Assembly: GCA_945882415.1 (NCBI GenBank)
Contig: CAMCWC010000011.1
Span: forward strand, 62,001-126,000
From: Chthonomonas calidirosea
Lineage (GTDB): Bacteria; Armatimonadota; Fimbriimonadia; Fimbriimonadales; Fimbriimonadaceae
DNA length: 64,000 nucleotides
Direction of reading: 5' to 3'
Every line of letters starts with the position of its first letter. Position 1 is the stretch's first letter. Position numbers and translations under genes: made by a program. Below the pieces are notes generated by a model, which did not search any database, was not told the DNA's origin, and worked only from the letters and a program-made list of their open reading frames with translations. Shown here in pieces: positions 1-64,000 of this stretch.

Positions 1-72
1 CCCCGCCCTGCTACACTCATATTGCGAGCAGGTCGCGCCCGGTCCGCGGGAAGAACTGAGTTCACCTGATCC

Positions 73-90
73 TTTCCCGTCCTCGGGAAA
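73..90. other. Hairpin upstream of the ankyrin gene
   Basis: A perfect 7-bp stem (TTTCCCG / CGGGAAA) with a 4-nt TCCT loop. No run of T follows on either strand, so it is not a standard intrinsic terminator. It may end a gene that lies before the window or be part of the leader of the next gene. I see nothing else in bases 1-167. Confidence 0.35.
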
Positions 91-167
91 ACCCATACGC
101 GCCGAGTCTAACGATTCTCCTTTGCCCAGTTGCTTGCGGACCACGGGCGAAAGCTACGGAGTCCGTT

Positions 168-1406
168 ATGACAACTCAACCTGAACCGATCTCGCCAACG
201 CGTTCCCTGCCGGTCCGTCCCGACCTCGACCAACTGCGACGCCAAGCCAAAGAACTTCTCGCGCAATTCAAGATCGGCGACCTAACTGCCCGGGAAGAAT
301 TTGCCCAGTTCCATCCACGACCACGAGAGGGAGCGCCAAAGCTCTCAGACGCCCAAGTTGTGCTTGCCCGAAGTTACGGCGTCCCGAGTTGGAGCCGCCT
401 TGTTCAAGCCTGCCAATTGATCGATGCCATCTGGAACGACGACTTGCCAGCCCTTTTGGACCTTATAACAAAGCACCCAACTTTGCTTCAACAGCCTGCC
501 TTGGTGACCGAACGAAACTGGGGGCGACCTATGGCCTATGCGGCGAACCTTGGCCGAAACGAGATCATCGCAAAACTGCACTCTCTCGGCGCGGTCGACT
601 TACAACACGCGTTTGAGCGAGCTTGCCTCCGCGGACAACTTGAAACCGCTCGCCTACTGCACCAGCTGGGTGCGCGGCCAGCCGAAGACTCCATCCTTGG
701 ACCGTGCGAAACCCTCAATGCCGACGGACTCGCGCTACTCCTCGAGCTCGGCGCGCCCGTGTCAGATCCGAAAGCCGCCATCGCGCTGGTCCTACAAACC
801 TACAGCCGAAACGCTGATGGCAAGCATCGTTGCCTCGCCTTGCTTGAATCTATAAGCGAGCCGCTTCCGGACACGCCAACCATGGCGCTTCATCGTGGCC
901 GCCTTGATCTTTTGCAGGCTCACCTCGCCAAAACTCCAGCTCTGTTCAAGCAGCAGTTTTCCTACGAAGAGATCTACCCACCATCACTCGGTTGCGACAC
1001 GGACCACAACCTTGCGCTCCACGGCTCACCGCTCGCGAATGGAACTCTTCTTCACCTTTGCGTGGACTACGACGAATTCGAAATCGCGAAGTGGATTCTG
1101 GAAAATGGTGGCGACCCGAACGCGACATCTGGCTATGACGAGGACGGCTTTGGGGGGCAGACCGCCCTCTTCGGCGCCGTCATTTCTCAGCCATTCCGAG
1201 TTGGCGTCCAAGGTCATGAACGGTTTGCCGAGCTGCTCTTGAAACACGGCGCAGACACTTCGATCCGGGCTTCCTTGCGAAAGAGCCTCCGATTCGTCGC
1301 CGACGAATCGACCCACGAGTACAGAAATGTAACGGCCCTCGAGTTCGGGCAGCAGTTTCACGATCAAGACTGGGTGAATCCAAAGGTGATGCGCCTTCTC
1401 GCCTAA
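168..1406 (+). CDS. Ankyrin-repeat protein
   Basis: A 412-residue protein without signal peptide, so probably cytosolic. Residues 18-80 form a helical N-terminal module ending in the 'YGVPSWSRLV' motif, which precedes ankyrin repeats in many soil-bacterial proteins. Ankyrin-like helix pairs are visible around residues 85-200 and most clearly at 285-365, for example 'GTLLHLCVDYDEFEIAKWIL' and 'FAELLLKHGAD'. Such repeats bind proteins; the partner is unknown. The ATG has a GGAG Shine-Dalgarno sequence at 158-161, 6 nt upstream. The next gene starts within 90 bp on the same strand. Confidence 0.85.
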   Translation: MTTQPEPISPTRSLPVRPDLDQLRRQAKELLAQFKIGDLTAREEFAQFHPRPREGAPKLSDAQVVLARSYGVPSWSRLVQACQLIDAIWNDDLPALLDLITKHPTLLQQPALVTERNWGRPMAYAANLGRNEIIAKLHSLGAVDLQHAFERACLRGQLETARLLHQLGARPAEDSILGPCETLNADGLALLLELGAPVSDPKAAIALVLQTYSRNADGKHRCLALLESISEPLPDTPTMALHRGRLDLLQAHLAKTPALFKQQFSYEEIYPPSLGCDTDHNLALHGSPLANGTLLHLCVDYDEFEIAKWILENGGDPNATSGYDEDGFGGQTALFGAVISQPFRVGVQGHERFAELLLKHGADTSIRASLRKSLRFVADESTHEYRNVTALEFGQQFHDQDWVNPKVMRLLA

Positions 1407-1474
1407 AGCCGATGAGCTAGAACAACATCGACGTGCGTCCGAAAACCCCGCACGTCGCTTCGTCCGCAATCGCT

Positions 1475-1480
1475 TACAAT
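1475..1480 (+). promoter_or_regulatory. -10 box of the MmcQ/YjbR gene
   Basis: TACAAT, 9 nt before an in-frame TTG at 1490. The spacing places the transcription start at or next to the start codon. Confidence 0.45.
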
Positions 1481-1489
1481 GCTCCAACC

Positions 1490-1876
1490 TTGACCGACGC
1501 AATCCTTGCCGCCGACCAAATCGCTCGCCCGAAGATCGTCGAGATCGTCTCGTCGTTTCCAGACGGCGCTTGCCTTCCAGCAAACGAGCATCTCAGCTTG
1601 CAAGTCGCCGACAAGCGGTTCGGTTGGTACATGCAAAGTCACCACGGTGACGGCCGGATTGACGTCAACTGCAAAGCCCCGCGCGGGGTTGCCGAAATCC
1701 TCGTCGCTTCTAATCCGCTGCTGTACCACGTGCCTCAATACTTCGGACACCTTGGTTGGATCGGAATCTATCTCGATATCGAAGAAATCCCGTGGGACGA
1801 GGTTCGGGACGTTCTGTTTGAAGCCTACAAACTCTCTGCCCCAAAGAAGCTGTTAAAGGCGCACAACTTCGTCTAA
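1490..1876 (+). CDS. MmcQ/YjbR family protein
   Basis: About 128 residues. The family signature is clear: 'HGDGRIDVNCKAP', then 'PQYFGHLGWIGIYLD' and a final 'APKKLL'. MmcQ/YjbR proteins are small double-wing-like proteins, sometimes called DNA-binding, with no firm function. I chose TTG at 1490 because a TACAAT box lies just upstream and the length matches the family. An in-frame GTG at 1433 would add 19 residues that do not resemble the family. The next gene follows after 13 nt. Confidence 0.75.
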   Translation: MTDAILAADQIARPKIVEIVSSFPDGACLPANEHLSLQVADKRFGWYMQSHHGDGRIDVNCKAPRGVAEILVASNPLLYHVPQYFGHLGWIGIYLDIEEIPWDEVRDVLFEAYKLSAPKKLLKAHNFV

Positions 1877-1889
1877 ACTGAGCCAAATC

Positions 1890-2378
1890 ATGACCATCGA
1901 TCAGTTTTGGCAAATCATCGAAGATGCCCGCGGCAACGCGGCAAAAGTGACCGCTGCACTGCTGCCCTTACCGGCCGAAGAAATCGAGTCCTTCGCGAAT
2001 CTGTACGGTGAGCAGATGAATCTCCTGCATCGCTGGGACATTTGGGGCGCCGCCTATGTTCTGAACGAGGGCTGCAGCGACGACGGCTTCCACTACTTCA
2101 AGGCATTCGTCATCGGCAAAGGTCGCAAGTTCTTCGAACAAGCCGTCCTAGCCCCCGACGATCTAGCACCACTTGTCACCAGCAAAGATCTCAAAAACGG
2201 CTGCGACAACGAAGAATTGAACTACGCCGCCGCCGAAGCCTATGAGAAGGTGGCAAATGCAGACCTAGTCACCGAGGTCGAGTCGCTTGAGGGTACCGAC
2301 CCGGCGGGCGAAGCCTGGGAAGAGGACGAAGTCTACGACCGCTTCCCCAAGCTCGCCGCCCGAGCAGAAGCAGGCTAG
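1890..2378 (+). CDS. DUF4240 family protein
   Basis: 162 residues, cytosolic. The N-terminus 'MTIDQFWQIIEDAR', the central 'LLHRWDIWGAAYVLNEGCSDDGFHYF' and 'YAAAEAYE' near the C-terminus match the DUF4240 family, which has no known role. It probably shares a transcript with the MmcQ gene. Its stop overlaps the stop of the convergent hydrolase gene by 4 nt (CTAG). Confidence 0.75.
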   Translation: MTIDQFWQIIEDARGNAAKVTAALLPLPAEEIESFANLYGEQMNLLHRWDIWGAAYVLNEGCSDDGFHYFKAFVIGKGRKFFEQAVLAPDDLAPLVTSKDLKNGCDNEELNYAAAEAYEKVANADLVTEVESLEGTDPAGEAWEEDEVYDRFPKLAARAEAG

Positions 2379-3733
2379 TCTGCCTTCGCCATTACTTCGC
2401 GGATCCACTCCATCATCATCTTTCCGAACTTCGGATTGAACTTTCCGCGCTGGAAGTTCTGCATGCTCGCCTTCTCTGTCGGGAAGTCGTGGAAGAGGTG
2501 ATCCGATCCGGGAGCGATGACGAACTTGCCGGTTCCCGGCTTCTTGCGATTCATGATGTCGGCAATCAGCTTGTGGTCGGCTTCGTAAACCACGAAGTCG
2601 GCTTCGCCCTTGGCCGCCAACACGTGTGAGTCCAGCTTCGCCCAATACGAGGCAAAGTTAGTCGCCGCCAGCTGGCGCCAAAAGTCGAGCGACTTTCCGT
2701 TGAACAACCCGCCTGGGAAGTAGGCATCTGCCGCCTTCGCAAGCGAAGGATGAGACTTCTTCACTTCTTCGGGACTCTTGTTTTCCAGGAACACCAGCGC
2801 CATTAACCGAGCGCCTTCCCGGGCAGATTCATCGGCATTTTCAAACGTGTCGCCTCCAACAAGCCCCTGGTAGCGAATTGTGTCGAGGATGTACTCAAAC
2901 CAAGTTCTCGCCGCAACGCCGTAAACGGCAAGCCCCTTCACCGGATTCTCCGCCGCAATCATCGGGCCAAACGCGCCTCCCATGCTGTGGCCAAAGATGA
3001 ACACGTTCTTCGTGTCCACCTCTGGCAGAGCCTTGAGCTGCTTCAGGGTTTGCCGATAGATGTCGAGCTCGGTTGTGTAGTCCATCGGAGCAAACGGCCC
3101 ACCTTCGCTGTCCCCAACCCCTGGCTTCTCCACCCGAATCGTCACAAAGCCGCTATTCGCAAAGTCGAAAAGCAGCGGGCCATCCAGCGAGCTCACGTCT
3201 CCAACTGAAGTCTCCAGCACATAGTCATAGGAGATCGGCGAAAAGCCCTGAATGAACATAAAGGCGGGGTAATTGCCTGGCTTTCGAGGCTTCGTGATGA
3301 TCGTTCGCATTCGCGCGCCGTTGCTCACAACATGGCTATAGATCACTTCATAGTTGGCATTGCCTGGGTCTCTCGGCTTCTCTAGCAGCATTGCGCTCAA
3401 GGAGACAGGCTTGGCGTCTCGCAACACTTCGAACTTAACTGGCTTGCTGGTCGGAAGCGATCGAACGAATTCGCCGACCGTCGCCTGCTTCAGGGTTTGA
3501 CCGTTGATCGCGAGAACAACGTCGCCTTCTTGAACTCCGGCTTTCTCCGCGGTTAGGCCAGCCACCGGCTTCCGAGCGAGAAGTCCTTCACCCGCCTTCA
3601 GCTTGAGCTTTGTAACCACATCTGCCGGGATGGGTGAGAACGGCAACCCGAGAGCGCCGCGACGCGGAAGGTCTTGCCCCGAATTCGGGGCTTGAGGGAC
3701 ATGAAGAGCGAGTAACAATCCGAAGGCGATCAT
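2375..3733 (-). CDS. Secreted PDZ-alpha/beta hydrolase
   Basis: 452 residues. A short signal peptide (residues 1-17) is followed by a PDZ-like domain at about 45-118 ('AEKAGVQEGDVVLAINGQ') and an alpha/beta hydrolase domain from about 125 to the end. The nucleophile is Ser250 in 'FGHSMGG', the oxyanion loop is near 'IQGF', and the likely catalytic His lies in the 'GSDHLFHDF' segment near the C-terminus. It is probably an exported esterase or peptidase; the substrate cannot be read from the sequence. It diverges from a PadR regulator across a 17-bp palindrome, so PadR control is likely. Confidence 0.8.
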   Translation of the reverse strand: MIAFGLLLALHVPQAPNSGQDLPRRGALGLPFSPIPADVVTKLKLKAGEGLLARKPVAGLTAEKAGVQEGDVVLAINGQTLKQATVGEFVRSLPTSKPVKFEVLRDAKPVSLSAMLLEKPRDPGNANYEVIYSHVVSNGARMRTIITKPRKPGNYPAFMFIQGFSPISYDYVLETSVGDVSSLDGPLLFDFANSGFVTIRVEKPGVGDSEGGPFAPMDYTTELDIYRQTLKQLKALPEVDTKNVFIFGHSMGGAFGPMIAAENPVKGLAVYGVAARTWFEYILDTIRYQGLVGGDTFENADESAREGARLMALVFLENKSPEEVKKSHPSLAKAADAYFPGGLFNGKSLDFWRQLAATNFASYWAKLDSHVLAAKGEADFVVYEADHKLIADIMNRKKPGTGKFVIAPGSDHLFHDFPTEKASMQNFQRGKFNPKFGKMMMEWIREVMAKAD

Positions 3734-3743
3734 GGGTGAGTCC

Positions 3744-3760
3744 TATTACAAATTGTAATA
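3744..3760. promoter_or_regulatory. 17-bp palindrome, likely PadR operator
   Basis: Perfect inverted repeat TATTACAA-A-TTGTAATA between the divergent hydrolase and PadR genes. It contains TACAAT and TGTAAT hexamers facing the hydrolase gene, so a bound repressor would block that promoter. A separate TATTAT box at 3774-3779 points toward padR. A half-site copy (tcctattacaaat) recurs inside padR at about 3947. PadR proteins usually bind such palindromes next to their own gene. Confidence 0.65.
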
Positions 3761-3815
3761 CCCTGATTCCGCGTATTATAAGTTCCCATTTCTGCAGAAT
3801 TGCTTCAGAGCCCTG

Positions 3816-4412
3816 ATGAAAAAGAAACCGAGCCCGAAAACGCAGCGAAATTTATCCACCATCGAGCTCAGCGTGCTGGGCCTCGCCTGGCTCCGGGGAC
3901 CGTGCACCATCTACGCCATCATGAAGGAGCTCTCGACCTCCGGGTCCTCCTATTACAAATCCCGCGCGGGGACGGCCTACTCGGTCGCGAAGCGACTGTT
4001 GAGCTTCGGACTCCTAGCCGAGACAAGCGAGAACACAATTCAAATCACCGAAGCCGGGGTCACGGCTATTCAGGCTTGGCTGGCGCCACCGATTCCGCTA
4101 CCCGATATCGCTCACTCCGCCGACCTGATTCGACTCCGCTTCTTCTTCGTTGGGATCGTTCCCATGGCCGATCGGCTGGCGTTTATCGATAGCTCCATCG
4201 AGGGACTTACCGAGTTTCTCAAGAAGTGCAAATCCCTTTTGAAGGATAACGAAGATATCGGCGACTACTTCGGGGTACTTGCAACCATGTCAACGGTTCT
4301 AGAAACTGAAGCCCGCATAGCATGGCTACGGATCGTCCGTGACCTTGTAGAAAATCCGATGGCACCGGATGCACCTTGGGCCGAAATCGCACTTGAGAAG
4401 TGCAAGTTCTAG
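3816..4412 (+). CDS. PadR family transcriptional regulator
   Basis: 198 residues. The N-terminal winged helix (residues 15-90) contains 'SVLGLAWLRGPCTIYAIMKEL', a 'YSVAKRLLSFGLL' recognition region and a wing leading to 'ITEAGVTAIQAWL'. The C-terminal half (100-198) is helical, as in PadR proteins that dimerise through a Vir_act_alpha_C domain. PadR proteins are mostly ligand-responsive repressors of an adjacent gene. Here the adjacent divergent gene is the PDZ-hydrolase. The ligand is unknown. Confidence 0.85.
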   Translation: MKKKPSPKTQRNLSTIELSVLGLAWLRGPCTIYAIMKELSTSGSSYYKSRAGTAYSVAKRLLSFGLLAETSENTIQITEAGVTAIQAWLAPPIPLPDIAHSADLIRLRFFFVGIVPMADRLAFIDSSIEGLTEFLKKCKSLLKDNEDIGDYFGVLATMSTVLETEARIAWLRIVRDLVENPMAPDAPWAEIALEKCKF

Positions 4413-4584
4413 CCCCAGAAAGGTTGACCAACTACAGCCATAGTCTAGCGAATAATGGCAAACAGTTCCCCAATTGCCTCATTTCGCCACAAATACTCCT
4501 AAAATTGCTCTCAAATGTGATGTTTCTCTAACAGTCGGAGTAGCTTGAAGTCAGGCGGCCAATTCTGGCTGCAGGAAACCACTC

Positions 4585-4788
4585 ATGAATTGGAACATCA
4601 TCGAAGGAAAATGGAAGGAAATGTCAGGATCACTTAAGGAAAAGTGGAGCGACCTTACCGACGACGAAATCGGCCAACTAGACGGCAAGCGCGAGCAGTT
4701 TGAAGGCTTGCTTCAGAAGAAGTACGGCCTTACCCAGGAAGCCGCTCAGAAGCAGGTTGATGACTGGAGTGAAAAGCTTAAAGACTAA
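4585..4788 (+). CDS. CsbD family small protein
   Basis: 67 residues with the CsbD pattern: 'NIIEGKWKEMSGSLKEKWSDLTDDEIGQLDGKREQFEGLLQ' then 'YGLTQEAAQKQVDDW'. CsbD-like proteins are charged, helical, abundant stress proteins of unknown mechanism. An AGGAAA Shine-Dalgarno-like stretch lies upstream. A 5-bp GC hairpin at 4797-4810 (GGCCC/GGGCC) follows the stop but has no T-run. The 172-bp gap before the gene shows no clear promoter. The BON lipoprotein gene follows, suggesting a shared envelope or osmotic stress role. Confidence 0.85.
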   Translation: MNWNIIEGKWKEMSGSLKEKWSDLTDDEIGQLDGKREQFEGLLQKKYGLTQEAAQKQVDDWSEKLKD

Positions 4789-4852
4789 AGCGAAACGGCC
4801 CTAACGGGCCACTTCACCGCCCACCTCTGTTGCAACTCTTAACCCCAACCGT

Positions 4853-5242
4853 ATGAAATTTACTGCACTCGCCATTCTCGCCGCTCTGTTCATTATCGGA
4901 TGCGGAAACACCGCTGACGGCATGAAGGAAGACTCTGCCGACAATCGACAGAAAGCCGCCGACTCCACCGAAAACGTGGTCGAGGGAGCAAAGAACGCCG
5001 GAGCCGCTTTTGGCGCCGCGACGATGCTCACACCCAAAGTCAAAGTTGCCCTCGAGGCCGACAAACGACTCGCCGATCCAGCAAACCTGATCGATGTTGA
5101 TTCGACCGACGACATGGTCACCCTCAGCGGGCACGTCAAAACTTCTGCTCTCAAAGAGCTCGCTACCGAAATCACCCAGAAGGTGATCACCGAAGCGGGA
5201 TCCAAGCAGAAGATCGAAAATAAGCTCGAAGTCAAGAGCTAA
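4853..5242 (+). CDS. BON-domain lipoprotein
   Basis: 129 residues. A lipoprotein signal peptide ends with Cys17 in 'FIIGC'. Residues 25-60 are Ala-rich and helical. A BON domain covers about 65-128 ('VKVALEADKRLADPANLIDVDSTDDMVTLSGHV'). BON domains bind phospholipid surfaces in OsmY-like and secretin-associated proteins, so the protein probably sits on a membrane face. Only one BON copy is present, whereas OsmY has two. An intrinsic terminator follows. Confidence 0.85.
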   Translation: MKFTALAILAALFIIGCGNTADGMKEDSADNRQKAADSTENVVEGAKNAGAAFGAATMLTPKVKVALEADKRLADPANLIDVDSTDDMVTLSGHVKTSALKELATEITQKVITEAGSKQKIENKLEVKS

Positions 5243-5252
5243 CCTACGCAGC

Positions 5253-5290
5253 TTTCACCCAAGTCTAAAAATCTGGGGTGAAAGTTTTTT
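5253..5290 (+). terminator. Intrinsic terminator after the BON gene
   Basis: TTTCACCC pairs with GGGTGAAA, with extra pairs inside the loop, and six T follow at 5285-5290. Confidence 0.85.
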
Positions 5291-5321
5291 CATTTGGCGA
5301 ATAAATGTCGCGCCGCCTGCG

Positions 5322-5327
5322 TACATT
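5322..5327 (+). promoter_or_regulatory. -10 box of the YceI gene
   Basis: TACATT, 5 nt before ATG 5333. This leaves no room for a leader, so the mRNA is probably leaderless. Confidence 0.6.
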
Positions 5328-5332
5328 CCGGC

Positions 5333-5959
5333 ATGCGTTCCGCTTGGCTCGTGCTTGTTCCCATTTCCGCCCTCCTCATTGCAGCCGTTCCGCAGAGTAA
5401 AGACGCGATCGCGTTCGACCTGGATGACCCTAAGGGCGTTACCGGAATGACCATCGGAATCGACGCACCACTAGAGCCCGTCCGAGGATTCGCCGGCGGG
5501 ATCACCGGCAACCTACTTCTGAATCTGAAGGATCCTAAGAAGTCAACGGGCAAAATCGTCGTGGCCGCCGACAGCACCGAACTCGGCCGCAAGAACATGA
5601 CCGGCGCCATGCACCAAAGCTGGTGCCTCGATGTCAAAAAATATCCAACGATCGAGTTTTCGGTTAAGGAAGTTTTAGAAGTTAAAAAGGGTGAGGGAGA
5701 TACTTACACGGCAAAGGTTGCTGGCGACTTCCTCTTCCACGGAGTCACAAAGCCGCTTACCGTGGATGCGACCGTGAAGTACCTCCCAGGCAAGTTGAAG
5801 GCACGAGGTGGCGTCGAGAAAGACGGAGACATCGTTCAGGTCTACAGCAAATTCTCCGTAAATCGACTTGACTTTGATGTTGCTCCCGACCTTAGCACCG
5901 ACCTCATCGGCAACAAAATCGACATCGACCTTGCCGTAACTGGAATCGCCGTCCGATGA
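5333..5959 (+). CDS. YceI family periplasmic protein
   Basis: 208 residues. Residues 1-19 form a signal peptide ('MRSAWLVLVPISALLIAAV'). The rest is a lipocalin-like YceI barrel with 'NMTGAMHQSWCLDVKKYPTIEFSVKEV', 'GDFLFHGVTKPLTVDATV' and 'FSVNRLDFDV'. YceI proteins bind polyisoprenoid or amphiphilic ligands. ATG 5333 is preferred over an upstream in-frame TTG because the signal peptide begins there and TACATT lies 5 nt before it. The next gene overlaps by 4 nt (ATGA). Confidence 0.85.
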   Translation: MRSAWLVLVPISALLIAAVPQSKDAIAFDLDDPKGVTGMTIGIDAPLEPVRGFAGGITGNLLLNLKDPKKSTGKIVVAADSTELGRKNMTGAMHQSWCLDVKKYPTIEFSVKEVLEVKKGEGDTYTAKVAGDFLFHGVTKPLTVDATVKYLPGKLKARGGVEKDGDIVQVYSKFSVNRLDFDVAPDLSTDLIGNKIDIDLAVTGIAVR

Positions 5960-6480
5960 TCGCGACCCTAGTCCTCACCCTCGCAATGCAGACCCCTGGT
6001 CTCGCGGTCGGAGACGAAGTTGCGCCTTTCGAACCGTACTGGGTCTCGGGACCATACACCGATACGAGACAATGCCCGGTTTGCGAGTACGGAATCATGC
6101 CTCTTGTGATTGTGTGGTCGCAACTGAAGTCCCCAGACAAGCTCAAGCCGATTCTCGCGGGCATAAACGAAACCGTCGGCCAAGCACCGAACGGTCGACA
6201 GAAGGCGTTCCTCGTGGACTTGAACGAAACCGCGGGCGACGAGAAATCCCGAAAGGAACTCAAGGCATTAGCCGAAGCGTGGAAGCTTCCAAAAGTCTTC
6301 TTTATGAGCCGAGTGTTCAGCACAAAGGCAGTTCAAAAGGACTACAAACTCCAGCCATATTCGGACTGGGAAACCATCGTCTACGTGGCCAAAAACCGCC
6401 TCGTGACGGCAAAGTTCGTCAATCCAAATCCCGGCGACTTGAAGCAGATTCAGGAAGCAATTCGCGCAACAACTAAGTAA
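5956..6480 (+). CDS. Exported thioredoxin-like protein
   Basis: 174 residues with a short signal peptide (1-17). A C40-P-V-C43 pair sits in 'TRQCPVCEYG', and later segments 'KAFLVDLNET', 'LPKVFFMSRV' and 'WETIVYVAKNRLVTAKFVN' fit the strands of a thioredoxin fold. CPVC is not a standard Trx or DsbA active site, so a redox or metal-binding role is only likely. The 4-nt overlap with the YceI gene indicates co-expression. Confidence 0.6.
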   Translation: MIATLVLTLAMQTPGLAVGDEVAPFEPYWVSGPYTDTRQCPVCEYGIMPLVIVWSQLKSPDKLKPILAGINETVGQAPNGRQKAFLVDLNETAGDEKSRKELKALAEAWKLPKVFFMSRVFSTKAVQKDYKLQPYSDWETIVYVAKNRLVTAKFVNPNPGDLKQIQEAIRATTK

Positions 6481-6489
6481 GGCCGGTCC

Positions 6490-6975
6490 TTACCGAAGCA
6501 AGCCGATAAGGACGATGAGCACGGCAATCCCAATCAGGATAAACAACGTCCGCTGGGATTGCTCTCGCTCTCTTCTCAACTCTTCTGCGCTTTGCTTCGG
6601 CCGGCGTGGCAGTTCGAGTTGCGGGCGATTTCGCTCCATGAGTTCCCGGACCGACCGCAGTTTCAACAACGGGTTCGCGTCTCGCCGCAGTTCTGGACTC
6701 GTCCGCTCCACGCGGTAAAGCGGCTCTTCGAGCTCGCGCATCACGCCAACCAGCCTCGCCTCAATGTCCTGCCGTCGCATATCTGCAAGCTCGGCGGCCA
6801 CAAAATTCGGCTCTAACCCAAGCGCTTCGGCAACATCCTCAACCGTAACCACATCACGGTGCCGCTCCGAAAACGAGTCGCCGTCGGCAGAAAAGTTCTC
6901 AAGTCGAACAAGAAGGTCGCGGAGTTCGGTATCGCTTTCAAGCTCACCGTGAAGTAACTCTTCCCCGCTTTCCAT
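6490..6975 (-). CDS. Tail-anchored membrane protein, unknown
   Basis: 161 residues. The N-terminal half contains a short helix-turn-helix-like stretch, 'VTVEDVAEALGLEPNFVAAEL' (about 43-63). The middle is charged and helical. A single membrane helix ends the protein ('TLFILIGIAVLIVLIGLL'). It therefore looks tail-anchored with the bulk in the cytoplasm. The same N-terminal motif occurs in the membrane protein at 9401-10120. A TAACGT box lies 15 nt before the ATG. Function unknown. Confidence 0.6.
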   Translation of the reverse strand: MESGEELLHGELESDTELRDLLVRLENFSADGDSFSERHRDVVTVEDVAEALGLEPNFVAAELADMRRQDIEARLVGVMRELEEPLYRVERTSPELRRDANPLLKLRSVRELMERNRPQLELPRRPKQSAEELRREREQSQRTLFILIGIAVLIVLIGLLR

Positions 6976-7024
6976 AAACTCAGTTCAAATACGTTACCGG
7001 TCGAGTTGGGTTACCAAAATGTTT

Positions 7025-7921
7025 TCACATTGACCAAGGCTCAGCGTGCGAATCATGGTCTTCGGACCACTTCCGGTGCAGCGCGAGGATCGCGTCCATG
7101 ATCTCTTCTGGCAGTTCCTCGGCCTTCTTCGCCGCGCGCTGGAACTCCAAGAAGTTCTCGCGCTTCGCCGTCGAACCGACCGTCGCCTGCACCTGCCCGA
7201 TTCCCAAAGCAAACCGAACGGAAAACTCCGTCCAGCTTTCGATTCCTGAGCTATGGAACAACGGCTCAACTTCCGCCGCTCGCTGTCGCAGATACTTCGG
7301 CGCACGATCGTTCTCTCGAAGCGCCTTGATGCTGCCACCCGCAACCGTTCGCATCGCGATCACCGAATGCTTCTGCCGCATCAAGATGTCCCACAAGTCG
7401 TTCCGGACAAACCGCTGCAGCGGATTCAGATAGAAGATGTAGCCATCAATCAAGCCTTCGGCAAACCCGCCCTGAATCGCCATCTGCGCCGTCATCGAAG
7501 TCCACGGCCAGACCTCCATCACAAACCGCTCAACAAGCCCCTCCTTCTTCAATTCGGCTAGTCCTGCAAGGCTATCCCCGCCGTTCCGAAGATCCTCCGC
7601 CAATTGCCCGCCGGGGCAAAGCTGCCCAATCGCCAAGCTCGGAATATCCAGCGCTTCGGTGTGAATCTGAACCTGACTCCGGACCTCGTCCACCGTATTC
7701 CACCCCAGCTTGAAGATCCCCGGCGGAACGCGCGAGCCGTCCTCATCAAACGCCGTCCGTAAAACCGAGAGCGCCTCGCCGTACTGGTGGCTGCTGTGAA
7801 TCCAGATGCCGGCGTTCATGGCGGTCCGCGCCATGAGCACACGCTCCGGAAACGGAATTGCCTCATCCCCAAGTCGAGTGGTTCCGTAGATGTATGGGGA
7901 AAGGTCGGTCAAGTTGGCCAC
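7025..7921 (-). CDS. Aldo/keto reductase-like protein lacking Asp/His
   Basis: 298 residues with the outline of an AKR (beta/alpha)8 barrel: 'IYGTTRLG' at the N-terminus, 'QYGEALSVL', 'FKLGWNT', 'LAELKKEGLVERFVMEV' and a C-terminal 'ALGIGQVQATVGSTAKRENFLEF'. In active AKRs the tetrad is Asp, Tyr, Lys and His. Tyr (QYG) and Lys (FKLG) seem kept, but the 'DTA' Asp is replaced in 'WIHSS' and the catalytic His in 'LAIGQLCPGG'. It may be inactive or have changed chemistry. The GTG start sits 5 nt after a TACTGT box and the gene diverges from a nitronate monooxygenase. Confidence 0.7.
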   Translation of the reverse strand: MANLTDLSPYIYGTTRLGDEAIPFPERVLMARTAMNAGIWIHSSHQYGEALSVLRTAFDEDGSRVPPGIFKLGWNTVDEVRSQVQIHTEALDIPSLAIGQLCPGGQLAEDLRNGGDSLAGLAELKKEGLVERFVMEVWPWTSMTAQMAIQGGFAEGLIDGYIFYLNPLQRFVRNDLWDILMRQKHSVIAMRTVAGGSIKALRENDRAPKYLRQRAAEVEPLFHSSGIESWTEFSVRFALGIGQVQATVGSTAKRENFLEFQRAAKKAEELPEEIMDAILALHRKWSEDHDSHAEPWSM

Positions 7922-7926
7922 GCTAA

Positions 7927-7974
7927 ACAGTACCCATCCCGTCCGGCTTAGCTCATATCACACTCTGTCATAAT
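7927..7974. promoter_or_regulatory. Divergent -10 boxes, AKR and NMO genes
   Basis: Reverse strand: TACTGT at 7932-7927, 5 nt before the GTG at 7921. Forward strand: CATAAT at 7969-7974, 9 nt before the GTG at 7984. Both spacings predict little or no leader. The 62-bp gap must also hold both -35 regions. Confidence 0.6.
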
Positions 7975-7983
7975 TGATTTAGC

Positions 7984-9393
7984 GTGAACTATCCGCAGAT
8001 CATCCAGGGCGGCATGGGCGTGGCCGTTTCTTCTTGGCCCCTCGCCCGGGCCGTCGCTTCGCAGGGACAAATGGGTGTCGTCAGTGGCACCGGAATCGAC
8101 ACCGTTCTCGCTCGCCGATTGCAACTTGGCGACGAAGGCGGGCACATCGCCGAAGCGCTCAAGCACTTTCCGATCCCAGAAATGGCGACTCGAGTTTGGG
8201 ACCGGTACTTCATCGAAGGCGGAAAAGCCGAAGATGCCCCCTTCAAATCGAAGCCCGTCCCGAGCATCAACCCAAGCGCCGCCCTGAACGATCTCCTCAT
8301 CGTTGCCACTTTCGTGGAAGTCTGGCTCGCAAAGGCCGGACATGAAGGCCTGATAGGCATCAACCTGCTGGAAAAAATCCAGCTTCCAACCCTCGCGACG
8401 CTCTACGGCGCGATGCTGGCCAAAGTCGATGTGGTCCTGATGGGCGCCGGTATCCCTCGCTCCATCCCCGGCATTCTCGATCAACTCGCCAAAGGCGAAG
8501 CCACCGAAATGCGCATCGAGGTCAGTGGCGGTGAACCCGGACTATCGACCTTCGACCCGAACGATTACTTGCCCGGAACCCTCCCAAGACCGAAGTTTCT
8601 CGCCATCGTTTCCAGCGCTTCCCTTGCTCAGGTTCTCGCCAAGAAAGCCCATCCTCCGGTCGACGGATTCGTCATCGAGGGCCCAACTGCCGGTGGCCAC
8701 AATGCCCCACCTCGCGGCGCAATGCAGCTCAACGAGCGCGGCGAACCGGTCTATGGCCCACGCGACACCCCTGAGCTCGAGAAATTCCGGGACCTCGGCC
8801 TCCCGTTCTGGCTCGCCGGATCGTTCGGCACCCATGACCGCCTGCTAGAAGCCCTCGCCGAAGGCGCTCAAGGCATCCAAGTCGGCACCGCCTTTGCCTT
8901 CTGCGAAGAGTCGGGCATGGCCGACGGCATCAAGGCCGAAGTTATCCGTCGCAGCGTCGCCGGAGAGTCCGAAGTCTTCACGGACCCAGCCGCTTCGCCG
9001 ACCGGCTTCCCCTTCAAGGTCCTAAAGATGGCTGGCTCGGTCTCCGAACCCGAAGTCGAAGCCTGGCGCGAGCGGGTTTGCGACCTCGGCTACCTGCGCG
9101 AACTCTACCGAAAGGAAGACGGAGAAATCGGCTACCGCTGCCCCGCCGAGCCCGTTGAACTGTACGAAAAGAAGGGCGGCGATCCCGCCAACACCGAAGG
9201 CAGAAAATGCGTCTGCAACGGTCTTCTCGCCACCGTCGGTCTCGGACAAATCCATCGTGGCAAGGCGGAGCCGACCCTCGTTACTGCCGGAGACGATGTT
9301 GCGCACGTTTCCCGCTACCTCCAACCTGGCCAAGAGACCTACTCAGCCGCCGACGTTATCCACACAATCTTAGGTACTCACTCGAATTTCTGA
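7984..9393 (+). CDS. Nitronate monooxygenase family protein
   Basis: 469 residues. The FMN-binding TIM barrel of the nitronate monooxygenase (2-nitropropane dioxygenase) family is evident: 'IIQGGMGVAVSSWPLARAVASQGQMGVVSGTG' at the N-terminus, 'EGPTAGGHNAPPRG' carrying the catalytic-type His, and 'AEGAQGIQVGTAFAFCEESG' for phosphate binding. The family oxidises alkyl nitronates such as propionate-3-nitronate. About 100 extra C-terminal residues include Cys-containing 'YRCPAEP' and 'RKCVCNG', typical of the long variant. GTG start after a CATAAT box. Confidence 0.85.
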   Translation: MNYPQIIQGGMGVAVSSWPLARAVASQGQMGVVSGTGIDTVLARRLQLGDEGGHIAEALKHFPIPEMATRVWDRYFIEGGKAEDAPFKSKPVPSINPSAALNDLLIVATFVEVWLAKAGHEGLIGINLLEKIQLPTLATLYGAMLAKVDVVLMGAGIPRSIPGILDQLAKGEATEMRIEVSGGEPGLSTFDPNDYLPGTLPRPKFLAIVSSASLAQVLAKKAHPPVDGFVIEGPTAGGHNAPPRGAMQLNERGEPVYGPRDTPELEKFRDLGLPFWLAGSFGTHDRLLEALAEGAQGIQVGTAFAFCEESGMADGIKAEVIRRSVAGESEVFTDPAASPTGFPFKVLKMAGSVSEPEVEAWRERVCDLGYLRELYRKEDGEIGYRCPAEPVELYEKKGGDPANTEGRKCVCNGLLATVGLGQIHRGKAEPTLVTAGDDVAHVSRYLQPGQETYSAADVIHTILGTHSNF

Positions 9394-9400
9394 GATCTCA

Positions 9401-10120
9401 ATGGCAGAACGACGATTCAACGAAAAGCAAACCGCCGAAATCCTTCGTTTAGCCGTTCAGGGCCAAAGCGAAAGCGGGCTCACTTCCGAATCGGAACTTC
9501 GGGCGGCCGCTCAGGAGATGGGCATCTCTCCCGAGGCGATAAGCCGCGCGATCGACAAAACGGAAGCCCGTGCCGGAACGGAAAAGCCAAGCTGGTTCTG
9601 GGGTGGCCCGATGGCGGTTTCGATTGACGACGTCGTTGAAGGCGAGTTGACAACCGACATCTGGGAAGACACGATCATCGACATCCGAAAAACCTTCGGC
9701 GAGGAAGGCGTGATCGCCGAAAGAGGGAACGTCCGCGAATGGACCGGTTACGGTGGTGGCCTTGTGCCGGTGACAATCTCGCTGCGACAGCTAAACGGAA
9801 CCGTACGGCTAGACATAAGCAGCCGTCTCGATGGCGTAGCCGTGATGTTCGGCATCATCGGCACCTTCCTGCTGATCATGGGCCTTGCTCTCAGCGGTAA
9901 GTTCGGTGCCGCCACCGCTCTCGGAGCGCCGGCCCTAATGATCATGGTCACCGCAACGATAGCGGCGGCAACCCGCTTCTTTTTCAGCCGATCCTCAAAC
10001 GCGCACGAGAAGAGCATTCGGCTCCTCGCAAAACGACTCCGAACTCGGCTTGCCGAAAAAAATGCGCAAACCGCGCAACAGCCCCAGCAAGCCGAAACCA
10101 ACGAAAGCGTCCGCGCCTAG
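9401..10120 (+). CDS. Two-TM protein with HTH-like N-terminus
   Basis: 239 residues. Residues 1-50 match a pattern seen before membrane domains in several phyla: 'FNEKQTAEILRLA' then 'ESELRAAAQEMGISPEAISRAID'. A soluble beta-rich region (about 60-145) and two membrane helices (about 147-190) follow, then a basic cytoplasmic tail. The role is unknown; it could be a membrane-linked sensor. It starts 7 nt after the NMO gene and ends in a 4-nt overlap (CTAG) with the convergent beta-galactosidase gene. Confidence 0.6.
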   Translation: MAERRFNEKQTAEILRLAVQGQSESGLTSESELRAAAQEMGISPEAISRAIDKTEARAGTEKPSWFWGGPMAVSIDDVVEGELTTDIWEDTIIDIRKTFGEEGVIAERGNVREWTGYGGGLVPVTISLRQLNGTVRLDISSRLDGVAVMFGIIGTFLLIMGLALSGKFGAATALGAPALMIMVTATIAAATRFFFSRSSNAHEKSIRLLAKRLRTRLAEKNAQTAQQPQQAETNESVRA

Positions 10121-12936
10121 TTGATCACCAAAATCGGAATCGAAAGTTCGGCCGATTCCAGCCCCTTGCCCTTCGCGCGAATCACCAACGAACCCGCCGC
10201 ATTCTTGTTTGCCTGAACAATCACTTGTGCCAAACCGTGGAACACGCGGCGGCTCCAGTTCGGCAAAGTATCCGGCCCAACAAGTCGAACGCCACCCGTA
10301 AACCCGCCTTCCCCGCCCGTGTTTTTCACCACGATCGCAAGCTCATTCACGCCGTTCAAGATTTTCCCGTCCACTCGGAACGAGTGACTCGCGTTCCATT
10401 CCTTCGTAGTTCCCAGCAACTCTCCGTTCAAGAAAACCCAGCCGAGGTCATCAATCGGGCCTACGGAAAGCGACATCGGCGATTTCACCAAGCCACCATC
10501 GAACCGCGTACGGAAAACGCCCTGCTCTCCCGGCCGCAATTGGTTCTGGCTCAGATCAGCCGGTCGCCAACCAACGGTATCAAAGTCCGGCTTAGCGACG
10601 GACAGCTTCAGAGGGTCGCCATCTGCCATCGTCATCTTCCAGCCACCGATTACCGCGGCGTTAGGCTTGGCTAAGTACACATCCGGCTCATGACTGCTCG
10701 GATCTCCGTTTCCGACTCCGATGATCTTCCCGGACCCGATGATTTCGAACTGGATATTCTGGTCCGCTTCCGGCACGATACGTCCGTCTGCATCCACAAC
10801 CTTCACCGTGACCGGAACCGTGTCGTTGAATTCCGAAAGCGAGGTTCCACGATCAATTTCGAGCAGAATCCGGGCTGCCGGACCCGTGGTTTGAACCAGG
10901 GTTTCCTGCGCAACCTTGCCGTCACGGTAACCGACCGCCTTCAATGATCCTGGAGCGTAAGGAACTTTCCACTCCAAATGACCGCCTCGCACCATGCTCT
11001 GCTTGCCGAGGCTCTTGGAGTTCAAGAATAACTCGACCGCGTCGTGATTAGAGAACACCCAAACGTCGACTGGCTTCGAAAGATCTTTGGGACGGTTCCA
11101 GTGCGGCAACACATGCAGCACCGGCTGATCGGTCCACCAAGCCTTGTAGTAGAACGCCAGATCCTTCTCAAATCCGCACGTGTCCAGAATCCCAAAATGG
11201 CTGTTCACGTTCGGCCAGCTGTAAGGCGTCGGCTCCCCGCGGTAGTCAAACCCCGTCCAAACAAACCCGCCCGAGAACCACGGCCGCTCCAACGTCGTCT
11301 TCCACCAAGCCTCCGCCGTCGAGCCCCAACTCAACCGCTGAACGTCATAAGCCGCGACGTACGCCTTCTTCGGGTCGTCCAAATACTCCCCGCGCGTTGT
11401 CACCGTGCTGCCGACTTCGCTGCCGTGAATATGCTGCTTCGGCCGCGCTTTGTGATACGAATCCAGCCCGCCCAAGTTGTAGTTGAACCCGCGAACATCC
11501 ACCACCGAATTGATGCCGTTCAGCTCTCCGCCGTTATTCGCGCCAAAAGTCACCGGCCGCGTGGGGTCAAGCTCGCGAATCGCGCTCATCATCGTCTTCG
11601 CGATCCGAGCTGATTCCGGCGAATTCTGGGTGCCCCATTCTTCGTTTCCAATCGACCAGAAAATCACGCTCGCGTGGTTCCGATCCCGCTTTACCAGCCG
11701 AGTCAGCTGAGACATCGCCTCCGGCCCCGAGCCAAACATCCGCGTCTCGTCGAGTACGAGCATCCCAAGCCGGTCGCAAGCGTCAAGAACCTCCGGCGTC
11801 GGCGGGTTGTGGCTGCTGCGGTACGCATTGCAACCAAAACCCTTGAGCTGCTTGATGCGCCAAACGTTCAGCGAATCCGGAATCGCCGCCCCAACCCCCG
11901 CGTGGTCCTGGTGGTTGCAAGTGCCCTGAATCCGCACGACTTTGCCGTTCAGCAAAAGCCCCTTATCAGGATCAAAAACGACGGTGCGGAAGCCAATCCG
12001 CGTTCGATACGCATCCGTCGGCGTGGAAACATCCGCCGTGTACAAATACGGGTCTTCAATCGACCAAAGGCTTGGCTTAGCCACCTTCACGCGGGCCGAA
12101 ACCGTAGCCGTCTGATTAGCGCCAATCCGTACGGGCGCGCCCGTGCTCTCGCCCACCGGCTTCCCCGTTCGATCTCGAACGACAACCTTCACGCGCTGGG
12201 AAACTGCCACGTCAGAGTCGTTCCGTACCTCGGCATTCACTACGACCTCCGCCGCCGAGCCCAACACCACCGGTGTCACCGCAACGCCGTCCTCTACAAA
12301 ATGCACCGGCGCTGACTTGGTCAGCCAAACGTGCCGATAAATCCCTGCGCCTTCGTAAAACCAGCCTTCAAAGTCGCTCGCGTTCGCCCGAACCGCAATC
12401 ACGTTCCGGCTTCCATACTTCACAAAATCCGTCAGATCGTAGGTCTGGCCGATGTAGCCCGACTCATTCCGCCCGAGTAAATGGCCGTTGATCCAAACGT
12501 ACGCATCCCTGTAAATCCCGTCAAAAGTGATGCGGATGCGCTTGTCTTTGTCCGTAACCGGGACCTCAAACGACTTCCGGTACCAGCCAATCGAGTTCTG
12601 TGGAAAGTCGCGCCCGACTGGCTTGAAGCCATGCATCAGATCCGACGTCGGGTCAAACGGTAGCTCAACTGCCCAGTCGTGGGGCAAATCTATCGTGCGC
12701 CAATCGGCGTCGCTCGTCGCCAAACCAATCGGTCCCGCATCCGTGCCCGCCTTTCCGAACGCGCTAAACGATCCGCTGCTAAACCCAAAATCCTTCTTCG
12801 CATCGGAGGCGTGCCCAAGCGCGAACTTCCAGCCAGAATCGAAGTTGATTCGCTCTGCCGCAAGCGCAACGTTCGAGCCAGTACAAACGGCCGCGACAAC
12901 AAATGCGCGAAACCACGAAGACGGGGAAAATCCCAT
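10117..12936 (-). CDS. GH2 beta-galactosidase, exported
   Basis: 939 residues with a signal peptide (1-27). Domains in order: N-terminal jelly-roll (about 30-210), Ig-like (215-320), TIM barrel (325-600), DUF4982-like and Ig-like domains (620-770), and an extra C-terminal beta domain. The acid/base is Glu432 in 'SIGNEEWG' and the nucleophile is Glu507 in 'HGSEVGS'. It should hydrolyse beta-galactosides or related plant glycans outside the cytoplasm. It lies 31 bp downstream of a DUF4965-type gene. The gap contains a 17-bp palindrome, suggesting its own regulated promoter. Confidence 0.9.
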   Translation of the reverse strand: MGFSPSSWFRAFVVAAVCTGSNVALAAERINFDSGWKFALGHASDAKKDFGFSSGSFSAFGKAGTDAGPIGLATSDADWRTIDLPHDWAVELPFDPTSDLMHGFKPVGRDFPQNSIGWYRKSFEVPVTDKDKRIRITFDGIYRDAYVWINGHLLGRNESGYIGQTYDLTDFVKYGSRNVIAVRANASDFEGWFYEGAGIYRHVWLTKSAPVHFVEDGVAVTPVVLGSAAEVVVNAEVRNDSDVAVSQRVKVVVRDRTGKPVGESTGAPVRIGANQTATVSARVKVAKPSLWSIEDPYLYTADVSTPTDAYRTRIGFRTVVFDPDKGLLLNGKVVRIQGTCNHQDHAGVGAAIPDSLNVWRIKQLKGFGCNAYRSSHNPPTPEVLDACDRLGMLVLDETRMFGSGPEAMSQLTRLVKRDRNHASVIFWSIGNEEWGTQNSPESARIAKTMMSAIRELDPTRPVTFGANNGGELNGINSVVDVRGFNYNLGGLDSYHKARPKQHIHGSEVGSTVTTRGEYLDDPKKAYVAAYDVQRLSWGSTAEAWWKTTLERPWFSGGFVWTGFDYRGEPTPYSWPNVNSHFGILDTCGFEKDLAFYYKAWWTDQPVLHVLPHWNRPKDLSKPVDVWVFSNHDAVELFLNSKSLGKQSMVRGGHLEWKVPYAPGSLKAVGYRDGKVAQETLVQTTGPAARILLEIDRGTSLSEFNDTVPVTVKVVDADGRIVPEADQNIQFEIIGSGKIIGVGNGDPSSHEPDVYLAKPNAAVIGGWKMTMADGDPLKLSVAKPDFDTVGWRPADLSQNQLRPGEQGVFRTRFDGGLVKSPMSLSVGPIDDLGWVFLNGELLGTTKEWNASHSFRVDGKILNGVNELAIVVKNTGGEGGFTGGVRLVGPDTLPNWSRRVFHGLAQVIVQANKNAAGSLVIRAKGKGLESAELSIPILVIN

Positions 12937-12941
12937 CTCCG

Positions 12942-12958
12942 TGGTTTACCGTAAACCA
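12942..12958. promoter_or_regulatory. 17-bp palindrome before the GH2 gene
   Basis: Perfect inverted repeat TGGTTTAC-C-GTAAACCA, ending 5 nt upstream of the beta-galactosidase ATG. Its place and symmetry suit the operator of a sugar-responsive LacI- or GntR-type repressor. No such regulator is encoded in the window. Confidence 0.6.
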
Positions 12959-12967
12959 AGCTAACGC

Positions 12968-14968
12968 TTACTTCTTCAGCAACAGCGGCATAAAGACGCC
13001 GCCAACCACCGACCGCGCCTGGAACCCGACCTGACGGCCATCCCCGGTTTCGTACCAGTCCGTCAGCGGCACGCGTGAAGGCGACTCGTTTGCCATCTTC
13101 CAAAGCGGCGCCACGTGCGCGTCGAATTCCGACCGAGAATCGGCCAAGCAAGCCGTCCAAACGCACCAGTCTAGCTTCGTGTAGCCCTTTCGGTTATCCA
13201 AAGGCAAACCGTACTTTCCTAGTTGCTTTTGGTAGTAAGCAAGCTCCTTCGTATAGACCGCCTTCGGGAACAACTTCAGTCCGAGCACCTTGTCCCAAAC
13301 CAGGTTGTACTTCTGGCTCCAGCTGCCCGGCTTATCAAACGCCAGTCGGAAGTGGTCGCCATCGTCGGCCAGTTTCACCCACTCCGTCGCCATCTTCTCC
13401 GCTGCCTTTCGAACCGTCGCACTGCGCTCTTTCGAGACGCCCAGGTCATCCAGCAAGCCCGCATACGCGCCAAGCGCAACGATCGCCTTCAAACTCAGGT
13501 TCGCGTTGTGCGCCAAGTGACCAGCAAAGTCGTCGGTGCAAAGCTGATTGTCTGGGTCAAGACCCTTGTCCATCAGGTACTTCGCCCACTTATCGAGCAC
13601 CGGCAAATACTCGCGGATGAACGCCTTCGAGCCGCCCTTCTCCACCAGCGCCGCCGCCAGAATCAGCATGTTGCCGCTCTCTTCTACCGGCATCTGGTTC
13701 TCTTCGGTCTTCTCGCCGCCACCGTAAACTTGGCCGTTTGCCAGCGGATACGTGCCGAGGTCGTGCGGCGCAAAATCCCACTTCCAGCGCGGCAAGCTCG
13801 CATAAATGAACAGCGGCCGCAGGTTCGCTTCAAGCATCTCCGGGTTGTAGGCCAGCATGATCGGCGCCGCCGGATAGAGAACGTCTACCGTGCCAATGCA
13901 GCCATTACTGAAGTTTTCTTTCGAGAACATCATTGGCTTTCCGTCAATGTCCGCGACGATCTTGTGTGCACCCAGCGCCTGCCGATACGACAGATTCGCG
14001 AGGTCAGCGAACTTCTCGCCTCCGGCCGCTTCGGCGTCTTTGCTAATCTGGGCATCGACCTTCGCGCCCTTTGTCACCCAAGCCGTTTCCGACCGAACCG
14101 CGCCTTCGAGCAGAGATTCGAAGCTCTCCCCCGTTCGCCGCCAATAGGCCGGCACCGGACGGTTGAACCACTCAAGTGAAAATTGGTCGTCGTAAGCCAA
14201 GAGAACCGATTGGCTCTTCCCTGCTTCCATCTCGAAAACCGAACTCAGGACCGGCCAGGAGTCGTTCGCCGGTCGTGGCATTCTCAAGTCGTCACTCGTC
14301 GGTAGGTCGCCGTCCTTTATAAACGAATCCCGCGCTGCCCGATCGGCTCCGATCGCCGACTCGGCGCCCGACGGAGGAACGACAAACATGCTGCCCCAGT
14401 CGATCCGCAGGTCATCGCCGCGCTTCTGCAAAATCGGCTGCTCTTGGGTACCGATCCGCAAGGCATCTCGCCCCGCAACCTTCACTCGTCCCCAGGTCAC
14501 TTTCTGGTCGGTGCGGTTCACCACCCACTCGGCCGTGGTGTCAAAGTAAGTCTTCACCTCGTGCCGCTTGCCATCCGCGCTTTCATAGCGGAATCGAACA
14601 AACGCCACTGGCCGCGATAGAACATCAAGATCGTCGATGAACGAAGGCGAGAAGAAATCAACGTGCAGCCGAACCCCGGCCCCTTCGAAGGTGTAAGCCG
14701 TCGTCGTCGCCCGCACCTCAACGCCCACCTGGTTCAACGCCGGAACGTCCACGTTCGGCGATCCGCAGAACCGATACGGCTTCCCATCGATCCGCACGAT
14801 CCCCACCATCGCCATCGTCGACCCGGTCCAGTGCCGCGACCAATCGTCGGTCAACTTGTCCGAGCCGCTCCAGACGCTGAAATAGGGATCGTGGACGATC
14901 AACGGCACGGATGGGGGTCGAAAATTTGATGCATTCATTGCGAGGCTAACTCCGATCAGCGAGAGCAT
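12968..14968 (-). CDS. DUF4964/5127/4965/1793 'glutaminase A-like' protein
   Basis: 666 residues, with a weak signal sequence at the N-terminus. 'RPPSVPLIVHDPYFSVWSGSDKLTDDWSRHWTG' is typical of DUF4964. The middle (about 90-330) matches the DUF5127/DUF4965 arrangement, and the C-terminal 330-666 region ('DDFAGHLAHNANLSLKAIVALGAYA') is the alpha-toroid DUF1793 type. Fungal relatives are called glutaminase A, but bacterial members lie in glycan-degradation loci. Here it precedes a GH2 enzyme, so a role in polysaccharide breakdown is more likely than glutamine hydrolysis. Confidence 0.8.
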   Translation of the reverse strand: MLSLIGVSLAMNASNFRPPSVPLIVHDPYFSVWSGSDKLTDDWSRHWTGSTMAMVGIVRIDGKPYRFCGSPNVDVPALNQVGVEVRATTTAYTFEGAGVRLHVDFFSPSFIDDLDVLSRPVAFVRFRYESADGKRHEVKTYFDTTAEWVVNRTDQKVTWGRVKVAGRDALRIGTQEQPILQKRGDDLRIDWGSMFVVPPSGAESAIGADRAARDSFIKDGDLPTSDDLRMPRPANDSWPVLSSVFEMEAGKSQSVLLAYDDQFSLEWFNRPVPAYWRRTGESFESLLEGAVRSETAWVTKGAKVDAQISKDAEAAGGEKFADLANLSYRQALGAHKIVADIDGKPMMFSKENFSNGCIGTVDVLYPAAPIMLAYNPEMLEANLRPLFIYASLPRWKWDFAPHDLGTYPLANGQVYGGGEKTEENQMPVEESGNMLILAAALVEKGGSKAFIREYLPVLDKWAKYLMDKGLDPDNQLCTDDFAGHLAHNANLSLKAIVALGAYAGLLDDLGVSKERSATVRKAAEKMATEWVKLADDGDHFRLAFDKPGSWSQKYNLVWDKVLGLKLFPKAVYTKELAYYQKQLGKYGLPLDNRKGYTKLDWCVWTACLADSRSEFDAHVAPLWKMANESPSRVPLTDWYETGDGRQVGFQARSVVGGVFMPLLLKK

Positions 14969-15065
14969 GCCCTAGAATTGCACATCACACGGCACTTTTA
15001 CCTGCCCTTTGGAGTACAAGAGATGCTGGCTCTACCCAGACATTGATCTGCAACCGTGGCCGCGC

Positions 15066-15614
15066 TCAGTGCGGCACGATCGGAAGCAAATTGTCAGCAT
15101 CAATTAGCTCTAGGATCTCATCGTCCTCAAGGTCCGGTTTCGGCGAGAACATGTAGTTGGGTAGCCCCGCGCGCCTTCCCCAGAATCCAAGTTGGTCGCC
15201 ATAAGTAAATCTCTCGTGCTGGCCATCCAGAATAACCCTCACGGCACGTGTCATTCTCTCGGTTTCACTCAAAACGACGTGTAAATCGCCGACCATGTCA
15301 ACCACGTCTGCTGGATACATTCCGACAGTTGGGAACTCGGTTGCGAAGACGTACCTACGATTCATGCTCACGACTTCGATTTCCTTGGTTGAGTCCGAGA
15401 CTTCGATTGGCGCATCTAATGTTAGTCGCACCCGCGGACTCGGAACCTTTGAAACCCGTAGGCCCGGCTCAAGACGACACAAGCTGCTGAAAGCATTGAT
15501 TCTGATCGTAAAATATGCGAACGCCTCACCTTCCCAGTCACTTTCAGTGGTCGAAAAATCGAGGTACGCAAAGAGATGATTCAAACGACGATCACCTGAA
15601 TTTCCAATTTCCAT
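15066..15614 (-). CDS. Unknown protein, 182 residues
   Basis: Not recognised. The sequence is acidic and beta-rich, without membrane helix or signal peptide. A segment 'EFPTVGMYPADVVDMVGDLHVVL' and an acidic C-terminus 'DLEDDEILELIDADNLLPIVP' stand out. ATG 15614 was chosen over a TTG one codon upstream. The gene lies among four neighbours of unknown function on the same strand. The gap at 15618-15826 shows no feature apart from a short direct repeat AAAAGCCT. Confidence 0.5.
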   Translation of the reverse strand: MEIGNSGDRRLNHLFAYLDFSTTESDWEGEAFAYFTIRINAFSSLCRLEPGLRVSKVPSPRVRLTLDAPIEVSDSTKEIEVVSMNRRYVFATEFPTVGMYPADVVDMVGDLHVVLSETERMTRAVRVILDGQHERFTYGDQLGFWGRRAGLPNYMFSPKPDLEDDEILELIDADNLLPIVPH

Positions 15615-15826
15615 CAAAGCTCAACCCAAGTGTGCTGCCACCGCCGGATGCCGGACCTCTGCAACGTGGTTACGCACTAGCGCACAGTCGCATCCTACAC
15701 CGAAACCGGAGTCAACCCAGCATGTCTTCTCTGAAATCTAGAATTCCATATCAATAAAAGCCTCAAAAGGTAAAAGCCTTCAAGAGACAAACGCTCACGG
15801 TCTGACAGCCCTACATTCTTTGAATT

Positions 15827-16387
15827 CTAGAACGACACAATCCCAAGCGCGCTACAAATCGAACTGGGTGTTTCTCCGGGAAGCTCTTTAACTACGCAGG
15901 TGTCGTAAATCACCCGCACCTCTCGCTGTAACTGCTCAATGAACGCGCTAGTACCGGCGACCATAATACCGATCCCAAGATCGCAAACATCCATCGAGAA
16001 CGCATGCAAAGGACTCAAGTCGGGGCGATAACGAATCCCAAACCACCAAGCAGATGAAGCCAAGTTCAGAAACGCATCTTGAACGTACGACCGTTCGAGC
16101 GGAAAGAACTTGGCTGGGTTAGCGCGAGGATAGCCGAGGTCCCAGAGACTCGGATAACCCAAAGTCCTGAGCTGACCATGTTCCCAATGAGCAGTAGCGA
16201 GCGATTCCCAGAATAGAGATTGCTCAGCAATCCAGTCCATCGGGCGTTCCAAATCCACGTACGGAACCACGAAGCAGACGTAACTTACGTCAATCCGAGC
16301 CGCATCCAGTTCCGGAATCTCGATGTGGCTAAGCGACAATCCTTCACGGAACGACGCAGGTGCATCTACGATGTAACAGTTCCTCAT
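15827..16387 (-). CDS. Unknown protein, 186 residues
   Basis: Not recognised. Soluble, without signal peptide. Tryptophan-rich middle ('WIAEQSLFWESLATAHWEHG', 'SAWWFGIRYRPDLS'). The N-terminus 'MRNCYIVDAPASF' fits a start at 16387. It may be an immunity- or effector-like orphan, but nothing in the sequence proves this. Confidence 0.5.
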   Translation of the reverse strand: MRNCYIVDAPASFREGLSLSHIEIPELDAARIDVSYVCFVVPYVDLERPMDWIAEQSLFWESLATAHWEHGQLRTLGYPSLWDLGYPRANPAKFFPLERSYVQDAFLNLASSAWWFGIRYRPDLSPLHAFSMDVCDLGIGIMVAGTSAFIEQLQREVRVIYDTCVVKELPGETPSSICSALGIVSF

Positions 16388-16456
16388 TCGTTCAGACTTC
16401 TCTTTCGATCAGAATCCAATCAACTTGCTGAAAGCTAAACCTTACGAAGTTGAAGA

Positions 16457-16786
16457 CTATTCTTTGGAATCTTTGAAGTTATCGGCGTTCTCTACGGCTG
16501 AGCGATGCACAAGCAAGAAAACGCCACACATCTTAACAATTCGAAATACGCCAATGGCACTGATTCGATCAACGGTGTACCCCGCATCCTTTACGAGACC
16601 ATACTGAAGCAGGAGCCAAGGCACAAGGCCAGCAAGGATTCCAACCCACTGGTCTAACGCACCGGTAAGTACCCGATAGAAACTCAGGGAAACACCACCA
16701 AAGCAAATCGTGTGAATCAAAAGCAACATCCATCGGGTTGCCCGCACCGTTTTGCTAGGATCCCACGGATTCAACGGCTGTTCCAT
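16457..16786 (-). CDS. Small membrane protein, unknown
   Basis: 109 residues from the internal ATG ('MEQPLNPWDPSKTVRATRWML'); an upstream GTG would add 23 unlikely residues. Three hydrophobic stretches follow: 'LLLIHTICFGGVSLSFYRVL', 'WVGILAGLVPWLLLQYGLV' and 'IGVFRIVKMCGVFLLVH'. Probably an integral inner-membrane protein. The 269-bp gap before it (16787-17055) shows no gene or hairpin I can support. Confidence 0.45.
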   Translation of the reverse strand: MEQPLNPWDPSKTVRATRWMLLLIHTICFGGVSLSFYRVLTGALDQWVGILAGLVPWLLLQYGLVKDAGYTVDRISAIGVFRIVKMCGVFLLVHRSAVENADNFKDSKE

Positions 16787-17055
16787 TTTAGGCAAGTCGA
16801 GACCATTTCGACATAGTCGGAGAGCCGTCTCCCAGCTTCTCTGCGCCCTTACCATAACTGAGCAAACTTGGCGTCATCTTCCGTTGAACATCGTACATCG
16901 GAAACCGGAGGGCAGTAGTCGATCTGGTCAAAAGGACCTCGACAGTACCGAGCAGACAAGCCCGATCTGATTGACTTTTTGATTGCCGTCACGCAGAACC
17001 GTTCGTGCCTCTTTGTCCTCGAAGGATCGGAGGACCGACGCACGAACAATCTGTT

Positions 17056-17778
17056 TCACTGGCCGCAAGGCGCGCCGAGCACCTCGGCCAGACGCTTCTC
17101 AATGGTCAAGACAGAATCCAAAAGCCCACCAAGCGATTCAGACTCATACGTTTTGAGTTCCGCTACCTGCTCAAGCGTGAACAGCGGACCGGACATCCAG
17201 TAAGGCTTGCTGCGCTTTAATACGACCCTGCCAACCAGCACGAAGCCGTTGAAAAGACTTATGCCGGAGAACGTGGCCCGCCTCGACAGCTCGATCAATA
17301 ACTCGGGACGTCCCGGTTCCTTCAACAGCCGACTGACCTCTTCAGAAATTTCAAAGACACATTTCTCTAACCGTCGACAATCGGCAATCACGCTCAGCTC
17401 CGCATCGCTCGCAATAAAGCTCCGTGGAAACGGGAGTGCCGTGCTTTCGGTTTGTGTACTAACACAATAGGCTGTGAAAGTCAACAATAAGCCGAACAGC
17501 ACAAGTCCACTCAAGGCGCTGAAAAATCCTTTCGGGAACGCCATTACACCAGTAAATGCCAGAAACGCGAATAGTTCCGCCCATGCAATGAAGGGACGGC
17601 TTTTCTCCCCGTTCACCCACGCCAAGCACGCGCACACTACAAAACAAAGCGCGATTCCGGCCAAGAAAGGCGCGTGACTAGATTCAATCTGAGAAGCTTT
17701 CCACCACCCATAGCCCAGATATGCAATCACGCAAAAGGCGATCTGCGCTTGAACGGATTGCCGTTGTCCCAACTGCAT
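17056..17778 (-). CDS. Four-TM protein with cytoplasmic domain, unknown
   Basis: About 240 residues. Four hydrophobic helices (roughly residues 10-115) are followed by a soluble helical domain ('CRRLEKCVFEISEEVSRLLKEPGRPELLIELSRRA') and a C-terminal region that may form a coiled coil. ATG 17778 was chosen because a GGGGGG stretch lies 7 nt upstream; a GTG at 17793 is the alternative. No family recognised. Confidence 0.5.
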   Translation of the reverse strand: MQLGQRQSVQAQIAFCVIAYLGYGWWKASQIESSHAPFLAGIALCFVVCACLAWVNGEKSRPFIAWAELFAFLAFTGVMAFPKGFFSALSGLVLFGLLLTFTAYCVSTQTESTALPFPRSFIASDAELSVIADCRRLEKCVFEISEEVSRLLKEPGRPELLIELSRRATFSGISLFNGFVLVGRVVLKRSKPYWMSGPLFTLEQVAELKTYESESLGGLLDSVLTIEKRLAEVLGAPCGQ

Positions 17779-17819
17779 CTGACTTCCCCCCACGGATGTA
17801 ACTTTGCGTAGGAACGGCC

Positions 17820-18299
17820 CTACTCAACCGCACGAACGGTCGGCAGCTTCAACTTCACACCCGGCTTAATCCCGAACTTCGACGCCATTCCCTGCCTCAG
17901 CTCAAGCACATACTGACTCGAACCCGAGCTCGGCAGACCCGACTCGACGTACGGCTTCCCTTTCTGAATGTTCAGCACCTTCCCGGCGGCATCCAGATAG
18001 ATGATGTCCAGCGGAAGAACCGTGTTCCGCATCCAGAAGCTCCGTGGCGCGGCACTTGGGAACACGAACAGGAACCCTTCGGTGTTCTTTACTTCGCTCG
18101 CGGTGAGGAACATCATTCCCTCTTGCCGCTTCGAATCGGTGTCGCAAACGTAAGCGGTGATCTTGTGGCTACCGTGGGCAAAGCTGACCTTCTTCAGGTC
18201 GGTCAGCTGATAGATCCGGTTTGGATTATCAGAAGCGACCACAAGGCCGAGCACGGCACTAACCGCGAGAAGGGACAAAGGCTTTTGTAGTTGCTTCAT
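17820..18299 (-). CDS. DUF192 family exported protein
   Basis: 159 residues with a signal peptide (1-22). The DUF192 core is clear: 'VCDTDSKRQEGMMFLTASEVKNTEGFLFVFP', 'SFWMRNTVLPLDIIYLDAAGKVLNIQKGKPY' and 'YVLELRQGMASKFGIKPGVKLKL'. The function of these small beta proteins is unknown. The first 41 nt overlap the 3' end of leuD in another frame, so the signal peptide and the LeuD tail share the same DNA. Confidence 0.85.
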   Translation of the reverse strand: MKQLQKPLSLLAVSAVLGLVVASDNPNRIYQLTDLKKVSFAHGSHKITAYVCDTDSKRQEGMMFLTASEVKNTEGFLFVFPSAAPRSFWMRNTVLPLDIIYLDAAGKVLNIQKGKPYVESGLPSSGSSQYVLELRQGMASKFGIKPGVKLKLPTVRAVE

Positions 18300-18852
18300 A
18301 GGCAGATATTTGAGGTTCGAAGACCAAAGTCGTTCCGATCAAGTCGCGACCTTCCAAGATCGCTTGCCGATTCCCTTCGTCCACGCGAAACGGAATCAAT
18401 GTCTCTCCAACCAAGATCGTGTTCTCCAAAAGGTCGACGGTCACTTCGGCCCCATTGTTCAAGGCCGCAAGCACGGCGTGATGAGATGGACCTAGTTCAA
18501 TGAGCAATAGCCCGTTGTTGGCGGCGTTTTGGCGGAAGATGTCGCTGAAACCGGGGGAGTCAGAATCGACTCGGCTGATGACAACGCGGAACCCGGCCTG
18601 TTGAATCGCCCAAACCGCATGTTCGCGGCTCGATCCGCAGCCGAAGTTGGTTCCAACAATCATGACGCTCGATCCCGCCGTCTCCGGAAGGTCAAGCGCA
18701 AACTCTGGACCGCGAATGTCGGCGAACAGCAACTCGCCGTAACCCGATCGCTCGATTCGGCTGAGGAAGCGGGCGGGGATAATGCGGTCGGTATCCACCT
18801 GGTCTCCGGGCACCACCGCGACTTTGCCGGTGTGACGTCCAAACGGTTCCAT
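18259..18852 (-). CDS. leuD: 3-isopropylmalate dehydratase small subunit
   Basis: 197 residues. It is the swivel-domain subunit of isopropylmalate isomerase (leucine synthesis), which works with LeuC. Signature 'GDQVDTDRIIPARFL' and the substrate-contact motif 'NFGCGSSREHA' are present, and the length is normal. A homoaconitase small subunit would look similar. leuC is not in the window. The ATG is 6 nt after a CATAAT box; the gene diverges from trpE across 47 bp. Confidence 0.85.
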   Translation of the reverse strand: MEPFGRHTGKVAVVPGDQVDTDRIIPARFLSRIERSGYGELLFADIRGPEFALDLPETAGSSVMIVGTNFGCGSSREHAVWAIQQAGFRVVISRVDSDSPGFSDIFRQNAANNGLLLIELGPSHHAVLAALNNGAEVTVDLLENTILVGETLIPFRVDEGNRQAILEGRDLIGTTLVFEPQISAYEATTKAFVPSRG

Positions 18853-18858
18853 GCTCCC

Positions 18859-18891
18859 ATTATGAACGCGACCCAGCGAAGGCGGGATAAT
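18859..18891. promoter_or_regulatory. Overlapping divergent promoters leuD/trpE
   Basis: Reverse strand: CATAAT (18864-18859), 6 nt before the leuD ATG. Forward strand: GATAAT (18886-18891), 8 nt before the trpE ATG. Each -35 region must fall over the other promoter, so transcription of the two biosynthetic genes may be mutually exclusive or co-regulated. Confidence 0.6.
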
Positions 18892-18899
18892 GAAGCGGT

Positions 18900-20354
18900 A
18901 TGCCGTTCCCGAGTCGCGACGAATATCTGCTTCAAACCGAAGGTCGTCGCGCCATGCCCGTTGTCCACGATATTCTGGCGGACATCGAAACGCCGGTCAG
19001 CGCCTATTGGAAGCTGGCCTACGATCAGCCGCATAGCTTCCTTTTGGAAAGCGTCACGGGCGGCGAGCAGCTTGCGCGGTACTCGTTTATTGGCACGTTG
19101 CCGCGCGACCTGATTCGGGTGAAGAACGGCCAGGCCAAGACGTTTACGCGGGAATTTGAACTGGCACCGGGGCAAGATCCCCTGCATCTTTTGGAGGAAG
19201 CGGTCGGCACAGAGCCACCGATCAAGGTCGAAGGTCTACCGACTTTCACCGGGGGAGCGGTGGGAATGTGCGCCTATGACCTCGTGCGGTACTTCGAAAA
19301 GTTGCCGGACAGCACGGAAGATGATCTCAACTTGCCCGACATGGCAATGATGATCGTGGACACCGTCGTAGTGTTCGACCACGCCAAGAACCGGATTCGA
19401 ATTGTCTCGCAGGCTGATGGAAGTGAGGCGGGATACGAGGACGCGGTGGCCAAGATTGAGGCGATTATTGAGCGCTTGGCGGGCCCGCTGCCCGCATTGC
19501 CTGCCGGCAAGTTCCCCGTAAATTCGGTCGCCTCGAACGTGACCCAGGAAGGTTTCGAGCAGATGGTCTCATCGATGCGCGAGTACATCAAGGCGGGCGA
19601 CGGCTTCCAGATGGTGCCATCCCAGCGATTCCAAACCGCCGTCGCCGCGCACCCGCTCACCGTCTATCGATCCTTGCGCAGCATCAATCCTTCGCCGTAT
19701 ATGTTCCTGCTCCGGCTTGGCGATTTCGATCTCGTCGGCGCTTCACCCGAAATTCTCGTGAGCCTGCACGGTCGAAAGGCGCGCGTTCGACCGATTGCGG
19801 GCACGCGATGGAGAGGCAAATCGGAAGCGGAAGATGACGCCCTGGCAGCCGAACTGATTGGAGACGAGAAGGAGCGCGCCGAGCACGTCATGCTCATCGA
19901 TCTCGGCCGCAACGACCTTGGCCGAGTTTGCGAATACGGCACGGTGCACGTAAATGAGCTGATGGTCATCGAACGCTATAGCCACGTTATGCACATCGTT
20001 TCGGATGTCACCGGCGAACTAAAGGAGGGCAAGAACGCGCTTGATTTGCTTCGCGCGACCTTCCCGGCGGGCACCGTCACTGGAGCACCAAAAATTCGCG
20101 CAATGCAGATTATCGACGAGCTGGAGCCGAATCGCCGTGGAAGCTACGCAGGTTCAGTTGGCTTCCTCTCAAACAGCGGCGACCTCGATATGTGCATCAC
20201 CTTGCGCACGATTTTGCTCAAGAACGGCATGGCGTACGTACAAGCCGGGGGCGGTGTGGTCTTCGACAGCGACCCGACCTTGGAATACAACGAGAGCAAA
20301 AACAAGGCCCGCGCCGCGCTTTCGGCGATCGAAACGGCGCAACGCGGACTGTAG
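18900..20354 (+). CDS. trpE: Anthranilate synthase component I
   Basis: 484 residues. Converts chorismate to anthranilate with the TrpG amidotransferase in tryptophan synthesis. The N-terminal domain has the 'LLESVTGGEQLARYSFIG' segment, whose LLES contacts feedback tryptophan, so the enzyme is likely inhibited by Trp. The C-terminal chorismate-binding domain (about 220-480) has 'SPEILVSL', 'PIAGTRWRG', 'LIDLGRNDLGRV' and 'FPAGTVTGAPKIRAM'. trpG does not follow: the next gene is convergent, 2 nt away. Confidence 0.9.
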   Translation: MPFPSRDEYLLQTEGRRAMPVVHDILADIETPVSAYWKLAYDQPHSFLLESVTGGEQLARYSFIGTLPRDLIRVKNGQAKTFTREFELAPGQDPLHLLEEAVGTEPPIKVEGLPTFTGGAVGMCAYDLVRYFEKLPDSTEDDLNLPDMAMMIVDTVVVFDHAKNRIRIVSQADGSEAGYEDAVAKIEAIIERLAGPLPALPAGKFPVNSVASNVTQEGFEQMVSSMREYIKAGDGFQMVPSQRFQTAVAAHPLTVYRSLRSINPSPYMFLLRLGDFDLVGASPEILVSLHGRKARVRPIAGTRWRGKSEAEDDALAAELIGDEKERAEHVMLIDLGRNDLGRVCEYGTVHVNELMVIERYSHVMHIVSDVTGELKEGKNALDLLRATFPAGTVTGAPKIRAMQIIDELEPNRRGSYAGSVGFLSNSGDLDMCITLRTILLKNGMAYVQAGGGVVFDSDPTLEYNESKNKARAALSAIETAQRGL

Positions 20355-20356
20355 AT

Positions 20357-21211
20357 TTAGCCGTCGATTTCTTTGATGATCCGGTTGAGAAGGTCGCGGT
20401 CGTAGGCGTCCATCTTGTTCGCCAGCTTCTTCTCCGGCTCCGCCTCGGCAGGACGTCCATCTCGGTCCAACATGATCGCGAGAAAACCTCGGTAAATCAA
20501 CTTATCCGGATCAAGGTCGCTCGCCAGCCGAATAGCTTTCACGGCCTCGATGACCTTCTTCGCGCGCCAGAAGGCAACCGCCGCTCGAAGATAGAGGTGA
20601 TCATCGCCCGGCGAAAGCTCAATCGCCGCGCGATACGACTCAAGGGCTTCGTCCACCCTCCCCGTTCGAGCAAGCAACTCCGCCGTCCAGAAGTGATAGA
20701 ACGACTCGTCTGGCTTCAGCGCGATGGCATATTGGATTGCCTGCAGCGCACGCTTCTTTTCACCGAGCTCGGCCAACGTTTCGGCGAGCTTGAAGTGGTT
20801 CTGCGGCTGCTCGGGTTCAAGGTCAATTGCCCGTTGCAGGTGCTCGATGGCGTCGCGATATCGGCCGTACCGCTTGCAGATGACGCCCAGACCAAGATGC
20901 GGCTCCGCCGACTCCTTAATCCGCAAGGCGCGCTCAAAGTTCTTGTACGCCGCAGGCAACTCATCGCCGAAGGTCAGCGCGTCTGCGAGGTCCAGCAGGT
21001 GGGTCGGATCATCTGCATCGCGTTGTTCGGCGGCGCGACGGAAGTGCTTGACGGCGGCATCGTAGTCGCCATCGTTCAGGCACTGCTGCCCGAGCTCACG
21101 CGATTCGGCGGCGTCTTTGCCCTCCTTATTCCGGCGCTGAATTCCCTCTTCGGTCAGCTCGCCTTGAGGCTGGTGGAAGAGGTCGAAAATGACCTTCATC
21201 GAAGGATCCAT
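20357..21211 (-). CDS. TPR-repeat protein
   Basis: 284 residues, cytosolic. After an N-terminal helix (about 1-40, 'DLFHQPQGELTEEGIQRRNKEGKDAAESRELGQQ') at least five TPR units run from about 40 to 230, for example 'GDYDAAVKHFRRAAEQRDADDP', 'GRYRDAIEHLQRAIDLEPEQP' and 'GRVDEALESYRAAIELSPGDD'. TPRs are protein-binding scaffolds. The ATG overlaps the TAA of the upstream 616-residue gene (TAATG), so both are translated from one mRNA. Confidence 0.8.
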   Translation of the reverse strand: MDPSMKVIFDLFHQPQGELTEEGIQRRNKEGKDAAESRELGQQCLNDGDYDAAVKHFRRAAEQRDADDPTHLLDLADALTFGDELPAAYKNFERALRIKESAEPHLGLGVICKRYGRYRDAIEHLQRAIDLEPEQPQNHFKLAETLAELGEKKRALQAIQYAIALKPDESFYHFWTAELLARTGRVDEALESYRAAIELSPGDDHLYLRAAVAFWRAKKVIEAVKAIRLASDLDPDKLIYRGFLAIMLDRDGRPAEAEPEKKLANKMDAYDRDLLNRIIKEIDG

Positions 21212-23061
21212 TACTTCCCTCCTATAACGCCGGTGCTCAGGGTCTGGAGCGGACGAATGGTGAGCTGGGCGGGATAGCTACTCCCGGAAAGCGGAATCGT
21301 CATAAGTTCAAATCTCTTTACGTCGTTTCCGAGCAAACGAAACTTCTCGATGCGATATTCAGCCTTTGGTTGCAGCAAAGGGGTCTCTTTCAGAACGCCG
21401 TTAACGAGGAACAACGCCCCCGAGTAGCCCGCCGAAGCCTCGAAGACGAGCTCGATCTCAATCGGCTCGGAGGTCGGATTGATGATCTCGCCGGTGATGT
21501 TGTAGACGACGCCAAAGTTTCCGCTCAGCACGCGCTGGTTGTCGGACCCTGAAATCGGCTTCTCGCCAATCTTAAAGAACTTCCAGTTCTCGCCGAATCG
21601 ATACTGGACCTTCAACTGCTTGTACGGATCGGGGTAGATGTGGTCGGAAAGCTGATACGGAGCCTGGTCGTAATCGTTGATCGGGTTGCAGCCAACCTCG
21701 CGCCAAGGGGTTGTGCTCTCAATTGCGGTTGCCCATCGGCGATCAAGGTTGAAGGGCGGCCAGGAGTCGGTCCGAACAAGCACAGATTCCGGTCCATCAA
21801 TCAGCCGCAGGCTGCACAATCCGGAAACCGTTTCCATGTTGCCAAGACGTCGAAGTGAAATCGGCATCGTGCTTCGCGGCGGAATGGTGACGACATCCCC
21901 ACTACCGGCGGCCCAAGCTTTCATGTACTGCAATCCGGCCTTCAATCCGGCGCGGACCGGATTCTTGTCGGGATCGCTATCTCCAGGAAGGATCAGCACT
22001 CGCGCCGGCAAATCCGAGTCGTTGACCGCTTGAATGCGAATGAACAATGGGAACGAAGCCGTGTTCTGGTGGTGATACAGCAACCGCGCCGGTTCATTCT
22101 TTTTCAGATTCGCGCTAAACAGCGGCCCCGCAGAGTTGACGTTCTCCGGATCGTTGCAGTACCAAAGCGCCGCTTCCTTGATCGGCGCAACCCCAATGTT
22201 GCGAACAACAATGTTGACTTCCCCTTCGTTCTCAAACGCATCTTGCGCGGCGACGCGAATCTTTGCCGTGAATGACTTGCTCGCTCCAAGCCCAATCGAC
22301 TGTTCCGAGAGCGAAAGAATGCGAATCACCGAGCCAGGAACTCGCTGAAGCTGCGTGGTGATCGCTCCTTCGATGGCTCCTCGAATCGTCGACGCGAGGG
22401 CAGGAGAGCCGGAAACCTGCGTGGAAAAGGTCTGCGGAAGGATCGCCGCGTATGGCTGAACCGAAACCTCAATGGATTCGGTGGTCGTCTCGCCTTGGAT
22501 CGTGATGATCGCGTTGCCAGGCTTATTCGCCGCGAGTTTGATGCCACCGGGAACGCGAATCGGCGTCACAACTTCCGACTTCGAAGAAGAAACAGTGGCG
22601 TCCGCGAACTGAAAACCCTTGACCGCGACGATCTTGTTCGAAGGGCACGGCAGGCGGAGAGAGGTTTCCGCAACTTTGAGCGGAGGAGAGACGAAGGCGG
22701 TTCGCAATCTGCCAGACCAAAGCTGGGCGAGGGCGGCGGGGGAAGACTTCTGCGCCTTGGCCTCGTCCGGCGTGATGGTCACAATCCGCTCACCACCGGC
22801 AAAGATCACGTGGGTCTTTTCGACCTTTCGAATCTTCACTTCACCCAAATACGAAAGGCTGTTCAGCGTCGAAGCAATCGTCTCGGCTCGGGCTTCGGGA
22901 GAAGATCCGTCGACGGAGTAAGTCTTGAGTGACAGGATCACCGCGTCGTTAAAGTAAACGACCGAGCCACGGGCTTCTGCCCCGCGCGCTAAGGCGCTTG
23001 CGACGGCGGAAAAGGCGGCTATCAAAAGTATCACAAGCCGGAAAACGCTTCGCATGGGCAC
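21211..23061 (-). CDS. Large exported protein, unknown
   Basis: 616 residues with a signal peptide (about 1-25). No family recognised. Residues 190-215 look like a BACON- or Big-like beta segment ('GGIKLAANKPGNAIITIQGETTTESIEV'), and the C-terminal half is rich in beta strands with acidic, Asn- and Pro-rich loops ('VYNITGEIINPTSEPIEIELVFEASAGYSGALFLVNG'), as in surface or secretion-associated proteins. The GTG start is 5 nt after a TACCCT box that is one arm of a 24-bp inverted repeat shared with an aldehyde dehydrogenase gene. Co-transcribed with the TPR gene. Confidence 0.6.
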   Translation of the reverse strand: MPMRSVFRLVILLIAAFSAVASALARGAEARGSVVYFNDAVILSLKTYSVDGSSPEARAETIASTLNSLSYLGEVKIRKVEKTHVIFAGGERIVTITPDEAKAQKSSPAALAQLWSGRLRTAFVSPPLKVAETSLRLPCPSNKIVAVKGFQFADATVSSSKSEVVTPIRVPGGIKLAANKPGNAIITIQGETTTESIEVSVQPYAAILPQTFSTQVSGSPALASTIRGAIEGAITTQLQRVPGSVIRILSLSEQSIGLGASKSFTAKIRVAAQDAFENEGEVNIVVRNIGVAPIKEAALWYCNDPENVNSAGPLFSANLKKNEPARLLYHHQNTASFPLFIRIQAVNDSDLPARVLILPGDSDPDKNPVRAGLKAGLQYMKAWAAGSGDVVTIPPRSTMPISLRRLGNMETVSGLCSLRLIDGPESVLVRTDSWPPFNLDRRWATAIESTTPWREVGCNPINDYDQAPYQLSDHIYPDPYKQLKVQYRFGENWKFFKIGEKPISGSDNQRVLSGNFGVVYNITGEIINPTSEPIEIELVFEASAGYSGALFLVNGVLKETPLLQPKAEYRIEKFRLLGNDVKRFELMTIPLSGSSYPAQLTIRPLQTLSTGVIGGK

Positions 23062-23064
23062 CGG

Positions 23065-23088
23065 TCAGGGTACCCGCAGGTACCCTGA
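23065..23088. promoter_or_regulatory. Symmetric divergent promoter-palindrome
   Basis: Perfect inverted repeat with 10-bp arms TCAGGGTACC and GGTACCCTGA around a cgca spacer. Each arm contains the same -10 hexamer TACCCT facing outward: 23072-23067 for the 616-residue gene (5 nt to its GTG) and 23081-23086 for the dehydrogenase (9 nt to its ATG). The repeat is thus both a pair of -10 boxes and a plausible operator. Confidence 0.7.
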
Positions 23089-23095
23089 AAACAGC

Positions 23096-24592
23096 ATGAA
23101 TCCGGTAACCGCTCGGAACTATATCAACGGCGAATGGCGAAACGCGACTGACGTATTTGAAAGCGTCAATCCTGCCAATCGAAACGAAATCATTGGTACT
23201 GCCCCCAACAGCACGGCACAAGATGTCGACGACGCAGTAGCCGCCGCCGAACACGCTTTCAAAACCTGGCGAGAACTCAGCTGGGTCAAGCGAGCCGAAA
23301 TCATCGACAACTTCGCTCAACTCATCAAGCGCGACGTTGAAGAAATCGCGGTTCTCGTCACCCGAGAGTGCGGAAAGCCAATCAACGAAGGCCGCGCCGA
23401 CGCGGTGGAAGCTCTCCACATGGCCCAGTACATCGCTGGCCTTGGCCGACTGCCACATGGCTACGCGGTGAGCTCAGAAATTTCCGCCAAGGACGCTTAC
23501 ATTCTGCGAAAGCCAAAGGGTGTCGTCGCCTGTATCACGCCTTGGAACTTCCCTTCGGCCATTCCGCTTTGGCTGGTTCTCCCCGCCGTTCTCGCAGGCA
23601 ACACCGTTGTCTTCAAGCCGGCCGAGCAGACGCCTATTTGTGGGCACAAGCTCATGGAGCTCTTCCATGAAGCCGGATTCCCTGCGGGCGTCATCAACCT
23701 CGTTCACGGATTTGGCGAGCCAGTGGGTGATCCGCTGGTCAAGCACAAAGCCGTTGACGCCGTTCTCTTTACGGGTTCGCGCGCAGTTGGCAAGTACATC
23801 CAGCAAGTTGCTGCAAACGACCTCTTCAAGTTCGCCGCGACCGAAATGGGCGGCAAGAACGCCACGATCGTTCTCGAAGATGCTGACCTTGAACTCGCGA
23901 TCAACGCTTGCGTTCTCGGTGCCTTCAAGACTTCCGGACAGCGCTGCGTCTCGACCAGCCGAATCATCATCGACAAGAAGATCGAAGCGGAATTCACCGC
24001 GCGATACGTTGAGAAGGTCAAGCGAATCCGAGTCGGTGATGGCCTCAACCCAGACGTCTTCATGGGCCCACTCATTGAGGCCGGTGCCATCGACAAGTGG
24101 CAGCACCACAATGCCAAGGCTAAGGAAGAAGGCGCTCAGGTCCTCGTTGACGGTCAGGTCCTGACGGAAGGCGAGCACGCGAACGGCAACTTCGTTTCTC
24201 CGTTCGTATATCGATTCGACGGCTACAAGAAGAACACCTTCTGCCTCCGGGAAGAAGCCTTCAGCCCGCACGTTGGGATCATTCCGATCGACGGTCTCGA
24301 AGAAGCGGTTGAGGTCTACAACGACACCGATTACGGCCTTGCGATGGCCGTAATAACCGAGGACTACCGAAAGTGGCGCTACGTTCGTGACCATGCCGAT
24401 TACGGCCTCGGTTACGTGAACCTGCCTAGCATCGGTGCCGAAGTCCACTTGCCGTTTGGCGGAGTTAAGGCTTCCGGTAATGGACATCCTGGCGCAGAGG
24501 GCATCCTCGAGTCGGTCACCCACCGCGTTGCATTTACGGTCAATCACGCCCGAGAAATCGTGATGGCGCAAGGTCTTACGACCAACATCTGA
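23096..24592 (+). CDS. NAD(P)-dependent aldehyde dehydrogenase
   Basis: 498 residues, cytosolic. ALDH fold with the motifs 'ITPWNFPSAIPLW', 'FTGSRAVGKYIQQVA', the catalytic Glu in 'ATEMGGKNATIV' and the catalytic Cys in 'TSGQRCVSTSRI', then 'REEAFSPHVGI' and 'LPFGGVKASGNG'. It oxidises an aldehyde to the acid; similarity in style to ketoglutarate-semialdehyde and ALDH7-type enzymes is not enough to name the substrate. ATG 23096 is preferred to an in-frame start 42 nt upstream because it follows the TACCCT box and begins the usual N-terminus. Confidence 0.9.
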   Translation: MNPVTARNYINGEWRNATDVFESVNPANRNEIIGTAPNSTAQDVDDAVAAAEHAFKTWRELSWVKRAEIIDNFAQLIKRDVEEIAVLVTRECGKPINEGRADAVEALHMAQYIAGLGRLPHGYAVSSEISAKDAYILRKPKGVVACITPWNFPSAIPLWLVLPAVLAGNTVVFKPAEQTPICGHKLMELFHEAGFPAGVINLVHGFGEPVGDPLVKHKAVDAVLFTGSRAVGKYIQQVAANDLFKFAATEMGGKNATIVLEDADLELAINACVLGAFKTSGQRCVSTSRIIIDKKIEAEFTARYVEKVKRIRVGDGLNPDVFMGPLIEAGAIDKWQHHNAKAKEEGAQVLVDGQVLTEGEHANGNFVSPFVYRFDGYKKNTFCLREEAFSPHVGIIPIDGLEEAVEVYNDTDYGLAMAVITEDYRKWRYVRDHADYGLGYVNLPSIGAEVHLPFGGVKASGNGHPGAEGILESVTHRVAFTVNHAREIVMAQGLTTNI

Positions 24593-24600
24593 ACGTATCG

Positions 24601-24632
24601 TTGCCCCGGCCGAGTTCGGTCGGGGCAATTTT
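24601..24632 (+). terminator. Intrinsic terminator after the ALDH gene
   Basis: TTGCCCCGGCCGA pairs with TCGGTCGGGGCAA (one G-U pair) and is followed by TTTTCC. The -35 box of the next gene begins 3 nt after this terminator. Confidence 0.85.
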
Positions 24633-24634
24633 CC

Positions 24635-24663
24635 TTGGCAAGATCGCCGATAGCTGGTATAGT
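24635..24663 (+). promoter_or_regulatory. Sigma-70 promoter of the RNA-binding protein
   Basis: TTGGCA (24635-24640), 17 bp, TATAGT (24658-24663). Near consensus. It predicts a transcription start near 24670 and a leader of about 110 nt, which is long for this window. Confidence 0.8.
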
Positions 24664-24783
24664 GCGCATGTCGCCGGCGATTGCGATTCATGAGTTTTGT
24701 CTTCTATTCCATAGGTAGCAAGGTCACGTTCGAGTTCGCAAGAAAATTTGATTGGTGGGCGACCCGATCAAGGATTAATGGAA

Positions 24784-25194
24784 ATGGAGACTAAAACCCT
24801 ATTCGTGGGCAACTTGCCCTACTCGCTGACCGAGCAGCACCTTCTCGACCTGTTTGCACCATACAACGCAAGCAAGGCTCGCATCGTCGAAGGACGAGGC
24901 TTTGGCTTCGTTGACGTTGCAGGCGACATGGCCGACAAGGCTATCGAAGACAAGGACGGCTCCGAAGCCGGTGGCCGACGCATGAACGTCAACCTCGCCC
25001 GACCTAAGGGTGAAGGCGGCGGTGGCGGCGGCGGTCGAGACTTCGGCGGCGGTGGCGGCGGCGGTGGTCGCAGCTTCGGCGGCGGTGGTGGCGGCTATGG
25101 CGGCGGCGGTGGTCGCGGCGGTAGCGGCGGCGGCGGCGGTCGTGGTGGCAGCAGCGGCGGCGGCGCAGGTCGCGGCGGCTTCAAGCGCTACTGA
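24784..25194 (+). CDS. Glycine-rich RRM RNA-binding protein
   Basis: 136 residues. One RRM (residues 1-80) has RNP2 'LFVGNL' and RNP1 'RGFGFVDV'. The C-terminal 55 residues are almost all Gly with Arg, Ser, Phe and Tyr (RGG-type tail), encoded by a repetitive GGC/GGT tract at about 25015-25185. Such proteins in cyanobacteria and other phyla act as cold-induced RNA chaperones. ATG 24784 has an AAGGA Shine-Dalgarno 9 nt upstream; ATG 24778 is possible. The long leader may regulate translation by temperature. Confidence 0.85.
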   Translation: METKTLFVGNLPYSLTEQHLLDLFAPYNASKARIVEGRGFGFVDVAGDMADKAIEDKDGSEAGGRRMNVNLARPKGEGGGGGGGRDFGGGGGGGGRSFGGGGGGYGGGGGRGGSGGGGGRGGSSGGGAGRGGFKRY

Positions 25195-25200
25195 TACTCA

Positions 25201-25833
25201 ATGCTTCAAGTGCCGTCAAAAACTGTCATTCTTTTTGACCTTGACGGCACACTGATCGATTCCTTGCCCGCTGTAGAGCGGGCATGGTCATTTTGGGCCA
25301 CCCAAGTTGGCCTGAACCCAGACGAGGTGCTTCCGCATATTCACGGTCGCCGAAGTCTAGATTCCATCCGCGTTCTGGCTCCGCATCTAAATGCCGAAGA
25401 ACAGGACCTCGTGTTACGAAAGATCGAATCTTCCCAGACCGAGGGCGTTCGCCTTCTTCCAGGCTCTGCAGAATTGCTGGCCTCCTTGCCAGAGGGCACT
25501 TGGACGATCGTCACGAGCGGAACTTCCGACGTTGCCCAAGCCCGGCTCCGTGCCGTTGGAATCCCGATCCCAAAACATGCCGTCTACGGCGAAAACGTCT
25601 CGCAAGGCAAACCTAGTCCCGAGCCGTTTCTTCTCGCGGCCCAGAAAATGGGCGTCAGCCCAGATCAAGCACTTGTTTTCGAAGACACCGATGCCGGGGT
25701 TCGGGCGGGACACGCAGCCGGTATGCAAGTCATCCGAGTTGGCGCGCCTCACCCATTGGCACTGACTAACGTCCAAGACCTCCGACAAGTTGCCGTAGTG
25801 GGCACGAACCCACTACAGCTTTCCGTTTCCTAA
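25201..25833 (+). CDS. HAD-superfamily phosphatase
   Basis: 210 residues. Subfamily IA HAD with motif I 'FDLDGTLIDS' (nucleophile first Asp), motif II 'IVTSGTS', the Lys of 'GKPSPEPFLLAA' and motif III 'VFEDTDAGVRAGHAAGM'. This group includes phosphoglycolate and sugar phosphatases and beta-phosphoglucomutase; the cap (15-85) does not settle which. It starts 6 nt after the RNA-binding gene, so it is probably co-transcribed. Confidence 0.8.
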   Translation: MLQVPSKTVILFDLDGTLIDSLPAVERAWSFWATQVGLNPDEVLPHIHGRRSLDSIRVLAPHLNAEEQDLVLRKIESSQTEGVRLLPGSAELLASLPEGTWTIVTSGTSDVAQARLRAVGIPIPKHAVYGENVSQGKPSPEPFLLAAQKMGVSPDQALVFEDTDAGVRAGHAAGMQVIRVGAPHPLALTNVQDLRQVAVVGTNPLQLSVS

Positions 25834-25840
25834 CTACGAA

Positions 25841-28393
25841 CTAGCTTGGCCAAGCGACCAGTTGCAGCTCGTGCGGCACCATGATGTCGGCATGGAACGG
25901 CACAACCCGAACCGTGTAGCCCTGGTGACCCAGAATGTCAGCCTGCGCTTCCCCACGGAAGACAAATTTGCCATCGGCCTCCTCGATGAACGATAGGTTC
26001 TCAACCCGAGTTTGAGTCAGATCGCGGTTCGGACCGACCTTTCCATGAACGACTTGCACTTGGACATCGGCCGGTCGGATCGAACCCAGTTCGACAACCG
26101 CCGTTATCTGGAATTCCGAGCCAATGCAATTGGTAGTACTCGCCGAATCTTGAATTGAAACGATCCGAACACTTCGCCAGTTATCCCGAACCCGGTCGCG
26201 CCAGGCAACCGCGGCTTGGCTTACCTCGAGACCCTCTTGCGCACGTCGAGAGTAGGCGTGCATCGCCGGGACGTAGAACTTCTCGGCGTAATCCCGCACC
26301 ATGCGAGCGGTGCTGAACTGCGGCGCAAGGCTCTTGATTGAGTTCTTGACCATCCGCACCCAGCCAACTGGAATCGCATTGTCGGAGCGCTGATAGAACA
26401 GCGGTGCGATCTCGTTTTCAAGCAAGAAGTACAGCGACCGGCTATCCAACCAGTCTTGGTGCCCCGCATCCTCCGATTGAGTTCGATCACCGATCGCCCA
26501 GCCAACCGTCGGGTCGTACCCTTCGTCCCACCAGCCATCTAGGACGCTGCAGTTGAGTCCGCCGTTTGGCACGACTTTCATGCCGCTCGTGCCACTCGCC
26601 TCGTACGGTCGTCGCGGGTTGTTGAGCCAAACGTCTACGCCTTGAACCAAGGCACGCGCTACCTTCATGTCGTAGTCCTCTAGGAAGACCATTCGCGACC
26701 GGCCTCCTTCGCTGTTAATGAACTTAACGAGGTCCTGAATGATGTGCTTTCCGCCGTCGTCGCGTGGGTGGGCCTTTCCGGAGATCACAAACTGCACGGG
26801 CCGCTCTGGGTGGAAGAGGAGCTGTTTGATCCGCTCACGGTCGCTCAGCATCAAACTTCCCCGCTTGTAAGTCGCGAAGCGTCGCGCAAAGCCAACGGTC
26901 AGCAGGCGAGGATCAAGAACCGAACCTTCCGCCCCAAACTCTGTCTTTTGCTGCCGCTGGGTGAGCCGCTTTCGAACAAACCGAACCAAGTCCACGCGGC
27001 CACTTTCAATCGCGAACCAAAGCTCTTCGTCCGGAATCTCGTCGACTCCCGCCCAAGCCTCGGGTACGTGCGGATATCGGCGCCAATCCGTGCCGAGATA
27101 GCCATCAAACATGATCGCCATCCGTCGGCTCACCCAGGTCATCGTATGGATGCCGTTCGTGATCCCCGAGACCGGCACTTCGTCATCTGGATAGTCCGGC
27201 CAGCGGGCGCTGAACATCGTGCGCGTCACCTGTGCGTGGAGCTGAGAAACGGCGTTCACGTGGTTTGCGGTTTCCATCGCGAGAACCGCCATGTTGAACG
27301 CCTCACCCTGATTCTCAGGATCGATTCGGCCGAGTCGAACGAACTCAGAGAACGATAGATTCGTGCTAGCGACCGTTGCCCCCATGTATCGCTCCAAAAG
27401 CTCGGGGCGGAACAGGTCAAAGCCCGCAGGAACGGGCGTATGGGTGGTGAAGACGTTGCTGCCAACGATCGCATGCCGAGCAAGTCGGAAGTCCGTGTTG
27501 TGCTGCTCCATGAACTGCCGAATGCGTTCGACGCTCAAGAAAGCCGCGTGCCCCTCGTTCATGTGGCAAACCGTTGGGTGAATGCCCAGCGCCTGGAGCG
27601 CTCTCATGCCACCAATGCCAAGAATCATTTCTTGGCGAATGCGCATCTCTTCGTCGCCCGAGTACAGCGAGTCGGTAATCCCTTGATCGGCCGGCGCGTT
27701 TTCCAGCACGTTCGAGTCCATCAAGTAGAGCGGAACGCGGCCCACATCGGCGCGCCAGATCTGGCAGGTAACAATCCGGTCCGGGAACTCAACCTCAACT
27801 CGCATCGGGTCGCCGTTTTCATGCCGCATCAAGGTCAGCGGCATTTGATAAAAGTCGTATTCGGGATAGACCTCTTGTTGCCATCCATCCAAGGTCAGCC
27901 GTTGTCGGAAGTAGCCGCGGTTGTACAGCAGTCCAACTCCAACCAGTGGAAGGCCAAGGTCACTAGCTGCCTTTAGGTGATCACCTGCAAGCACACCGAG
28001 GCCGCCCGAATAGATGGGCAAACCTTCAGTGAGTCCAAACTCGAAGCAGAAGTACGCGACCTGATTCTTCTCGCGCAAACCCGGATAGTTCTGGTCGAAC
28101 CAGGTCTCCTGGGTCATGTACGAGTTCAGATTCTCCGCGCACTCGTTCAGTCGCTCTAGGAAGGCCGTGTCATTTGCGAGCGAATGTACGCGTTCAGCCG
28201 GCAACGAGTTGATAAATGAAATCGGATTGTGTTCCGAGCCATCCCATCTCGCTTTATCGATCGTTCTGAACAAATCGCGGGTTCCATGATCCCAGGTCCA
28301 CCTAAAGTTGGACGCAATCTGCTTCAGCTGGGCTAACGATGATGGCAAGTCCGCCACCACCTCAAAGGAACGAGTGAATTTTGGATACTTCAT
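25841..28393 (-). CDS. glgP: Alpha-glucan phosphorylase (GT35)
   Basis: 850 residues. Releases glucose-1-phosphate from glycogen or maltodextrins. The PLP Lys lies in 'ASGTSGMKVVPNGGLNCSVLDGWWDEGYD'. Other family landmarks are 'YFCFEFGLTEGLPIYSGGLGVLAGDHLKAASDLGLPLVGVGLLY', 'CHMNEGHAAFLSVERIR' and 'NVFTTHTPVPAGFD'. This is the shorter 'alpha-glucan family phosphorylase' type with an N-terminal helical domain rather than the E. coli MalP type. A TACAAT box lies 32 nt upstream. Confidence 0.9.
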   Translation of the reverse strand: MKYPKFTRSFEVVADLPSSLAQLKQIASNFRWTWDHGTRDLFRTIDKARWDGSEHNPISFINSLPAERVHSLANDTAFLERLNECAENLNSYMTQETWFDQNYPGLREKNQVAYFCFEFGLTEGLPIYSGGLGVLAGDHLKAASDLGLPLVGVGLLYNRGYFRQRLTLDGWQQEVYPEYDFYQMPLTLMRHENGDPMRVEVEFPDRIVTCQIWRADVGRVPLYLMDSNVLENAPADQGITDSLYSGDEEMRIRQEMILGIGGMRALQALGIHPTVCHMNEGHAAFLSVERIRQFMEQHNTDFRLARHAIVGSNVFTTHTPVPAGFDLFRPELLERYMGATVASTNLSFSEFVRLGRIDPENQGEAFNMAVLAMETANHVNAVSQLHAQVTRTMFSARWPDYPDDEVPVSGITNGIHTMTWVSRRMAIMFDGYLGTDWRRYPHVPEAWAGVDEIPDEELWFAIESGRVDLVRFVRKRLTQRQQKTEFGAEGSVLDPRLLTVGFARRFATYKRGSLMLSDRERIKQLLFHPERPVQFVISGKAHPRDDGGKHIIQDLVKFINSEGGRSRMVFLEDYDMKVARALVQGVDVWLNNPRRPYEASGTSGMKVVPNGGLNCSVLDGWWDEGYDPTVGWAIGDRTQSEDAGHQDWLDSRSLYFLLENEIAPLFYQRSDNAIPVGWVRMVKNSIKSLAPQFSTARMVRDYAEKFYVPAMHAYSRRAQEGLEVSQAAVAWRDRVRDNWRSVRIVSIQDSASTTNCIGSEFQITAVVELGSIRPADVQVQVVHGKVGPNRDLTQTRVENLSFIEEADGKFVFRGEAQADILGHQGYTVRVVPFHADIMVPHELQLVAWPS

Positions 28394-28425
28394 GACTTCG
28401 CTCGCGGCGGCGCTGCCGAGCCGTC

Positions 28426-28431
28426 ATTGTA
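28426..28431 (-). promoter_or_regulatory. -10 box of glgP
   Basis: TACAAT on the reverse strand, 32 nt before the ATG, predicting a leader of about 25 nt. The divergent etfB gene has only a weak CATATT-like box. Confidence 0.45.
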
Positions 28432-28482
28432 CGGCATGACAGGTACGATCTTAATCATATTTAGTCACCACGACGAAGTGCT

Positions 28483-29220
28483 ATGCGAATCCTAATCCCA
28501 ATCAAGCGCGTGGTTGATCCCTACGCAAAAGTCCGCGCTCTGCCTTCCGGCGAAGGGCTCGATACTGCCGGACTCAAATTTGAGATCAATCCTTTTGACG
28601 AAATCGCCCTCGAAGAAGCCGTGCGAATGAAAGAGCGCGGCGAGGCCACCGAGCTCATCGCCATCACCATTGGCGGTTCTGAGTGCGAAGAACAGCTTCG
28701 CAAGTCGCTTGCCATTGGCGCGGATAAGGCAATCCTGGTCGAGACGACCTCTGCCCTCGACCCAAGCGCCGTATCGACCGAACTCGCCGCATGGGCAAAA
28801 GAACTTCAGCCCGACCTGATCTTGATGGGTAAGCAAGGCACCGAGAACGACGAGAACCAGACCGGCCAACGCCTCGCAGCAAAACTCGACTGGCCCCAAG
28901 CCACGTTCGCGAGCAAAATTGAGAAGCTTGCTTCCGGATTCCAAGTCACGCGAGAAACCGATCTCGGCGAGGAAGTCGTGGAGGTCGCCCAACCCGCGGT
29001 AATCACCGTGGATCTGCGCCTCAACGAGCCACGCTACATCGCGCTTCCCGGCATCATCAAGGCCCGCTCGAAACCGCTTGAGCGAGCAACGCCCAAGACC
29101 GCTCTGACCGTTAAGGTCAAGACCCGATCCTACGCTAACCCACCCGCCCGAGGAGCCGGAATTCGCGTCAATTCCGTGGATGAGCTTGTCGCCGCGATCG
29201 CGGCCAAAGGAGTGCTATGA
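28483..29220 (+). CDS. etfB: Electron transfer flavoprotein beta subunit
   Basis: 245 residues. Binds AMP and forms the ETF heterodimer with EtfA, carrying electrons from acyl-CoA and related dehydrogenases to the quinone pool. Signature: 'MRILIPIKRVVDPYAKVR', 'NPFDEIALEEAVRMKE', 'LILMGKQGTENDENQTGQRLAAKLDWPQATF' and 'TVDLRLNEPRYIALPGIIKARSKP'. It is the housekeeping, non-bifurcating type by length. etfA follows with an ATGA overlap. Confidence 0.93.
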   Translation: MRILIPIKRVVDPYAKVRALPSGEGLDTAGLKFEINPFDEIALEEAVRMKERGEATELIAITIGGSECEEQLRKSLAIGADKAILVETTSALDPSAVSTELAAWAKELQPDLILMGKQGTENDENQTGQRLAAKLDWPQATFASKIEKLASGFQVTRETDLGEEVVEVAQPAVITVDLRLNEPRYIALPGIIKARSKPLERATPKTALTVKVKTRSYANPPARGAGIRVNSVDELVAAIAAKGVL

Positions 29221-30107
29221 GTCGCTTACTACTGATTGCGTTCGACGAATCCGATCTGAACTCCTGCGGAGGATTCGCCACCGCTTTAGGCCTCCCGTAC
29301 GACGCGCTATTGCTATCTGGGAACTCGACCGTTGGAGGAGAGAAAATCTTCCAAGCCGGACTTACGGCGATCCCGACCGCAGACACCGTGGCCGGACTAC
29401 TCGCGGTGTTTGTCCACACCTACTCTCACGTCGCGTTCGTGAGCTCGATGCGCTCGAAGGATTTGGCCGCTCGAATTGCGGGGATTCTGGACGCAGCAAT
29501 GATTACTGACGCGATCGGGATCGAATCCCCCACGACATTCCTGCGCCCCATGGTCGCAGGCGCGGTCATCGCTACGGTGGATGCCGAGCCTCCAGTGTTC
29601 ATCACCTTCCGCCCGTCCAACTTTGCCCCGGCCGAACTCACGGCAGGAACTGTTGTGCCGATGGGCATAGAACCTGCCCCAGGCAGCAAAGTCGTCAAAG
29701 CCTCGGCCAAAACGGCCGGAAGACCTGACCTTAGCCAGGCCAAAATCATCGTCAGCGGAGGCAAGCCCCTGAAGGATGCTGCGACCTTCGAAACTGTGCT
29801 CGGTGGCCTCGCAGATGCCCTTGGCGGTGCCGTCGGCGCAACCCGCGCTGCTGTGGACACCGGTATTGCTCCTAACGAACTGCAGGTCGGACAAACCGGA
29901 AAGATAGTTGCCCCGAACCTGTACATCGCTGCCGGAATCTCTGGATCAACCCAGCACATGGCGGGCATCAAGGACAGCAAAGTGATCGTCGCCATTAACA
30001 AAGATGGCGATGCGCCCATCTTCGAAGTCGCCGATATCGGCATCGTTGCGGACCTGTTCGACGTTCTCCCGCAACTGCAAGCCAAGCTGCCAGGAGCACG
30101 AAGTTAG
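29217..30107 (+). CDS. etfA: Electron transfer flavoprotein alpha subunit
   Basis: 296 residues. The C-terminal FAD domain has 'GGAVGATRAAVDTGIAPNELQVGQTGKIVAPNLYIAAGISGSTQHMAGI' and 'VAINKDGDAPIFEVADIGIVADLFDVLPQL'. No ferredoxin extension at the N-terminus. No ETF:quinone oxidoreductase gene in the window. A weak 6-bp hairpin (GTTTCT/AGAAAC) follows the stop without T-run. Confidence 0.93.
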   Translation: MSRLLLIAFDESDLNSCGGFATALGLPYDALLLSGNSTVGGEKIFQAGLTAIPTADTVAGLLAVFVHTYSHVAFVSSMRSKDLAARIAGILDAAMITDAIGIESPTTFLRPMVAGAVIATVDAEPPVFITFRPSNFAPAELTAGTVVPMGIEPAPGSKVVKASAKTAGRPDLSQAKIIVSGGKPLKDAATFETVLGGLADALGGAVGATRAAVDTGIAPNELQVGQTGKIVAPNLYIAAGISGSTQHMAGIKDSKVIVAINKDGDAPIFEVADIGIVADLFDVLPQLQAKLPGARS

Positions 30108-30160
30108 TTTCTGGCGTAGAAACGGTTCGTCTTAACCTACATGAACGTCTGGAGTTTTCG

Positions 30161-31132
30161 TTGAGATCATTTTTAACTTTTGTTGTCTGGGTTGCGTGCG
30201 TCTTCGCCACCGCCCAAGTTGACGTGAACCGTGTCGTGATGACGGTCAACGGCGAGGAAGTCAAAGGCGCCGACTATTACCGCCGCATGGAGTTCCTCCC
30301 TGGAGTCGGCAAGCGTATGGGCGCGGGCTTCACCGAAGTGCCACCTGGACTCTTGACCATCGACCAAATGGTCACCGATATGCTCATTTTGCAACTGGCA
30401 AAGGAAAAGGGCGTCTACCCAAGCGACCTTGAAGTCACGTCAGAAATGGCCGACCGAAATCGAGACAATCCAGACCTTTTGGAAATCTGGAAAAGCTCCG
30501 GCCGGACGGAAGAAGAGCTCAAGAACACCATTCGGATCGAGATGGCGCAGTTCAAAATCGTGACCTTCGGTATCACCGTTACCGACCAAGAAATCGACCG
30601 CATCTACAAAGAGCGCGCGAGCGAGTTCCTCATCCCGAAGCAATACAAGCTCAGCGTCGTTGTTGTCGTGAGTGACGCCGAGAAAGCCGCCGTCGAGGAA
30701 GACCTTAAAGCTGGCAAACCGTTCGCCGAAGTCGCGAAGGCCCGGAGCCAAGACGTCAGCAAAGTCTCCGGCGGTCAGTACGGCACTGTTCCTGAAACCG
30801 CCCTCGGCACCGAAATTCGCACCGCGCTTTCGAAGACCAAGATCGGCGAGACCACGCCTTGGCTCAACACTTCGGCCAACGATGCTCCTGCCTTCGTCAA
30901 GTTCCGCGTAGACGACGTCACCGCTGAAAAGAAAGAAGAGCTCACCCCGCAGCTTCGAAAGCGCATTCGCCGAAACCGAATGTTGGATCTCGGCCGCGTC
31001 AAGAACGAAATCGGCAAAGAAATGGGTGCCATGCGCCGAAAAGCCAAGATCGACATCAAGCAGCCCGAACTGGCAAAGGCATACCAAAAGTTGATTGAGG
31101 CCTACCTAAGCCAGCCCAGCACTGGAGGCTAG
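30161..31132 (+). CDS. SurA/PrsA-like parvulin foldase
   Basis: 323 residues with a signal peptide (1-18). Residues 20-150 form the helical SurA_N-type chaperone region ('VNRVVMTVNGEEVKGADYYRRM'). Residues about 155-265 are a parvulin-like PPIase domain ('PKQYKLSVVVV', 'AKARSQDVSKVSGGQYGTVPETALG'). A C-terminal helical segment follows. It should help fold exported or outer-membrane proteins. The start is TTG at 30161, supported by GGAG 7 nt upstream and by the signal peptide. Confidence 0.8.
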   Translation: MRSFLTFVVWVACVFATAQVDVNRVVMTVNGEEVKGADYYRRMEFLPGVGKRMGAGFTEVPPGLLTIDQMVTDMLILQLAKEKGVYPSDLEVTSEMADRNRDNPDLLEIWKSSGRTEEELKNTIRIEMAQFKIVTFGITVTDQEIDRIYKERASEFLIPKQYKLSVVVVVSDAEKAAVEEDLKAGKPFAEVAKARSQDVSKVSGGQYGTVPETALGTEIRTALSKTKIGETTPWLNTSANDAPAFVKFRVDDVTAEKKEELTPQLRKRIRRNRMLDLGRVKNEIGKEMGAMRRKAKIDIKQPELAKAYQKLIEAYLSQPSTGG

Positions 31133-31138
31133 TTTCTT

Positions 31139-32065
31139 ATGATTCGGGTCGTTCGCCTTGTTCACGGCCAACGGCCCGATTTCGACCACGTCGCCGCAGT
31201 TTTCGCGGACACTGAGCAAACCCAAAGGCTCTTAAGCAACTTCGGAATCGAAGCGACGCTTGCGCCCGATGAACTTCCGAGTGGCTCAACATTAGTTCTG
31301 GGTCCGCCGAGTGCCCTGACTGAGCTGGTCGCGGTCGTCGATCGACTTCTCGGACCGGGTGGCTGCCCGTGGGATCAGGCTCAAACGCACGAGTCGCTCA
31401 AGCCCTATCTGGTTGAGGAAGCCTACGAAGTCCTAGACGCCATTGATCGGAGAGACGAAAACGATCTTAAAGAAGAGCTTGGCGACGTGTTGCTCCAGCC
31501 AGTTCTTCACGGCCAGATCTCAAGTTTTGCCGGTGGATTCTCAACCGAGGAAATCGCCCGGACCCTGGTCGAGAAGCTCATCCGGCGACACCCCCATGTT
31601 TTCGGCGATGCGGAAGCTCGTACGCCCGAGCAAGTGCTCGTCCGCTGGGACGCGATCAAGCGCCAAGAAAAGCCGGACTCCAGCATCTTAAACGGCATCC
31701 CCAAAGGCATGCCGGCCCTTATGAGGGCGCAGAAAGTTAGCAAGCGCGCCGCAAAAGCTGGCTTCGAGTGGCCCGATTTAGATGCCGTGCTCGACAAGGT
31801 CGTCGAAGAAATCGCTGAAATCCGCCGAGCCGAAACGCCCGAAGAACAATTTGCCGAGTTCGGCGACCTGCTGTTCACCCTCGTCAACGTTGCCCGCTGG
31901 CTCGGGATCGACTCCGAAGCAAGCCTGCGCACTATGGTGACGCGGTTCGAAGGGCGCTTCCGCGCCATGGAAGAAGCGACGACAAAGCCACTTCCAGAGC
32001 TGACCTTGGCCGAATGGGACGAACTTTGGGGCGCCGCGAAGGCAAAGACTGCGTCGGCTTCATAA
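31139..32065 (+). CDS. mazG: MazG nucleotide pyrophosphohydrolase
   Basis: 308 residues. Hydrolyses NTPs or dNTPs to NMP and PPi. Two MazG units: the first starts at 'LLGPGGCPWDQAQTHESLKPYLVEEAYEVLDAI' and 'DLKEELGDVLLQ', the second has 'VVEEIAEIRRAETPEEQFAEFGDLLFTLVNVARWL'. About 65 extra N-terminal residues resemble no family I can name; some MazG proteins carry an N-terminal methylase-like domain, here too short. Its stop codon lies inside the parA -10 box. Confidence 0.9.
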   Translation: MIRVVRLVHGQRPDFDHVAAVFADTEQTQRLLSNFGIEATLAPDELPSGSTLVLGPPSALTELVAVVDRLLGPGGCPWDQAQTHESLKPYLVEEAYEVLDAIDRRDENDLKEELGDVLLQPVLHGQISSFAGGFSTEEIARTLVEKLIRRHPHVFGDAEARTPEQVLVRWDAIKRQEKPDSSILNGIPKGMPALMRAQKVSKRAAKAGFEWPDLDAVLDKVVEEIAEIRRAETPEEQFAEFGDLLFTLVNVARWLGIDSEASLRTMVTRFEGRFRAMEEATTKPLPELTLAEWDELWGAAKAKTASAS

Positions 32066-32066
32066 T
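32061..32066 (+). promoter_or_regulatory. -10 box of parA, contains the mazG stop
   Basis: CATAAT, 6 nt before the parA GTG at 32073. The TAA at 32063-32065 is the mazG stop codon. Confidence 0.6.
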
Positions 32067-32072
32067 GTAACG

Positions 32073-32846
32073 GTGCCGATTTGGGGAATTGTTAATCAGA
32101 AGGGCGGAGTCGGCAAAACCACGACGGCGGTGAACTTTGCCGCGGCACTGGCGGCAAAAGGGAAAAAGACTCTCATTATCGACTGCGACCCACAAGGCAA
32201 CGCCACCACCGGCGTGGGCATCGACAAGTCGCAAACTAAGGCAACCTTGTTCGATGTGATCGTGGACGGAGTCGACGGAACCGAGAATGCTGAGGTCCTT
32301 CAAAACTCGCTCCATCAAGTCTCAGACAACCTTTGGATCATCCCTTCAAACATCGATCTTGCCGGGGCCGAATCAGTCCTCCTCAACGCGGTCGGTAAAG
32401 AGCAAATCTTGGCCGAAGCCGTTCAAAACCTTGCGGCCGATTTCGACTGGATCCTCATCGACAGCCCACCGAGCTTAGGACTCCTCACCGTCAACATTCT
32501 CGCCGCGTCGGACGGCCTGATCGTTCCCCTCCAGTGCGAGTTCTACGCCCTCGAAGGCCTAAGCCAGCTTCTGAAAACGGTTGACCTCGTCAAGCGCCGA
32601 ATCAATCCGCGAGTCTCGATTGAGCTCGTTTTGCTGACGATGTACGACCCCCGAAACCGGCTGACCCAACAAGTGGAAGAGGAAGTGCGAGGCTACTTTG
32701 GCGAGAAGGTGAGTACCGTCGTGATTCCGCGAAACGTTCGGCTGAGCGAAGCCCCAAGCCACGGCGAATCGGCGGTGGTAAGGTATCCATCCTCAAAAGG
32801 CGCTGAAGCGTACGTCGCCTTGGCCGACGAGGTGTTAGCACGATGA
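32073..32846 (+). CDS. parA: Chromosome-partitioning ATPase ParA/Soj
   Basis: 257 residues. Deviant Walker A motif 'KGGVGKTTTAVNFAAALA' starts near residue 10, followed by 'LIIDCDPQGNATTGVGI' and 'DWILIDSPPSLGLLTVN'. It lacks the N-terminal HTH of plasmid ParA, so it is the chromosomal Soj type. With ParB it segregates the origin region. GTG start; parB overlaps by ATGA. Confidence 0.93.
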   Translation: MPIWGIVNQKGGVGKTTTAVNFAAALAAKGKKTLIIDCDPQGNATTGVGIDKSQTKATLFDVIVDGVDGTENAEVLQNSLHQVSDNLWIIPSNIDLAGAESVLLNAVGKEQILAEAVQNLAADFDWILIDSPPSLGLLTVNILAASDGLIVPLQCEFYALEGLSQLLKTVDLVKRRINPRVSIELVLLTMYDPRNRLTQQVEEEVRGYFGEKVSTVVIPRNVRLSEAPSHGESAVVRYPSSKGAEAYVALADEVLAR

Positions 32847-33682
32847 GAAAAGCACTTGGACGAGGACTCTCCCAACTGATCGCCGAGCAGTTCGACAGCA
32901 CCCTCAGCGAAGTTAACGTCAACTCGATTTCCCCCAATGCCCGGCAGCCGCGAAAAGAGTTCAATCCAGATGCGCTGGACGATCTGGCCAGTTCGATTCG
33001 GCTACATGGCATTCTGCAGCCGCTATTAGTGCGCCCCGTCTCGGAAGGCAAGTACGAACTCATTGCGGGCGAACGCCGACTCCGCGCCGCGAAGCTGGCC
33101 GGGCTCAGCACCGTACCGGTCGTCATCCGCTCAACCGCGTCCCAATCTTCCCTAGAACTTGCGCTTATCGAAAACGTTCAGCGCGAAGACATCTCCGCGA
33201 TTGAGTGCGGCCTGGCCTACATGCAGCTCATCGAAGAGTTCGGCCTCACCCAAGAGCAGGTAGCTGCCCGAGTTGGAAAGAGCCGAGCCGGCGTCGCCAA
33301 CGCAATGCGCCTGCTCCGCCTGCCGCAACTGGTCCAAGATTCCGTTCAGAACGGACTACTCAGCGAGGGACACGCGCGTGCCCTCCTTGCCCTTCCAAAC
33401 GAAGACCGAATTTTGGAAGTCTTCTACCGCATCGTCGACGAGGGCCTGAGCGTTCGAGACGTTGAGCGGCTGGTTAAGCCGGAAAAAGGCAAGAAACCGG
33501 CAACAAAGGAAACGTCAACTCCCCACCAGTCGCAAGATCAGGCCCTAGAAACTGCCCTTCGAGAACACTTCATGTCTCCGGTCAACGTCCGCCGAGACAG
33601 CCGCGGCGGAAAGATTAGCATCGACTTCTACTCCGAAGAAGACCTTATGCGGATCATCGACATCCTCAGAATCCAACTATGA
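32843..33682 (+). CDS. parB: Chromosome-partitioning protein ParB/Spo0J
   Basis: 279 residues. The N-terminal CTPase/ParB domain has 'NARQPRKEF', 'GILQPLLVRP', 'YELIAGERRLRAAKLAG' and 'LIENVQREDISAIE'. A HTH follows ('LTQEQVAARVGKSRAGVANAMRLLRLP') and a C-terminal dimerisation region closes the protein. It spreads from parS sites and stimulates ParA. I found no classic parS 16-mer around the operon. The next gene overlaps by ATGA. Confidence 0.93.
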   Translation: MRKALGRGLSQLIAEQFDSTLSEVNVNSISPNARQPRKEFNPDALDDLASSIRLHGILQPLLVRPVSEGKYELIAGERRLRAAKLAGLSTVPVVIRSTASQSSLELALIENVQREDISAIECGLAYMQLIEEFGLTQEQVAARVGKSRAGVANAMRLLRLPQLVQDSVQNGLLSEGHARALLALPNEDRILEVFYRIVDEGLSVRDVERLVKPEKGKKPATKETSTPHQSQDQALETALREHFMSPVNVRRDSRGGKISIDFYSEEDLMRIIDILRIQL

Positions 33683-34290
33683 GCTTTCAGATTCGGTTGG
33701 CCCAAATGGAGGACATCGCGGGCGTCGTCGCGTTACAGCAAAAGGCGTTTCCGCCCCCGTTCGACCCCGAACTGCACTGGGATCCAGAGCACATCGAAGC
33801 CCACATCCGGGTGTTCCCGCTTGGCCAGTGGGTCGCCGTAAGCCACGATGGCACCGTCATTGGTTCTTGCAGCAACACTTTGATCAGTGAAGAGCGCTGG
33901 AACCTTCATGCCCCTTGGTATCGCACCGTAGGCGGCCCCAGCCTAGAAGGGATCGAACTCAATGGCAACACGCTTTACGGCCTCGATATCAGCGTGGATC
34001 CCGATTTTCGGCGCCAAGGTGTCGGCCGGTCTTTCTATGAGGCCCGGTTCGAGTACGTCCGCACCCACCAACTAACTCGCTATGGCACGGCGTGTAGAAT
34101 TCCCGGATTCGTAGAAAGCGGAGAAACGTCGGCCGAGAACTATGTTCAAAATGTGGTCACTGCAGAGATGACCGACCGAACTCTAACTCCGCTCTTGCGA
34201 TATGGCCTGACGTGCCTTGGGGTGATTGAAAACTATATGCCGGACCCTGAATCTTTGAATCACGCGGCGCTTTTGGAGTGGAAGCCCTGA
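33679..34290 (+). CDS. GNAT acetyltransferase
   Basis: 203 residues. GNAT fold with the acetyl-CoA loop 'VDPDFRRQGVGRSFYEARFEYV' and a preceding strand 'LYGLDISV'. The N-terminus 'SFQIRLAQMEDIAGVVALQQKAFPP' is normal for the family. Together with the overlapping nitrilase-like gene it matches the two-domain GNAT-amidohydrolase proteins such as B. subtilis YhcX, here split into two reading frames with a 13-nt overlap. The substrate is unknown. First four nt overlap parB. Confidence 0.85.
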   Translation: MSFQIRLAQMEDIAGVVALQQKAFPPPFDPELHWDPEHIEAHIRVFPLGQWVAVSHDGTVIGSCSNTLISEERWNLHAPWYRTVGGPSLEGIELNGNTLYGLDISVDPDFRRQGVGRSFYEARFEYVRTHQLTRYGTACRIPGFVESGETSAENYVQNVVTAEMTDRTLTPLLRYGLTCLGVIENYMPDPESLNHAALLEWKP

Positions 34291-35150
34291 ATATCCGAGT
34301 AGCAAGCGTTGCCTGGAAGCTTCGCACGATTCGAAGTGACGGCGACTATTTCGGTCACCTGCACGACCTCATTAGCTTCGCTCACGGCGAGGGAGCCCAG
34401 GTCGTGGTTTTGCCAGAGTTGCACGTCCTTGAGCTTCTGTCAATCGAGCGGAACCTCCAGGAGCATCAGAGCCCCGACTATCTGGTTCAGTACGCCGAAG
34501 CCCTCGAGCAGTGGCTCGAGCGAATCTCGACCTCAAGCGGAATGACCATCATCGGCGGTTCTCACTTCAAGAAAAGCGGCGACGAGATTAAGAATGTTTG
34601 CGCCATCGCGCGACCAAACTCCAGGGTGATTTTCGCCGAGAAAAACAACCTCACCCGGTACGAACGCGAAGTCTGGAAGATCGCTCCCGGCGAGGGTCTC
34701 ACGACCTTCGATCCTGGAATTGGGATCAACGTTTGCTATGACTCCGAATTTCCAGAGGCGGGCCGAGCGCTAGCCGAAGCGGGTTGCCAAATCCTCGCGG
34801 TTCCGGCTTGGACGGAAACCGTCCGCGGCTACCAGCGGGTGCGCTGGAGCTGTCAAGCCCGCGCGATTGAGAATCAGATCTTCGTGGTCCATGCCTCACT
34901 CGTCGGCGGTTTCGGATACGAGCCGGTCCCGGAAAGCTACGGAAACAGCTCGATCATTGCCCCGAGTGTCGAGCCATTTCGAGAGGAAGCGATCCTCCGC
35001 GAATCTGAGATGAACGAAGAAGGCGTGGTGGTGACGGACCTCAACTTGGAAGCCCTCATGGAGGCCCGCCAGCATGGCGAAGTTCAAAACTGGACCGACC
35101 GCCATTCGGGCCGTTGGGACGTGACGCACGCCCCAACGGAATCGGCTTAG
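34278..35150 (+). CDS. Carbon-nitrogen hydrolase (nitrilase-like)
   Basis: 290 residues. The catalytic Glu-Lys-Cys triad is visible: Glu in 'VVVLPELHVLEL', Lys in 'FAEKNNLTRYE' and Cys in 'GINVCYDSEFPEAGRAL'. It should hydrolyse or transfer an amide; the group is that of YhcX-type and beta-ureidopropionase-like amidases. The GTG start overlaps the GNAT gene by 13 nt. The stop interlocks with the convergent peptidase gene (TTAG). Confidence 0.88.
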   Translation: MEALNIRVASVAWKLRTIRSDGDYFGHLHDLISFAHGEGAQVVVLPELHVLELLSIERNLQEHQSPDYLVQYAEALEQWLERISTSSGMTIIGGSHFKKSGDEIKNVCAIARPNSRVIFAEKNNLTRYEREVWKIAPGEGLTTFDPGIGINVCYDSEFPEAGRALAEAGCQILAVPAWTETVRGYQRVRWSCQARAIENQIFVVHASLVGGFGYEPVPESYGNSSIIAPSVEPFREEAILRESEMNEEGVVVTDLNLEALMEARQHGEVQNWTDRHSGRWDVTHAPTESA

Positions 35151-37297
35151 AGCCGAGCGGTCAGGTTGCCCGATCGCTTTGGATCGGTCAGACCAAACGT
35201 CATCCGACCAAAGTCATCCAGCAAGGCGAGCTTCGCTCGCCCCATGTCCGGTCGGCATCGTACTTTTCCAAGCGCGATCACGCAAGATTTGCCGTTCTCC
35301 AGTTGGACGACCGCCATTGCGCCGCCGGCATTTAGGTCGACAACTCTCGGTCCGTACTGAAGCTTGCTTCCCTTCACCACGAACCCGGCTTTCGCGCAGA
35401 GTTGCGCCATCCCAGGCAAAGTTTCGGGATGCCCGATGATCAGGTGATTCCCCGGATCAGCAGGAATGCTGTTCTGGCTAGACGGGTTCCAGCCCTCGAT
35501 GAACCAATCCTGCTTGGCATCCGTCACCCGACGATTTCGCTGGTACGAAGTCTGAATTGATGCTGGCGTCTCGTTGGCATTTCGGTCTCGGAGTAGCCGA
35601 TTCCAAGGGTCAATCGAGATGAGGTCCGGCTTCGCGGCAGATTCGATTGAGTAGCGTCCAGACTTCAGAACGGTCAACTTCGTGTAGACCTGACGACCGC
35701 CGGGATACTCCAGCAATACGTCAACCGGAAGGTAGTACTCCTTGCCGTTGAAGGTGAGGTCGAATGCAACGGTTCGGTTCGCATACCGGACGTTCGATAG
35801 AGATAGCTTTGCCCAACCTGACTGATCGAGCCAGTCATTGAAGAAGCGGGTTAAGTTTCGATCTGGGTGCCGAGCAATGGCGAGAGCCCGGAACGACTGC
35901 CAGCTAGCCACCTCGGTGCGGGAGTGCTGATCCTTCCACTTTCGCATGGTTTGAATCAGCGCCTGCGTTCCGACAATCTGCTCGAGCATCTGAAGAACCT
36001 TGGCTCCCTTTCCGTAACCCAGCGAGGACGCTACGCCGCCGGCATACGCACCACCGTTCGTGATCGGGTGCTCGTTGTATGCCGGAATCGGATCGGCTTC
36101 GCTAACGTAAGCCTGCTTCCGTGACATTGGGTCTCCAATCGGCACGTTGCGAGAATAAAGGCCCTCGCAGAACACCGCGAAGCTTTCATTCCAGAAGTCG
36201 GTGAGATAGGAATTGTTGACCAACCCGCCCCAATAGGTATGCGCGGTCTCGTGCGAGTCTTCCATCGGAAGCCCACCGCCCCATGTCGCATGACTATAGG
36301 CCTCTAATGCGCCGCCGCCATATGCTGGGCTGTCTAGGGCACCGTAACCGGGGAACGGAAATGGTCCGAACGCGCTTTCGAAATAGTTAACAATCGGCGC
36401 GTACATCCGCGCCGTCGTGTCCAGTTGTCGCTCGTTGAGTCGCGGACTCCAGGCTCGGTACATTTTCGTGCCTAGCTTCACCGACGTCGACTTGTACGGA
36501 CCTGCCGCGAAACTGTAATAAACGACCGGCAAGTCCATCTTGAACTTGGTCGTCTTCAGTCCATCGTTCACAGATTCAGACAGCTTGACTCCCTGCCCAA
36601 CCGGCGTCCACTCGGCGGGAACCTGCGTCGTCAGATCGTATGGAGCCGGATTTCGACCGATCAGCGGATACCAATAGTCGTTCGTGAGGGAAATCTCTTT
36701 CTCGGAGATGCTGCCGGCATATTGCGGCAAATTGACTTTTCCGACGTAGCGAATGTGATAGCTAAAGTCAGAACCGGGCCGAGAATCGAATAGCACGACT
36801 CCGCCATATTGGCGGAACGGGACATTGACCCCGAGTGTCGTCTCAATGCTCTCAACCCTATAAGCGGGCGACAGGCGGAAATTCCATGCCCCTTGCCCCT
36901 GGCTCTTGAACTGAACCACGTCGCTGATCATCGCGAGTTTGTTTTGGATGTCAAAGCTGGCGACAATGGAATGGCGCTTGATTCGAACGCCCAGGGTTGA
37001 CGTTTCTGGGATGTACCGCAGCTTGCCGTTCTGAATCGAGAACAGATAGTCTCCGATGTCTTCCGAAGTGAGCGCCGTGGTGAGAACCACATTTTTTCCG
37101 TCACCTTCCGCCTTCCAACCGAATCTACCGGTGTCATAGGCCCCGTTCGTCTTGATCGCGGCGAGGTGCTTTACGGCATCCGGTTGACCGGGAGCGAGCC
37201 GCCCAACGATTCCGGCCACGTCACGAGATTTGGCGAGTTGATCCAGTCCGGCAAGGTCGTAGCCCTGAACAACGAGTAACAATGCTCCAAGCATCAC
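35147..37297 (-). CDS. M1-type metalloaminopeptidase, exported
   Basis: 716 residues with a short signal peptide (1-12). The beta domain (about 60-265) precedes the gluzincin domain, where His349, Glu350 and His353 ('HETAH') and Glu371 ('NESFA') would bind zinc; the spacing between HETAH and Glu is 17 residues, one less than the usual 18. The N-terminal exopeptidase Gly-rich motif is seen as 'AYGGGALEAYS' instead of GAMEN. The C-terminal 180 residues are beta-rich and not typical of M1. It is a distant M1 relative that probably cleaves peptides in the periplasm. Confidence 0.8.
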   Translation of the reverse strand: MMLGALLLVVQGYDLAGLDQLAKSRDVAGIVGRLAPGQPDAVKHLAAIKTNGAYDTGRFGWKAEGDGKNVVLTTALTSEDIGDYLFSIQNGKLRYIPETSTLGVRIKRHSIVASFDIQNKLAMISDVVQFKSQGQGAWNFRLSPAYRVESIETTLGVNVPFRQYGGVVLFDSRPGSDFSYHIRYVGKVNLPQYAGSISEKEISLTNDYWYPLIGRNPAPYDLTTQVPAEWTPVGQGVKLSESVNDGLKTTKFKMDLPVVYYSFAAGPYKSTSVKLGTKMYRAWSPRLNERQLDTTARMYAPIVNYFESAFGPFPFPGYGALDSPAYGGGALEAYSHATWGGGLPMEDSHETAHTYWGGLVNNSYLTDFWNESFAVFCEGLYSRNVPIGDPMSRKQAYVSEADPIPAYNEHPITNGGAYAGGVASSLGYGKGAKVLQMLEQIVGTQALIQTMRKWKDQHSRTEVASWQSFRALAIARHPDRNLTRFFNDWLDQSGWAKLSLSNVRYANRTVAFDLTFNGKEYYLPVDVLLEYPGGRQVYTKLTVLKSGRYSIESAAKPDLISIDPWNRLLRDRNANETPASIQTSYQRNRRVTDAKQDWFIEGWNPSSQNSIPADPGNHLIIGHPETLPGMAQLCAKAGFVVKGSKLQYGPRVVDLNAGGAMAVVQLENGKSCVIALGKVRCRPDMGRAKLALLDDFGRMTFGLTDPKRSGNLTARL

Positions 37298-37340
37298 GAA
37301 ACAGTATGGACAGATGCGAGAGAATCGACGCTGGTTCGTG

Positions 37341-37346
37341 CCATAA
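37341..37346 (+). promoter_or_regulatory. -10 box of the tRNA-Met gene
   Basis: CATAAT, 13 nt before the mature 5' end. No clear -35. Confidence 0.45.
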
Positions 37347-37359
37347 TAGCTTTCCTCAC

Positions 37360-37436
37360 GGCGGCGTAGCTCAGTTGGTTAGAGCACTCGGTTCATACCC
37401 GAGTTGTCGGAGGTTCAAGTCCTCTCGCCGCTACCA
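37360..37436 (+). tRNA. tRNA-Met (anticodon CAU, elongator-like)
   Basis: 77 nt including encoded CCA. Acceptor GGCGGCG pairs with CGCCGCT (G1-U72 wobble). D arm GCTCAGTTGGTTAGAGC. Anticodon stem CTCGG/CCGAG with loop TTCATAC, anticodon CAT at 37394-37396. T arm GAGGTTCAAGTCCTC. It lacks the GGG/CCC anticodon-stem pairs of initiator tRNA, so it is elongator Met or, after lysidine modification, Ile2. Confidence 0.93.
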
Positions 37437-37497
37437 CTTTTCCCGAGGTAGCCAAAATATTCCTCGCTAGGCAATTCTCAAGCGAGCCAGTTTGCTG

Positions 37498-37503
37498 TAT
37501 TCT
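37498..37503 (+). promoter_or_regulatory. -10 box of the propeller protein gene
   Basis: TATTCT, 12 nt before ATG 37516, predicting a leader of about 5 nt. Confidence 0.45.
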
Positions 37504-37515
37504 GGCCAAAGAACC

Positions 37516-40500
37516 ATGTTGCTTAGCGTTGCGTTCGCCCTTTGCACGTTAAATGCTCAGCTTAAGGCTGAGACGATTGACAAATCTCAATTTCGAGGAG
37601 TTCGGCCGAGCGTCGAAGTCCCTGCCGGAAAGGAACGAGTCAAACTCCTCCCCGCAACCGGCGCCTACGAAGCTGCGCGATGGCGCCGACTAGGTCAACT
37701 CGACGAAAACGGACAGATTGATCCGAACGGATATTCGAATGCTCTCAAGCAGATCAAAGGTCTCGTTTCTGAACGTGGTCGATTTGGCCCGACGGAGAAT
37801 GTTTGGTCAGAAGTTGGCCCTCACAACGTCACCGGCCGAACGCGTTCGCTGCTCATTCACCCAACCGAACACAACCGAATGTGGATGGGTGCCGTCAGCG
37901 GCGGAATTTGGTACAGCTCGGATTCTGGAACGAACTGGGCACCGATCAACGACAAGCTGCCGAACCTCAACATCACGCACATGGCGTTTGAGCCGGGCAA
38001 TCCAAACACGATGTTCGCCGCTACGGGTGAGGGCTACTTTAACAGCGATGCCAAGAGCGGCAACGGCCTTTACAAGAGTACTGACGGTGGAAATACCTGG
38101 ACCGTCTTCGCAAGCACCGCTGGCTTTGGAAACATCAACAAGGTCGCGATTTCCCCTACGAGCGTAACAACGATGCTGATTGGGACTCAGGGCGGAGGCA
38201 TCCGTCGAACGACCAACGGCGGTACCAGTTGGACAAACCCGATTCCAGCACAAATGGGCTATGGAGCCACCTTCCATCCAACAGATGGAAATCAAGCCAT
38301 CGCGACCGTACTTGATTACGACTTTTCTGGTCGTGGCTGGTTCACGAAGGCCTTCCGAACGACGGATGCGGGCGCTACCTGGACAGCGTGCACCGGACTC
38401 GACTTTACGGGCTTTGATGCTCGAATCGAAGTTGCGTATGCCCCAAGCAATCCGACCATCGTTTACGCCCACTCCGGAGTCAATGGCGGCAAAGTCTATA
38501 AGTCAACCGATTCTGGCGCTACTTTCACTCTGGCCACGACGAGCGGAACGACCAACGCAAGTTGGTACTACAACTCGATCTGGGTTGATCCGTTTGACGC
38601 TAATTTGGTCATCGCGACCGGTTTGAATATCAACCGCAGTACGAACGGCGGCGCAACATTTAGCAACATCGGCTACGGCTACCTCCAAACTGAAACACCT
38701 CACCCGGACATGCACCTAGGTGTAGCTCACCCGGGCTACGATGGCACCACCAACCTTCAGTTCTTCGTTTGCACCGACGGTGGAATCCACCGTGCGGACA
38801 ACATCCGAACTGTCACCGATACGACCGGCTGGACCCGACTGACGCGAAACGCGAGCACGATGCAGTTCTACGGCGCTGCCGGGAACGGCACCACCGGAGT
38901 CCTCTTTGGCGGTTCGCAGGATAACGGTTCGATTCGAATCGACCTCGGCTCCACGGTTTCCACAAACCCGTTCGTGTTCGGCGGAGACGGTGGCTTCAGC
39001 GCCGTCAGCCACGTCGATAGCAACTATCTGTACGGTGAGTACATCAACCTTCAGATCTTCCGCTCCACGAACGGAGGAAATTCTGCCAACTACATCACCT
39101 CCGGACTAAACCGTTCCGGTGCCAACTTCATCGCCCCGCTTGCGCTCGACCCGAACGACGACAACTACCTATACGGTGGTGCGTCTAACCTTTCACGATC
39201 CACGAATGCCAAGGCTGCCACGCCAACGTGGTCAAGCATCTTCAACTTTGGCAGTACGATTTCTGCGATCACCATCGCGAAAGGCAACTCGAACCTCATC
39301 TATGTTGGTGGTAACGATGGCCGCGTTTACAAGTCGACGAACGGTCAAGCCGTGTCCCCAACGTTCACCGCGATTGACGACAATACTGGAACGAATCCGT
39401 TCCCAAGCCGATACATTCACCGGATTGCGGTTGATCCTTCGAACAACAACATCGTGTACGTCGCGCTCGGCGGCTTCTCCGCTGGCAACATTTACAAATC
39501 CGTAAATGGCGGGACCACCTGGACGGCCCTGGCTGGCTTACCAAGCGCACCCGTCCACGGAATTTGTGTCAATCCAACCAACTCGAACGAAATCTGGGCA
39601 GGCACCGAGGTCGGCATCATCCGAAGCCTTAACGGCGGTACGAGTTGGACCGCACCTGCGGACGGCCCGCTGAACGTCGCAGTTGACGAAGTCGTGTACC
39701 TGCACAACTCCACAAAGGTCCTTGCAGCAACTCACGGCCGTGGTCTCTGGATCTATGGACCGGTCAGCCTGACTGGATTCACTGGACCAGCAAACCTGCT
39801 CTCTGGCGAGACCGGAACCTTCAACGTCACCTTTGACTTGCCCGCGGGTGCCGCTGGACGAGTCGTTAACCTGACGTCTTCAAACCCAGCGATCCTTCCT
39901 GTCCCAAGCTCCATAACCGTCCCTGCTCGCGGTACGACGGCTGGATTCACCGCAATTGCCGGTGGATCCGCATCTTCGGCAAGCGTGACGCTTACTGCGT
40001 CAACCTCCGACGGCCTATCGCAAACCCTCGTGGTCGGCATTGGACCAATCGGTTTAGACCGAGTTGAAGTCACACCAACGACGCCAATTGGCGGTCGCTC
40101 CGGCACCGCTGCCCGCGTCTACCTCAATGGGCCTGCACCAACGGGTGGCATCGTTGTGAACCTCACGACAAGCAACGCTGCGGTCCTGACCGTTCCGGCG
40201 ACGGTCACCATCCCGGCTGGCCAAACCAACCGAGCGGTAACCGTCACCACGGCAACGCTCTCGACTCGATCACCAGCCTGGGTTAAAGCAACCTACAACG
40301 GCGTCGCGAAGCAAAAGAACTTCAACATTGAAGTTCCGCTTCCAACCGCCTTGACCGTCACTCCGTTCTCCTTCACCGGTGGAACCAGCACGGCGGTGAC
40401 CGGAAAGATCGATCTGATCGTTCCAGCCGGTCCTGGCGGCCTGACCGTCGCCTTGACAAGTAGTGACGCTGCCATCACCGTCCCTGCGACCGTGACCTTC

Positions 40501-40920
40501 CCTGCGGGAGCCAGTACGGTTAACTTCCCAATCACCCACACTGCGGTGACGTCGTCCCGCGACTTCGGAATCAAGGTCACGGCCGGATTCCAAGAGAAAC
40601 GAGGATATGGCCGAGTCATTGCTCCGTCGATCTCGAGCGCCGTCGTCACTCCATCAACCGTCACCGGCGGCAGCGGTACGGCGGTCTCGCTACGGGTTAA
40701 CCTCTCTGGTCCTGCCCCCGCCGGTGGACTTCGGGTCTACCTGTACTCCTCGATTGGTTCGGCTGCTTCGATGCCAGTCTCGATCTTGATCCCGGCAGGA
40801 AGCACGTTCGGCACGGCTGCCGTGACCCACTTCGCCGTGACCTCACAGAAAGTCGTAACGCTAACCGCCTCGAACTCGAGCTACGGCAAGCGCACGACTA
40901 CCCTCACGATCAATCCTTGA
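37516..40920 (+). CDS. Secreted Asp-box propeller with Ig-like repeats
   Basis: 1134 residues. A signal peptide (1-19) begins at ATG 37516, chosen over a TTG 24 nt upstream. Residues about 80-760 hold many Asp-boxes (S/T-x-D/N-x-G-x-T/S-W), such as 'SSDSGTNW', 'STDGGNTW', 'TTNGGTSW' and 'TTDAGATW', forming one or two sialidase/VPS10-like beta propellers. Four related Ig-like repeats of about 90 residues fill the C-terminal 370 residues; each has a 'GG-S/T-GTA' start and a 'VPA-VT-PAG' middle. No anchor is visible at the end. It may be a glycosidase or a surface adhesin; I see no catalytic sialidase triad. Two terminators follow. Confidence 0.8.
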   Translation: MLLSVAFALCTLNAQLKAETIDKSQFRGVRPSVEVPAGKERVKLLPATGAYEAARWRRLGQLDENGQIDPNGYSNALKQIKGLVSERGRFGPTENVWSEVGPHNVTGRTRSLLIHPTEHNRMWMGAVSGGIWYSSDSGTNWAPINDKLPNLNITHMAFEPGNPNTMFAATGEGYFNSDAKSGNGLYKSTDGGNTWTVFASTAGFGNINKVAISPTSVTTMLIGTQGGGIRRTTNGGTSWTNPIPAQMGYGATFHPTDGNQAIATVLDYDFSGRGWFTKAFRTTDAGATWTACTGLDFTGFDARIEVAYAPSNPTIVYAHSGVNGGKVYKSTDSGATFTLATTSGTTNASWYYNSIWVDPFDANLVIATGLNINRSTNGGATFSNIGYGYLQTETPHPDMHLGVAHPGYDGTTNLQFFVCTDGGIHRADNIRTVTDTTGWTRLTRNASTMQFYGAAGNGTTGVLFGGSQDNGSIRIDLGSTVSTNPFVFGGDGGFSAVSHVDSNYLYGEYINLQIFRSTNGGNSANYITSGLNRSGANFIAPLALDPNDDNYLYGGASNLSRSTNAKAATPTWSSIFNFGSTISAITIAKGNSNLIYVGGNDGRVYKSTNGQAVSPTFTAIDDNTGTNPFPSRYIHRIAVDPSNNNIVYVALGGFSAGNIYKSVNGGTTWTALAGLPSAPVHGICVNPTNSNEIWAGTEVGIIRSLNGGTSWTAPADGPLNVAVDEVVYLHNSTKVLAATHGRGLWIYGPVSLTGFTGPANLLSGETGTFNVTFDLPAGAAGRVVNLTSSNPAILPVPSSITVPARGTTAGFTAIAGGSASSASVTLTASTSDGLSQTLVVGIGPIGLDRVEVTPTTPIGGRSGTAARVYLNGPAPTGGIVVNLTTSNAAVLTVPATVTIPAGQTNRAVTVTTATLSTRSPAWVKATYNGVAKQKNFNIEVPLPTALTVTPFSFTGGTSTAVTGKIDLIVPAGPGGLTVALTSSDAAITVPATVTFPAGASTVNFPITHTAVTSSRDFGIKVTAGFQEKRGYGRVIAPSISSAVVTPSTVTGGSGTAVSLRVNLSGPAPAGGLRVYLYSSIGSAASMPVSILIPAGSTFGTAAVTHFAVTSQKVVTLTASNSSYGKRTTTLTINP

Positions 40921-40927
40921 TCGCCTC

Positions 40928-40955
40928 CGTTAGGCACCGCTCGCGGTGCCTAACG
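40928..40955 (+). terminator. Hairpin 1 after the propeller gene
   Basis: 12-bp perfect stem CGTTAGGCACCG / CGGTGCCTAACG with a 4-nt loop. Only three T follow shortly after, so it may act with the next hairpin. Confidence 0.7.
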
Positions 40956-40963
40956 ACTTTCCT

Positions 40964-41003
40964 AAATGCCCTGCATCCAGTTGGATGCAGGGCATTTTCT
41001 TTG
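40964..41003 (+). terminator. Intrinsic terminator 2 after the propeller gene
   Basis: A 14-bp core stem ATGCCCTGCATCCA / TGGATGCAGGGCAT, extended by A-T pairs, followed by TTTTCTTT. A strong tandem stop. Confidence 0.85.
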
Positions 41004-41034
41004 AGCACCTGCAGCACGGCGGCCGCTCAGCATC

Positions 41035-41154
41035 TCAGCCGTGCGATGCGTGGACATCCGCCGCGCCCTGAATAAGCGTGACGGCAATGTATCCCGGAAC
41101 CGATATCCACAGCAGTGTGCGATCACCGGTATCGAGCCAATCATCAAACTTCAC
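41035..41154 (-). CDS. Possible 39-residue membrane peptide
   Basis: A GTG-started frame encodes 39 residues with a charged N-terminus ('MKFDDWLDTGDRTLLW') and one hydrophobic segment ('ISVPGYIAVTLIQGAAD'). It fills most of the otherwise empty gap 41004-41179. There is no good Shine-Dalgarno and no TANNNT box, so this is a weak call; the rest of the 311-bp gap holds three terminators. Confidence 0.25.
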   Translation of the reverse strand: MKFDDWLDTGDRTLLWISVPGYIAVTLIQGAADVHASHG

Positions 41155-41179
41155 CTGAGGCCGCGGGGTTTCTAGGCAC

Positions 41180-41218
41180 GAAAAAGCCCTCGTACTCGAG
41201 ATGAGCACGAGGGCAAAA
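41180..41218 (-). terminator. Terminator of the permease operon
   Basis: GCCCTCGT pairs with ACGAGGGC, with CTC/GAG pairs inside. On the reverse strand TTTTT follows; on the forward strand AAAAGC follows. Confidence 0.85.
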
Positions 41219-41231
41219 GCTCTTTGAACCG

Positions 41232-42458
41232 TTATTCCCGGCGGAGCGCAACGATCGGATCAAGCCGTGATGCAGAAATGGCCGGATACAGGCCAAAGAC
41301 GATGCCGATCAGAGCGGAAAAGACCGCTGCACCAATCGCCGCGACGACCGGGAAGGTCGTCGGCAAGCCGCCTTTACTCGGCCAGTTGATCGCTGCTGTA
41401 CCAAGCGTAACCAGTTTGCCAAGACCAAAAGCAATTGCCATGCCGATGAGACCGCCAACAAGCGAGAGCGTTGCGGACTCGACCATGAACTGAATCAGGA
41501 TCGACTGCCGCCGCGCACCGACCGCCTTGCGGAGCCCGATTTCCTTGGTCCGCTCGGTAACCGACACCAACATGATGTTCATGATCCCGATTCCACCAAC
41601 GAGCAGGGACAGGGCCGCAATTGCTGATAGAACAATGCCGGCGACATTAAAGATGTTGCCGAACACGTTCATGATCGACTCTCGCGAGTCCACACGATAA
41701 ATCCGCTTGTTCCCTGACTTGAGCATCAGTGCGCGCCAAACGTCGTCCAGCGCTTGATCGACCTTAACCCCGGCTTTCGGCCGCGTCGTGATCATCATCA
41801 GCTTGTCGCCACCGAGCCACTTGTCTTGGGCAGTTGTGATGGGCAGCAGGATGTCGCGAGCGTTCGTTTCGCCCATCATGTCCACCCGCTCAAACACGCC
41901 AATCACCTCAAGCGAAATGCCTTTGAAGGAGATAAGTTTGCCAAGCGGATCTTCGTTCGGGAACAGAACCTTGACTACCTCGTCTCCAACCACGCAAACG
42001 TTCGCGCGATTGCGAATGTCCTCTTCCGTGAGACCGCGACCCGCGGTCATCTTCACTCGGTTGAGTTCGGCAAAGTTTCCGTTGCTCGCAAAAATTCGGG
42101 TCTTCTTGACTTCCTTATCGTTGCGAACAACCTTCTCGGCCGGCCCTTGAACCAGCGGCGCGATGATGTCGATGCTGCTGACTTGGTTCGCCAGATAGGC
42201 CGCATCATCAACGGTCAGGCCATCGATAGATGCTTGTCGTTGACCGCGGCCACCCCATGAGTCATACGTGATCAGGATCGTGTCGGAGCCGAGTTTCTTA
42301 AACTCGTTCGTCATGTAGAACTGGAAACCGCTGGAGACCATGACGATGATCGTCACCGCCATAACGCCAATGATGACGCCGAGCATGGTGAGAAATGCCC
42401 GCAGCTTGTGCATGCGGAGCATTTCGAGCGCAGTTACGAAACTTTGAAAGACACCCAT
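41232..42458 (-). CDS. MacB-like ABC transporter permease
   Basis: 408 residues. One membrane helix (about 20-42), a periplasmic MacB_PCD domain (about 45-270) and an FtsX domain with three helices (about 280-400). The 'VTERTKEIGLRKAVGARRQSILIQFMVESATLSLVGG' stretch is the coupling region. It has no fused ATPase, and the operon has none either. It sits 3 nt after the adaptor gene, so the pair should form a MacAB-type efflux or mechanotransduction unit with an ATPase encoded elsewhere. Confidence 0.9.
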   Translation of the reverse strand: MGVFQSFVTALEMLRMHKLRAFLTMLGVIIGVMAVTIIVMVSSGFQFYMTNEFKKLGSDTILITYDSWGGRGQRQASIDGLTVDDAAYLANQVSSIDIIAPLVQGPAEKVVRNDKEVKKTRIFASNGNFAELNRVKMTAGRGLTEEDIRNRANVCVVGDEVVKVLFPNEDPLGKLISFKGISLEVIGVFERVDMMGETNARDILLPITTAQDKWLGGDKLMMITTRPKAGVKVDQALDDVWRALMLKSGNKRIYRVDSRESIMNVFGNIFNVAGIVLSAIAALSLLVGGIGIMNIMLVSVTERTKEIGLRKAVGARRQSILIQFMVESATLSLVGGLIGMAIAFGLGKLVTLGTAAINWPSKGGLPTTFPVVAAIGAAVFSALIGIVFGLYPAISASRLDPIVALRRE

Positions 42459-42461
42459 GAA

Positions 42462-44123
42462 TTACTCGTCGTCTCCGCCGCCAAAGTTGATAAAGCTCTT
42501 TCGGTCAGGTCCATCGTAGTCTGGTTTCACAACCTTGTCGCCATCTTTAAGTCCGGACGTGATTTCCAGGACGGAGCCCGATTGGGCGCCGATGGTGATC
42601 GAAACTTGCTTCGCCTTAGCCTTCGGATCCTTCGGATTGTCGGGTGGGAAGAACGCAAACGCCTTTCGGCCTTCTTTCTTCACGTAATCGACCGGCAGGG
42701 TCAGCACGCCTTGGCGGTCAATAACGGCGAGGGAGCACTTCGCCGACATTCCAGAGCGGAGTCGCTCGTTTGGATTGTCGATAAAGATTTCGACTTGATA
42801 GCGAACCACCGCGTCCGTTGCCGCTCCGGCAGCCGTGTCCGTACTCGCTGGGGCAATCTTGTTCACCTTTCCGGTGTATTGGTCGCTAGGAAGAGCGTCC
42901 ACGTCAACCGTAGCCTTCATGCCAAGCGTGAGCTTCGCGACGTCAATCTCGTTCATGTTGAGCTTGACTCGCATGGAGCCACGATCTTCGATCTTAACGA
43001 TCGTCGAACCGCTGCCGAAGGAGCTGAGACCGGTGGCGAGTTCGCCGACTTGAATTCCCTTCTTAACCACAATTCCGGCGATCGGAGCGCGAATCTCGGT
43101 TTCTCCGAGGTTTCGGCGGGAGTCATCCAAGATGCTCTGAAGCTGATCTACCGATGCCAAGTTCTGCTCGCGGGTCTTTGCCAAAACTTCCGCATCGCGG
43201 AGCGCCGTCCGAGCCTTCTGCACCTCGGCACGGGCCGAAGCCAGATCTTGCTCTTTCATTGGGTTCTGAACAGCATTCGCCTTTGCGCGGCTGAGAGTTG
43301 CTCGTGCACTTGCAATCTGTTCGTCTGCCTTTCGAAGCTCGACCGCGTGGCGGGCCGGGGTTCGCGAAAGGTTGACCTTTGCGTTTTCGAGTCTGCTGTT
43401 CGCAAGTTCAACATTCAGCCGTGCCGTTTCGACGCTACGGATGGCCACATAACCGCTCTTCAACAACTCTTCCTGGCGATTAACTTCGGTCTGGGCGTTC
43501 TGAACGTTCGCTTCGGCTTCTCGAACCTGAGCCTCGGCCTGAGACTTTTCGGTTGGGTGAACGCTTCGGACAAGACGGGTCTTTTCCTCAAGGGCAACGT
43601 CGAGCGTGGTTTGCGCTTCATCGATGGCTGCCTTCGTCAAAATCGGCTGAGACTTGACTTCCATCTCGAGGGACTTCACTCGGCTGATGGCCTGAGCAAG
43701 CGTCGCTCGGGAGGATTCGCGTCGTTGTTCAATCTCGAGCGCTGTTCGCGCCGCGGCGCTCACTGCTCCACGCAGCTGCGCCGCATCCTGGCGAACACGA
43801 AATTCGGTTTCTTGCGGGTCAATGATCGCAATCAACTGACCCTTTTCAACGCGGTCACCCTCGTCGACCATAAGCTTTGCCAACCGGCCCGTCACGCGGC
43901 TCTTCACTTCGACCGACTGAACGGAGTCAATCGTGCCGTTTTCAATGACGACGACTTTAACATTGCCCTTCGTCACCGTCGCGGTCTGAACAACCTTCTT
44001 GCTCGCCGCCGCCATCTGTGCCTGCCATCCCTGCCAAGCAAACGCCCCACCACCGCAAATAACAATTACGGCAATCCCAGTTCCAACCAAACCCTTCTTC
44101 ATGAAAGTCCCCCGAAGTATCAC
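42462..44123 (-). CDS. HlyD/MacA-type membrane-fusion adaptor
   Basis: 553 residues. An N-terminal membrane anchor (about 8-28) is followed by the first half of a lipoyl domain, a very long alpha-helical hairpin (about 100-340, full of Ala, Glu, Arg and Gln), then 'SDLGETEIRAPIAGIVVKKGIQVGELATG' closing the lipoyl domain, and beta-barrel and membrane-proximal domains. The hairpin is longer than in E. coli MacA. It links the inner-membrane permease to the periplasm or outer membrane. A GGGGGA Shine-Dalgarno sits 5 nt before the ATG. Confidence 0.9.
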   Translation of the reverse strand: MILRGTFMKKGLVGTGIAVIVICGGGAFAWQGWQAQMAAASKKVVQTATVTKGNVKVVVIENGTIDSVQSVEVKSRVTGRLAKLMVDEGDRVEKGQLIAIIDPQETEFRVRQDAAQLRGAVSAAARTALEIEQRRESSRATLAQAISRVKSLEMEVKSQPILTKAAIDEAQTTLDVALEEKTRLVRSVHPTEKSQAEAQVREAEANVQNAQTEVNRQEELLKSGYVAIRSVETARLNVELANSRLENAKVNLSRTPARHAVELRKADEQIASARATLSRAKANAVQNPMKEQDLASARAEVQKARTALRDAEVLAKTREQNLASVDQLQSILDDSRRNLGETEIRAPIAGIVVKKGIQVGELATGLSSFGSGSTIVKIEDRGSMRVKLNMNEIDVAKLTLGMKATVDVDALPSDQYTGKVNKIAPASTDTAAGAATDAVVRYQVEIFIDNPNERLRSGMSAKCSLAVIDRQGVLTLPVDYVKKEGRKAFAFFPPDNPKDPKAKAKQVSITIGAQSGSVLEITSGLKDGDKVVKPDYDGPDRKSFINFGGGDDE

Positions 44124-44163
44124 CGTCTTGGTGATCCTTGTTTAGTGTGGTAGGTCTATTGAC

Positions 44164-45219
44164 TTAACTGCCTGAAGCCAGCCAGAGACCGTTCGACGGT
44201 TTTGGAACTTTTGCGCCGATTGGGTGCACAACGTAAACCGTTCGCTTCGAATAGAGCCAACCTTTCTCGAAGTCCGCCCGCTTGTAAACGAATCGAACTT
44301 GATCTTTACGGGCTGGATCATTGAAGACGGGGTCGCCTTCTGGTGTGAAACCTACTAAAACTACGAGGTGCCCACTTTCGGTGGGCGACAGCGGTAGTCC
44401 CCGAATCAGATCAAAGCTAACGGAGCAAACGACTGGCAAATCCGCAATAATCCATCGCTCTAAATCGGCGATCGAACCGAATCTGGAAACATACGATCTC
44501 ATTTTCGGGAAAGAGCCAGCGTATGCGGTATTGAAAGACCAGTTACCGGCACCCTTATAGACTGGGTCCCAGACTTTGGCTTCAACTTCCGGAACGTCTT
44601 GGTTCATATCCGGGGCACCAATCTCCTCACTGTAGTGCCACAGCATCATAGACATCGAGGTCGGACTGCAAAGCACGTTCCCCCGGGGGTAGTTACCCTG
44701 GGCACGCTTCGGAACCTCAACTACCTTGCCCCAAGCTTCAGATTTTGTCGCGGTGTCATTTGACTCCTTCTCCTTCCCGGCAAAAGACAATCCAACCATT
44801 TCTAGCTCTGGCAATGGCCCTTGCCCAGGCAGGGTCGAGAGCGTGACCCGAACATCAACGGCCTCTGCCGCTGATTTCAGCGACAGGGTGTCCGTCTCAA
44901 CGTCGCCTGAACCGTCCTCCTGGCCATTGGTCGATTGACGTGTCCCGGCAGGCGACAGCGCCCAGTCCGCGAGCCGATACCACTTCGATGGCTTCCCCGC
45001 AATACTCGCGCGAATCTCAACCAGAACCTGAGCGCGCTCCGGGTTCTTCACATTCCAAGATGGAATGACCTCACGAAATGGTGCCGTGGGCCGAATATCC
45101 GTTGAATTGATGACCAAAGACTGCCCCGACTCGGGAAATTGAGCGCGGGGAAACAGCGCGACGAACTGCGGACTGGGGGCAATCATGGTGGTTGCAAGCG
45201 TTAATGCGAAAAGGATCAT
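44164..45219 (-). CDS. Exported C39-like cysteine peptidase
   Basis: 351 residues with a signal peptide (about 1-16). Residues 25-160 are beta-rich. A papain-like Peptidase_C39_2 domain (about 170-330) has the Cys in 'GNVLCSPTSMSMMLWHYSEE', the His in 'ESGHLVVLVGF' and the third residue in 'VFNDPA'. It precedes the adaptor and permease genes on the same strand (40-nt gap with a small 6-bp hairpin). It could process a peptide handled by that transporter, but it is not fused to an ABC protein as true bacteriocin C39 domains are. Confidence 0.8.
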   Translation of the reverse strand: MILFALTLATTMIAPSPQFVALFPRAQFPESGQSLVINSTDIRPTAPFREVIPSWNVKNPERAQVLVEIRASIAGKPSKWYRLADWALSPAGTRQSTNGQEDGSGDVETDTLSLKSAAEAVDVRVTLSTLPGQGPLPELEMVGLSFAGKEKESNDTATKSEAWGKVVEVPKRAQGNYPRGNVLCSPTSMSMMLWHYSEEIGAPDMNQDVPEVEAKVWDPVYKGAGNWSFNTAYAGSFPKMRSYVSRFGSIADLERWIIADLPVVCSVSFDLIRGLPLSPTESGHLVVLVGFTPEGDPVFNDPARKDQVRFVYKRADFEKGWLYSKRTVYVVHPIGAKVPKPSNGLWLASGS

Positions 45220-45227
45220 GAGATTTG

Positions 45228-45256
45228 TTGAAATATCTGGCGCTACGGGGTACTAT
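45228..45256 (+). promoter_or_regulatory. Sigma-70 promoter of rpsD
   Basis: TTGAAA (45228-45233), 17 bp, TACTAT (45251-45256). It predicts a start near 45263 or a few bases earlier and a short leader that is mostly hairpin. The -35 lies just before the divergent peptidase gene. Confidence 0.75.
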
Positions 45257-45258
45257 CT

Positions 45259-45294
45259 CTGGTTCGTGAGTCTATCCGACTCATCGAATACCAG
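45259..45294 (+). promoter_or_regulatory. Structured rpsD leader, possible S4 site
   Basis: Stepwise stem: CTGG/CCAG, TTCG/CGAA, GAGTC/GACTC, with small internal loops and a TATCC end loop. It ends 5 nt before the ATG and would cover the ribosome entry site. S4 represses its own mRNA through leader structures in E. coli and B. subtilis, so an autoregulatory role is plausible here. The predicted start may cut the outermost pairs. Confidence 0.55.
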
Positions 45295-45299
45295 TTCAC

Positions 45300-45908
45300 A
45301 TGGCAACGTACCGAGGACGAAAAACTGATATATGCCGAACCGTTGGCTTTGATATTTGGGGTCGACCCAAGAGCCCGGCAAGCAAGCGACCGTATCCGGC
45401 AGGGCAACACGGCCCGAACCTGAAGGATCGGCGACAATCTGAGTATGGCGAGCAGCTCTTGGCCAAGCAGGTCATCCGCCGCTATTACAATGTTTTGGAG
45501 AAGCAGTTCGCAAACACCTTCCACAAGGCACAGCGAATGAGCGGCAACACCAGCCTCAACTTCCTTCGCCTGCTCGAACTTCGACTCGCAACGGCGGTTT
45601 ACAAGCTCGGCTATGCGAAGACCATCTTCCAGGCCCGACAGCTAGTCAGCCATGGTCACATCACGGTGAACGGCCGAAACGTGAACATCGCTTCCTATTC
45701 GCTGCAGGTCGGCGACGTGGTCGCAGTTCGCGATAGAGAGCAGAGCCGAAGCATCGCTCGAGCGAACCACTTCGAAGGAACTCCAGTTCCTGCCTACATG
45801 GAAGCCGACGTCATCAACTTCTCCGGCAAGATCATCTCCTTGCCAGAACGCGAAGACTTCCCTAAGTTCTTCCAAGAACAGCAAGTCGTCGAATACTACG
45901 CTCGTTAA
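45300..45908 (+). CDS. rpsD: 30S ribosomal protein S4
   Basis: 202 residues. Primary 16S rRNA-binding protein of the small subunit body. N-terminal helical domain with 'AGQHGPNLKDRRQSEYGEQLLAKQ', then the S4 RNA-binding domain at about 95-155 ('RLLELRLATAVYKLGYAKTIFQARQLVSHGHITVNGRNVNIASY'). The N-terminus lacks a four-Cys zinc site (C- type). It stands alone, outside the alpha operon, with its own promoter and terminator. Confidence 0.97.
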   Translation: MATYRGRKTDICRTVGFDIWGRPKSPASKRPYPAGQHGPNLKDRRQSEYGEQLLAKQVIRRYYNVLEKQFANTFHKAQRMSGNTSLNFLRLLELRLATAVYKLGYAKTIFQARQLVSHGHITVNGRNVNIASYSLQVGDVVAVRDREQSRSIARANHFEGTPVPAYMEADVINFSGKIISLPEREDFPKFFQEQQVVEYYAR

Positions 45909-45931
45909 TTCTTCGAATCAGGTACACAATT

Positions 45932-45963
45932 GCCTCTCTGCCGCACGGCAGGGAGGCTTTTTT
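45932..45963 (+). terminator. rpsD terminator overlapping the next gene's SD
   Basis: GCCTCTCTGCCG pairs with CGGCAGGGAGGC (one G-U), followed by TTTTTT. The 3' arm contains GGGAGG, a strong Shine-Dalgarno 7-8 nt before the ATG at 45964. Confidence 0.88.
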
Positions 45964-46554
45964 ATGTCTGGAGACTGGAATCAACACATTGAGCTAGAGA
46001 ACGATTGGGTTCGGTTGATTCCCGCTGATCCCGTCCATGCGGAAGAGCTTGCGGCGATCTGTTCCGTCGACACCTTTAAGTTCTTCGTCCGGGACCTTCC
46101 GCGAACGATCGACGCGCCAGGCCTAACGGACTTCATCAACCGCCTCATTGCCACACCAAATGTCCAACCCTATACCGTCGTGGACAAGCTCTCCGGCAAT
46201 ATTGCGGGAATGACCTGCTTCATGGACATCCGGGCTGCGCATCTCGGCCTGGAAATTGGATGGACATGGTACGGCCCTCAGTTCCGTGGCACGAAAGTGA
46301 ACCCGGCCGCAAAGCTGCTCCTCATCACGCACGCTATGGAGGAGCTCGGGGCAATTCGCGTGCAGCTCAAGTGCGACGAACGAAACCTCCACAGCCAGCG
46401 AGCGATCGAAAAACTAGGAGCCGTAAAAGAAGGGGTACTTCGTCAGCACGGAATTCAGCTGGACGGGACAATCAGAAATAGTGTGATGTATTCCGTGACC
46501 AAACTAGAATGGCCATCAGTGAAGGCGAATCTGCTCTCTAGATGCCAGTTATAA
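45964..46554 (+). CDS. RimJ/RimL-type GNAT acetyltransferase
   Basis: 196 residues. GNAT domain with 'ENDWVRLIPADPVHAEEL' at the N-terminus, 'HLGLEIGWTWYGPQFRGTKVNPAAKLLLITHAMEELGAIRVQLKCDERNLHSQRAIEKLGAVKEGVLRQH', the pattern of RimJ/RimL-like N-acetyltransferases that modify protein N-termini or small amines. The ATG directly follows the T-run of the rpsD terminator, so it depends on read-through or an unseen promoter. Downstream of a ribosomal gene, an S4- or ribosome-related substrate is possible but unproven. Confidence 0.85.
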   Translation: MSGDWNQHIELENDWVRLIPADPVHAEELAAICSVDTFKFFVRDLPRTIDAPGLTDFINRLIATPNVQPYTVVDKLSGNIAGMTCFMDIRAAHLGLEIGWTWYGPQFRGTKVNPAAKLLLITHAMEELGAIRVQLKCDERNLHSQRAIEKLGAVKEGVLRQHGIQLDGTIRNSVMYSVTKLEWPSVKANLLSRCQL

Positions 46555-46555
46555 T
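46550..46555 (+). promoter_or_regulatory. -10 box of the M32 gene, contains GNAT stop
   Basis: Consensus TATAAT, 6 nt before ATG 46562. The TAA at 46552-46554 is the stop of the GNAT gene. Confidence 0.65.
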
Positions 46556-46561
46556 CGGGTT

Positions 46562-48052
46562 ATGTCCCCGTTACAAAAGGTGCGAACCGAATACAGAGAC
46601 CTAACGGCATTACATGCCTCGGTGTCTCTGCTGAACTGGGACCGTCAAGTGCTGATGCCTAGCGGGGGAAGCGAAGCCCGATCCATCCATATTGGTCGTC
46701 TAACCGCGATGGCCCATCAGCGGCTACTTAATCCATCCCTTAGGAGAGCTGTGGAAGATGCGCGGGCGAATGTCGCCGGAGATCCGGTAGCCGAACGCGA
46801 ATTGGCCCTGATTCAGCGGCAGATCGATCAAGCCTCAAAGCTTCCGCTAAAGCTCATCACCCGCAAGGCCGAAATTGCCAGTCAATCTTACGAAGTCTGG
46901 CGGCGCGCCCGGCCCTCGAACGACTTTGATGCACTCCGGCCGTATCTGATGTCCCTGTTTGACATTGCCCAGGAAACCTCCTCCGCCCTCGGATACACCG
47001 AGCACCCGTATGACCCGTTGCTTGATCTCTATGAGGAGGGGGCCAAGACTAGCGATGTGATTCGAATGTTTGATCAAGTCAAGCCGCGAGTCTCGAAGCT
47101 GATCCGAGACATCAAGGTGAATGGGGCGAGGATTGATGCGACCTGGCTGAACGGCAGTTGGGAGACCGAACCCCTACGCCGAGCCGCACAAAACATCGGG
47201 GCAAAGATCGGTTTTGACTACTCGAAAGGTCGTCTCGATTTGTGCGCCAACGCGTTCTGCACCACCGTGAACATGAACGATGTTCGCATGACAACGCGCC
47301 CAGGAACGCATATCAAAGGTGTTCTCTCGTCCTCGCTGCACGAACTCGGCCACGGCCTGTACGAGCAGAACGGCAATCCGGCCTGGAGCGACACTAGCCT
47401 AGCCGGTGGCGCATCACTGGCCGTTCACGAAAGCCAGAGCCGCATGTGGGAAAACATTATCGGAAGATCGAAGCCGTTCTGGCGCTTCTTCTTCTCATAT
47501 CTGCAAGCCGAGTTCCCGACGCTAGCCTCTAAGATTCCCGACCAATTTTATGCCGCGTTTACTGCGATCCAGCCGGGTTGGCTCCGCGTCGGAGCAGACG
47601 AACTGAGCTACAACATGCACATTCTCGTGCGGTTCGAAATCGAAGTCGAAATCCTCACCAACAAGCTCCAAGTCCGCGACATGCCCGAGGCGTGGAACGC
47701 AAAAATGAAGGAGTACGTCGGAGTGAATATCGAATCCGATGGTCAGGGCTGCCTACAAGACGTCCACTGGAGCAAGGGTTCGATCGGCTACTTCCCCACT
47801 TATGCCATGGGGAACCTGATCGGCGGCCAGATTTGGGAAAAGCTTCGTCAGCAAATCCCGGCTTGGGAAGAACAGTTGGAGCGTGGAGACACGTCGCAAA
47901 TCCTCGCTTGGCTTACCGAGAACATCTACGTCAAGGCAAGCTCACAGGCCCCGAGAGACCTTGTGACCGGAGTTTGCGGCGACTATTTGAATCCAAACCC
48001 CTGGCTCGATTACGTCGAGGAAAAGTACAGCGGACTCTACGGCCTCAACTAA
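46562..48052 (+). CDS. M32 metallocarboxypeptidase (Taq-type)
   Basis: 496 residues, cytosolic. Removes C-terminal residues from peptides. Zinc motif 'HELGH' in 'SSSLHELGHGLYEQNGNPAW', and the second zinc Glu in 'VHESQSRMWENIIGRS'. The family's 'HWSKGSIGYFPTYAMGNLIGGQIW' is present. Length is normal. Its stop interlocks with that of glyQ (CTAA). Confidence 0.93.
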   Translation: MSPLQKVRTEYRDLTALHASVSLLNWDRQVLMPSGGSEARSIHIGRLTAMAHQRLLNPSLRRAVEDARANVAGDPVAERELALIQRQIDQASKLPLKLITRKAEIASQSYEVWRRARPSNDFDALRPYLMSLFDIAQETSSALGYTEHPYDPLLDLYEEGAKTSDVIRMFDQVKPRVSKLIRDIKVNGARIDATWLNGSWETEPLRRAAQNIGAKIGFDYSKGRLDLCANAFCTTVNMNDVRMTTRPGTHIKGVLSSSLHELGHGLYEQNGNPAWSDTSLAGGASLAVHESQSRMWENIIGRSKPFWRFFFSYLQAEFPTLASKIPDQFYAAFTAIQPGWLRVGADELSYNMHILVRFEIEVEILTNKLQVRDMPEAWNAKMKEYVGVNIESDGQGCLQDVHWSKGSIGYFPTYAMGNLIGGQIWEKLRQQIPAWEEQLERGDTSQILAWLTENIYVKASSQAPRDLVTGVCGDYLNPNPWLDYVEEKYSGLYGLN

Positions 48053-48996
48053 CTCGCGACTTTCGGGGTTTCGTACTGCTCAACGTGCTTGAGGCAGCAC
48101 GCCCGGATGCGGCTTCGAATTCGGTTGATGTACACCGCACGCTCGGTGACTCCAATCGCGCCCCGCGCATCGAGCAAGTTGAAGATGTGCGAAGCCTTTA
48201 GCGCAAGATCCAACCCTGGATAAACCAGCGCTCGCGCACCGGCATTCTCCGGAAACTCGCTCGCGTTTAACGGGTTTGAGGTCATGATTCCCTGCTCAGA
48301 ATCCCAAAAGACCGGCGTTTCGATCACTCGTTTCGATTCCGCTTCGAACTCATCAAACAACCGGAACAACATCGAAGTCGACACGACTTCGAAGTTGAAA
48401 ACGTTGTTCTGCATTTCCGCTTGCCAGTCGACATCCCGATAACTGGTCGTGTCGTTCCACATCAGGTCTTCCCAGAACCCCTTGCCGTTATTGAGCATCA
48501 GACAAAGTCGCTCGGGACCGTAGGTGATTTCCGCGCAGACCGGGTTGCATTCGATTCCGCCCATCTGCTGGAAGAACGTGAACTGCGTGATTTCCGCGCC
48601 GTTCACCCACACTTCCCAGCCAACGCCACTCGCACCGGCCGCTTGGCTTTCCCAGTCGTCCTCAACCAGTCGCACATCGTTCTTTGACGTATCAAATCCG
48701 AGCGCATCGAGCGACCCCATATAAAGGTCCACGATGTTCTCGGGCGACGGCTTCATGATCACCTGATACTGGTAGTACCGCTGACTTCGCTGTGGATTCC
48801 GCGTGTACCGACCGTCGGCGGGGCGTCGGCTAGGTTGGACGTAGGCAACATTCCAAGCTTCTGGCCCGAGAACTCGAAGCGTCGTGGCCGGGTGCATGGT
48901 GCCCGCGCCGACTTCAACATCATACGGCTGCAAAATCGCGCAGCCCTGCTTGGCCCAGTATTCGTTGAGCCGGAGCACCATGTCTTGAAACGTCAT
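48049..48996 (-). CDS. glyQ: Glycyl-tRNA synthetase alpha subunit
   Basis: 315 residues. Catalytic subunit of the alpha2-beta2 glycyl-tRNA synthetase. Family landmarks: 'MTFQDMVLRLNEYWAKQGCAILQPYDVEVGAGTMHPATTLRVLG', 'VQPSRRPADGRYTRNPQRSQRYYQYQVIMKP' and 'GVGWEVWVNGAEITQFTFFQQMGG'. In most bacteria glyS follows directly; here the gene downstream is the convergent M32 peptidase, so glyS must lie elsewhere. It starts 17 nt after a small unknown gene on the same strand. Confidence 0.95.
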   Translation of the reverse strand: MTFQDMVLRLNEYWAKQGCAILQPYDVEVGAGTMHPATTLRVLGPEAWNVAYVQPSRRPADGRYTRNPQRSQRYYQYQVIMKPSPENIVDLYMGSLDALGFDTSKNDVRLVEDDWESQAAGASGVGWEVWVNGAEITQFTFFQQMGGIECNPVCAEITYGPERLCLMLNNGKGFWEDLMWNDTTSYRDVDWQAEMQNNVFNFEVVSTSMLFRLFDEFEAESKRVIETPVFWDSEQGIMTSNPLNASEFPENAGARALVYPGLDLALKASHIFNLLDARGAIGVTERAVYINRIRSRIRACCLKHVEQYETPKVAS

Positions 48997-49013
48997 GCCA
49001 ATCAGGATACCAA

Positions 49014-49301
49014 TCAGGACTGGTCCGGGTTCAGTTGGACCGGGTGAATCAGGCGCTGCGCTTCCTTCACGGCGGGATCGAGATGGTCAGGATTCTCGAT
49101 CGGCTGTCGGTCAGCGAGCGCCTCGGCGATCGGCACGATGTCGGCCATCCACCGTGAGGTCACGGGTTCTCCGCTGCGGATGCATGCGGCCAAGGCTTTG
49201 AGTTCCTCCTCCGAATGGCCCGCGAAGTGCGCAATCGACGTTGCATAAACAAGAACTCGATCCATGCGCAGTTTCGCGGTGAAATCCGAAGCAGCGGCCA
49301 T
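49014..49301 (-). CDS. Small unknown protein upstream of glyQ
   Basis: 95 residues, soluble and helical: 'SIAHFAGHSEEELKALAACIRSGEPVTSRWMADIVPIAEALADRQPI'. ATG 49301 was chosen because TAGAAT lies 8 nt upstream; a longer frame would run through that box. No family recognised. It probably shares the mRNA with glyQ. Confidence 0.5.
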   Translation of the reverse strand: MAAASDFTAKLRMDRVLVYATSIAHFAGHSEEELKALAACIRSGEPVTSRWMADIVPIAEALADRQPIENPDHLDPAVKEAQRLIHPVQLNPDQS

Positions 49302-49309
49302 CACCGTTG

Positions 49310-49349
49310 ATTCTATCGCCCTAGGGATTCTTAACTCTTGCTGTACAAT
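49310..49349. promoter_or_regulatory. Divergent -10 boxes before glyQ operon and 49357
   Basis: Reverse strand TAGAAT (49315-49310), 8 nt before ATG 49301. Forward strand TACAAT (49344-49349), 7 nt before ATG 49357. Confidence 0.6.
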
Positions 49350-49356
49350 CCTTCGC

Positions 49357-49998
49357 ATGCAGACGCCTCCAGCGCCGTCTCAAAAGAAGAAATCGAACAC
49401 CGGCCTCATCGTCGGCCTGATCATCGCCGCCGTTGTCATCTGCTGCGTGCTACCCATCGCCGGTCTAGTCGGCTTTGGTTTCCTAGCCGCAGGCCAAGGA
49501 GCCGGCATGATTGGATGCACCATTTCGATGAGTGCACTAGGTGACAGTCTTCGCGCCTACACGCTGGATCACGACGGGAAACTACCCACCGCCAAAGATT
49601 GGCAGACCCAGGTAGCGCCGTATCTGGAGAAGGAATTGTCCTCGATCGACGATCCAGGTCCATTCAAGGTGTTTGATCCGAAAGGCGAATGGGGTTGCGA
49701 CGAAAAGGAATACAAGTCGGGCGTAGCCTTCAACACGGACTTCAGCGGTAAGAACCTGAAGGACCTGAAGGACCAAACTCAGGCAGTCATCCTGTTTGAA
49801 ACCAAAACTCGAGGCAAAAACGTATCGGCTAAGTACGTTCCACTGAAGCATTCCGAGAGCCCAGGCATTTTGGGTGGCATCATCGGCGGCGAAAAGCGCG
49901 GCTGGTTTGTTGTCACCGCCGACGGCTTGAGCCGACTTGTGAACAAGAACGGACAAATGCGATCTCCCGGCACCCCAAGCCGGAGCATGAAGAACTAA
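49357..49998 (+). CDS. Membrane-anchored pilin-like protein, unknown
   Basis: 213 residues. A basic N-terminus rich in Pro, Gln and Lys ('MQTPPAPSQKKKSNTG') precedes one long hydrophobic helix ('LIVGLIIAAVVICCVLPIAGLVGFGFL'). The periplasmic part has a segment resembling type II pseudopilin or DUF1559-like proteins, 'CTISMSALGDSLRAYTLDHDGKLPTAKDWQTQVAPYL', and a C-terminal 'GWFVVTADGLSRLV'. No prepilin peptidase site, so not a true pilin. Start set by the TACAAT box. Confidence 0.6.
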   Translation: MQTPPAPSQKKKSNTGLIVGLIIAAVVICCVLPIAGLVGFGFLAAGQGAGMIGCTISMSALGDSLRAYTLDHDGKLPTAKDWQTQVAPYLEKELSSIDDPGPFKVFDPKGEWGCDEKEYKSGVAFNTDFSGKNLKDLKDQTQAVILFETKTRGKNVSAKYVPLKHSESPGILGGIIGGEKRGWFVVTADGLSRLVNKNGQMRSPGTPSRSMKN

Positions 49999-50031
49999 AT
50001 TTGTCCCGAATGCGAAGTGCCCTGCCGGACG

Positions 50032-50037
50032 TATACT
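50032..50037 (+). promoter_or_regulatory. -10 box of the tatA operon
   Basis: TATACT, 8 nt before the first tatA ATG; the operon mRNA would start at or next to the ATG. Confidence 0.6.
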
Positions 50038-50045
50038 GAAATATC

Positions 50046-50204
50046 ATGTTTGGACTTGGCGCTCAAGAACTGCTCATCGTCCTGCTCATCATCCTTGTGC
50101 TGTTTGGTGGTAGCAAGATCCCTGAGCTGATGCGAAGCGTCGGTCAGGGCGTCTCCGAGCTCAAAAAAGGGCTCGACGACGGCAAAAACGGTAAGGACTC
50201 CTAA
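50046..50204 (+). CDS. tatA: TatA-like protein 1
   Basis: 52 residues: an N-terminal membrane helix with 'LGAQELLIVLLIILVLFGGSKIPELMRSVGQGVSELKKGL' and a short acidic amphipathic tail. TatA/E proteins form the pore-like part of the twin-arginine export system. The polar Gln/Glu at the helix start and the FGG hinge are kept. Shorter than normal TatA (about 60-90). It was below the size of most gene callers. Its TAA overlaps the next ATG (TAATG). tatC is not nearby. Confidence 0.85.
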   Translation: MFGLGAQELLIVLLIILVLFGGSKIPELMRSVGQGVSELKKGLDDGKNGKDS

Positions 50205-50428
50205 TGTTTGGTCTCGGTGGTCAAGAGCTTCTCCTCGTACTCGTAATCGTCCTCGTTCTGTTTGGCGGAAAGAAGATTCCGGAACTCCTTCGCGGAGTCG
50301 GTAAGGGCATGGGCGAGCTCCAAAAGGGCCTGGACGAAGGCAAGAAAATGCTTCACGACTCCGCTCGTAGCGAGCCTGAAGCCATTGAGCGGGATCGAAC
50401 GCCCGCCGAAACCCAAACTCCGAAGTAA
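50204..50428 (+). CDS. tatA: TatA-like protein 2
   Basis: 74 residues, closely similar to its upstream neighbour over the first 45 ('MFGLGGQELLLVLVIVLVLFGGKKIPELLRGVGKGMGELQKGLDEGKK'), with a longer charged tail. The pair looks like a tandem duplication. Two TatA forms could mix in one export complex or act in a specialised route. The stop TAA abuts the TTG of the next gene. Confidence 0.9.
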   Translation: MFGLGGQELLLVLVIVLVLFGGKKIPELLRGVGKGMGELQKGLDEGKKMLHDSARSEPEAIERDRTPAETQTPK

Positions 50429-51256
50429 TTGGCCTTCGCTTGGTACGGAATCGAGCTCGATCTTGACGACGAGTGGGCTCCCGTAAGCATCGAGGGGAAC
50501 CAGAAGCAAGGCTATGCACGGCTCGGGTCAACCCGAGCCCACCAGGTCCAGCTTCGCTGGGACACCGTTGCGAAAGCACCCTCGATCTCCGACTCGCTCG
50601 AACGGTATCTAGCCCGCATTGGCAAAGACTCCCGCAAAGCCGCCTTTACCAAAGAAATCAACGTCGCGAGTGAATCCGAGGCGAGCTACCGCTACTCGGG
50701 CCGGGCCAGTGCTAGAGGTTCGATCAGATACATTCCAGATCGTAACTTGGTCGTCCTTGTCGAGTGCGTGACGCCCGGCAAGGATAGCCTCTCCGCGGCT
50801 CACCAAAAGATCAGCGCGAGCCTGAAGGTGGACTGCGGCGATCTTTACCACTGGCAAGTTCTTGGCCTGAACGTCTACTTGCCAAAAGATCTCGAAGTTG
50901 GAAAGCGCCAACTTTTCGCGGGCCGAACCACGATCCAGTTCACCGCCGGCAAACACACCTTGGTCACCGCCGAGAGGTGGGGGCTAGCTTCTGAACTCCT
51001 GGCAAAGCACGACTTTCTGGAATGGGCCCGGGCGGCGCTAGAACTTCCACGCGCCAACATTACCGATGAGGACGTAGGGATTCGCCTCGTGCAAAAGGGC
51101 CACTTGTTGACCAGAACGCAGACCGCGCTCGTGGGTCTATATCCCAAGGAGAACCGGATTCAAAGTGTGAAGGTTCAATCAAACCGGTCAGAATGGAATC
51201 CAGAATGGCGTTGGATCGGCTTTTCAAAAGATGGATCGGAAATCGAAACAAGCTAG
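50429..51256 (+). CDS. Unknown protein with duplicated domain
   Basis: 275 residues, no signal peptide or membrane helix. Two halves look related: 'GIELDLDDEWAPVSIEGNQKQGYARLG' with a following 'QVQLRW' and 'LERYLARI', and 'GLNVYLPKDLEVGKRQLFAGRTTIQFT' with 'LVTAERW' and 'LEWARAAL'. Probably two beta-rich domains with a helix each. No family recognised. TTG start directly after the tatA stop. The last 64 nt overlap the PqqD-like gene. Confidence 0.6.
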   Translation: MAFAWYGIELDLDDEWAPVSIEGNQKQGYARLGSTRAHQVQLRWDTVAKAPSISDSLERYLARIGKDSRKAAFTKEINVASESEASYRYSGRASARGSIRYIPDRNLVVLVECVTPGKDSLSAAHQKISASLKVDCGDLYHWQVLGLNVYLPKDLEVGKRQLFAGRTTIQFTAGKHTLVTAERWGLASELLAKHDFLEWARAALELPRANITDEDVGIRLVQKGHLLTRTQTALVGLYPKENRIQSVKVQSNRSEWNPEWRWIGFSKDGSEIETS

Positions 51257-51606
51257 ATCCAGAGCAGTTTCGCAAGGCGCGCCCGATCCGAAACCCGGTC
51301 GTAGAATGGACCACTGCCGAAGACGGAAGCCTTCTGATGCAGGTACCGATCGAAAGCAGGCGAAAGTGGCTTCAAAAGATCGCAATCAAAGCCAAATGGC
51401 CAACGACTCGCCAGTTTGAGCTTGAACCCATGGGAGCGTTTGTTTGGCAATTTTGCGACGGACAACATTCGAACGAGACGATTGCGCGTAAGCTAAAGGA
51501 ACGGTACAAAATGAACCGGCTGGAAGCCGAAGCTTCCCTCTCGGCATTTTTGCAAACCTTGAGCCAGCGTGGGCTCATTTCATTACTGATCGGAACAAAG
51601 AAGTGA
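51193..51606 (+). CDS. PqqD-like protein (RRE fold)
   Basis: 137 residues. Residues about 45-130 match the PqqD superfamily: 'QFELEPMGAFVWQFCDGQHSNETIARKLKERYKMNRLEAEASLSAFLQTLSQRGLI'. PqqD folds bind leader peptides of ribosomal peptides in many pathways (RiPP recognition elements), but stand-alone PqqD proteins also occur next to ABC genes. The N-terminal 45 residues are basic. ATG 51193 or 51205; both overlap the upstream gene. GTGA overlap with the permease gene. No precursor peptide or radical SAM gene is seen. Confidence 0.75.
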   Translation: MESRMALDRLFKRWIGNRNKLDPEQFRKARPIRNPVVEWTTAEDGSLLMQVPIESRRKWLQKIAIKAKWPTTRQFELEPMGAFVWQFCDGQHSNETIARKLKERYKMNRLEAEASLSAFLQTLSQRGLISLLIGTKK

Positions 51607-52187
51607 CCGAACAAACCGGACGAGCACAATTTAAGAATCAAGACCCGCCCTTGTGGGTGGCGTGGCACCAGGCGCTGGCGAGCATTCGGGTGCGCTTCTT
51701 CCGGCAACTCATCACCTCTTCCGGCATCGCGCTTGGAATAGCCTTTTTCGTGAGCATGCAGATGCTCCGAATGGCCGAAAGCACGGTCGCGAAGGATGAA
51801 GCTCGCCTGACATGGCTTATTGGCACTTCCCTCATCATGTGCCTCGTCGGCGTCACCAATTCGATGCTGATGAGCGTCACCGAGCGGTTCCGCGAGATCG
51901 GAACCATCAAGTGCCTCGGTGCCTCCGATAGCTTCATTGTTCGCGTCTTCTTTATCGAAGCCGCCCTGCTTGGGTTCTTCGGATCCACCCTCGGATCACT
52001 TCTGGGCATCGTGCTCAGCATCATCGTTTGTCGCGTAAGCGGCCTGAATCCGCCGTATTCGGCGGCACTTTCTGTTCTTGGACTCGGTATCGGAATGGGT
52101 ATCGCCATGACGGTCATTTCGGCAATCGCCCCTGCAATTCAAGCGGCAAAGATGCCCGCGGCGGCGGCCCTAAGGATGGACATTTAA
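51603..52187 (+). CDS. Mini FtsX-type ABC permease
   Basis: 194 residues, about half the normal MacB/LolE size. One N-terminal helix (about 35-55) is followed at once by the FtsX core with 'SVTERFREIGTIKCLGASDSFIVRVFFIEAALLGFFGSTLGSLLGIVLSIIV' and a final helix. The large extracytoplasmic domain between helices 1 and 2 is missing. No frameshift is evident; the short form looks native. It should pair with the ATPase 3 nt downstream. GTG start. Confidence 0.85.
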   Translation: MTEQTGRAQFKNQDPPLWVAWHQALASIRVRFFRQLITSSGIALGIAFFVSMQMLRMAESTVAKDEARLTWLIGTSLIMCLVGVTNSMLMSVTERFREIGTIKCLGASDSFIVRVFFIEAALLGFFGSTLGSLLGIVLSIIVCRVSGLNPPYSAALSVLGLGIGMGIAMTVISAIAPAIQAAKMPAAAALRMDI

Positions 52188-52190
52188 GCA

Positions 52191-52907
52191 ATGGAGCAAC
52201 AAACCGACGTCGTCGTTCGCACCGTAAACATCGTCAAGCAATATGGCGAAGGTGAAGCCCTCGTACGCGCTCTCAGCGGGATCAGCTGCGAGATCTACGC
52301 GGGCGAGTACCTCAGCATAATGGGCCCATCTGGCTCCGGCAAGTCCACCTTCTTTAACATGATCGGGGGTCTCGACAAGCCGAACGAAGGCTCAGTCTTC
52401 GTGAACTCCGTAGACATCGCACAACTCACGCCCCGCGAGCTGGCATTCCTGCGATGCCACACGATCGGCTACATTTTCCAAACTTTCAATCTGATCACGG
52501 TCCGTACCGCGCTAGAGAACGTGACGTTACCGATGCTGTTTGCCGGTGTTCAGCCGGACGATGCTGAGGAAAAGGGCATGAAACTGCTGGATACCGTTGG
52601 ACTCGGTCACCGTTACCACCACCGACCGACCGAACTATCCGGTGGACAGCAGCAGCGCGTTGCAATTGCCCGCGCCCTGGCCAACAGCCCGGCCATCATT
52701 CTCGCCGACGAGCCCACCGGAAACCTGGACCTCAAGACCGGGCAGGAGATCATCGACCTCCTCAAAATGCTGCAAAGCGAGCACGGCGTCACGATCATTT
52801 CGGCCACGCACGACCATAAGATGCTCGACGTCAGCGATCGAATCTTCCACATCCGAGACGGTCAGCTCGCCGAGATCGAAACGAAAGCTGATCTCGTTAC
52901 CGCTTGA
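52191..52907 (+). CDS. LolD/MacB-type ABC ATPase
   Basis: 238 residues. Walker A 'GPSGSGKST' near residue 43-51, Q-loop '[10 protein letters not shown]', signature '[15 protein letters not shown]' and Walker B '[13 protein letters not shown]', then 'SATHD'. Typical of ATPases that drive lipoprotein release (LolCDE), macrolide efflux or peptide handling without substrate translocation. It could also serve the ATPase-less MacB-like permease at 41232. The stop overlaps the convergent gene by 11 nt. Confidence 0.93.
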
Positions 52908-53685
52908 TCTGCTTGAACGTGAACTTCACTTCGCGAGTTGAAGTGAGCTCAAATCCGTCCGAAGTATCGGCTTCGGCGCGGGTTTCAATCGTCCCGGTCG
53001 CATTCATGAGCGCACCGGTTGCGCGATCGATCTCCGCCTCCATGTTCAGCTTGCTGATCTCGGTGCTCTTGATGCCACCTGATTCGCGAAGAATGAACAT
53101 CTGCACGATCGCGTCCTCGGAGTAGGACCCGCGCACCTCAATCTTCACTGACTTCGGCAGCACCTCCGTTACGGTCGCGTTCACAAACGAGTAAGTCAAT
53201 TCGGGAACGGCCACTTTCCATTCCGTCCCTTCTTCCACTCTTGCCGCGGAGAACGCGGGCCAAAGCGGGAGCGGAACCGTGATGAAGCTCGCCGCAAGTT
53301 CGGCGATGGTTTTCTCTCCGGTTTTGGCCCACCGAAATGCGCCAAGCTGGTCAATCGTTCCAACATTTCTACCGGGCTTTAGGAACCCGCGCTCGTCCAG
53401 AGTGCCCCCGACCGTTCCCGTAGCCGATGCTTTTGCCGGGTACCACAACATCGTTACGTTCGTTCCGTTCAGGTTCGATTTGCCGTAGTCGCAAACCATT
53501 GATCCGGTAATCGCAAGCCGAGATTGGTCCTGTCCAAGTCCGCTTGGCAACTGGGTTTTCAGGCTCGCATCAATCGAAAACTCATACTTGTCCTTCGTAT
53601 TGGGCCGAACGGTTTTCCTGAGGAGGACGGAACTGTCTTGCCCCGGCGGAAGCAGGACCGCCGCAAGAATGAGCGTCGAGAACAT
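52897..53685 (-). CDS. Exported beta-rich protein, unknown
   Basis: 262 residues with a signal peptide ('MFSTLILAAVLLPPGQD'). The rest is predicted beta-rich: 'KDKYEFSIDASLKTQLPSG', 'VTMLWYPAKASATGTVGGTLDERG', 'AEIDRATGALMNATGTIETRA'. It resembles exported proteins of unknown function in Armatimonadota and Planctomycetes. ATG 53685 follows TATCTT by 7 nt; a GTG one codon upstream is possible. Not part of the ABC operon, which runs the other way. Confidence 0.55.
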   Translation of the reverse strand: MFSTLILAAVLLPPGQDSSVLLRKTVRPNTKDKYEFSIDASLKTQLPSGLGQDQSRLAITGSMVCDYGKSNLNGTNVTMLWYPAKASATGTVGGTLDERGFLKPGRNVGTIDQLGAFRWAKTGEKTIAELAASFITVPLPLWPAFSAARVEEGTEWKVAVPELTYSFVNATVTEVLPKSVKIEVRGSYSEDAIVQMFILRESGGIKSTEISKLNMEAEIDRATGALMNATGTIETRAEADTSDGFELTSTREVKFTFKQIKR

Positions 53686-53736
53686 CACAAACAAGATACG
53701 CGATTCTCACCGAAGGATTACGGCGTCTTTAACCCG

Positions 53737-54744
53737 ATGATGCTTTGCTGTTCGGTTTTGACTCAGGCGGAGCCGCCGCTGAAGCTTTGCTTTGGTGGTG
53801 ACATCATGCTCAACCAGGTTTCGGTCAAAGCTAAACCCCTTTCCCGCTTAGCAAACATCTTCGGCGCTGCGGACCTCGCATTCGGAAACCTGGAAGTCCC
53901 CCTCACCAACTCCAAAACCCCGACCACCCGAAAGACCGCCGAAGAACTGCGCAATCGAGATCAATACATTCTCAAAGCTGATCCGCGCCACATTGGCGAC
54001 TTGAAGGCTTCGAATATCCGGTTAGTTGCACTCGGCAATAACCACGCGCTGGATTACGGTCCGAAGGGCCTACACGAAATGCAAGCCGCTTTGACCAAGG
54101 CAGGAATCGCTTACGCTGGCGCGGGCCCGAACGCAGACCGCGCGATGTCTCCTGCCTTTGTATCCCGTGGGAAGAAGAAAATCGCCTTGCTATCCGTTCT
54201 GGCATTTATGAGCCGAGGCGGACTTTGGAAGTGCAGCCCTGCCACCGCGAAGTCCGCTGGTATTGGCGTACTGAGCTTCGGCGGAAGCATCAATGCCGCC
54301 GCCAAGCAAAAGCTCAAAGGCTGGATCGGCCGCGCAAAACAAAAGTCTGATGTCGTCGTGGTTGCTTTGCACTGGGGGCTGGAACGGAAGACCCTACCGA
54401 CTGCCTACCAAGTTGCCCTAGGCCGTGCCTGTGTCGAGTCTGGCGCCGATGTCGTCTGGGGGCATCACCCCCATGTTCTGCAGGGAGCAGAAGTTTTTCG
54501 GGGCAAACCGATTCTGTACTCAATGGGAAATCTTGTCGCGCCCAGAGGCGGAGAAACGGCGCTGGTCACGGTGTCGTTTGATGGCGGTGCGACAAGCGTC
54601 ACCGAGCATCGGGTGGCCATTCGAAATGGCTCTGCCACCCCGGTCAGCGGCGGCACCGCCCTTCCCCGCTTGTCTGCCCAGATCCAAAAAGCATTCCCGA
54701 GTGAGCACTCGGTGAACCCGTTCGCCCCCAGAAAGGTAGATTGA
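53737..54744 (+). CDS. CapA family metallophosphatase-like protein
   Basis: 335 residues. N-terminal signal-like segment, then the CapA/PGA-capsule fold: 'LCFGGDIMLNQ', 'AFGNLEVPLT', 'LVALGNNHALDYGPKGLHEM', 'VVALHWGLERKTLPTAYQVALGRACVESGADVVWGHHPHVLQG' and 'ILYSMGNLV'. CapA takes part in poly-gamma-glutamate export in Bacillus; most distant members have unknown roles in cell-surface polymer metabolism. ATG 53737 or 53740. Two nucleotides of spacing to a class III aminotransferase suggest co-expression. Confidence 0.85.
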   Translation: MMLCCSVLTQAEPPLKLCFGGDIMLNQVSVKAKPLSRLANIFGAADLAFGNLEVPLTNSKTPTTRKTAEELRNRDQYILKADPRHIGDLKASNIRLVALGNNHALDYGPKGLHEMQAALTKAGIAYAGAGPNADRAMSPAFVSRGKKKIALLSVLAFMSRGGLWKCSPATAKSAGIGVLSFGGSINAAAKQKLKGWIGRAKQKSDVVVVALHWGLERKTLPTAYQVALGRACVESGADVVWGHHPHVLQGAEVFRGKPILYSMGNLVAPRGGETALVTVSFDGGATSVTEHRVAIRNGSATPVSGGTALPRLSAQIQKAFPSEHSVNPFAPRKVD

Positions 54745-54750
54745 AAGTCT

Positions 54751-56007
54751 ATGGACGGGGAATCGCTCTTTCGCGACGTCGTCGACAAATACAGCCGGCA
54801 CATTAATCCGCAGCTGGCCAAGTTGATGTCATTTGCTGGCTTCGGCGTCGAAGTTCGGGCCGAAGGCTGCATGATCTACGACCACGAAGGACGTGGCTTC
54901 ATCGACTGCCTCGGCGGCTACGGCACCTTCATTCTTGGTCATCGACATCCAGCGGTGGTTCAAGCGGTCAAAGATCAACTTGACCAAATTGCCCTTAGCG
55001 GAAAGGCATTCTTCTCGGCCCCCGCCGCCGATCTCGCCGCTCGCTTGGCCGAAGTCACGCCAGACGGATTGGAGTATTCGTTCTTCAACAACTCCGGAGC
55101 CGAAGCCGTGGAAGCGGCCCTGAAGTTCGCCCGCTCGAGCACCGGACGGACTAAGTTCGTGTCCACGTATGGCTCGTACCACGGCAAAACAATGGGGGCG
55201 TTGTCGGTTACCGGTCGCGAAAAGTACCAAAAGCCATTTGCGCCGTTGCTCGATGGCGTTACCTTCGTTCCGTTTGGAGATTTCGATGCCCTCTCTGCGG
55301 CACTTGACACCGAAACGGCGGCGTTCATTGTCGAACCGGTCCAGGGCGAAGGTGGAATCATCGTTCCGCCAGACGGCTATCTTCAGCATGCCCGTGAAGC
55401 AACCGCAAAGGTAGGAGCGCTCCTCATTGCGGACGAAGTGCAATCTGGCCTCGGCCGTACTGGAAGGAACTTTGCCGTTGAGTGGGAAGGCGTTTCCCCC
55501 GATCTGATGTGTCTCGCCAAAGGCATGGGAGGCGGCGTGATGCCGCTGGGAGCAACGATTGGCACGGCGCAAATCTTCAACCGCGTCTTCGGCACGAACC
55601 CAATCGCCCACAGCTCCACCTTCGGTGGGAACCCGCTGGCTTGCGCGGCTGGCCTGGCCGGGCTTAATGTCCTGATCGAACAAAACCTGGCGTCTCGCTC
55701 CGAGTGCTACGGCACATACATGATGTCGAAGTTTGAGGCGATTGCCGCGAAGTACCCCGAGATGATTTCGGAAGTCCGCGGACGCGGTCTCATGATCGGA
55801 CTCGAGTTCTCGATGGACGAAGTTGGCGAGCTCGTAGTCGCCCAGTTCATGAAGCGCGGCGTCTGCGTGGCCTATGCGCTCAACAATCCGCGTGTGCTGA
55901 GATTTGAGCCCCCGCTCATCATTGAGCAGGAGCAGATTGACCACGTTTGTACGGCGCTTGATGAATCGCTCGCCGAAACGACCGAACTGCTCGCAGACCT
56001 CGTTTAG
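54751..56007 (+). CDS. Class III aminotransferase
   Basis: 418 residues, PLP-dependent. 'FFNNSGAEAVEAALKFARSSTGRTKFVSTYGSYHGKTMGAL', 'LIADEVQSGLGRTG' and the PLP Lys in 'LMCLAKGMGGGVMPLGATI'. The length and motifs fit ornithine, acetylornithine or putrescine aminotransferases; the choice cannot be made from sequence alone. 6 nt after CapA. Its stop interlocks with the convergent dehydrogenase gene (TTAG). Confidence 0.88.
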   Translation: MDGESLFRDVVDKYSRHINPQLAKLMSFAGFGVEVRAEGCMIYDHEGRGFIDCLGGYGTFILGHRHPAVVQAVKDQLDQIALSGKAFFSAPAADLAARLAEVTPDGLEYSFFNNSGAEAVEAALKFARSSTGRTKFVSTYGSYHGKTMGALSVTGREKYQKPFAPLLDGVTFVPFGDFDALSAALDTETAAFIVEPVQGEGGIIVPPDGYLQHAREATAKVGALLIADEVQSGLGRTGRNFAVEWEGVSPDLMCLAKGMGGGVMPLGATIGTAQIFNRVFGTNPIAHSSTFGGNPLACAAGLAGLNVLIEQNLASRSECYGTYMMSKFEAIAAKYPEMISEVRGRGLMIGLEFSMDEVGELVVAQFMKRGVCVAYALNNPRVLRFEPPLIIEQEQIDHVCTALDESLAETTELLADLV

Positions 56008-57014
56008 AGAATCTCGCTCAGCTTGACTCGTCGACCAGCCTTGCTGGATTCGACGACAGCAAAGACCATGGCGAGGCTCTTTATGTTATCGTGGCACTCG
56101 CCATTTGGCGTGATGCCCGTCTTCAGGGCACTCAAGAACTCGCTTAGGCTTCCCTTAATGCCCTCATCAATCGTCCCAACTTCGGCGTCGATGGATTCCA
56201 TTTCGGAGAAGAAGCCGCCCGATTTGATGACCGACTGCGCGGTCGGCGTCGTGTTGTCTGCCCAAACCGCCGATCCTTTCGGTCCAACGGCTCGCCAGTC
56301 CGCATCCCAGCTCGTATGGCAGCCGTCAGAGCACCAACTTCCGCGATACGTAAATCGCGCACCGTTTTCCATTTCGAAGATGGCCGTCGCGCTGGAATCG
56401 CCCTTGTACCAACTCCAAGCCGGATTGAACTCCTCGGCGTAGACCGACACGGCGTCGAGATCGCAAAGGTACCGGGCCTCGTCGAACGTGTGAATCGCCA
56501 TGTCAAGAATCAGCGGGCTGTCCATCTCGTCCCGGAATCCGCCAAAGTGGGCGCCGATGTAGAAGTCAGCGTTCAGAATGCCAACCGTTCCAACCTGATC
56601 TTGAATCAATTGTTTGTATGCCTGAAGTTGGGCGTTGTAGCGGCGGCTCTGGCTGACCATGTACAACTTCCCTGCCTTCTCGGATGCCGCTACCATTTCG
56701 CGGGCTTGGTCCATGGTCACCGCCATCGGCTTTTCGCCCAGCACCGGAAGACCAGCCGCAAGGGCGGCTAGCGTGACCGAATGGTGAACTTCCGGCGGAG
56801 TCACGTCAACCACGAAATCGGGCTTGTACTCGGCAATCGCTCGCTCGACATCGGTGTCCGTATGGGCGACCGAAAGTCCGAGTTTCTCGGCCGCGTCTGC
56901 CGCCGCACCGGGGCGAACATCGACCCAGGCATGCAAGACCGCTTCTGGACTTTCCGCAATATTCCGGGCCCAGCCCTGGCCCATGCCGCCGGCACCGATC
57001 AACAACGCTTTCAT
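56004..57014 (-). CDS. Gfo/Idh/MocA family oxidoreductase
   Basis: 336 residues from 'MKALLIGAGGMGQGWARNI', the Rossmann GxGGxG motif. The catalytic-type motif 'GEKPMAV' (about residue 95) is followed by the alpha/beta substrate domain with 'DMAIHTFDEARYLCD'. Such enzymes oxidise or reduce sugars and inositols with NAD(P). A longer frame begins upstream but has no normal start. It diverges from threonine aldolase. Confidence 0.85.
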   Translation of the reverse strand: MKALLIGAGGMGQGWARNIAESPEAVLHAWVDVRPGAAADAAEKLGLSVAHTDTDVERAIAEYKPDFVVDVTPPEVHHSVTLAALAAGLPVLGEKPMAVTMDQAREMVAASEKAGKLYMVSQSRRYNAQLQAYKQLIQDQVGTVGILNADFYIGAHFGGFRDEMDSPLILDMAIHTFDEARYLCDLDAVSVYAEEFNPAWSWYKGDSSATAIFEMENGARFTYRGSWCSDGCHTSWDADWRAVGPKGSAVWADNTTPTAQSVIKSGGFFSEMESIDAEVGTIDEGIKGSLSEFLSALKTGITPNGECHDNIKSLAMVFAVVESSKAGRRVKLSEIL

Positions 57015-57045
57015 CCCGCCGGTTTTACCTTCGATCACCGGTAGG

Positions 57046-57051
57046 CATAAT
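57046..57051 (+). promoter_or_regulatory. -10 box of threonine aldolase gene
   Basis: CATAAT, 6 nt before ATG 57058. Confidence 0.6.
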
Positions 57052-57057
57052 CTAAAG

Positions 57058-58089
57058 ATGCCTGTTGATCTGAGAAGCGACACCGTAACCCGCCCAACTC
57101 CGGAAATGTATGCGGCGATGCAAACGGCACCCTTGGGTGACGATGTCCTTCAAGACGACCCAACGGTCCAAGAACTAGAAGCCCTCGCTGCCGAGATGTC
57201 CGGCAAGGAAGCGGCCATGTTCGTTTCGAGTGGCACCCAGAGCAACCAGATCGCCATCGCCGTGCATTGCGAGCGTGGGAGCTCTATCATCGCAGAAGAA
57301 GAGTCGCACATCCTTTACTATGAGGGCGGTGGACCAGCAGTCATCGCAGGAGTCGTTAGCTGGACCGTACCAAGCAACCGAGGAACGATGGACCCCGAAG
57401 CCATCGAAAAGCGAATCTTAACCGAAGACATTCATCGACCCGCGACCAGCCTGATTTGCGTGGAAAACACCCACAACCGGCACGGCGGGGCAATTGTGCC
57501 GATCGAGGCACTTTGGGCTTACCGTGAAATTTCGGACCGCAACGGCGTGAAGTTGCACCTGGATGGCGCGCGTGCATTCAACGCATCCGTCGCCCTCGGG
57601 GTCCCAATCTCCGAGGTCACCGCGCCTTTCGATTCTGTCAGCCTGTGCCTGAGCAAAGGACTGCGGTCACCCGTCGGATCGGTGCTTTGTGGTCCCGCTG
57701 ACTTTATCGAAAAGGGCCGAAAGTGGCGAAAGCGCCTAGGTGGCGGTATGCGACAAGCCGGAATTCTCGCTGCCTGCGGCCTCGTGAGTCTTCGACAAAT
57801 GATTGACCGGCTGGCGGAAGACCATGCCAACGCGAATATTCTCGCGAACGGTCTGCAGGGCCAAAACGGCCTCACGACTCATCCGCACCTGGTGGAAACC
57901 AATATGGTCATGGTAGACACGGTGGCTCCTGCTGCCGAATGGCAAGCGCGATTACAAGCCGCTGGAGTTTGGTGCTTCCCGGTTGCCAAGAATCGTTTGC
58001 GGCTCGTCACCCATGCAGACGTATCAACCGCCGATGTTCAAAACGCGATTGACGTTTTCAGCGAGCTGAGCCGACAAACGGCCCGATAG
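57058..58089 (+). CDS. Threonine aldolase family PLP enzyme
   Basis: 343 residues. Cleaves threonine or allo-threonine to glycine and acetaldehyde. 'VDLRSDTVTRPTPEMYAAMQTAPLGDDVLQDDPTVQELE' at the N-terminus, 'HLDGARAFNASVALGVP' and the PLP Lys in 'SVSLCLSKGLRSPVGSVL'. L-specific or low-specificity type. The start is set by the CATAAT box and the standard N-terminus; a frame extends upstream. The end overlaps the convergent exonuclease by 32 nt. Confidence 0.9.
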   Translation: MPVDLRSDTVTRPTPEMYAAMQTAPLGDDVLQDDPTVQELEALAAEMSGKEAAMFVSSGTQSNQIAIAVHCERGSSIIAEEESHILYYEGGGPAVIAGVVSWTVPSNRGTMDPEAIEKRILTEDIHRPATSLICVENTHNRHGGAIVPIEALWAYREISDRNGVKLHLDGARAFNASVALGVPISEVTAPFDSVSLCLSKGLRSPVGSVLCGPADFIEKGRKWRKRLGGGMRQAGILAACGLVSLRQMIDRLAEDHANANILANGLQGQNGLTTHPHLVETNMVMVDTVAPAAEWQARLQAAGVWCFPVAKNRLRLVTHADVSTADVQNAIDVFSELSRQTAR

Positions 58090-58825
58090 TCTGTTCGTGA
58101 AGGAGCGTGTAAGCGTGCTCAGCAAGCCGCTCCAAGTTCACAACGTCTTCACGGTTGTACTTGATGAGCTTCTCAAGGGCGCCGACGTCTCCTCGACGCT
58201 CGTACTGTCTCCATAGCCGGATGGCATCGAGACCGTTCAAGCCCTCCGCTTCTTCATCACGCTGAAGTCCAAGCTGCTTTTCGATCTTCTTGAGCCCGCC
58301 CTGGATCCCTAGCTTGCGCATGGTCGGACAAAGGTCAAGGTGAATCTGATCAATTTCGAGGAATGACCAACGCTTCTTGATCATCGGGAGATCGAACCCG
58401 GCGCCGAAGAAGGTCACGATCATCGAGTAGTGCGAAAGGACGTCCGGCAGTTCAGCGAGATCTTGGTCCCGAACGAGGCATCGAAACTCCGCACCATCGT
58501 ACAGACCAATACAAGTTATCGCATCGCCACTGTTTCCGCCGTCCGTTTCGATGTCGAGATAAACCGTACGGCCCGAAAACTCTCCCCAGGCCCGCCAAGC
58601 TTCGGCCATGCCGAGACTCTTTGCGAAAAACTGGTGTTGACCGTCGCTAAGTGCGGCTTCGCTCTGCTCTAAATGCTTGAGCGCGGCGGCATCGGCCACC
58701 GTCCCGAACGACGTCTTGCGCTTTTTTGAAAGCGCATCCTCCCAAGTCAAACATCCAGAAGACCAAAGGGCCAGTTCCGTTTTGGAACCGACCCCTGGAA
58801 TGTGAACGAAGGTGTTTCGAAGCAC
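58058..58825 (-). CDS. YprB-like RNase H-fold exonuclease
   Basis: 255 residues. The N-terminal motif 'NTFVHIPGVGSKTELALWSSGCLTWEDAL' is a helix-hairpin-helix-like segment seen before this domain. The DEDD exonuclease core follows: 'VYLDIETDGG' (Asp, Glu), 'MIVTFFGAGFDLPMIKKRW' and 'YNREDVVNLERLA'. It is probably a 3'-5' exonuclease on structured or damaged nucleic acid. The GTG start is 6 nt after CATAGT, which contains the stop of the upstream gene. I moved the start downstream from a long frame that overlaps that gene. Confidence 0.78.
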   Translation of the reverse strand: MLRNTFVHIPGVGSKTELALWSSGCLTWEDALSKKRKTSFGTVADAAALKHLEQSEAALSDGQHQFFAKSLGMAEAWRAWGEFSGRTVYLDIETDGGNSGDAITCIGLYDGAEFRCLVRDQDLAELPDVLSHYSMIVTFFGAGFDLPMIKKRWSFLEIDQIHLDLCPTMRKLGIQGGLKKIEKQLGLQRDEEAEGLNGLDAIRLWRQYERRGDVGALEKLIKYNREDVVNLERLAEHAYTLLHEQTIGPFVGSAR

Positions 58826-58832
58826 CGCTGGA

Positions 58833-59402
58833 CTATGAGTCCTTGATCTTAACGTTGTCCGTGTTCTGCTTGTAAATCTGTTGCGGAACGACCTTAATGT
58901 TTCCGCCGGTTCCCCAAGCTTCTCGCTCGCCGCCGGCATACATCACCCAGCCAGTATCGAGCTTCTTGTCGAACTCTCCGTAAAGTCGCATCAGGCCGGT
59001 GCCCTTGAAGCTTCCCTGAACGTCTCGTCCAAAGAACTGGATGCTTCGCACCTTTCCGGTGATCGTAATCTTCCCTTTTCCAAAGTAAGCGGTCTTGCCG
59101 AATTCTTTGTTCTCGTATTCCTTTCGAACGCCGCCTTCCGTGACCGCCGTTCCTTCGAGTCCGGAAACCAACACGCTACCGTTGAAGCTGAAAGAGAGCT
59201 TTCCGGATGCTGGCGTCTCATCCGAACCGAGAATCTTGAAGCTACCGACACTCGAGCCGAACATGAGCGTGTCGGTGCCAAGGGTGACTTTAGGAAGGGG
59301 CCGCGCCGGAGCACCCATCTTGATTTCATCGCCCAAAACGATGGCAATGCCGCCGATCAGGCCTAGGACTACCGCCGAGAAAATAAGGTGGTTGTTTCGC
59401 AT
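58833..59402 (-). CDS. Membrane-anchored beta-rich protein (LptC/LptA-like?)
   Basis: 189 residues. An N-terminal anchor ('NNHLIFSAVVLGLIGGIAIVLG') is followed by repeating beta strands ('LGTDTLMFGSSVGSFKILG', 'LSFSFNGSVLVSGLEGTAVTEGG', 'GKGKITITGKVRSIQFFGRDVQGSFKGTGL'). The anchor plus beta-jellyroll style recalls LptC/LptA lipopolysaccharide-transport proteins, but no diagnostic motif is seen. ATG 59402 has GGAG 7 nt upstream and TACAAT 13 nt upstream. Confidence 0.5.
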   Translation of the reverse strand: MRNNHLIFSAVVLGLIGGIAIVLGDEIKMGAPARPLPKVTLGTDTLMFGSSVGSFKILGSDETPASGKLSFSFNGSVLVSGLEGTAVTEGGVRKEYENKEFGKTAYFGKGKITITGKVRSIQFFGRDVQGSFKGTGLMRLYGEFDKKLDTGWVMYAGGEREAWGTGGNIKVVPQQIYKQNTDNVKIKDS

Positions 59403-59487
59403 GCTACGTCTCCGTATTGTATCTGACTCAACCGGATAAACACTCAGGGAGTTCCCAACGTAGTTAGGATCAGTTGAGGTAGCTTCA

Positions 59488-59865
59488 ATGAGTATGAAAC
59501 TGGGTCCGCTGATCTCGGGAGTAGTGGCAGCAACCGCGCTGAGCGCGGTGGTGATTGCCTTCACGACGGGTGCAAGTCCGTACGTAACCATCCAACAGGC
59601 AAAGGCCAGCACGGGGGATCGTCTGCACCTCGCAGGTGACATCGTTAAGTCCACCGTTCAGAACGACGTTTACACCCAGACCTTGACCTTCCAAGTGATC
59701 GACTCCAACGGAGATCGAATCAAAGTGAAGCACAAGGGTGAAAAACCCGCAAACTTGTCCGAAGCTACAAAGGTCGTAGCGGTCGGAAAGATCGAGAATG
59801 GAGAGTTCCAATCCTCGGAACTCATCGTCAAGTGCCCATCTAAGTACGAAGCCGAGAAGAAGTAA
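59488..59865 (+). CDS. ccmE: Heme chaperone CcmE, Cys type
   Basis: 125 residues. One N-terminal membrane helix (about 8-28), then an OB-fold periplasmic domain. CcmE of system I cytochrome c maturation binds heme covalently and passes it to the CcmF/H ligase. The classic heme-binding His in HxxxY is absent; the corresponding place has Cys116-P-S-K-Tyr120 (CxxxY). This matches the Cys-type CcmE known from Desulfovibrio and archaea. SD GAGGT 8 nt upstream. ccmF follows after 3 nt. Confidence 0.82.
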   Translation: MSMKLGPLISGVVAATALSAVVIAFTTGASPYVTIQQAKASTGDRLHLAGDIVKSTVQNDVYTQTLTFQVIDSNGDRIKVKHKGEKPANLSEATKVVAVGKIENGEFQSSELIVKCPSKYEAEKK

Positions 59866-59868
59866 CGA

Positions 59869-62241
59869 GTGGAACACAATCACAACGAAGACCCTTTCGC
59901 CAACGTCCCCCGCGCGGAAGCTTGGTCACTCGTCGTTGGACAAGCCGGATCGATCGCGGTCTACGTTGCCCTTGCCTTTCTGGTTCTTTCCGGGATTCTC
60001 TACCTGATCTCGGGCAAAGTCCCGAAAGCGGAAAAATTCGCGACGATTTCCTTCGTTCTCGGCAGCATCAGCATTTTTGTGCCGTTCGGATGCCTGCTCG
60101 CGCTCTTCATCAAAGACCAATTTCAGTACGAATACGTTTTCAGCCACGACGATTCGCTGACCGAGCTTAAGTACAAAATCGCGGGCGTCTGGACAGCCCA
60201 AGAAGGCAGCTTCCTCCTATGGGCTTGTGCGACGAGCTTGTTTGGCTTGCTCACCATCGGAGGCTCCGGGATTTATCGACGAACTTACGGCACCGTTTTC
60301 GCCCTGATCTTAGGCTCGCTTTGCGGAATTCTCGCCTACGAGTCTCCCTTTGATCTGCTAAAAGATGTCGTCCAGAAAGGCGAAGTGCTCATGCCCCCGC
60401 GTGGCAACGGCATGACCCCGAGCTTGCAGAACTACTGGGTCGTCATTCACCCACCGACGATCTTCCTCGGCTTCGGCGCGCTCACCATCTTCTTTGCCTA
60501 CGCCGTCGCCGCGATGGTCCACAAGAACGCGAAGGATTGGATCACTTACTGCCGCCCTTGGAGCTTGGTCACCCTCGCGATTCTCGGGTTGGGACTCAGC
60601 ATGGGCGGTCTCTGGGCGTACGAGACCCAAGGCTGGGGCGGGTTCTGGGCCTGGGATCCGGTTGAGAACGTTAGCCTTGTGCCCTGGTTGCTGATGGCAG
60701 CCCTGATCCACGGCATCATCGTACAAAACGTGCGTGGACGCTGGGCAGCTTCGAACCTGATCATGGGCGGATTGCCTTTCCTCAGCTTCGTCTACGGCAC
60801 CTTCTTGACCCGGTCCGGGCTGCTCGACAAAGTCAGCGTTCACTCCTTCGCCAGCATGGATCGCAACGCGCTCGGCATCTTGCGCGGGTTCCTCATCTTC
60901 TTGGTTGTAGGCTTCATCGCCCTTTGTGTTTGGCGCGCGAAGAGCGTGGCAAACGAAACCGTCAAGTCGATTGAGCCCGAGAACGGCATCAACCGCGAGA
61001 ACTCCTATCGCTTCGGAATGATGGTGCTCTCGATGCTGGGACTCGTGATCGCGGTCGGAATGTCCTGGCCCGTCATTGCTGCCTTACGCGGCGGCCAGGG
61101 CGCGCGTGTCGAAGAGTGGCTGTATCACCAAGTCGTCGTCTGGTTCTTCATTCCGCTCATGCTCCTTATGGGTGCCGCGCCGTTTGTCTCCTGGCGAGAG
61201 ATGGGTGCGAAGGCGCTGTTCGGCCGAATCGCCAACGTTTTGAGCCTGAGTATTGGCTTGACCGGATTCACCTTCATCGGCTTAATGGATGGCCCGTTTG
61301 GTGTTCGATCTCACGCAGAGAGCACGGTGCGAAATCCGATGGGTGGAACATGGCCACTCATTCCGGTACTTGGCCTCCTCATGTTCCTGTGCTGGTTCGT
61401 CGCCGTTACCGGCGGCTGGCGCGCGATTGAACTCGCGAAGAAGTGGAAGATGTCCGTTGGCGGATTTGTCTCTCACCTCGGCTTCGCGGTGCTGATCGGC
61501 GGCCTGATCCTTTCTCGCGGAATGGAGAAGAAGCAGCAGTCCTTTGTCCAATCGGGATCGCCCGCATCCGCCCTTGACTACGTGGTTTCCTTCAAGAAGC
61601 TTGAGGGCAAAGACCTGTTCGACCGGGACAGCAAAGCCGTCTTCGAGTTCAAAGACCCAGCCGGCCGCACGTTCGACGCGACGCCCGGACTGTACTATTA
61701 CGAGCAAGGCGAGGAACTCAAGACCCAGGTCTGGCCCTTCGTGAAGTCGTCTCCGACCCATGACGTTTACGTGGCACTCTTCCCTCCGGTAACCGATGTC
61801 TGGGAAATGCCCATGACCTTTAAGCCGAAAGAAAAGCGGACCGTCGACCAAATCACCGTCGAGTATCTCGAGCCAACATCCAACGGAACCACCGGTGTCG
61901 GCGCAAAGTTTGGCGCAAAGATGCGCATCACCACCCGAACCGGAACGTTCGATGTCGAACCGCAGATGCAGGTCACCGAGGGCGGAATCCAACCGCTTCT
62001 CACTCCGGTTGGAACAGAGTTCTTTGCCGTCTTAGGACGCATGGACGCCGCGACAAGAGCTGTTGACTTGAAGCTGATGTTCCAAAAGCCGCTGTATCCG
62101 CTCGAAGTGTTCTACAAGCCGATGACGAGTTTGGTCTGGGTTGGAACCGGTATCCTCACGATTGGCGGGTTAATGTCCGCCTTCGCCCGACGACGAAGGC
62201 ACAGCAAAGCTCCTGCCCCACTTTCGCCGGTAGAGGTCTAG
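59869..62241 (+). CDS. ccmF: Cytochrome c maturation protein CcmF
   Basis: 790 residues, about 15 membrane helices. Heme ligase subunit that joins reduced heme to apocytochrome c. The WWD heme-handling motif is 'WGGFWAWDPVENVSLVPWL', with conserved His around it ('VIHPPTIFLGF', 'YHQVVVWFFIP'). Longer than E. coli CcmF (647), with a large periplasmic domain near the C-terminus (about 555-770) and a terminal helix. GTG start. panD follows after 4 nt. Confidence 0.92.
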   Translation: MEHNHNEDPFANVPRAEAWSLVVGQAGSIAVYVALAFLVLSGILYLISGKVPKAEKFATISFVLGSISIFVPFGCLLALFIKDQFQYEYVFSHDDSLTELKYKIAGVWTAQEGSFLLWACATSLFGLLTIGGSGIYRRTYGTVFALILGSLCGILAYESPFDLLKDVVQKGEVLMPPRGNGMTPSLQNYWVVIHPPTIFLGFGALTIFFAYAVAAMVHKNAKDWITYCRPWSLVTLAILGLGLSMGGLWAYETQGWGGFWAWDPVENVSLVPWLLMAALIHGIIVQNVRGRWAASNLIMGGLPFLSFVYGTFLTRSGLLDKVSVHSFASMDRNALGILRGFLIFLVVGFIALCVWRAKSVANETVKSIEPENGINRENSYRFGMMVLSMLGLVIAVGMSWPVIAALRGGQGARVEEWLYHQVVVWFFIPLMLLMGAAPFVSWREMGAKALFGRIANVLSLSIGLTGFTFIGLMDGPFGVRSHAESTVRNPMGGTWPLIPVLGLLMFLCWFVAVTGGWRAIELAKKWKMSVGGFVSHLGFAVLIGGLILSRGMEKKQQSFVQSGSPASALDYVVSFKKLEGKDLFDRDSKAVFEFKDPAGRTFDATPGLYYYEQGEELKTQVWPFVKSSPTHDVYVALFPPVTDVWEMPMTFKPKEKRTVDQITVEYLEPTSNGTTGVGAKFGAKMRITTRTGTFDVEPQMQVTEGGIQPLLTPVGTEFFAVLGRMDAATRAVDLKLMFQKPLYPLEVFYKPMTSLVWVGTGILTIGGLMSAFARRRRHSKAPAPLSPVEV

Positions 62242-62245
62242 CCGA

Positions 62246-62608
62246 TTGCGACTTTCTCAGCTCCTTAAATCGAAGTTACATCACGCCCACGTGACGTACG
62301 CCAATCCGGAATACGTCGGAAGCATTGAGATCGGGGCCGAGCTGATGAAGCAAGCCGGAATCCAAAACGGCGAGATGGTGAACATCTGGTCGGTCGACGG
62401 AACGGCCCGGATTCAAACCTATGCGTTCGAGGGTCCTGCCGGAGTGATCGGCATCAACGGTGGAGCCGCACACTTCTTCAAGCCCGGCGAAAGGGTCATC
62501 ATCGCGGCGTTTGACTACTCCGACGAGCCCATCACCCCCGTGCTCCTGCTTCTAAACGAGAACAACGAAGTCGTCCGACAAATGACGCCCTTTACTACCC
62601 ATGGATGA
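62246..62608 (+). CDS. panD: Aspartate 1-decarboxylase
   Basis: 120 residues. Makes beta-alanine for pantothenate and CoA. It is a pyruvoyl enzyme made by self-cleavage at Gly25-Ser26 in 'NPEYVGSIEIG'. 'LLKSKLHHAHVT' and 'INGGAAHFFKPGERVIIAAF' are typical. TTG start at 62246. Placed by chance or regulation after ccmF; it overlaps pyrE by 8 nt. Confidence 0.95.
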   Translation: MRLSQLLKSKLHHAHVTYANPEYVGSIEIGAELMKQAGIQNGEMVNIWSVDGTARIQTYAFEGPAGVIGINGGAAHFFKPGERVIIAAFDYSDEPITPVLLLLNENNEVVRQMTPFTTHG

Positions 62609-63179
62609 TCTCAGCGAAAAAATCGGTGACTTGCTTCGCGAGTCCGGCGCAATTCTCAACGGACACTTTCTGCTCACCAGCGGCCGCCACAGCGCGGTGT
62701 ACTTCGAAAAGTTTCGCTTGCTCGAAGAGCCCGGAATTCTCTCTCAAGTCTGCGAGCCGATCGCCGAGTTCTTCCGACCGTTAGGCTTAACCCACGTTGC
62801 CGGACCAACCACCGGAGGAATCATCATCGCCTTCGAAGTCGCCAGACAGCTCGGCTTGCCCGCCATTTATGTGGAATCCGAAAACGGCAAGCGCTTGCTA
62901 CGCCGAGGAAAAACCCTTCCAGACAATTCCCTGATTGGCGTTGTCGACGATGTTCTGACCACCGGAATTTCGCTCCGAGAGACTGGCGCAGCCCTCGAAG
63001 AAGCTGGAGGAAAAATTGCTTCCTACGGCGTGCTCATCAATCGCGCCGGAAATCTCGATCTAGGTTTGCCCCTGTACTCCGCCTATGAGGCGAAGGCAGA
63101 ATCCTTCGCCCCGGATGACGTACCCGACTGGCTCGAGGCTATCCCAGTCACAAAGCCTGGTACCCGCGTAATCGCCTGA
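62601..63179 (+). CDS. pyrE: Orotate phosphoribosyltransferase
   Basis: 192 residues. Converts orotate and PRPP to OMP in pyrimidine synthesis. PRPP motif 'LIGVVDDVLTTGISLRETGAAL', flexible-loop region 'ENGKRLLRRGKTLPDN' and N-terminal 'LLTSGRHSAVYFEKF'. No pyrF alongside. A tRNA-Leu gene follows 18 nt later. Confidence 0.93.
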   Translation: MDDLSEKIGDLLRESGAILNGHFLLTSGRHSAVYFEKFRLLEEPGILSQVCEPIAEFFRPLGLTHVAGPTTGGIIIAFEVARQLGLPAIYVESENGKRLLRRGKTLPDNSLIGVVDDVLTTGISLRETGAALEEAGGKIASYGVLINRAGNLDLGLPLYSAYEAKAESFAPDDVPDWLEAIPVTKPGTRVIA

Positions 63180-63181
63180 GG

Positions 63182-63187
63182 TACCAT
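63182..63187 (+). promoter_or_regulatory. -10 box of the tRNA-Leu gene
   Basis: TACCAT, 10 nt before the mature 5' end. No clear -35 inside pyrE. Confidence 0.4.
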
Positions 63188-63197
63188 CTTTAGTCTT

Positions 63198-63283
63198 GCC
63201 GTCGTGGCGAAATTGGTAGACGCACCGTCTTCAGGTGGCGGCGCCCAAAAGGCATCTCGGTTCGAGTCCGAGCGACGGCACCA
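63198..63283 (+). tRNA. tRNA-Leu (anticodon CAG)
   Basis: 86 nt including CCA. Acceptor GCCGTCG / CGACGGC. D arm GGCGAAATTGGTAGACGC. Anticodon stem CCGTC/GGCGG (one G-U) with loop TTCAGGT, anticodon CAG at 63232-63234. Long class II variable arm GCC-CAAAA-GGC. T arm CTCGGTTCGAGTCCGAG. Decodes CUG. Confidence 0.95.
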
Positions 63284-63355
63284 AGCTTTACGCGATCATT
63301 CGATTAAAGCAAGGTTAAGAGAATAATAATTGCGCTACCATCAAGTAGCAAAGGA

Positions 63356-64000
63356 ATGGACTCCCCAATTCCACCCGATGGGCCAACGCCCACTTACCGA
63401 TCCGTCTTCATTTCCGACTTACACCTCGGTTCCGCTCAATGTCGGGTAGACGAGCTGAGTCAATTCCTTGCTGGCGTAAACGCCACGTACATTTACTTGG
63501 TCGGCGACGTGGTCGATGCTTGGGTTGGGGGTAGCACAACCCGATGGAAACCCGGACAAGAGCGAGCGCTTCTCTCGTTGCTGGAAAAAGCATCACCCTC
63601 TTGTAAAGTGCGATACACCCCTGGCAACCACGATGCGGTGATGCGACGCTTCATCGGCATCAAAGTATTTAGCACCGAGATCCAGCACTCGTTCATCCAC
63701 GAAACGGTTGACGGCCGGCGCTTTCTGGTCGTCCACGGCGATCTCTTCGACAAGTTCGTCACCACCTACAAGCCAATTGCCTGGTTCCTCGCCTGGATGC
63801 ATGAGATCACCCTTGGGCTGAATCACTACACCAACCTGATCGGAGCAAAGTTCGGCCGCAAACCCAGCAACTACGGCCGGGATATCAAACGAAAGGTGAA
63901 GTCGATCACGGAACGAGCAACTGGCTTTGAAAACCTCCTTGCCGCGGAAGCGAGACGACAAAACGTGGACGGCGTGATCTGCGGACACATTCACAAGCCG
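63356..64000 (+). CDS. LpxH-like metallophosphoesterase (partial, 3' end cut)
   Basis: 215 residues up to the window end; no stop reached. Calcineurin-like fold with 'VFISDLHLGS' (Asp, His), 'YLVGDVVDAW' (Asp), 'YTPGNHDAVM' (Asn, His), 'FLVVHGDLFD' (His) and 'GVICGHIHKP' (His). The spacing is that of UDP-2,3-diacylglucosamine pyrophosphatases (lipid A synthesis) and their distant relatives, which can also be phosphatases of other lipids. AAGGA lies directly before the ATG, too close for a normal Shine-Dalgarno. If it is LpxH, the host makes lipid A. Confidence 0.8.
   Translation, partial: MDSPIPPDGPTPTYRSVFISDLHLGSAQCRVDELSQFLAGVNATYIYLVGDVVDAWVGGSTTRWKPGQERALLSLLEKASPSCKVRYTPGNHDAVMRRFIGIKVFSTEIQHSFIHETVDGRRFLVVHGDLFDKFVTTYKPIAWFLAWMHEITLGLNHYTNLIGAKFGRKPSNYGRDIKRKVKSITERATGFENLLAAEARRQNVDGVICGHIHKP

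Follow-up and report, generated by a model that had tools for sequence, protein, structure and literature searches.

Leaderless promoters of Deinococcus-Thermus and Actinobacteria place a TANNNT motif a few nucleotides from the start codon, lack a Shine-Dalgarno (SD) sequence and serve a sizeable minority of genes (PMC3160421, PMC12340547). A TANNNT about 6-12 bp ahead of the start is their signal; Zheng et al. read the start-adjacent pattern as marking leaderless genes (PMC3160421), and in D. radiodurans the ORF-adjacent TANNNT acts as a -10 region, its commonest form being TACACT about 6-7 bp from the ORF (Zhong et al., PMC12340547). Bidirectional promoters, described by Warman, Grainger and colleagues, carry a symmetric -10 in which opposed -10 elements share a short region where mutual exclusion of polymerases is expected, and they are defined by divergent transcription starts 7-25 bp apart (PMC12825309, PMC10268837). 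A spacing of 23 bp is common among them, and in E. coli little competition occurs at basal activity while activation of one side represses the opposite RNA (PMC12825309). Palindromic operators, finally, have symmetric arms that span two divergent promoters. We characterized a locus that resembles all three systems. It lies in a Fimbriimonadaceae (Armatimonadota) MAG of 3.36 Mb in 38 contigs, within the 64,000-nt stretch of DNA that was analysed as a whole and is called the window here. The features of the locus are as follows.

20357-21211, minus strand: gene for a TPR-repeat protein, the start codon of which overlaps the end of the exported-protein gene
21211-23055, minus strand: gene for an exported protein of 614 aa (616 aa if started at GTG 23061)
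23060-23061, minus strand: predicted transcription start of the exported-protein gene, placed from the position of the box; the mRNA would be leaderless at GTG 23061 or have a leader of about 5 nt to ATG 23055
23065-23074, minus strand: left arm of the repeat, reading GGTACCCTGA on this strand; putative extended -10 element of the exported-protein and TPR genes (hexamer 23072-23067)
23079-23088, plus strand: right arm of the repeat, reading GGTACCCTGA; putative extended -10 element of the aldehyde dehydrogenase gene (hexamer 23081-23086)
23092-23093, plus strand: predicted transcription start of the aldehyde dehydrogenase gene, placed from the position of the box; the leader would be about 3-4 nt long and holds no SD motif
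23096-24592, plus strand: gene for an aldehyde dehydrogenase (ALDH) of 498 aa (PF00171), to residue 1 of which relatives align

Transcription starts were predicted 6-7 nt past the -10 box, following the spacing rule of PMC12825309. A longer ALDH ORF, starting at 23054, probably does not represent the gene, as the alignments with relatives begin at ATG 23096. The exported protein gave no Pfam or NCBIfam match. Its predicted structure is mostly beta strand (mean pLDDT 89.7), and a fold search with this model returned nothing convincing, with TM-scores below 0.25. It is present in 67 of the 85 family genomes searched, its named relatives being Fimbriimonadaceae/Armatimonadota MAGs; close ALDH orthologues were found in 27. 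The TPR gene presumably forms one transcription unit with the exported-protein gene.

The inverted repeat at 23065-23088 reads TCAGGGTACC-CGCA-GGTACCCTGA, with 10-bp arms that are perfectly complementary and flank a 4-nt centre. Each arm holds an outward-pointing TACCCT (23081-23086 on the plus strand, 23072-23067 on the minus strand); the hexamers are 8 bp and the arm centres 14 bp apart. On the plus strand 9 nt separate the hexamer from the ALDH ATG, and on the minus strand the distance is 5 nt to GTG 23061 or 11 nt to ATG 23055. The coordinates and symmetry given by an earlier, sequence-only reading, with distances of 9 nt to an ATG and 5 nt to a GTG, are correct. Based on the analysis below, the repeat very probably represents two back-to-back extended -10 promoters of the ordinary housekeeping type (GGTANNNT); neither has a recognisable -35, and each would start a leaderless or near-leaderless mRNA.

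The repeat exceeds what base composition would yield by chance in the 64-kb window and is no composition artefact. A first-order Markov model predicts 0-1 perfect repeats of this geometry (10-bp arms, 4-nt loop) in 464 kb, comprising the window and 20 stretches of 20 kb and amounting to ~14% of the genome, which was also the sample for all gene statistics. The real 464 kb yielded 127 counts for arms of at least 10 and loops of 3-12, one hairpin being tallied under several loop lengths, and many of these sites resemble intergenic hairpins or terminators. That the present repeat likewise acts as an RNA or DNA hairpin, be it attenuator, terminator or cruciform, is nevertheless extremely improbable. 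The hairpin is strong (-10.8 kcal/mol as DNA, z -3.3), but it lacks a T-run, a terminator scan of the region called one unrelated site only, and Rfam matched nothing in the window except a tRNA elsewhere. Further, transcripts from its own promoters would not include the repeat, both predicted starts being downstream of it.

Much of the symmetry arises because both boxes fit one consensus, GGTANNNT, with a self-complementary GGTACC core. Identity of the arms at all 10 positions has a probability of ~1.4e-4 by position weights and was observed in 3 of 2080 box pairs, meaning that random pairs would match at all ten positions about once per 700 to 7000. The full ten-position match is not fully explained by the shared consensus and leaves room for an extra cause, either selection for symmetry or local copying. 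Inverted GGTA pairs as such are not enriched, since TACC-N2-8-GGTA occurs at 119 places in the whole genome compared with 292 in the reversed control.

We determined how often boxes of this type precede genes, using ORFs called by a simple home-made codon-usage caller. TANNNT was found 4-13 nt ahead of the start codon in 64 of the 233 genes with upstream room, compared with 25 genes at each of two control distances of equal width (24-33 nt and 34-43 nt). The two positions preceding the motif are G at frequencies of 0.51 and 0.49, where the background is 0.28, and the form with GG before TANNNT, GGTANNNT, occurred 17 times near starts and twice in the control. Box and SD motif co-occurred in 3 genes, while 61 had the box only, 30 the SD only and 139 neither, which is rarer co-occurrence than expected by chance (Fisher p=0.011). 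In case of the window, both TACCCT boxes fall within the distance of about 5-13 nt that marks a TANNNT as a leaderless-type -10 promoter, and no SD motif (GGAG/GAGG/AGGA) is present in GAAAACAGC-ATG or GACCGGTGCCC-ATG, the sequences ahead of the two starts. A scan of the region for the sigma-70 consensus (TTGACA/TATAAT) gave no match. Compact divergent pairs with back-to-back, outward TANNNT boxes are also present at two other loci of the same genome (L083:17697-17735 and L092:17697-17732), where the boxes are 10-11 nt apart and no perfect palindrome is formed.

A genome-wide count gave seven exact matches to the 10-mer GGTACCCTGA, namely the two arms and five unpaired copies. Four of the five lie 6-9 nt ahead of the ATG of long, clear ORFs. 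Judged by eye from their N-termini, we take these ORFs to encode an enzyme of the 3-hydroxyisobutyrate-dehydrogenase type, CarB, MtnA and a flavoprotein; the fifth copy presumably lies inside 16S rRNA, an assignment made by reading the sequence. None of the lone arms has a mirror copy, as the palindrome pattern is unique in the genome. Since it stands alone ahead of four genes, the most plausible reading of one arm is that of a self-sufficient promoter element; the palindrome would then consist of two such putative elements pointing outward.

A comparison of 15 genomes in which both genes are divergent neighbours, the relatives being mostly MAG assemblies, is in good agreement with this assignment. 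An outward TANNNT box, nearly always of the form GGTANNNT, precedes each gene in all 15 orthologous pairs, while the NNN positions vary freely among relatives (TAAACT, TAGAAT, TATCCT, TAATCT and others) and the two boxes are identical to each other only in the window, G014 and G011. The gap between the hexamers is 8 nt in the window and in its nearest sister G014, -2 in G011, 25 in G022 and G080, 40-85 nt in nine genomes and 186 nt in G008. Further, GGTANNNT is found within 25 nt of a possible start in 20 of the 24 ALDH orthologues examined, including genomes where the exported-protein gene is located elsewhere, such as G012 with GGTACCCT 7 nt ahead of the ATG. In these genomes, the box follows the gene and not the gene pair. 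The proposal that both TACCCT hexamers are -10 boxes has thus held up, based on the genome-wide occurrence of GGTANNNT ahead of starts and on its presence at both genes in every divergent pair, and the assignment of the window boxes as leaderless-type -10 promoters is supported by these sequence comparisons. As in Deinococcus-Thermus and Actinobacteria, TANNNT lies a few nucleotides from the start without an SD and precedes a sizeable minority of genes. Unlike in those systems, the host belongs to the Armatimonadota, there is a preference for G-G just ahead of TANNNT, and the promoters are putative ones, predicted from sequence.

The same data bear on the function that had been suggested for the symmetry, namely that a protein dimer bound to the repeat would block both genes at once and thereby tie the exported-protein and TPR genes to the aldehyde dehydrogenase. 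A dimeric transcription factor that represses both genes from the 24-bp palindrome would suit the perfect 10-bp symmetric arms, which have centres 14 bp apart and cover both -10 boxes, and the palindrome is unchanged in G014. We consider such an operator highly unlikely. The sequence-only reading had itself suggested a search for the repeat elsewhere in the genome, and no second copy of the 24-mer was found at up to 3 mismatches. A search of 61 related genomes that allowed up to 2 mismatches returned near-copies no more often than a reversed control did, and of these only the one in G014 lies at this junction. The arm is used singly ahead of four unrelated genes. It had also been set out beforehand that loss of the repeat with retention of the boxes in sister species would speak against the proposal, and this is the pattern observed beyond the nearest sister: the repeat is present in the window and G014 and absent from the other 13 orthologous pairs, where the boxes persist. 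Neighbouring genes include those for an anthranilate synthase component, an aconitase-C protein, TPR, ALDH and RRM proteins and an ETF; among those neighbours between 17.8 and 30 kb that were scanned, none is a recognisable DNA-binding regulator. A tie between the two genes by way of an operator is further countered by the ALDH orthologues that keep the box, several of them with the partner gene elsewhere. In sum, while the repeat resembles palindromic operators in having symmetric arms over two divergent promoters, it differs from them in being a single genomic copy, in having arms that serve individually as putative promoter boxes, in losing its symmetry in relatives and in lacking a recognised regulator nearby. 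The palindrome was found neither at other targets nor, beyond G014, conserved at the junction. There is no sign of a binding site for a dedicated regulator, and the dimer-operator reading is not supported.

Alternatively, the symmetry itself could have been selected to create a true two-way promoter, entered in either orientation, with transcription of one gene limiting that of the other. G014 has the 40-bp region without any change, and with predicted starts 33 bp apart the two polymerase footprints should overlap. This distance, predicted for both the window and G014, is however outside the 7-25 bp that define bidirectional promoters, and the boxes are 25-186 nt apart in most orthologues, so that coupling is not a conserved property. 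The little competition at basal bidirectional promoters of E. coli (PMC12825309) also counts against mutual limitation. Overall, a two-way promoter of this kind is unlikely. The strongest case for it comes from G011 (L036). In this relative one perfect palindrome of 14 bp, GAAGGGTACCCTTC, is found about 20 nt ahead of the ATG of the ALDH gene and contains the ALDH box, which can be read on either strand. The starts predicted from it are 23 bp apart, and the exported-protein gene would then have a leader of some 40 nt that includes a GGAG ahead of the ATG. Although only one genome, G011 is the best argument that two-way reading may matter in the clade. In line with bidirectional promoters, the window has opposed -10 elements in a short region where polymerase exclusion would be expected, but unlike them it has separate hexamers 8 bp apart and no shared -10; among the relatives, only G011 fits the shared-element geometry. 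On geometric grounds, the symmetry of the window could also serve a promoter that chooses its direction, a reading that stays hypothetical. The fuller version of this reading has a similarly slim chance of being correct: a selected, palindromic, leaderless two-way promoter, in which a single polymerase site would force a choice between ALDH and the envelope-protein operon, and which would derive from, or be the source of, the single self-complementary -10 of the G011 type.

Conservation between the window and G014 is high around the two starts. The whole 40-bp intergenic region is unchanged, while 4-fold sites in the flanking genes are only 44-57% identical, and the stretch without a difference extends over 207 bp (22993-23199), spanning both starts and reaching 63-104 nt into the coding regions. 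We dropped an explanation of this block as palindrome-specific constraint, because the window has further blocks of identity and its gene starts are in general better conserved. Since the block reaches well into both genes, the start region has been constrained or exchanged, and the palindrome is not singled out. Across the whole window (compared with L106-L109), third-codon identity to G014 is 0.82 for codons 1-10, 0.68 for codons 11-20 and about 0.58 after codon 40, which suggests constraint on 5' coding sequence, perhaps tied to leaderless initiation. As a separate observation, the gene for the RRM RNA-binding protein together with about 124 nt upstream (24654-25196) shows 2 mismatches in 543 bp, with a third-codon identity of 0.99 compared with about 0.58 elsewhere. 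Such near-identity points to either a recent exchange or very strong constraint, and could reflect a region for control at the RNA level.

Returning to two back-to-back promoters as the preferred reading, the primary sigma factor would recognise each extended -10 separately and on its own strand, one promoter serving the aldehyde dehydrogenase and the other the exported protein and the TPR gene. The resulting mRNAs would be leaderless or carry leaders of 3-5 nt and would presumably undergo leaderless translation. Each -10 would lie within the upstream contact region of the other promoter, and on geometric grounds one polymerase at a time would be accommodated. This overlap of footprints probably has little effect at low activity, and by analogy with the bidirectional promoters of E. 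coli, basal non-competition and repression upon activation of the opposite side may apply here as well. The mirror symmetry is that of two largely self-complementary boxes, for which a dimeric regulator is not required.

In conclusion, the locus neatly shows how two putative leaderless-type promoters can be packed into the 40 bp between two start codons. It also illustrates that a perfect palindrome spanning divergent starts is not by itself the mark of an operator, since two copies of a promoter box with a self-complementary core produce the same picture. A limited literature search returned no earlier report of ORF-adjacent GGTANNNT promoters in Fimbriimonadaceae. The present analysis provides sequence evidence that members of this family of Armatimonadota use ORF-adjacent GGTANNNT boxes as promoters at a sizeable share of their genes.
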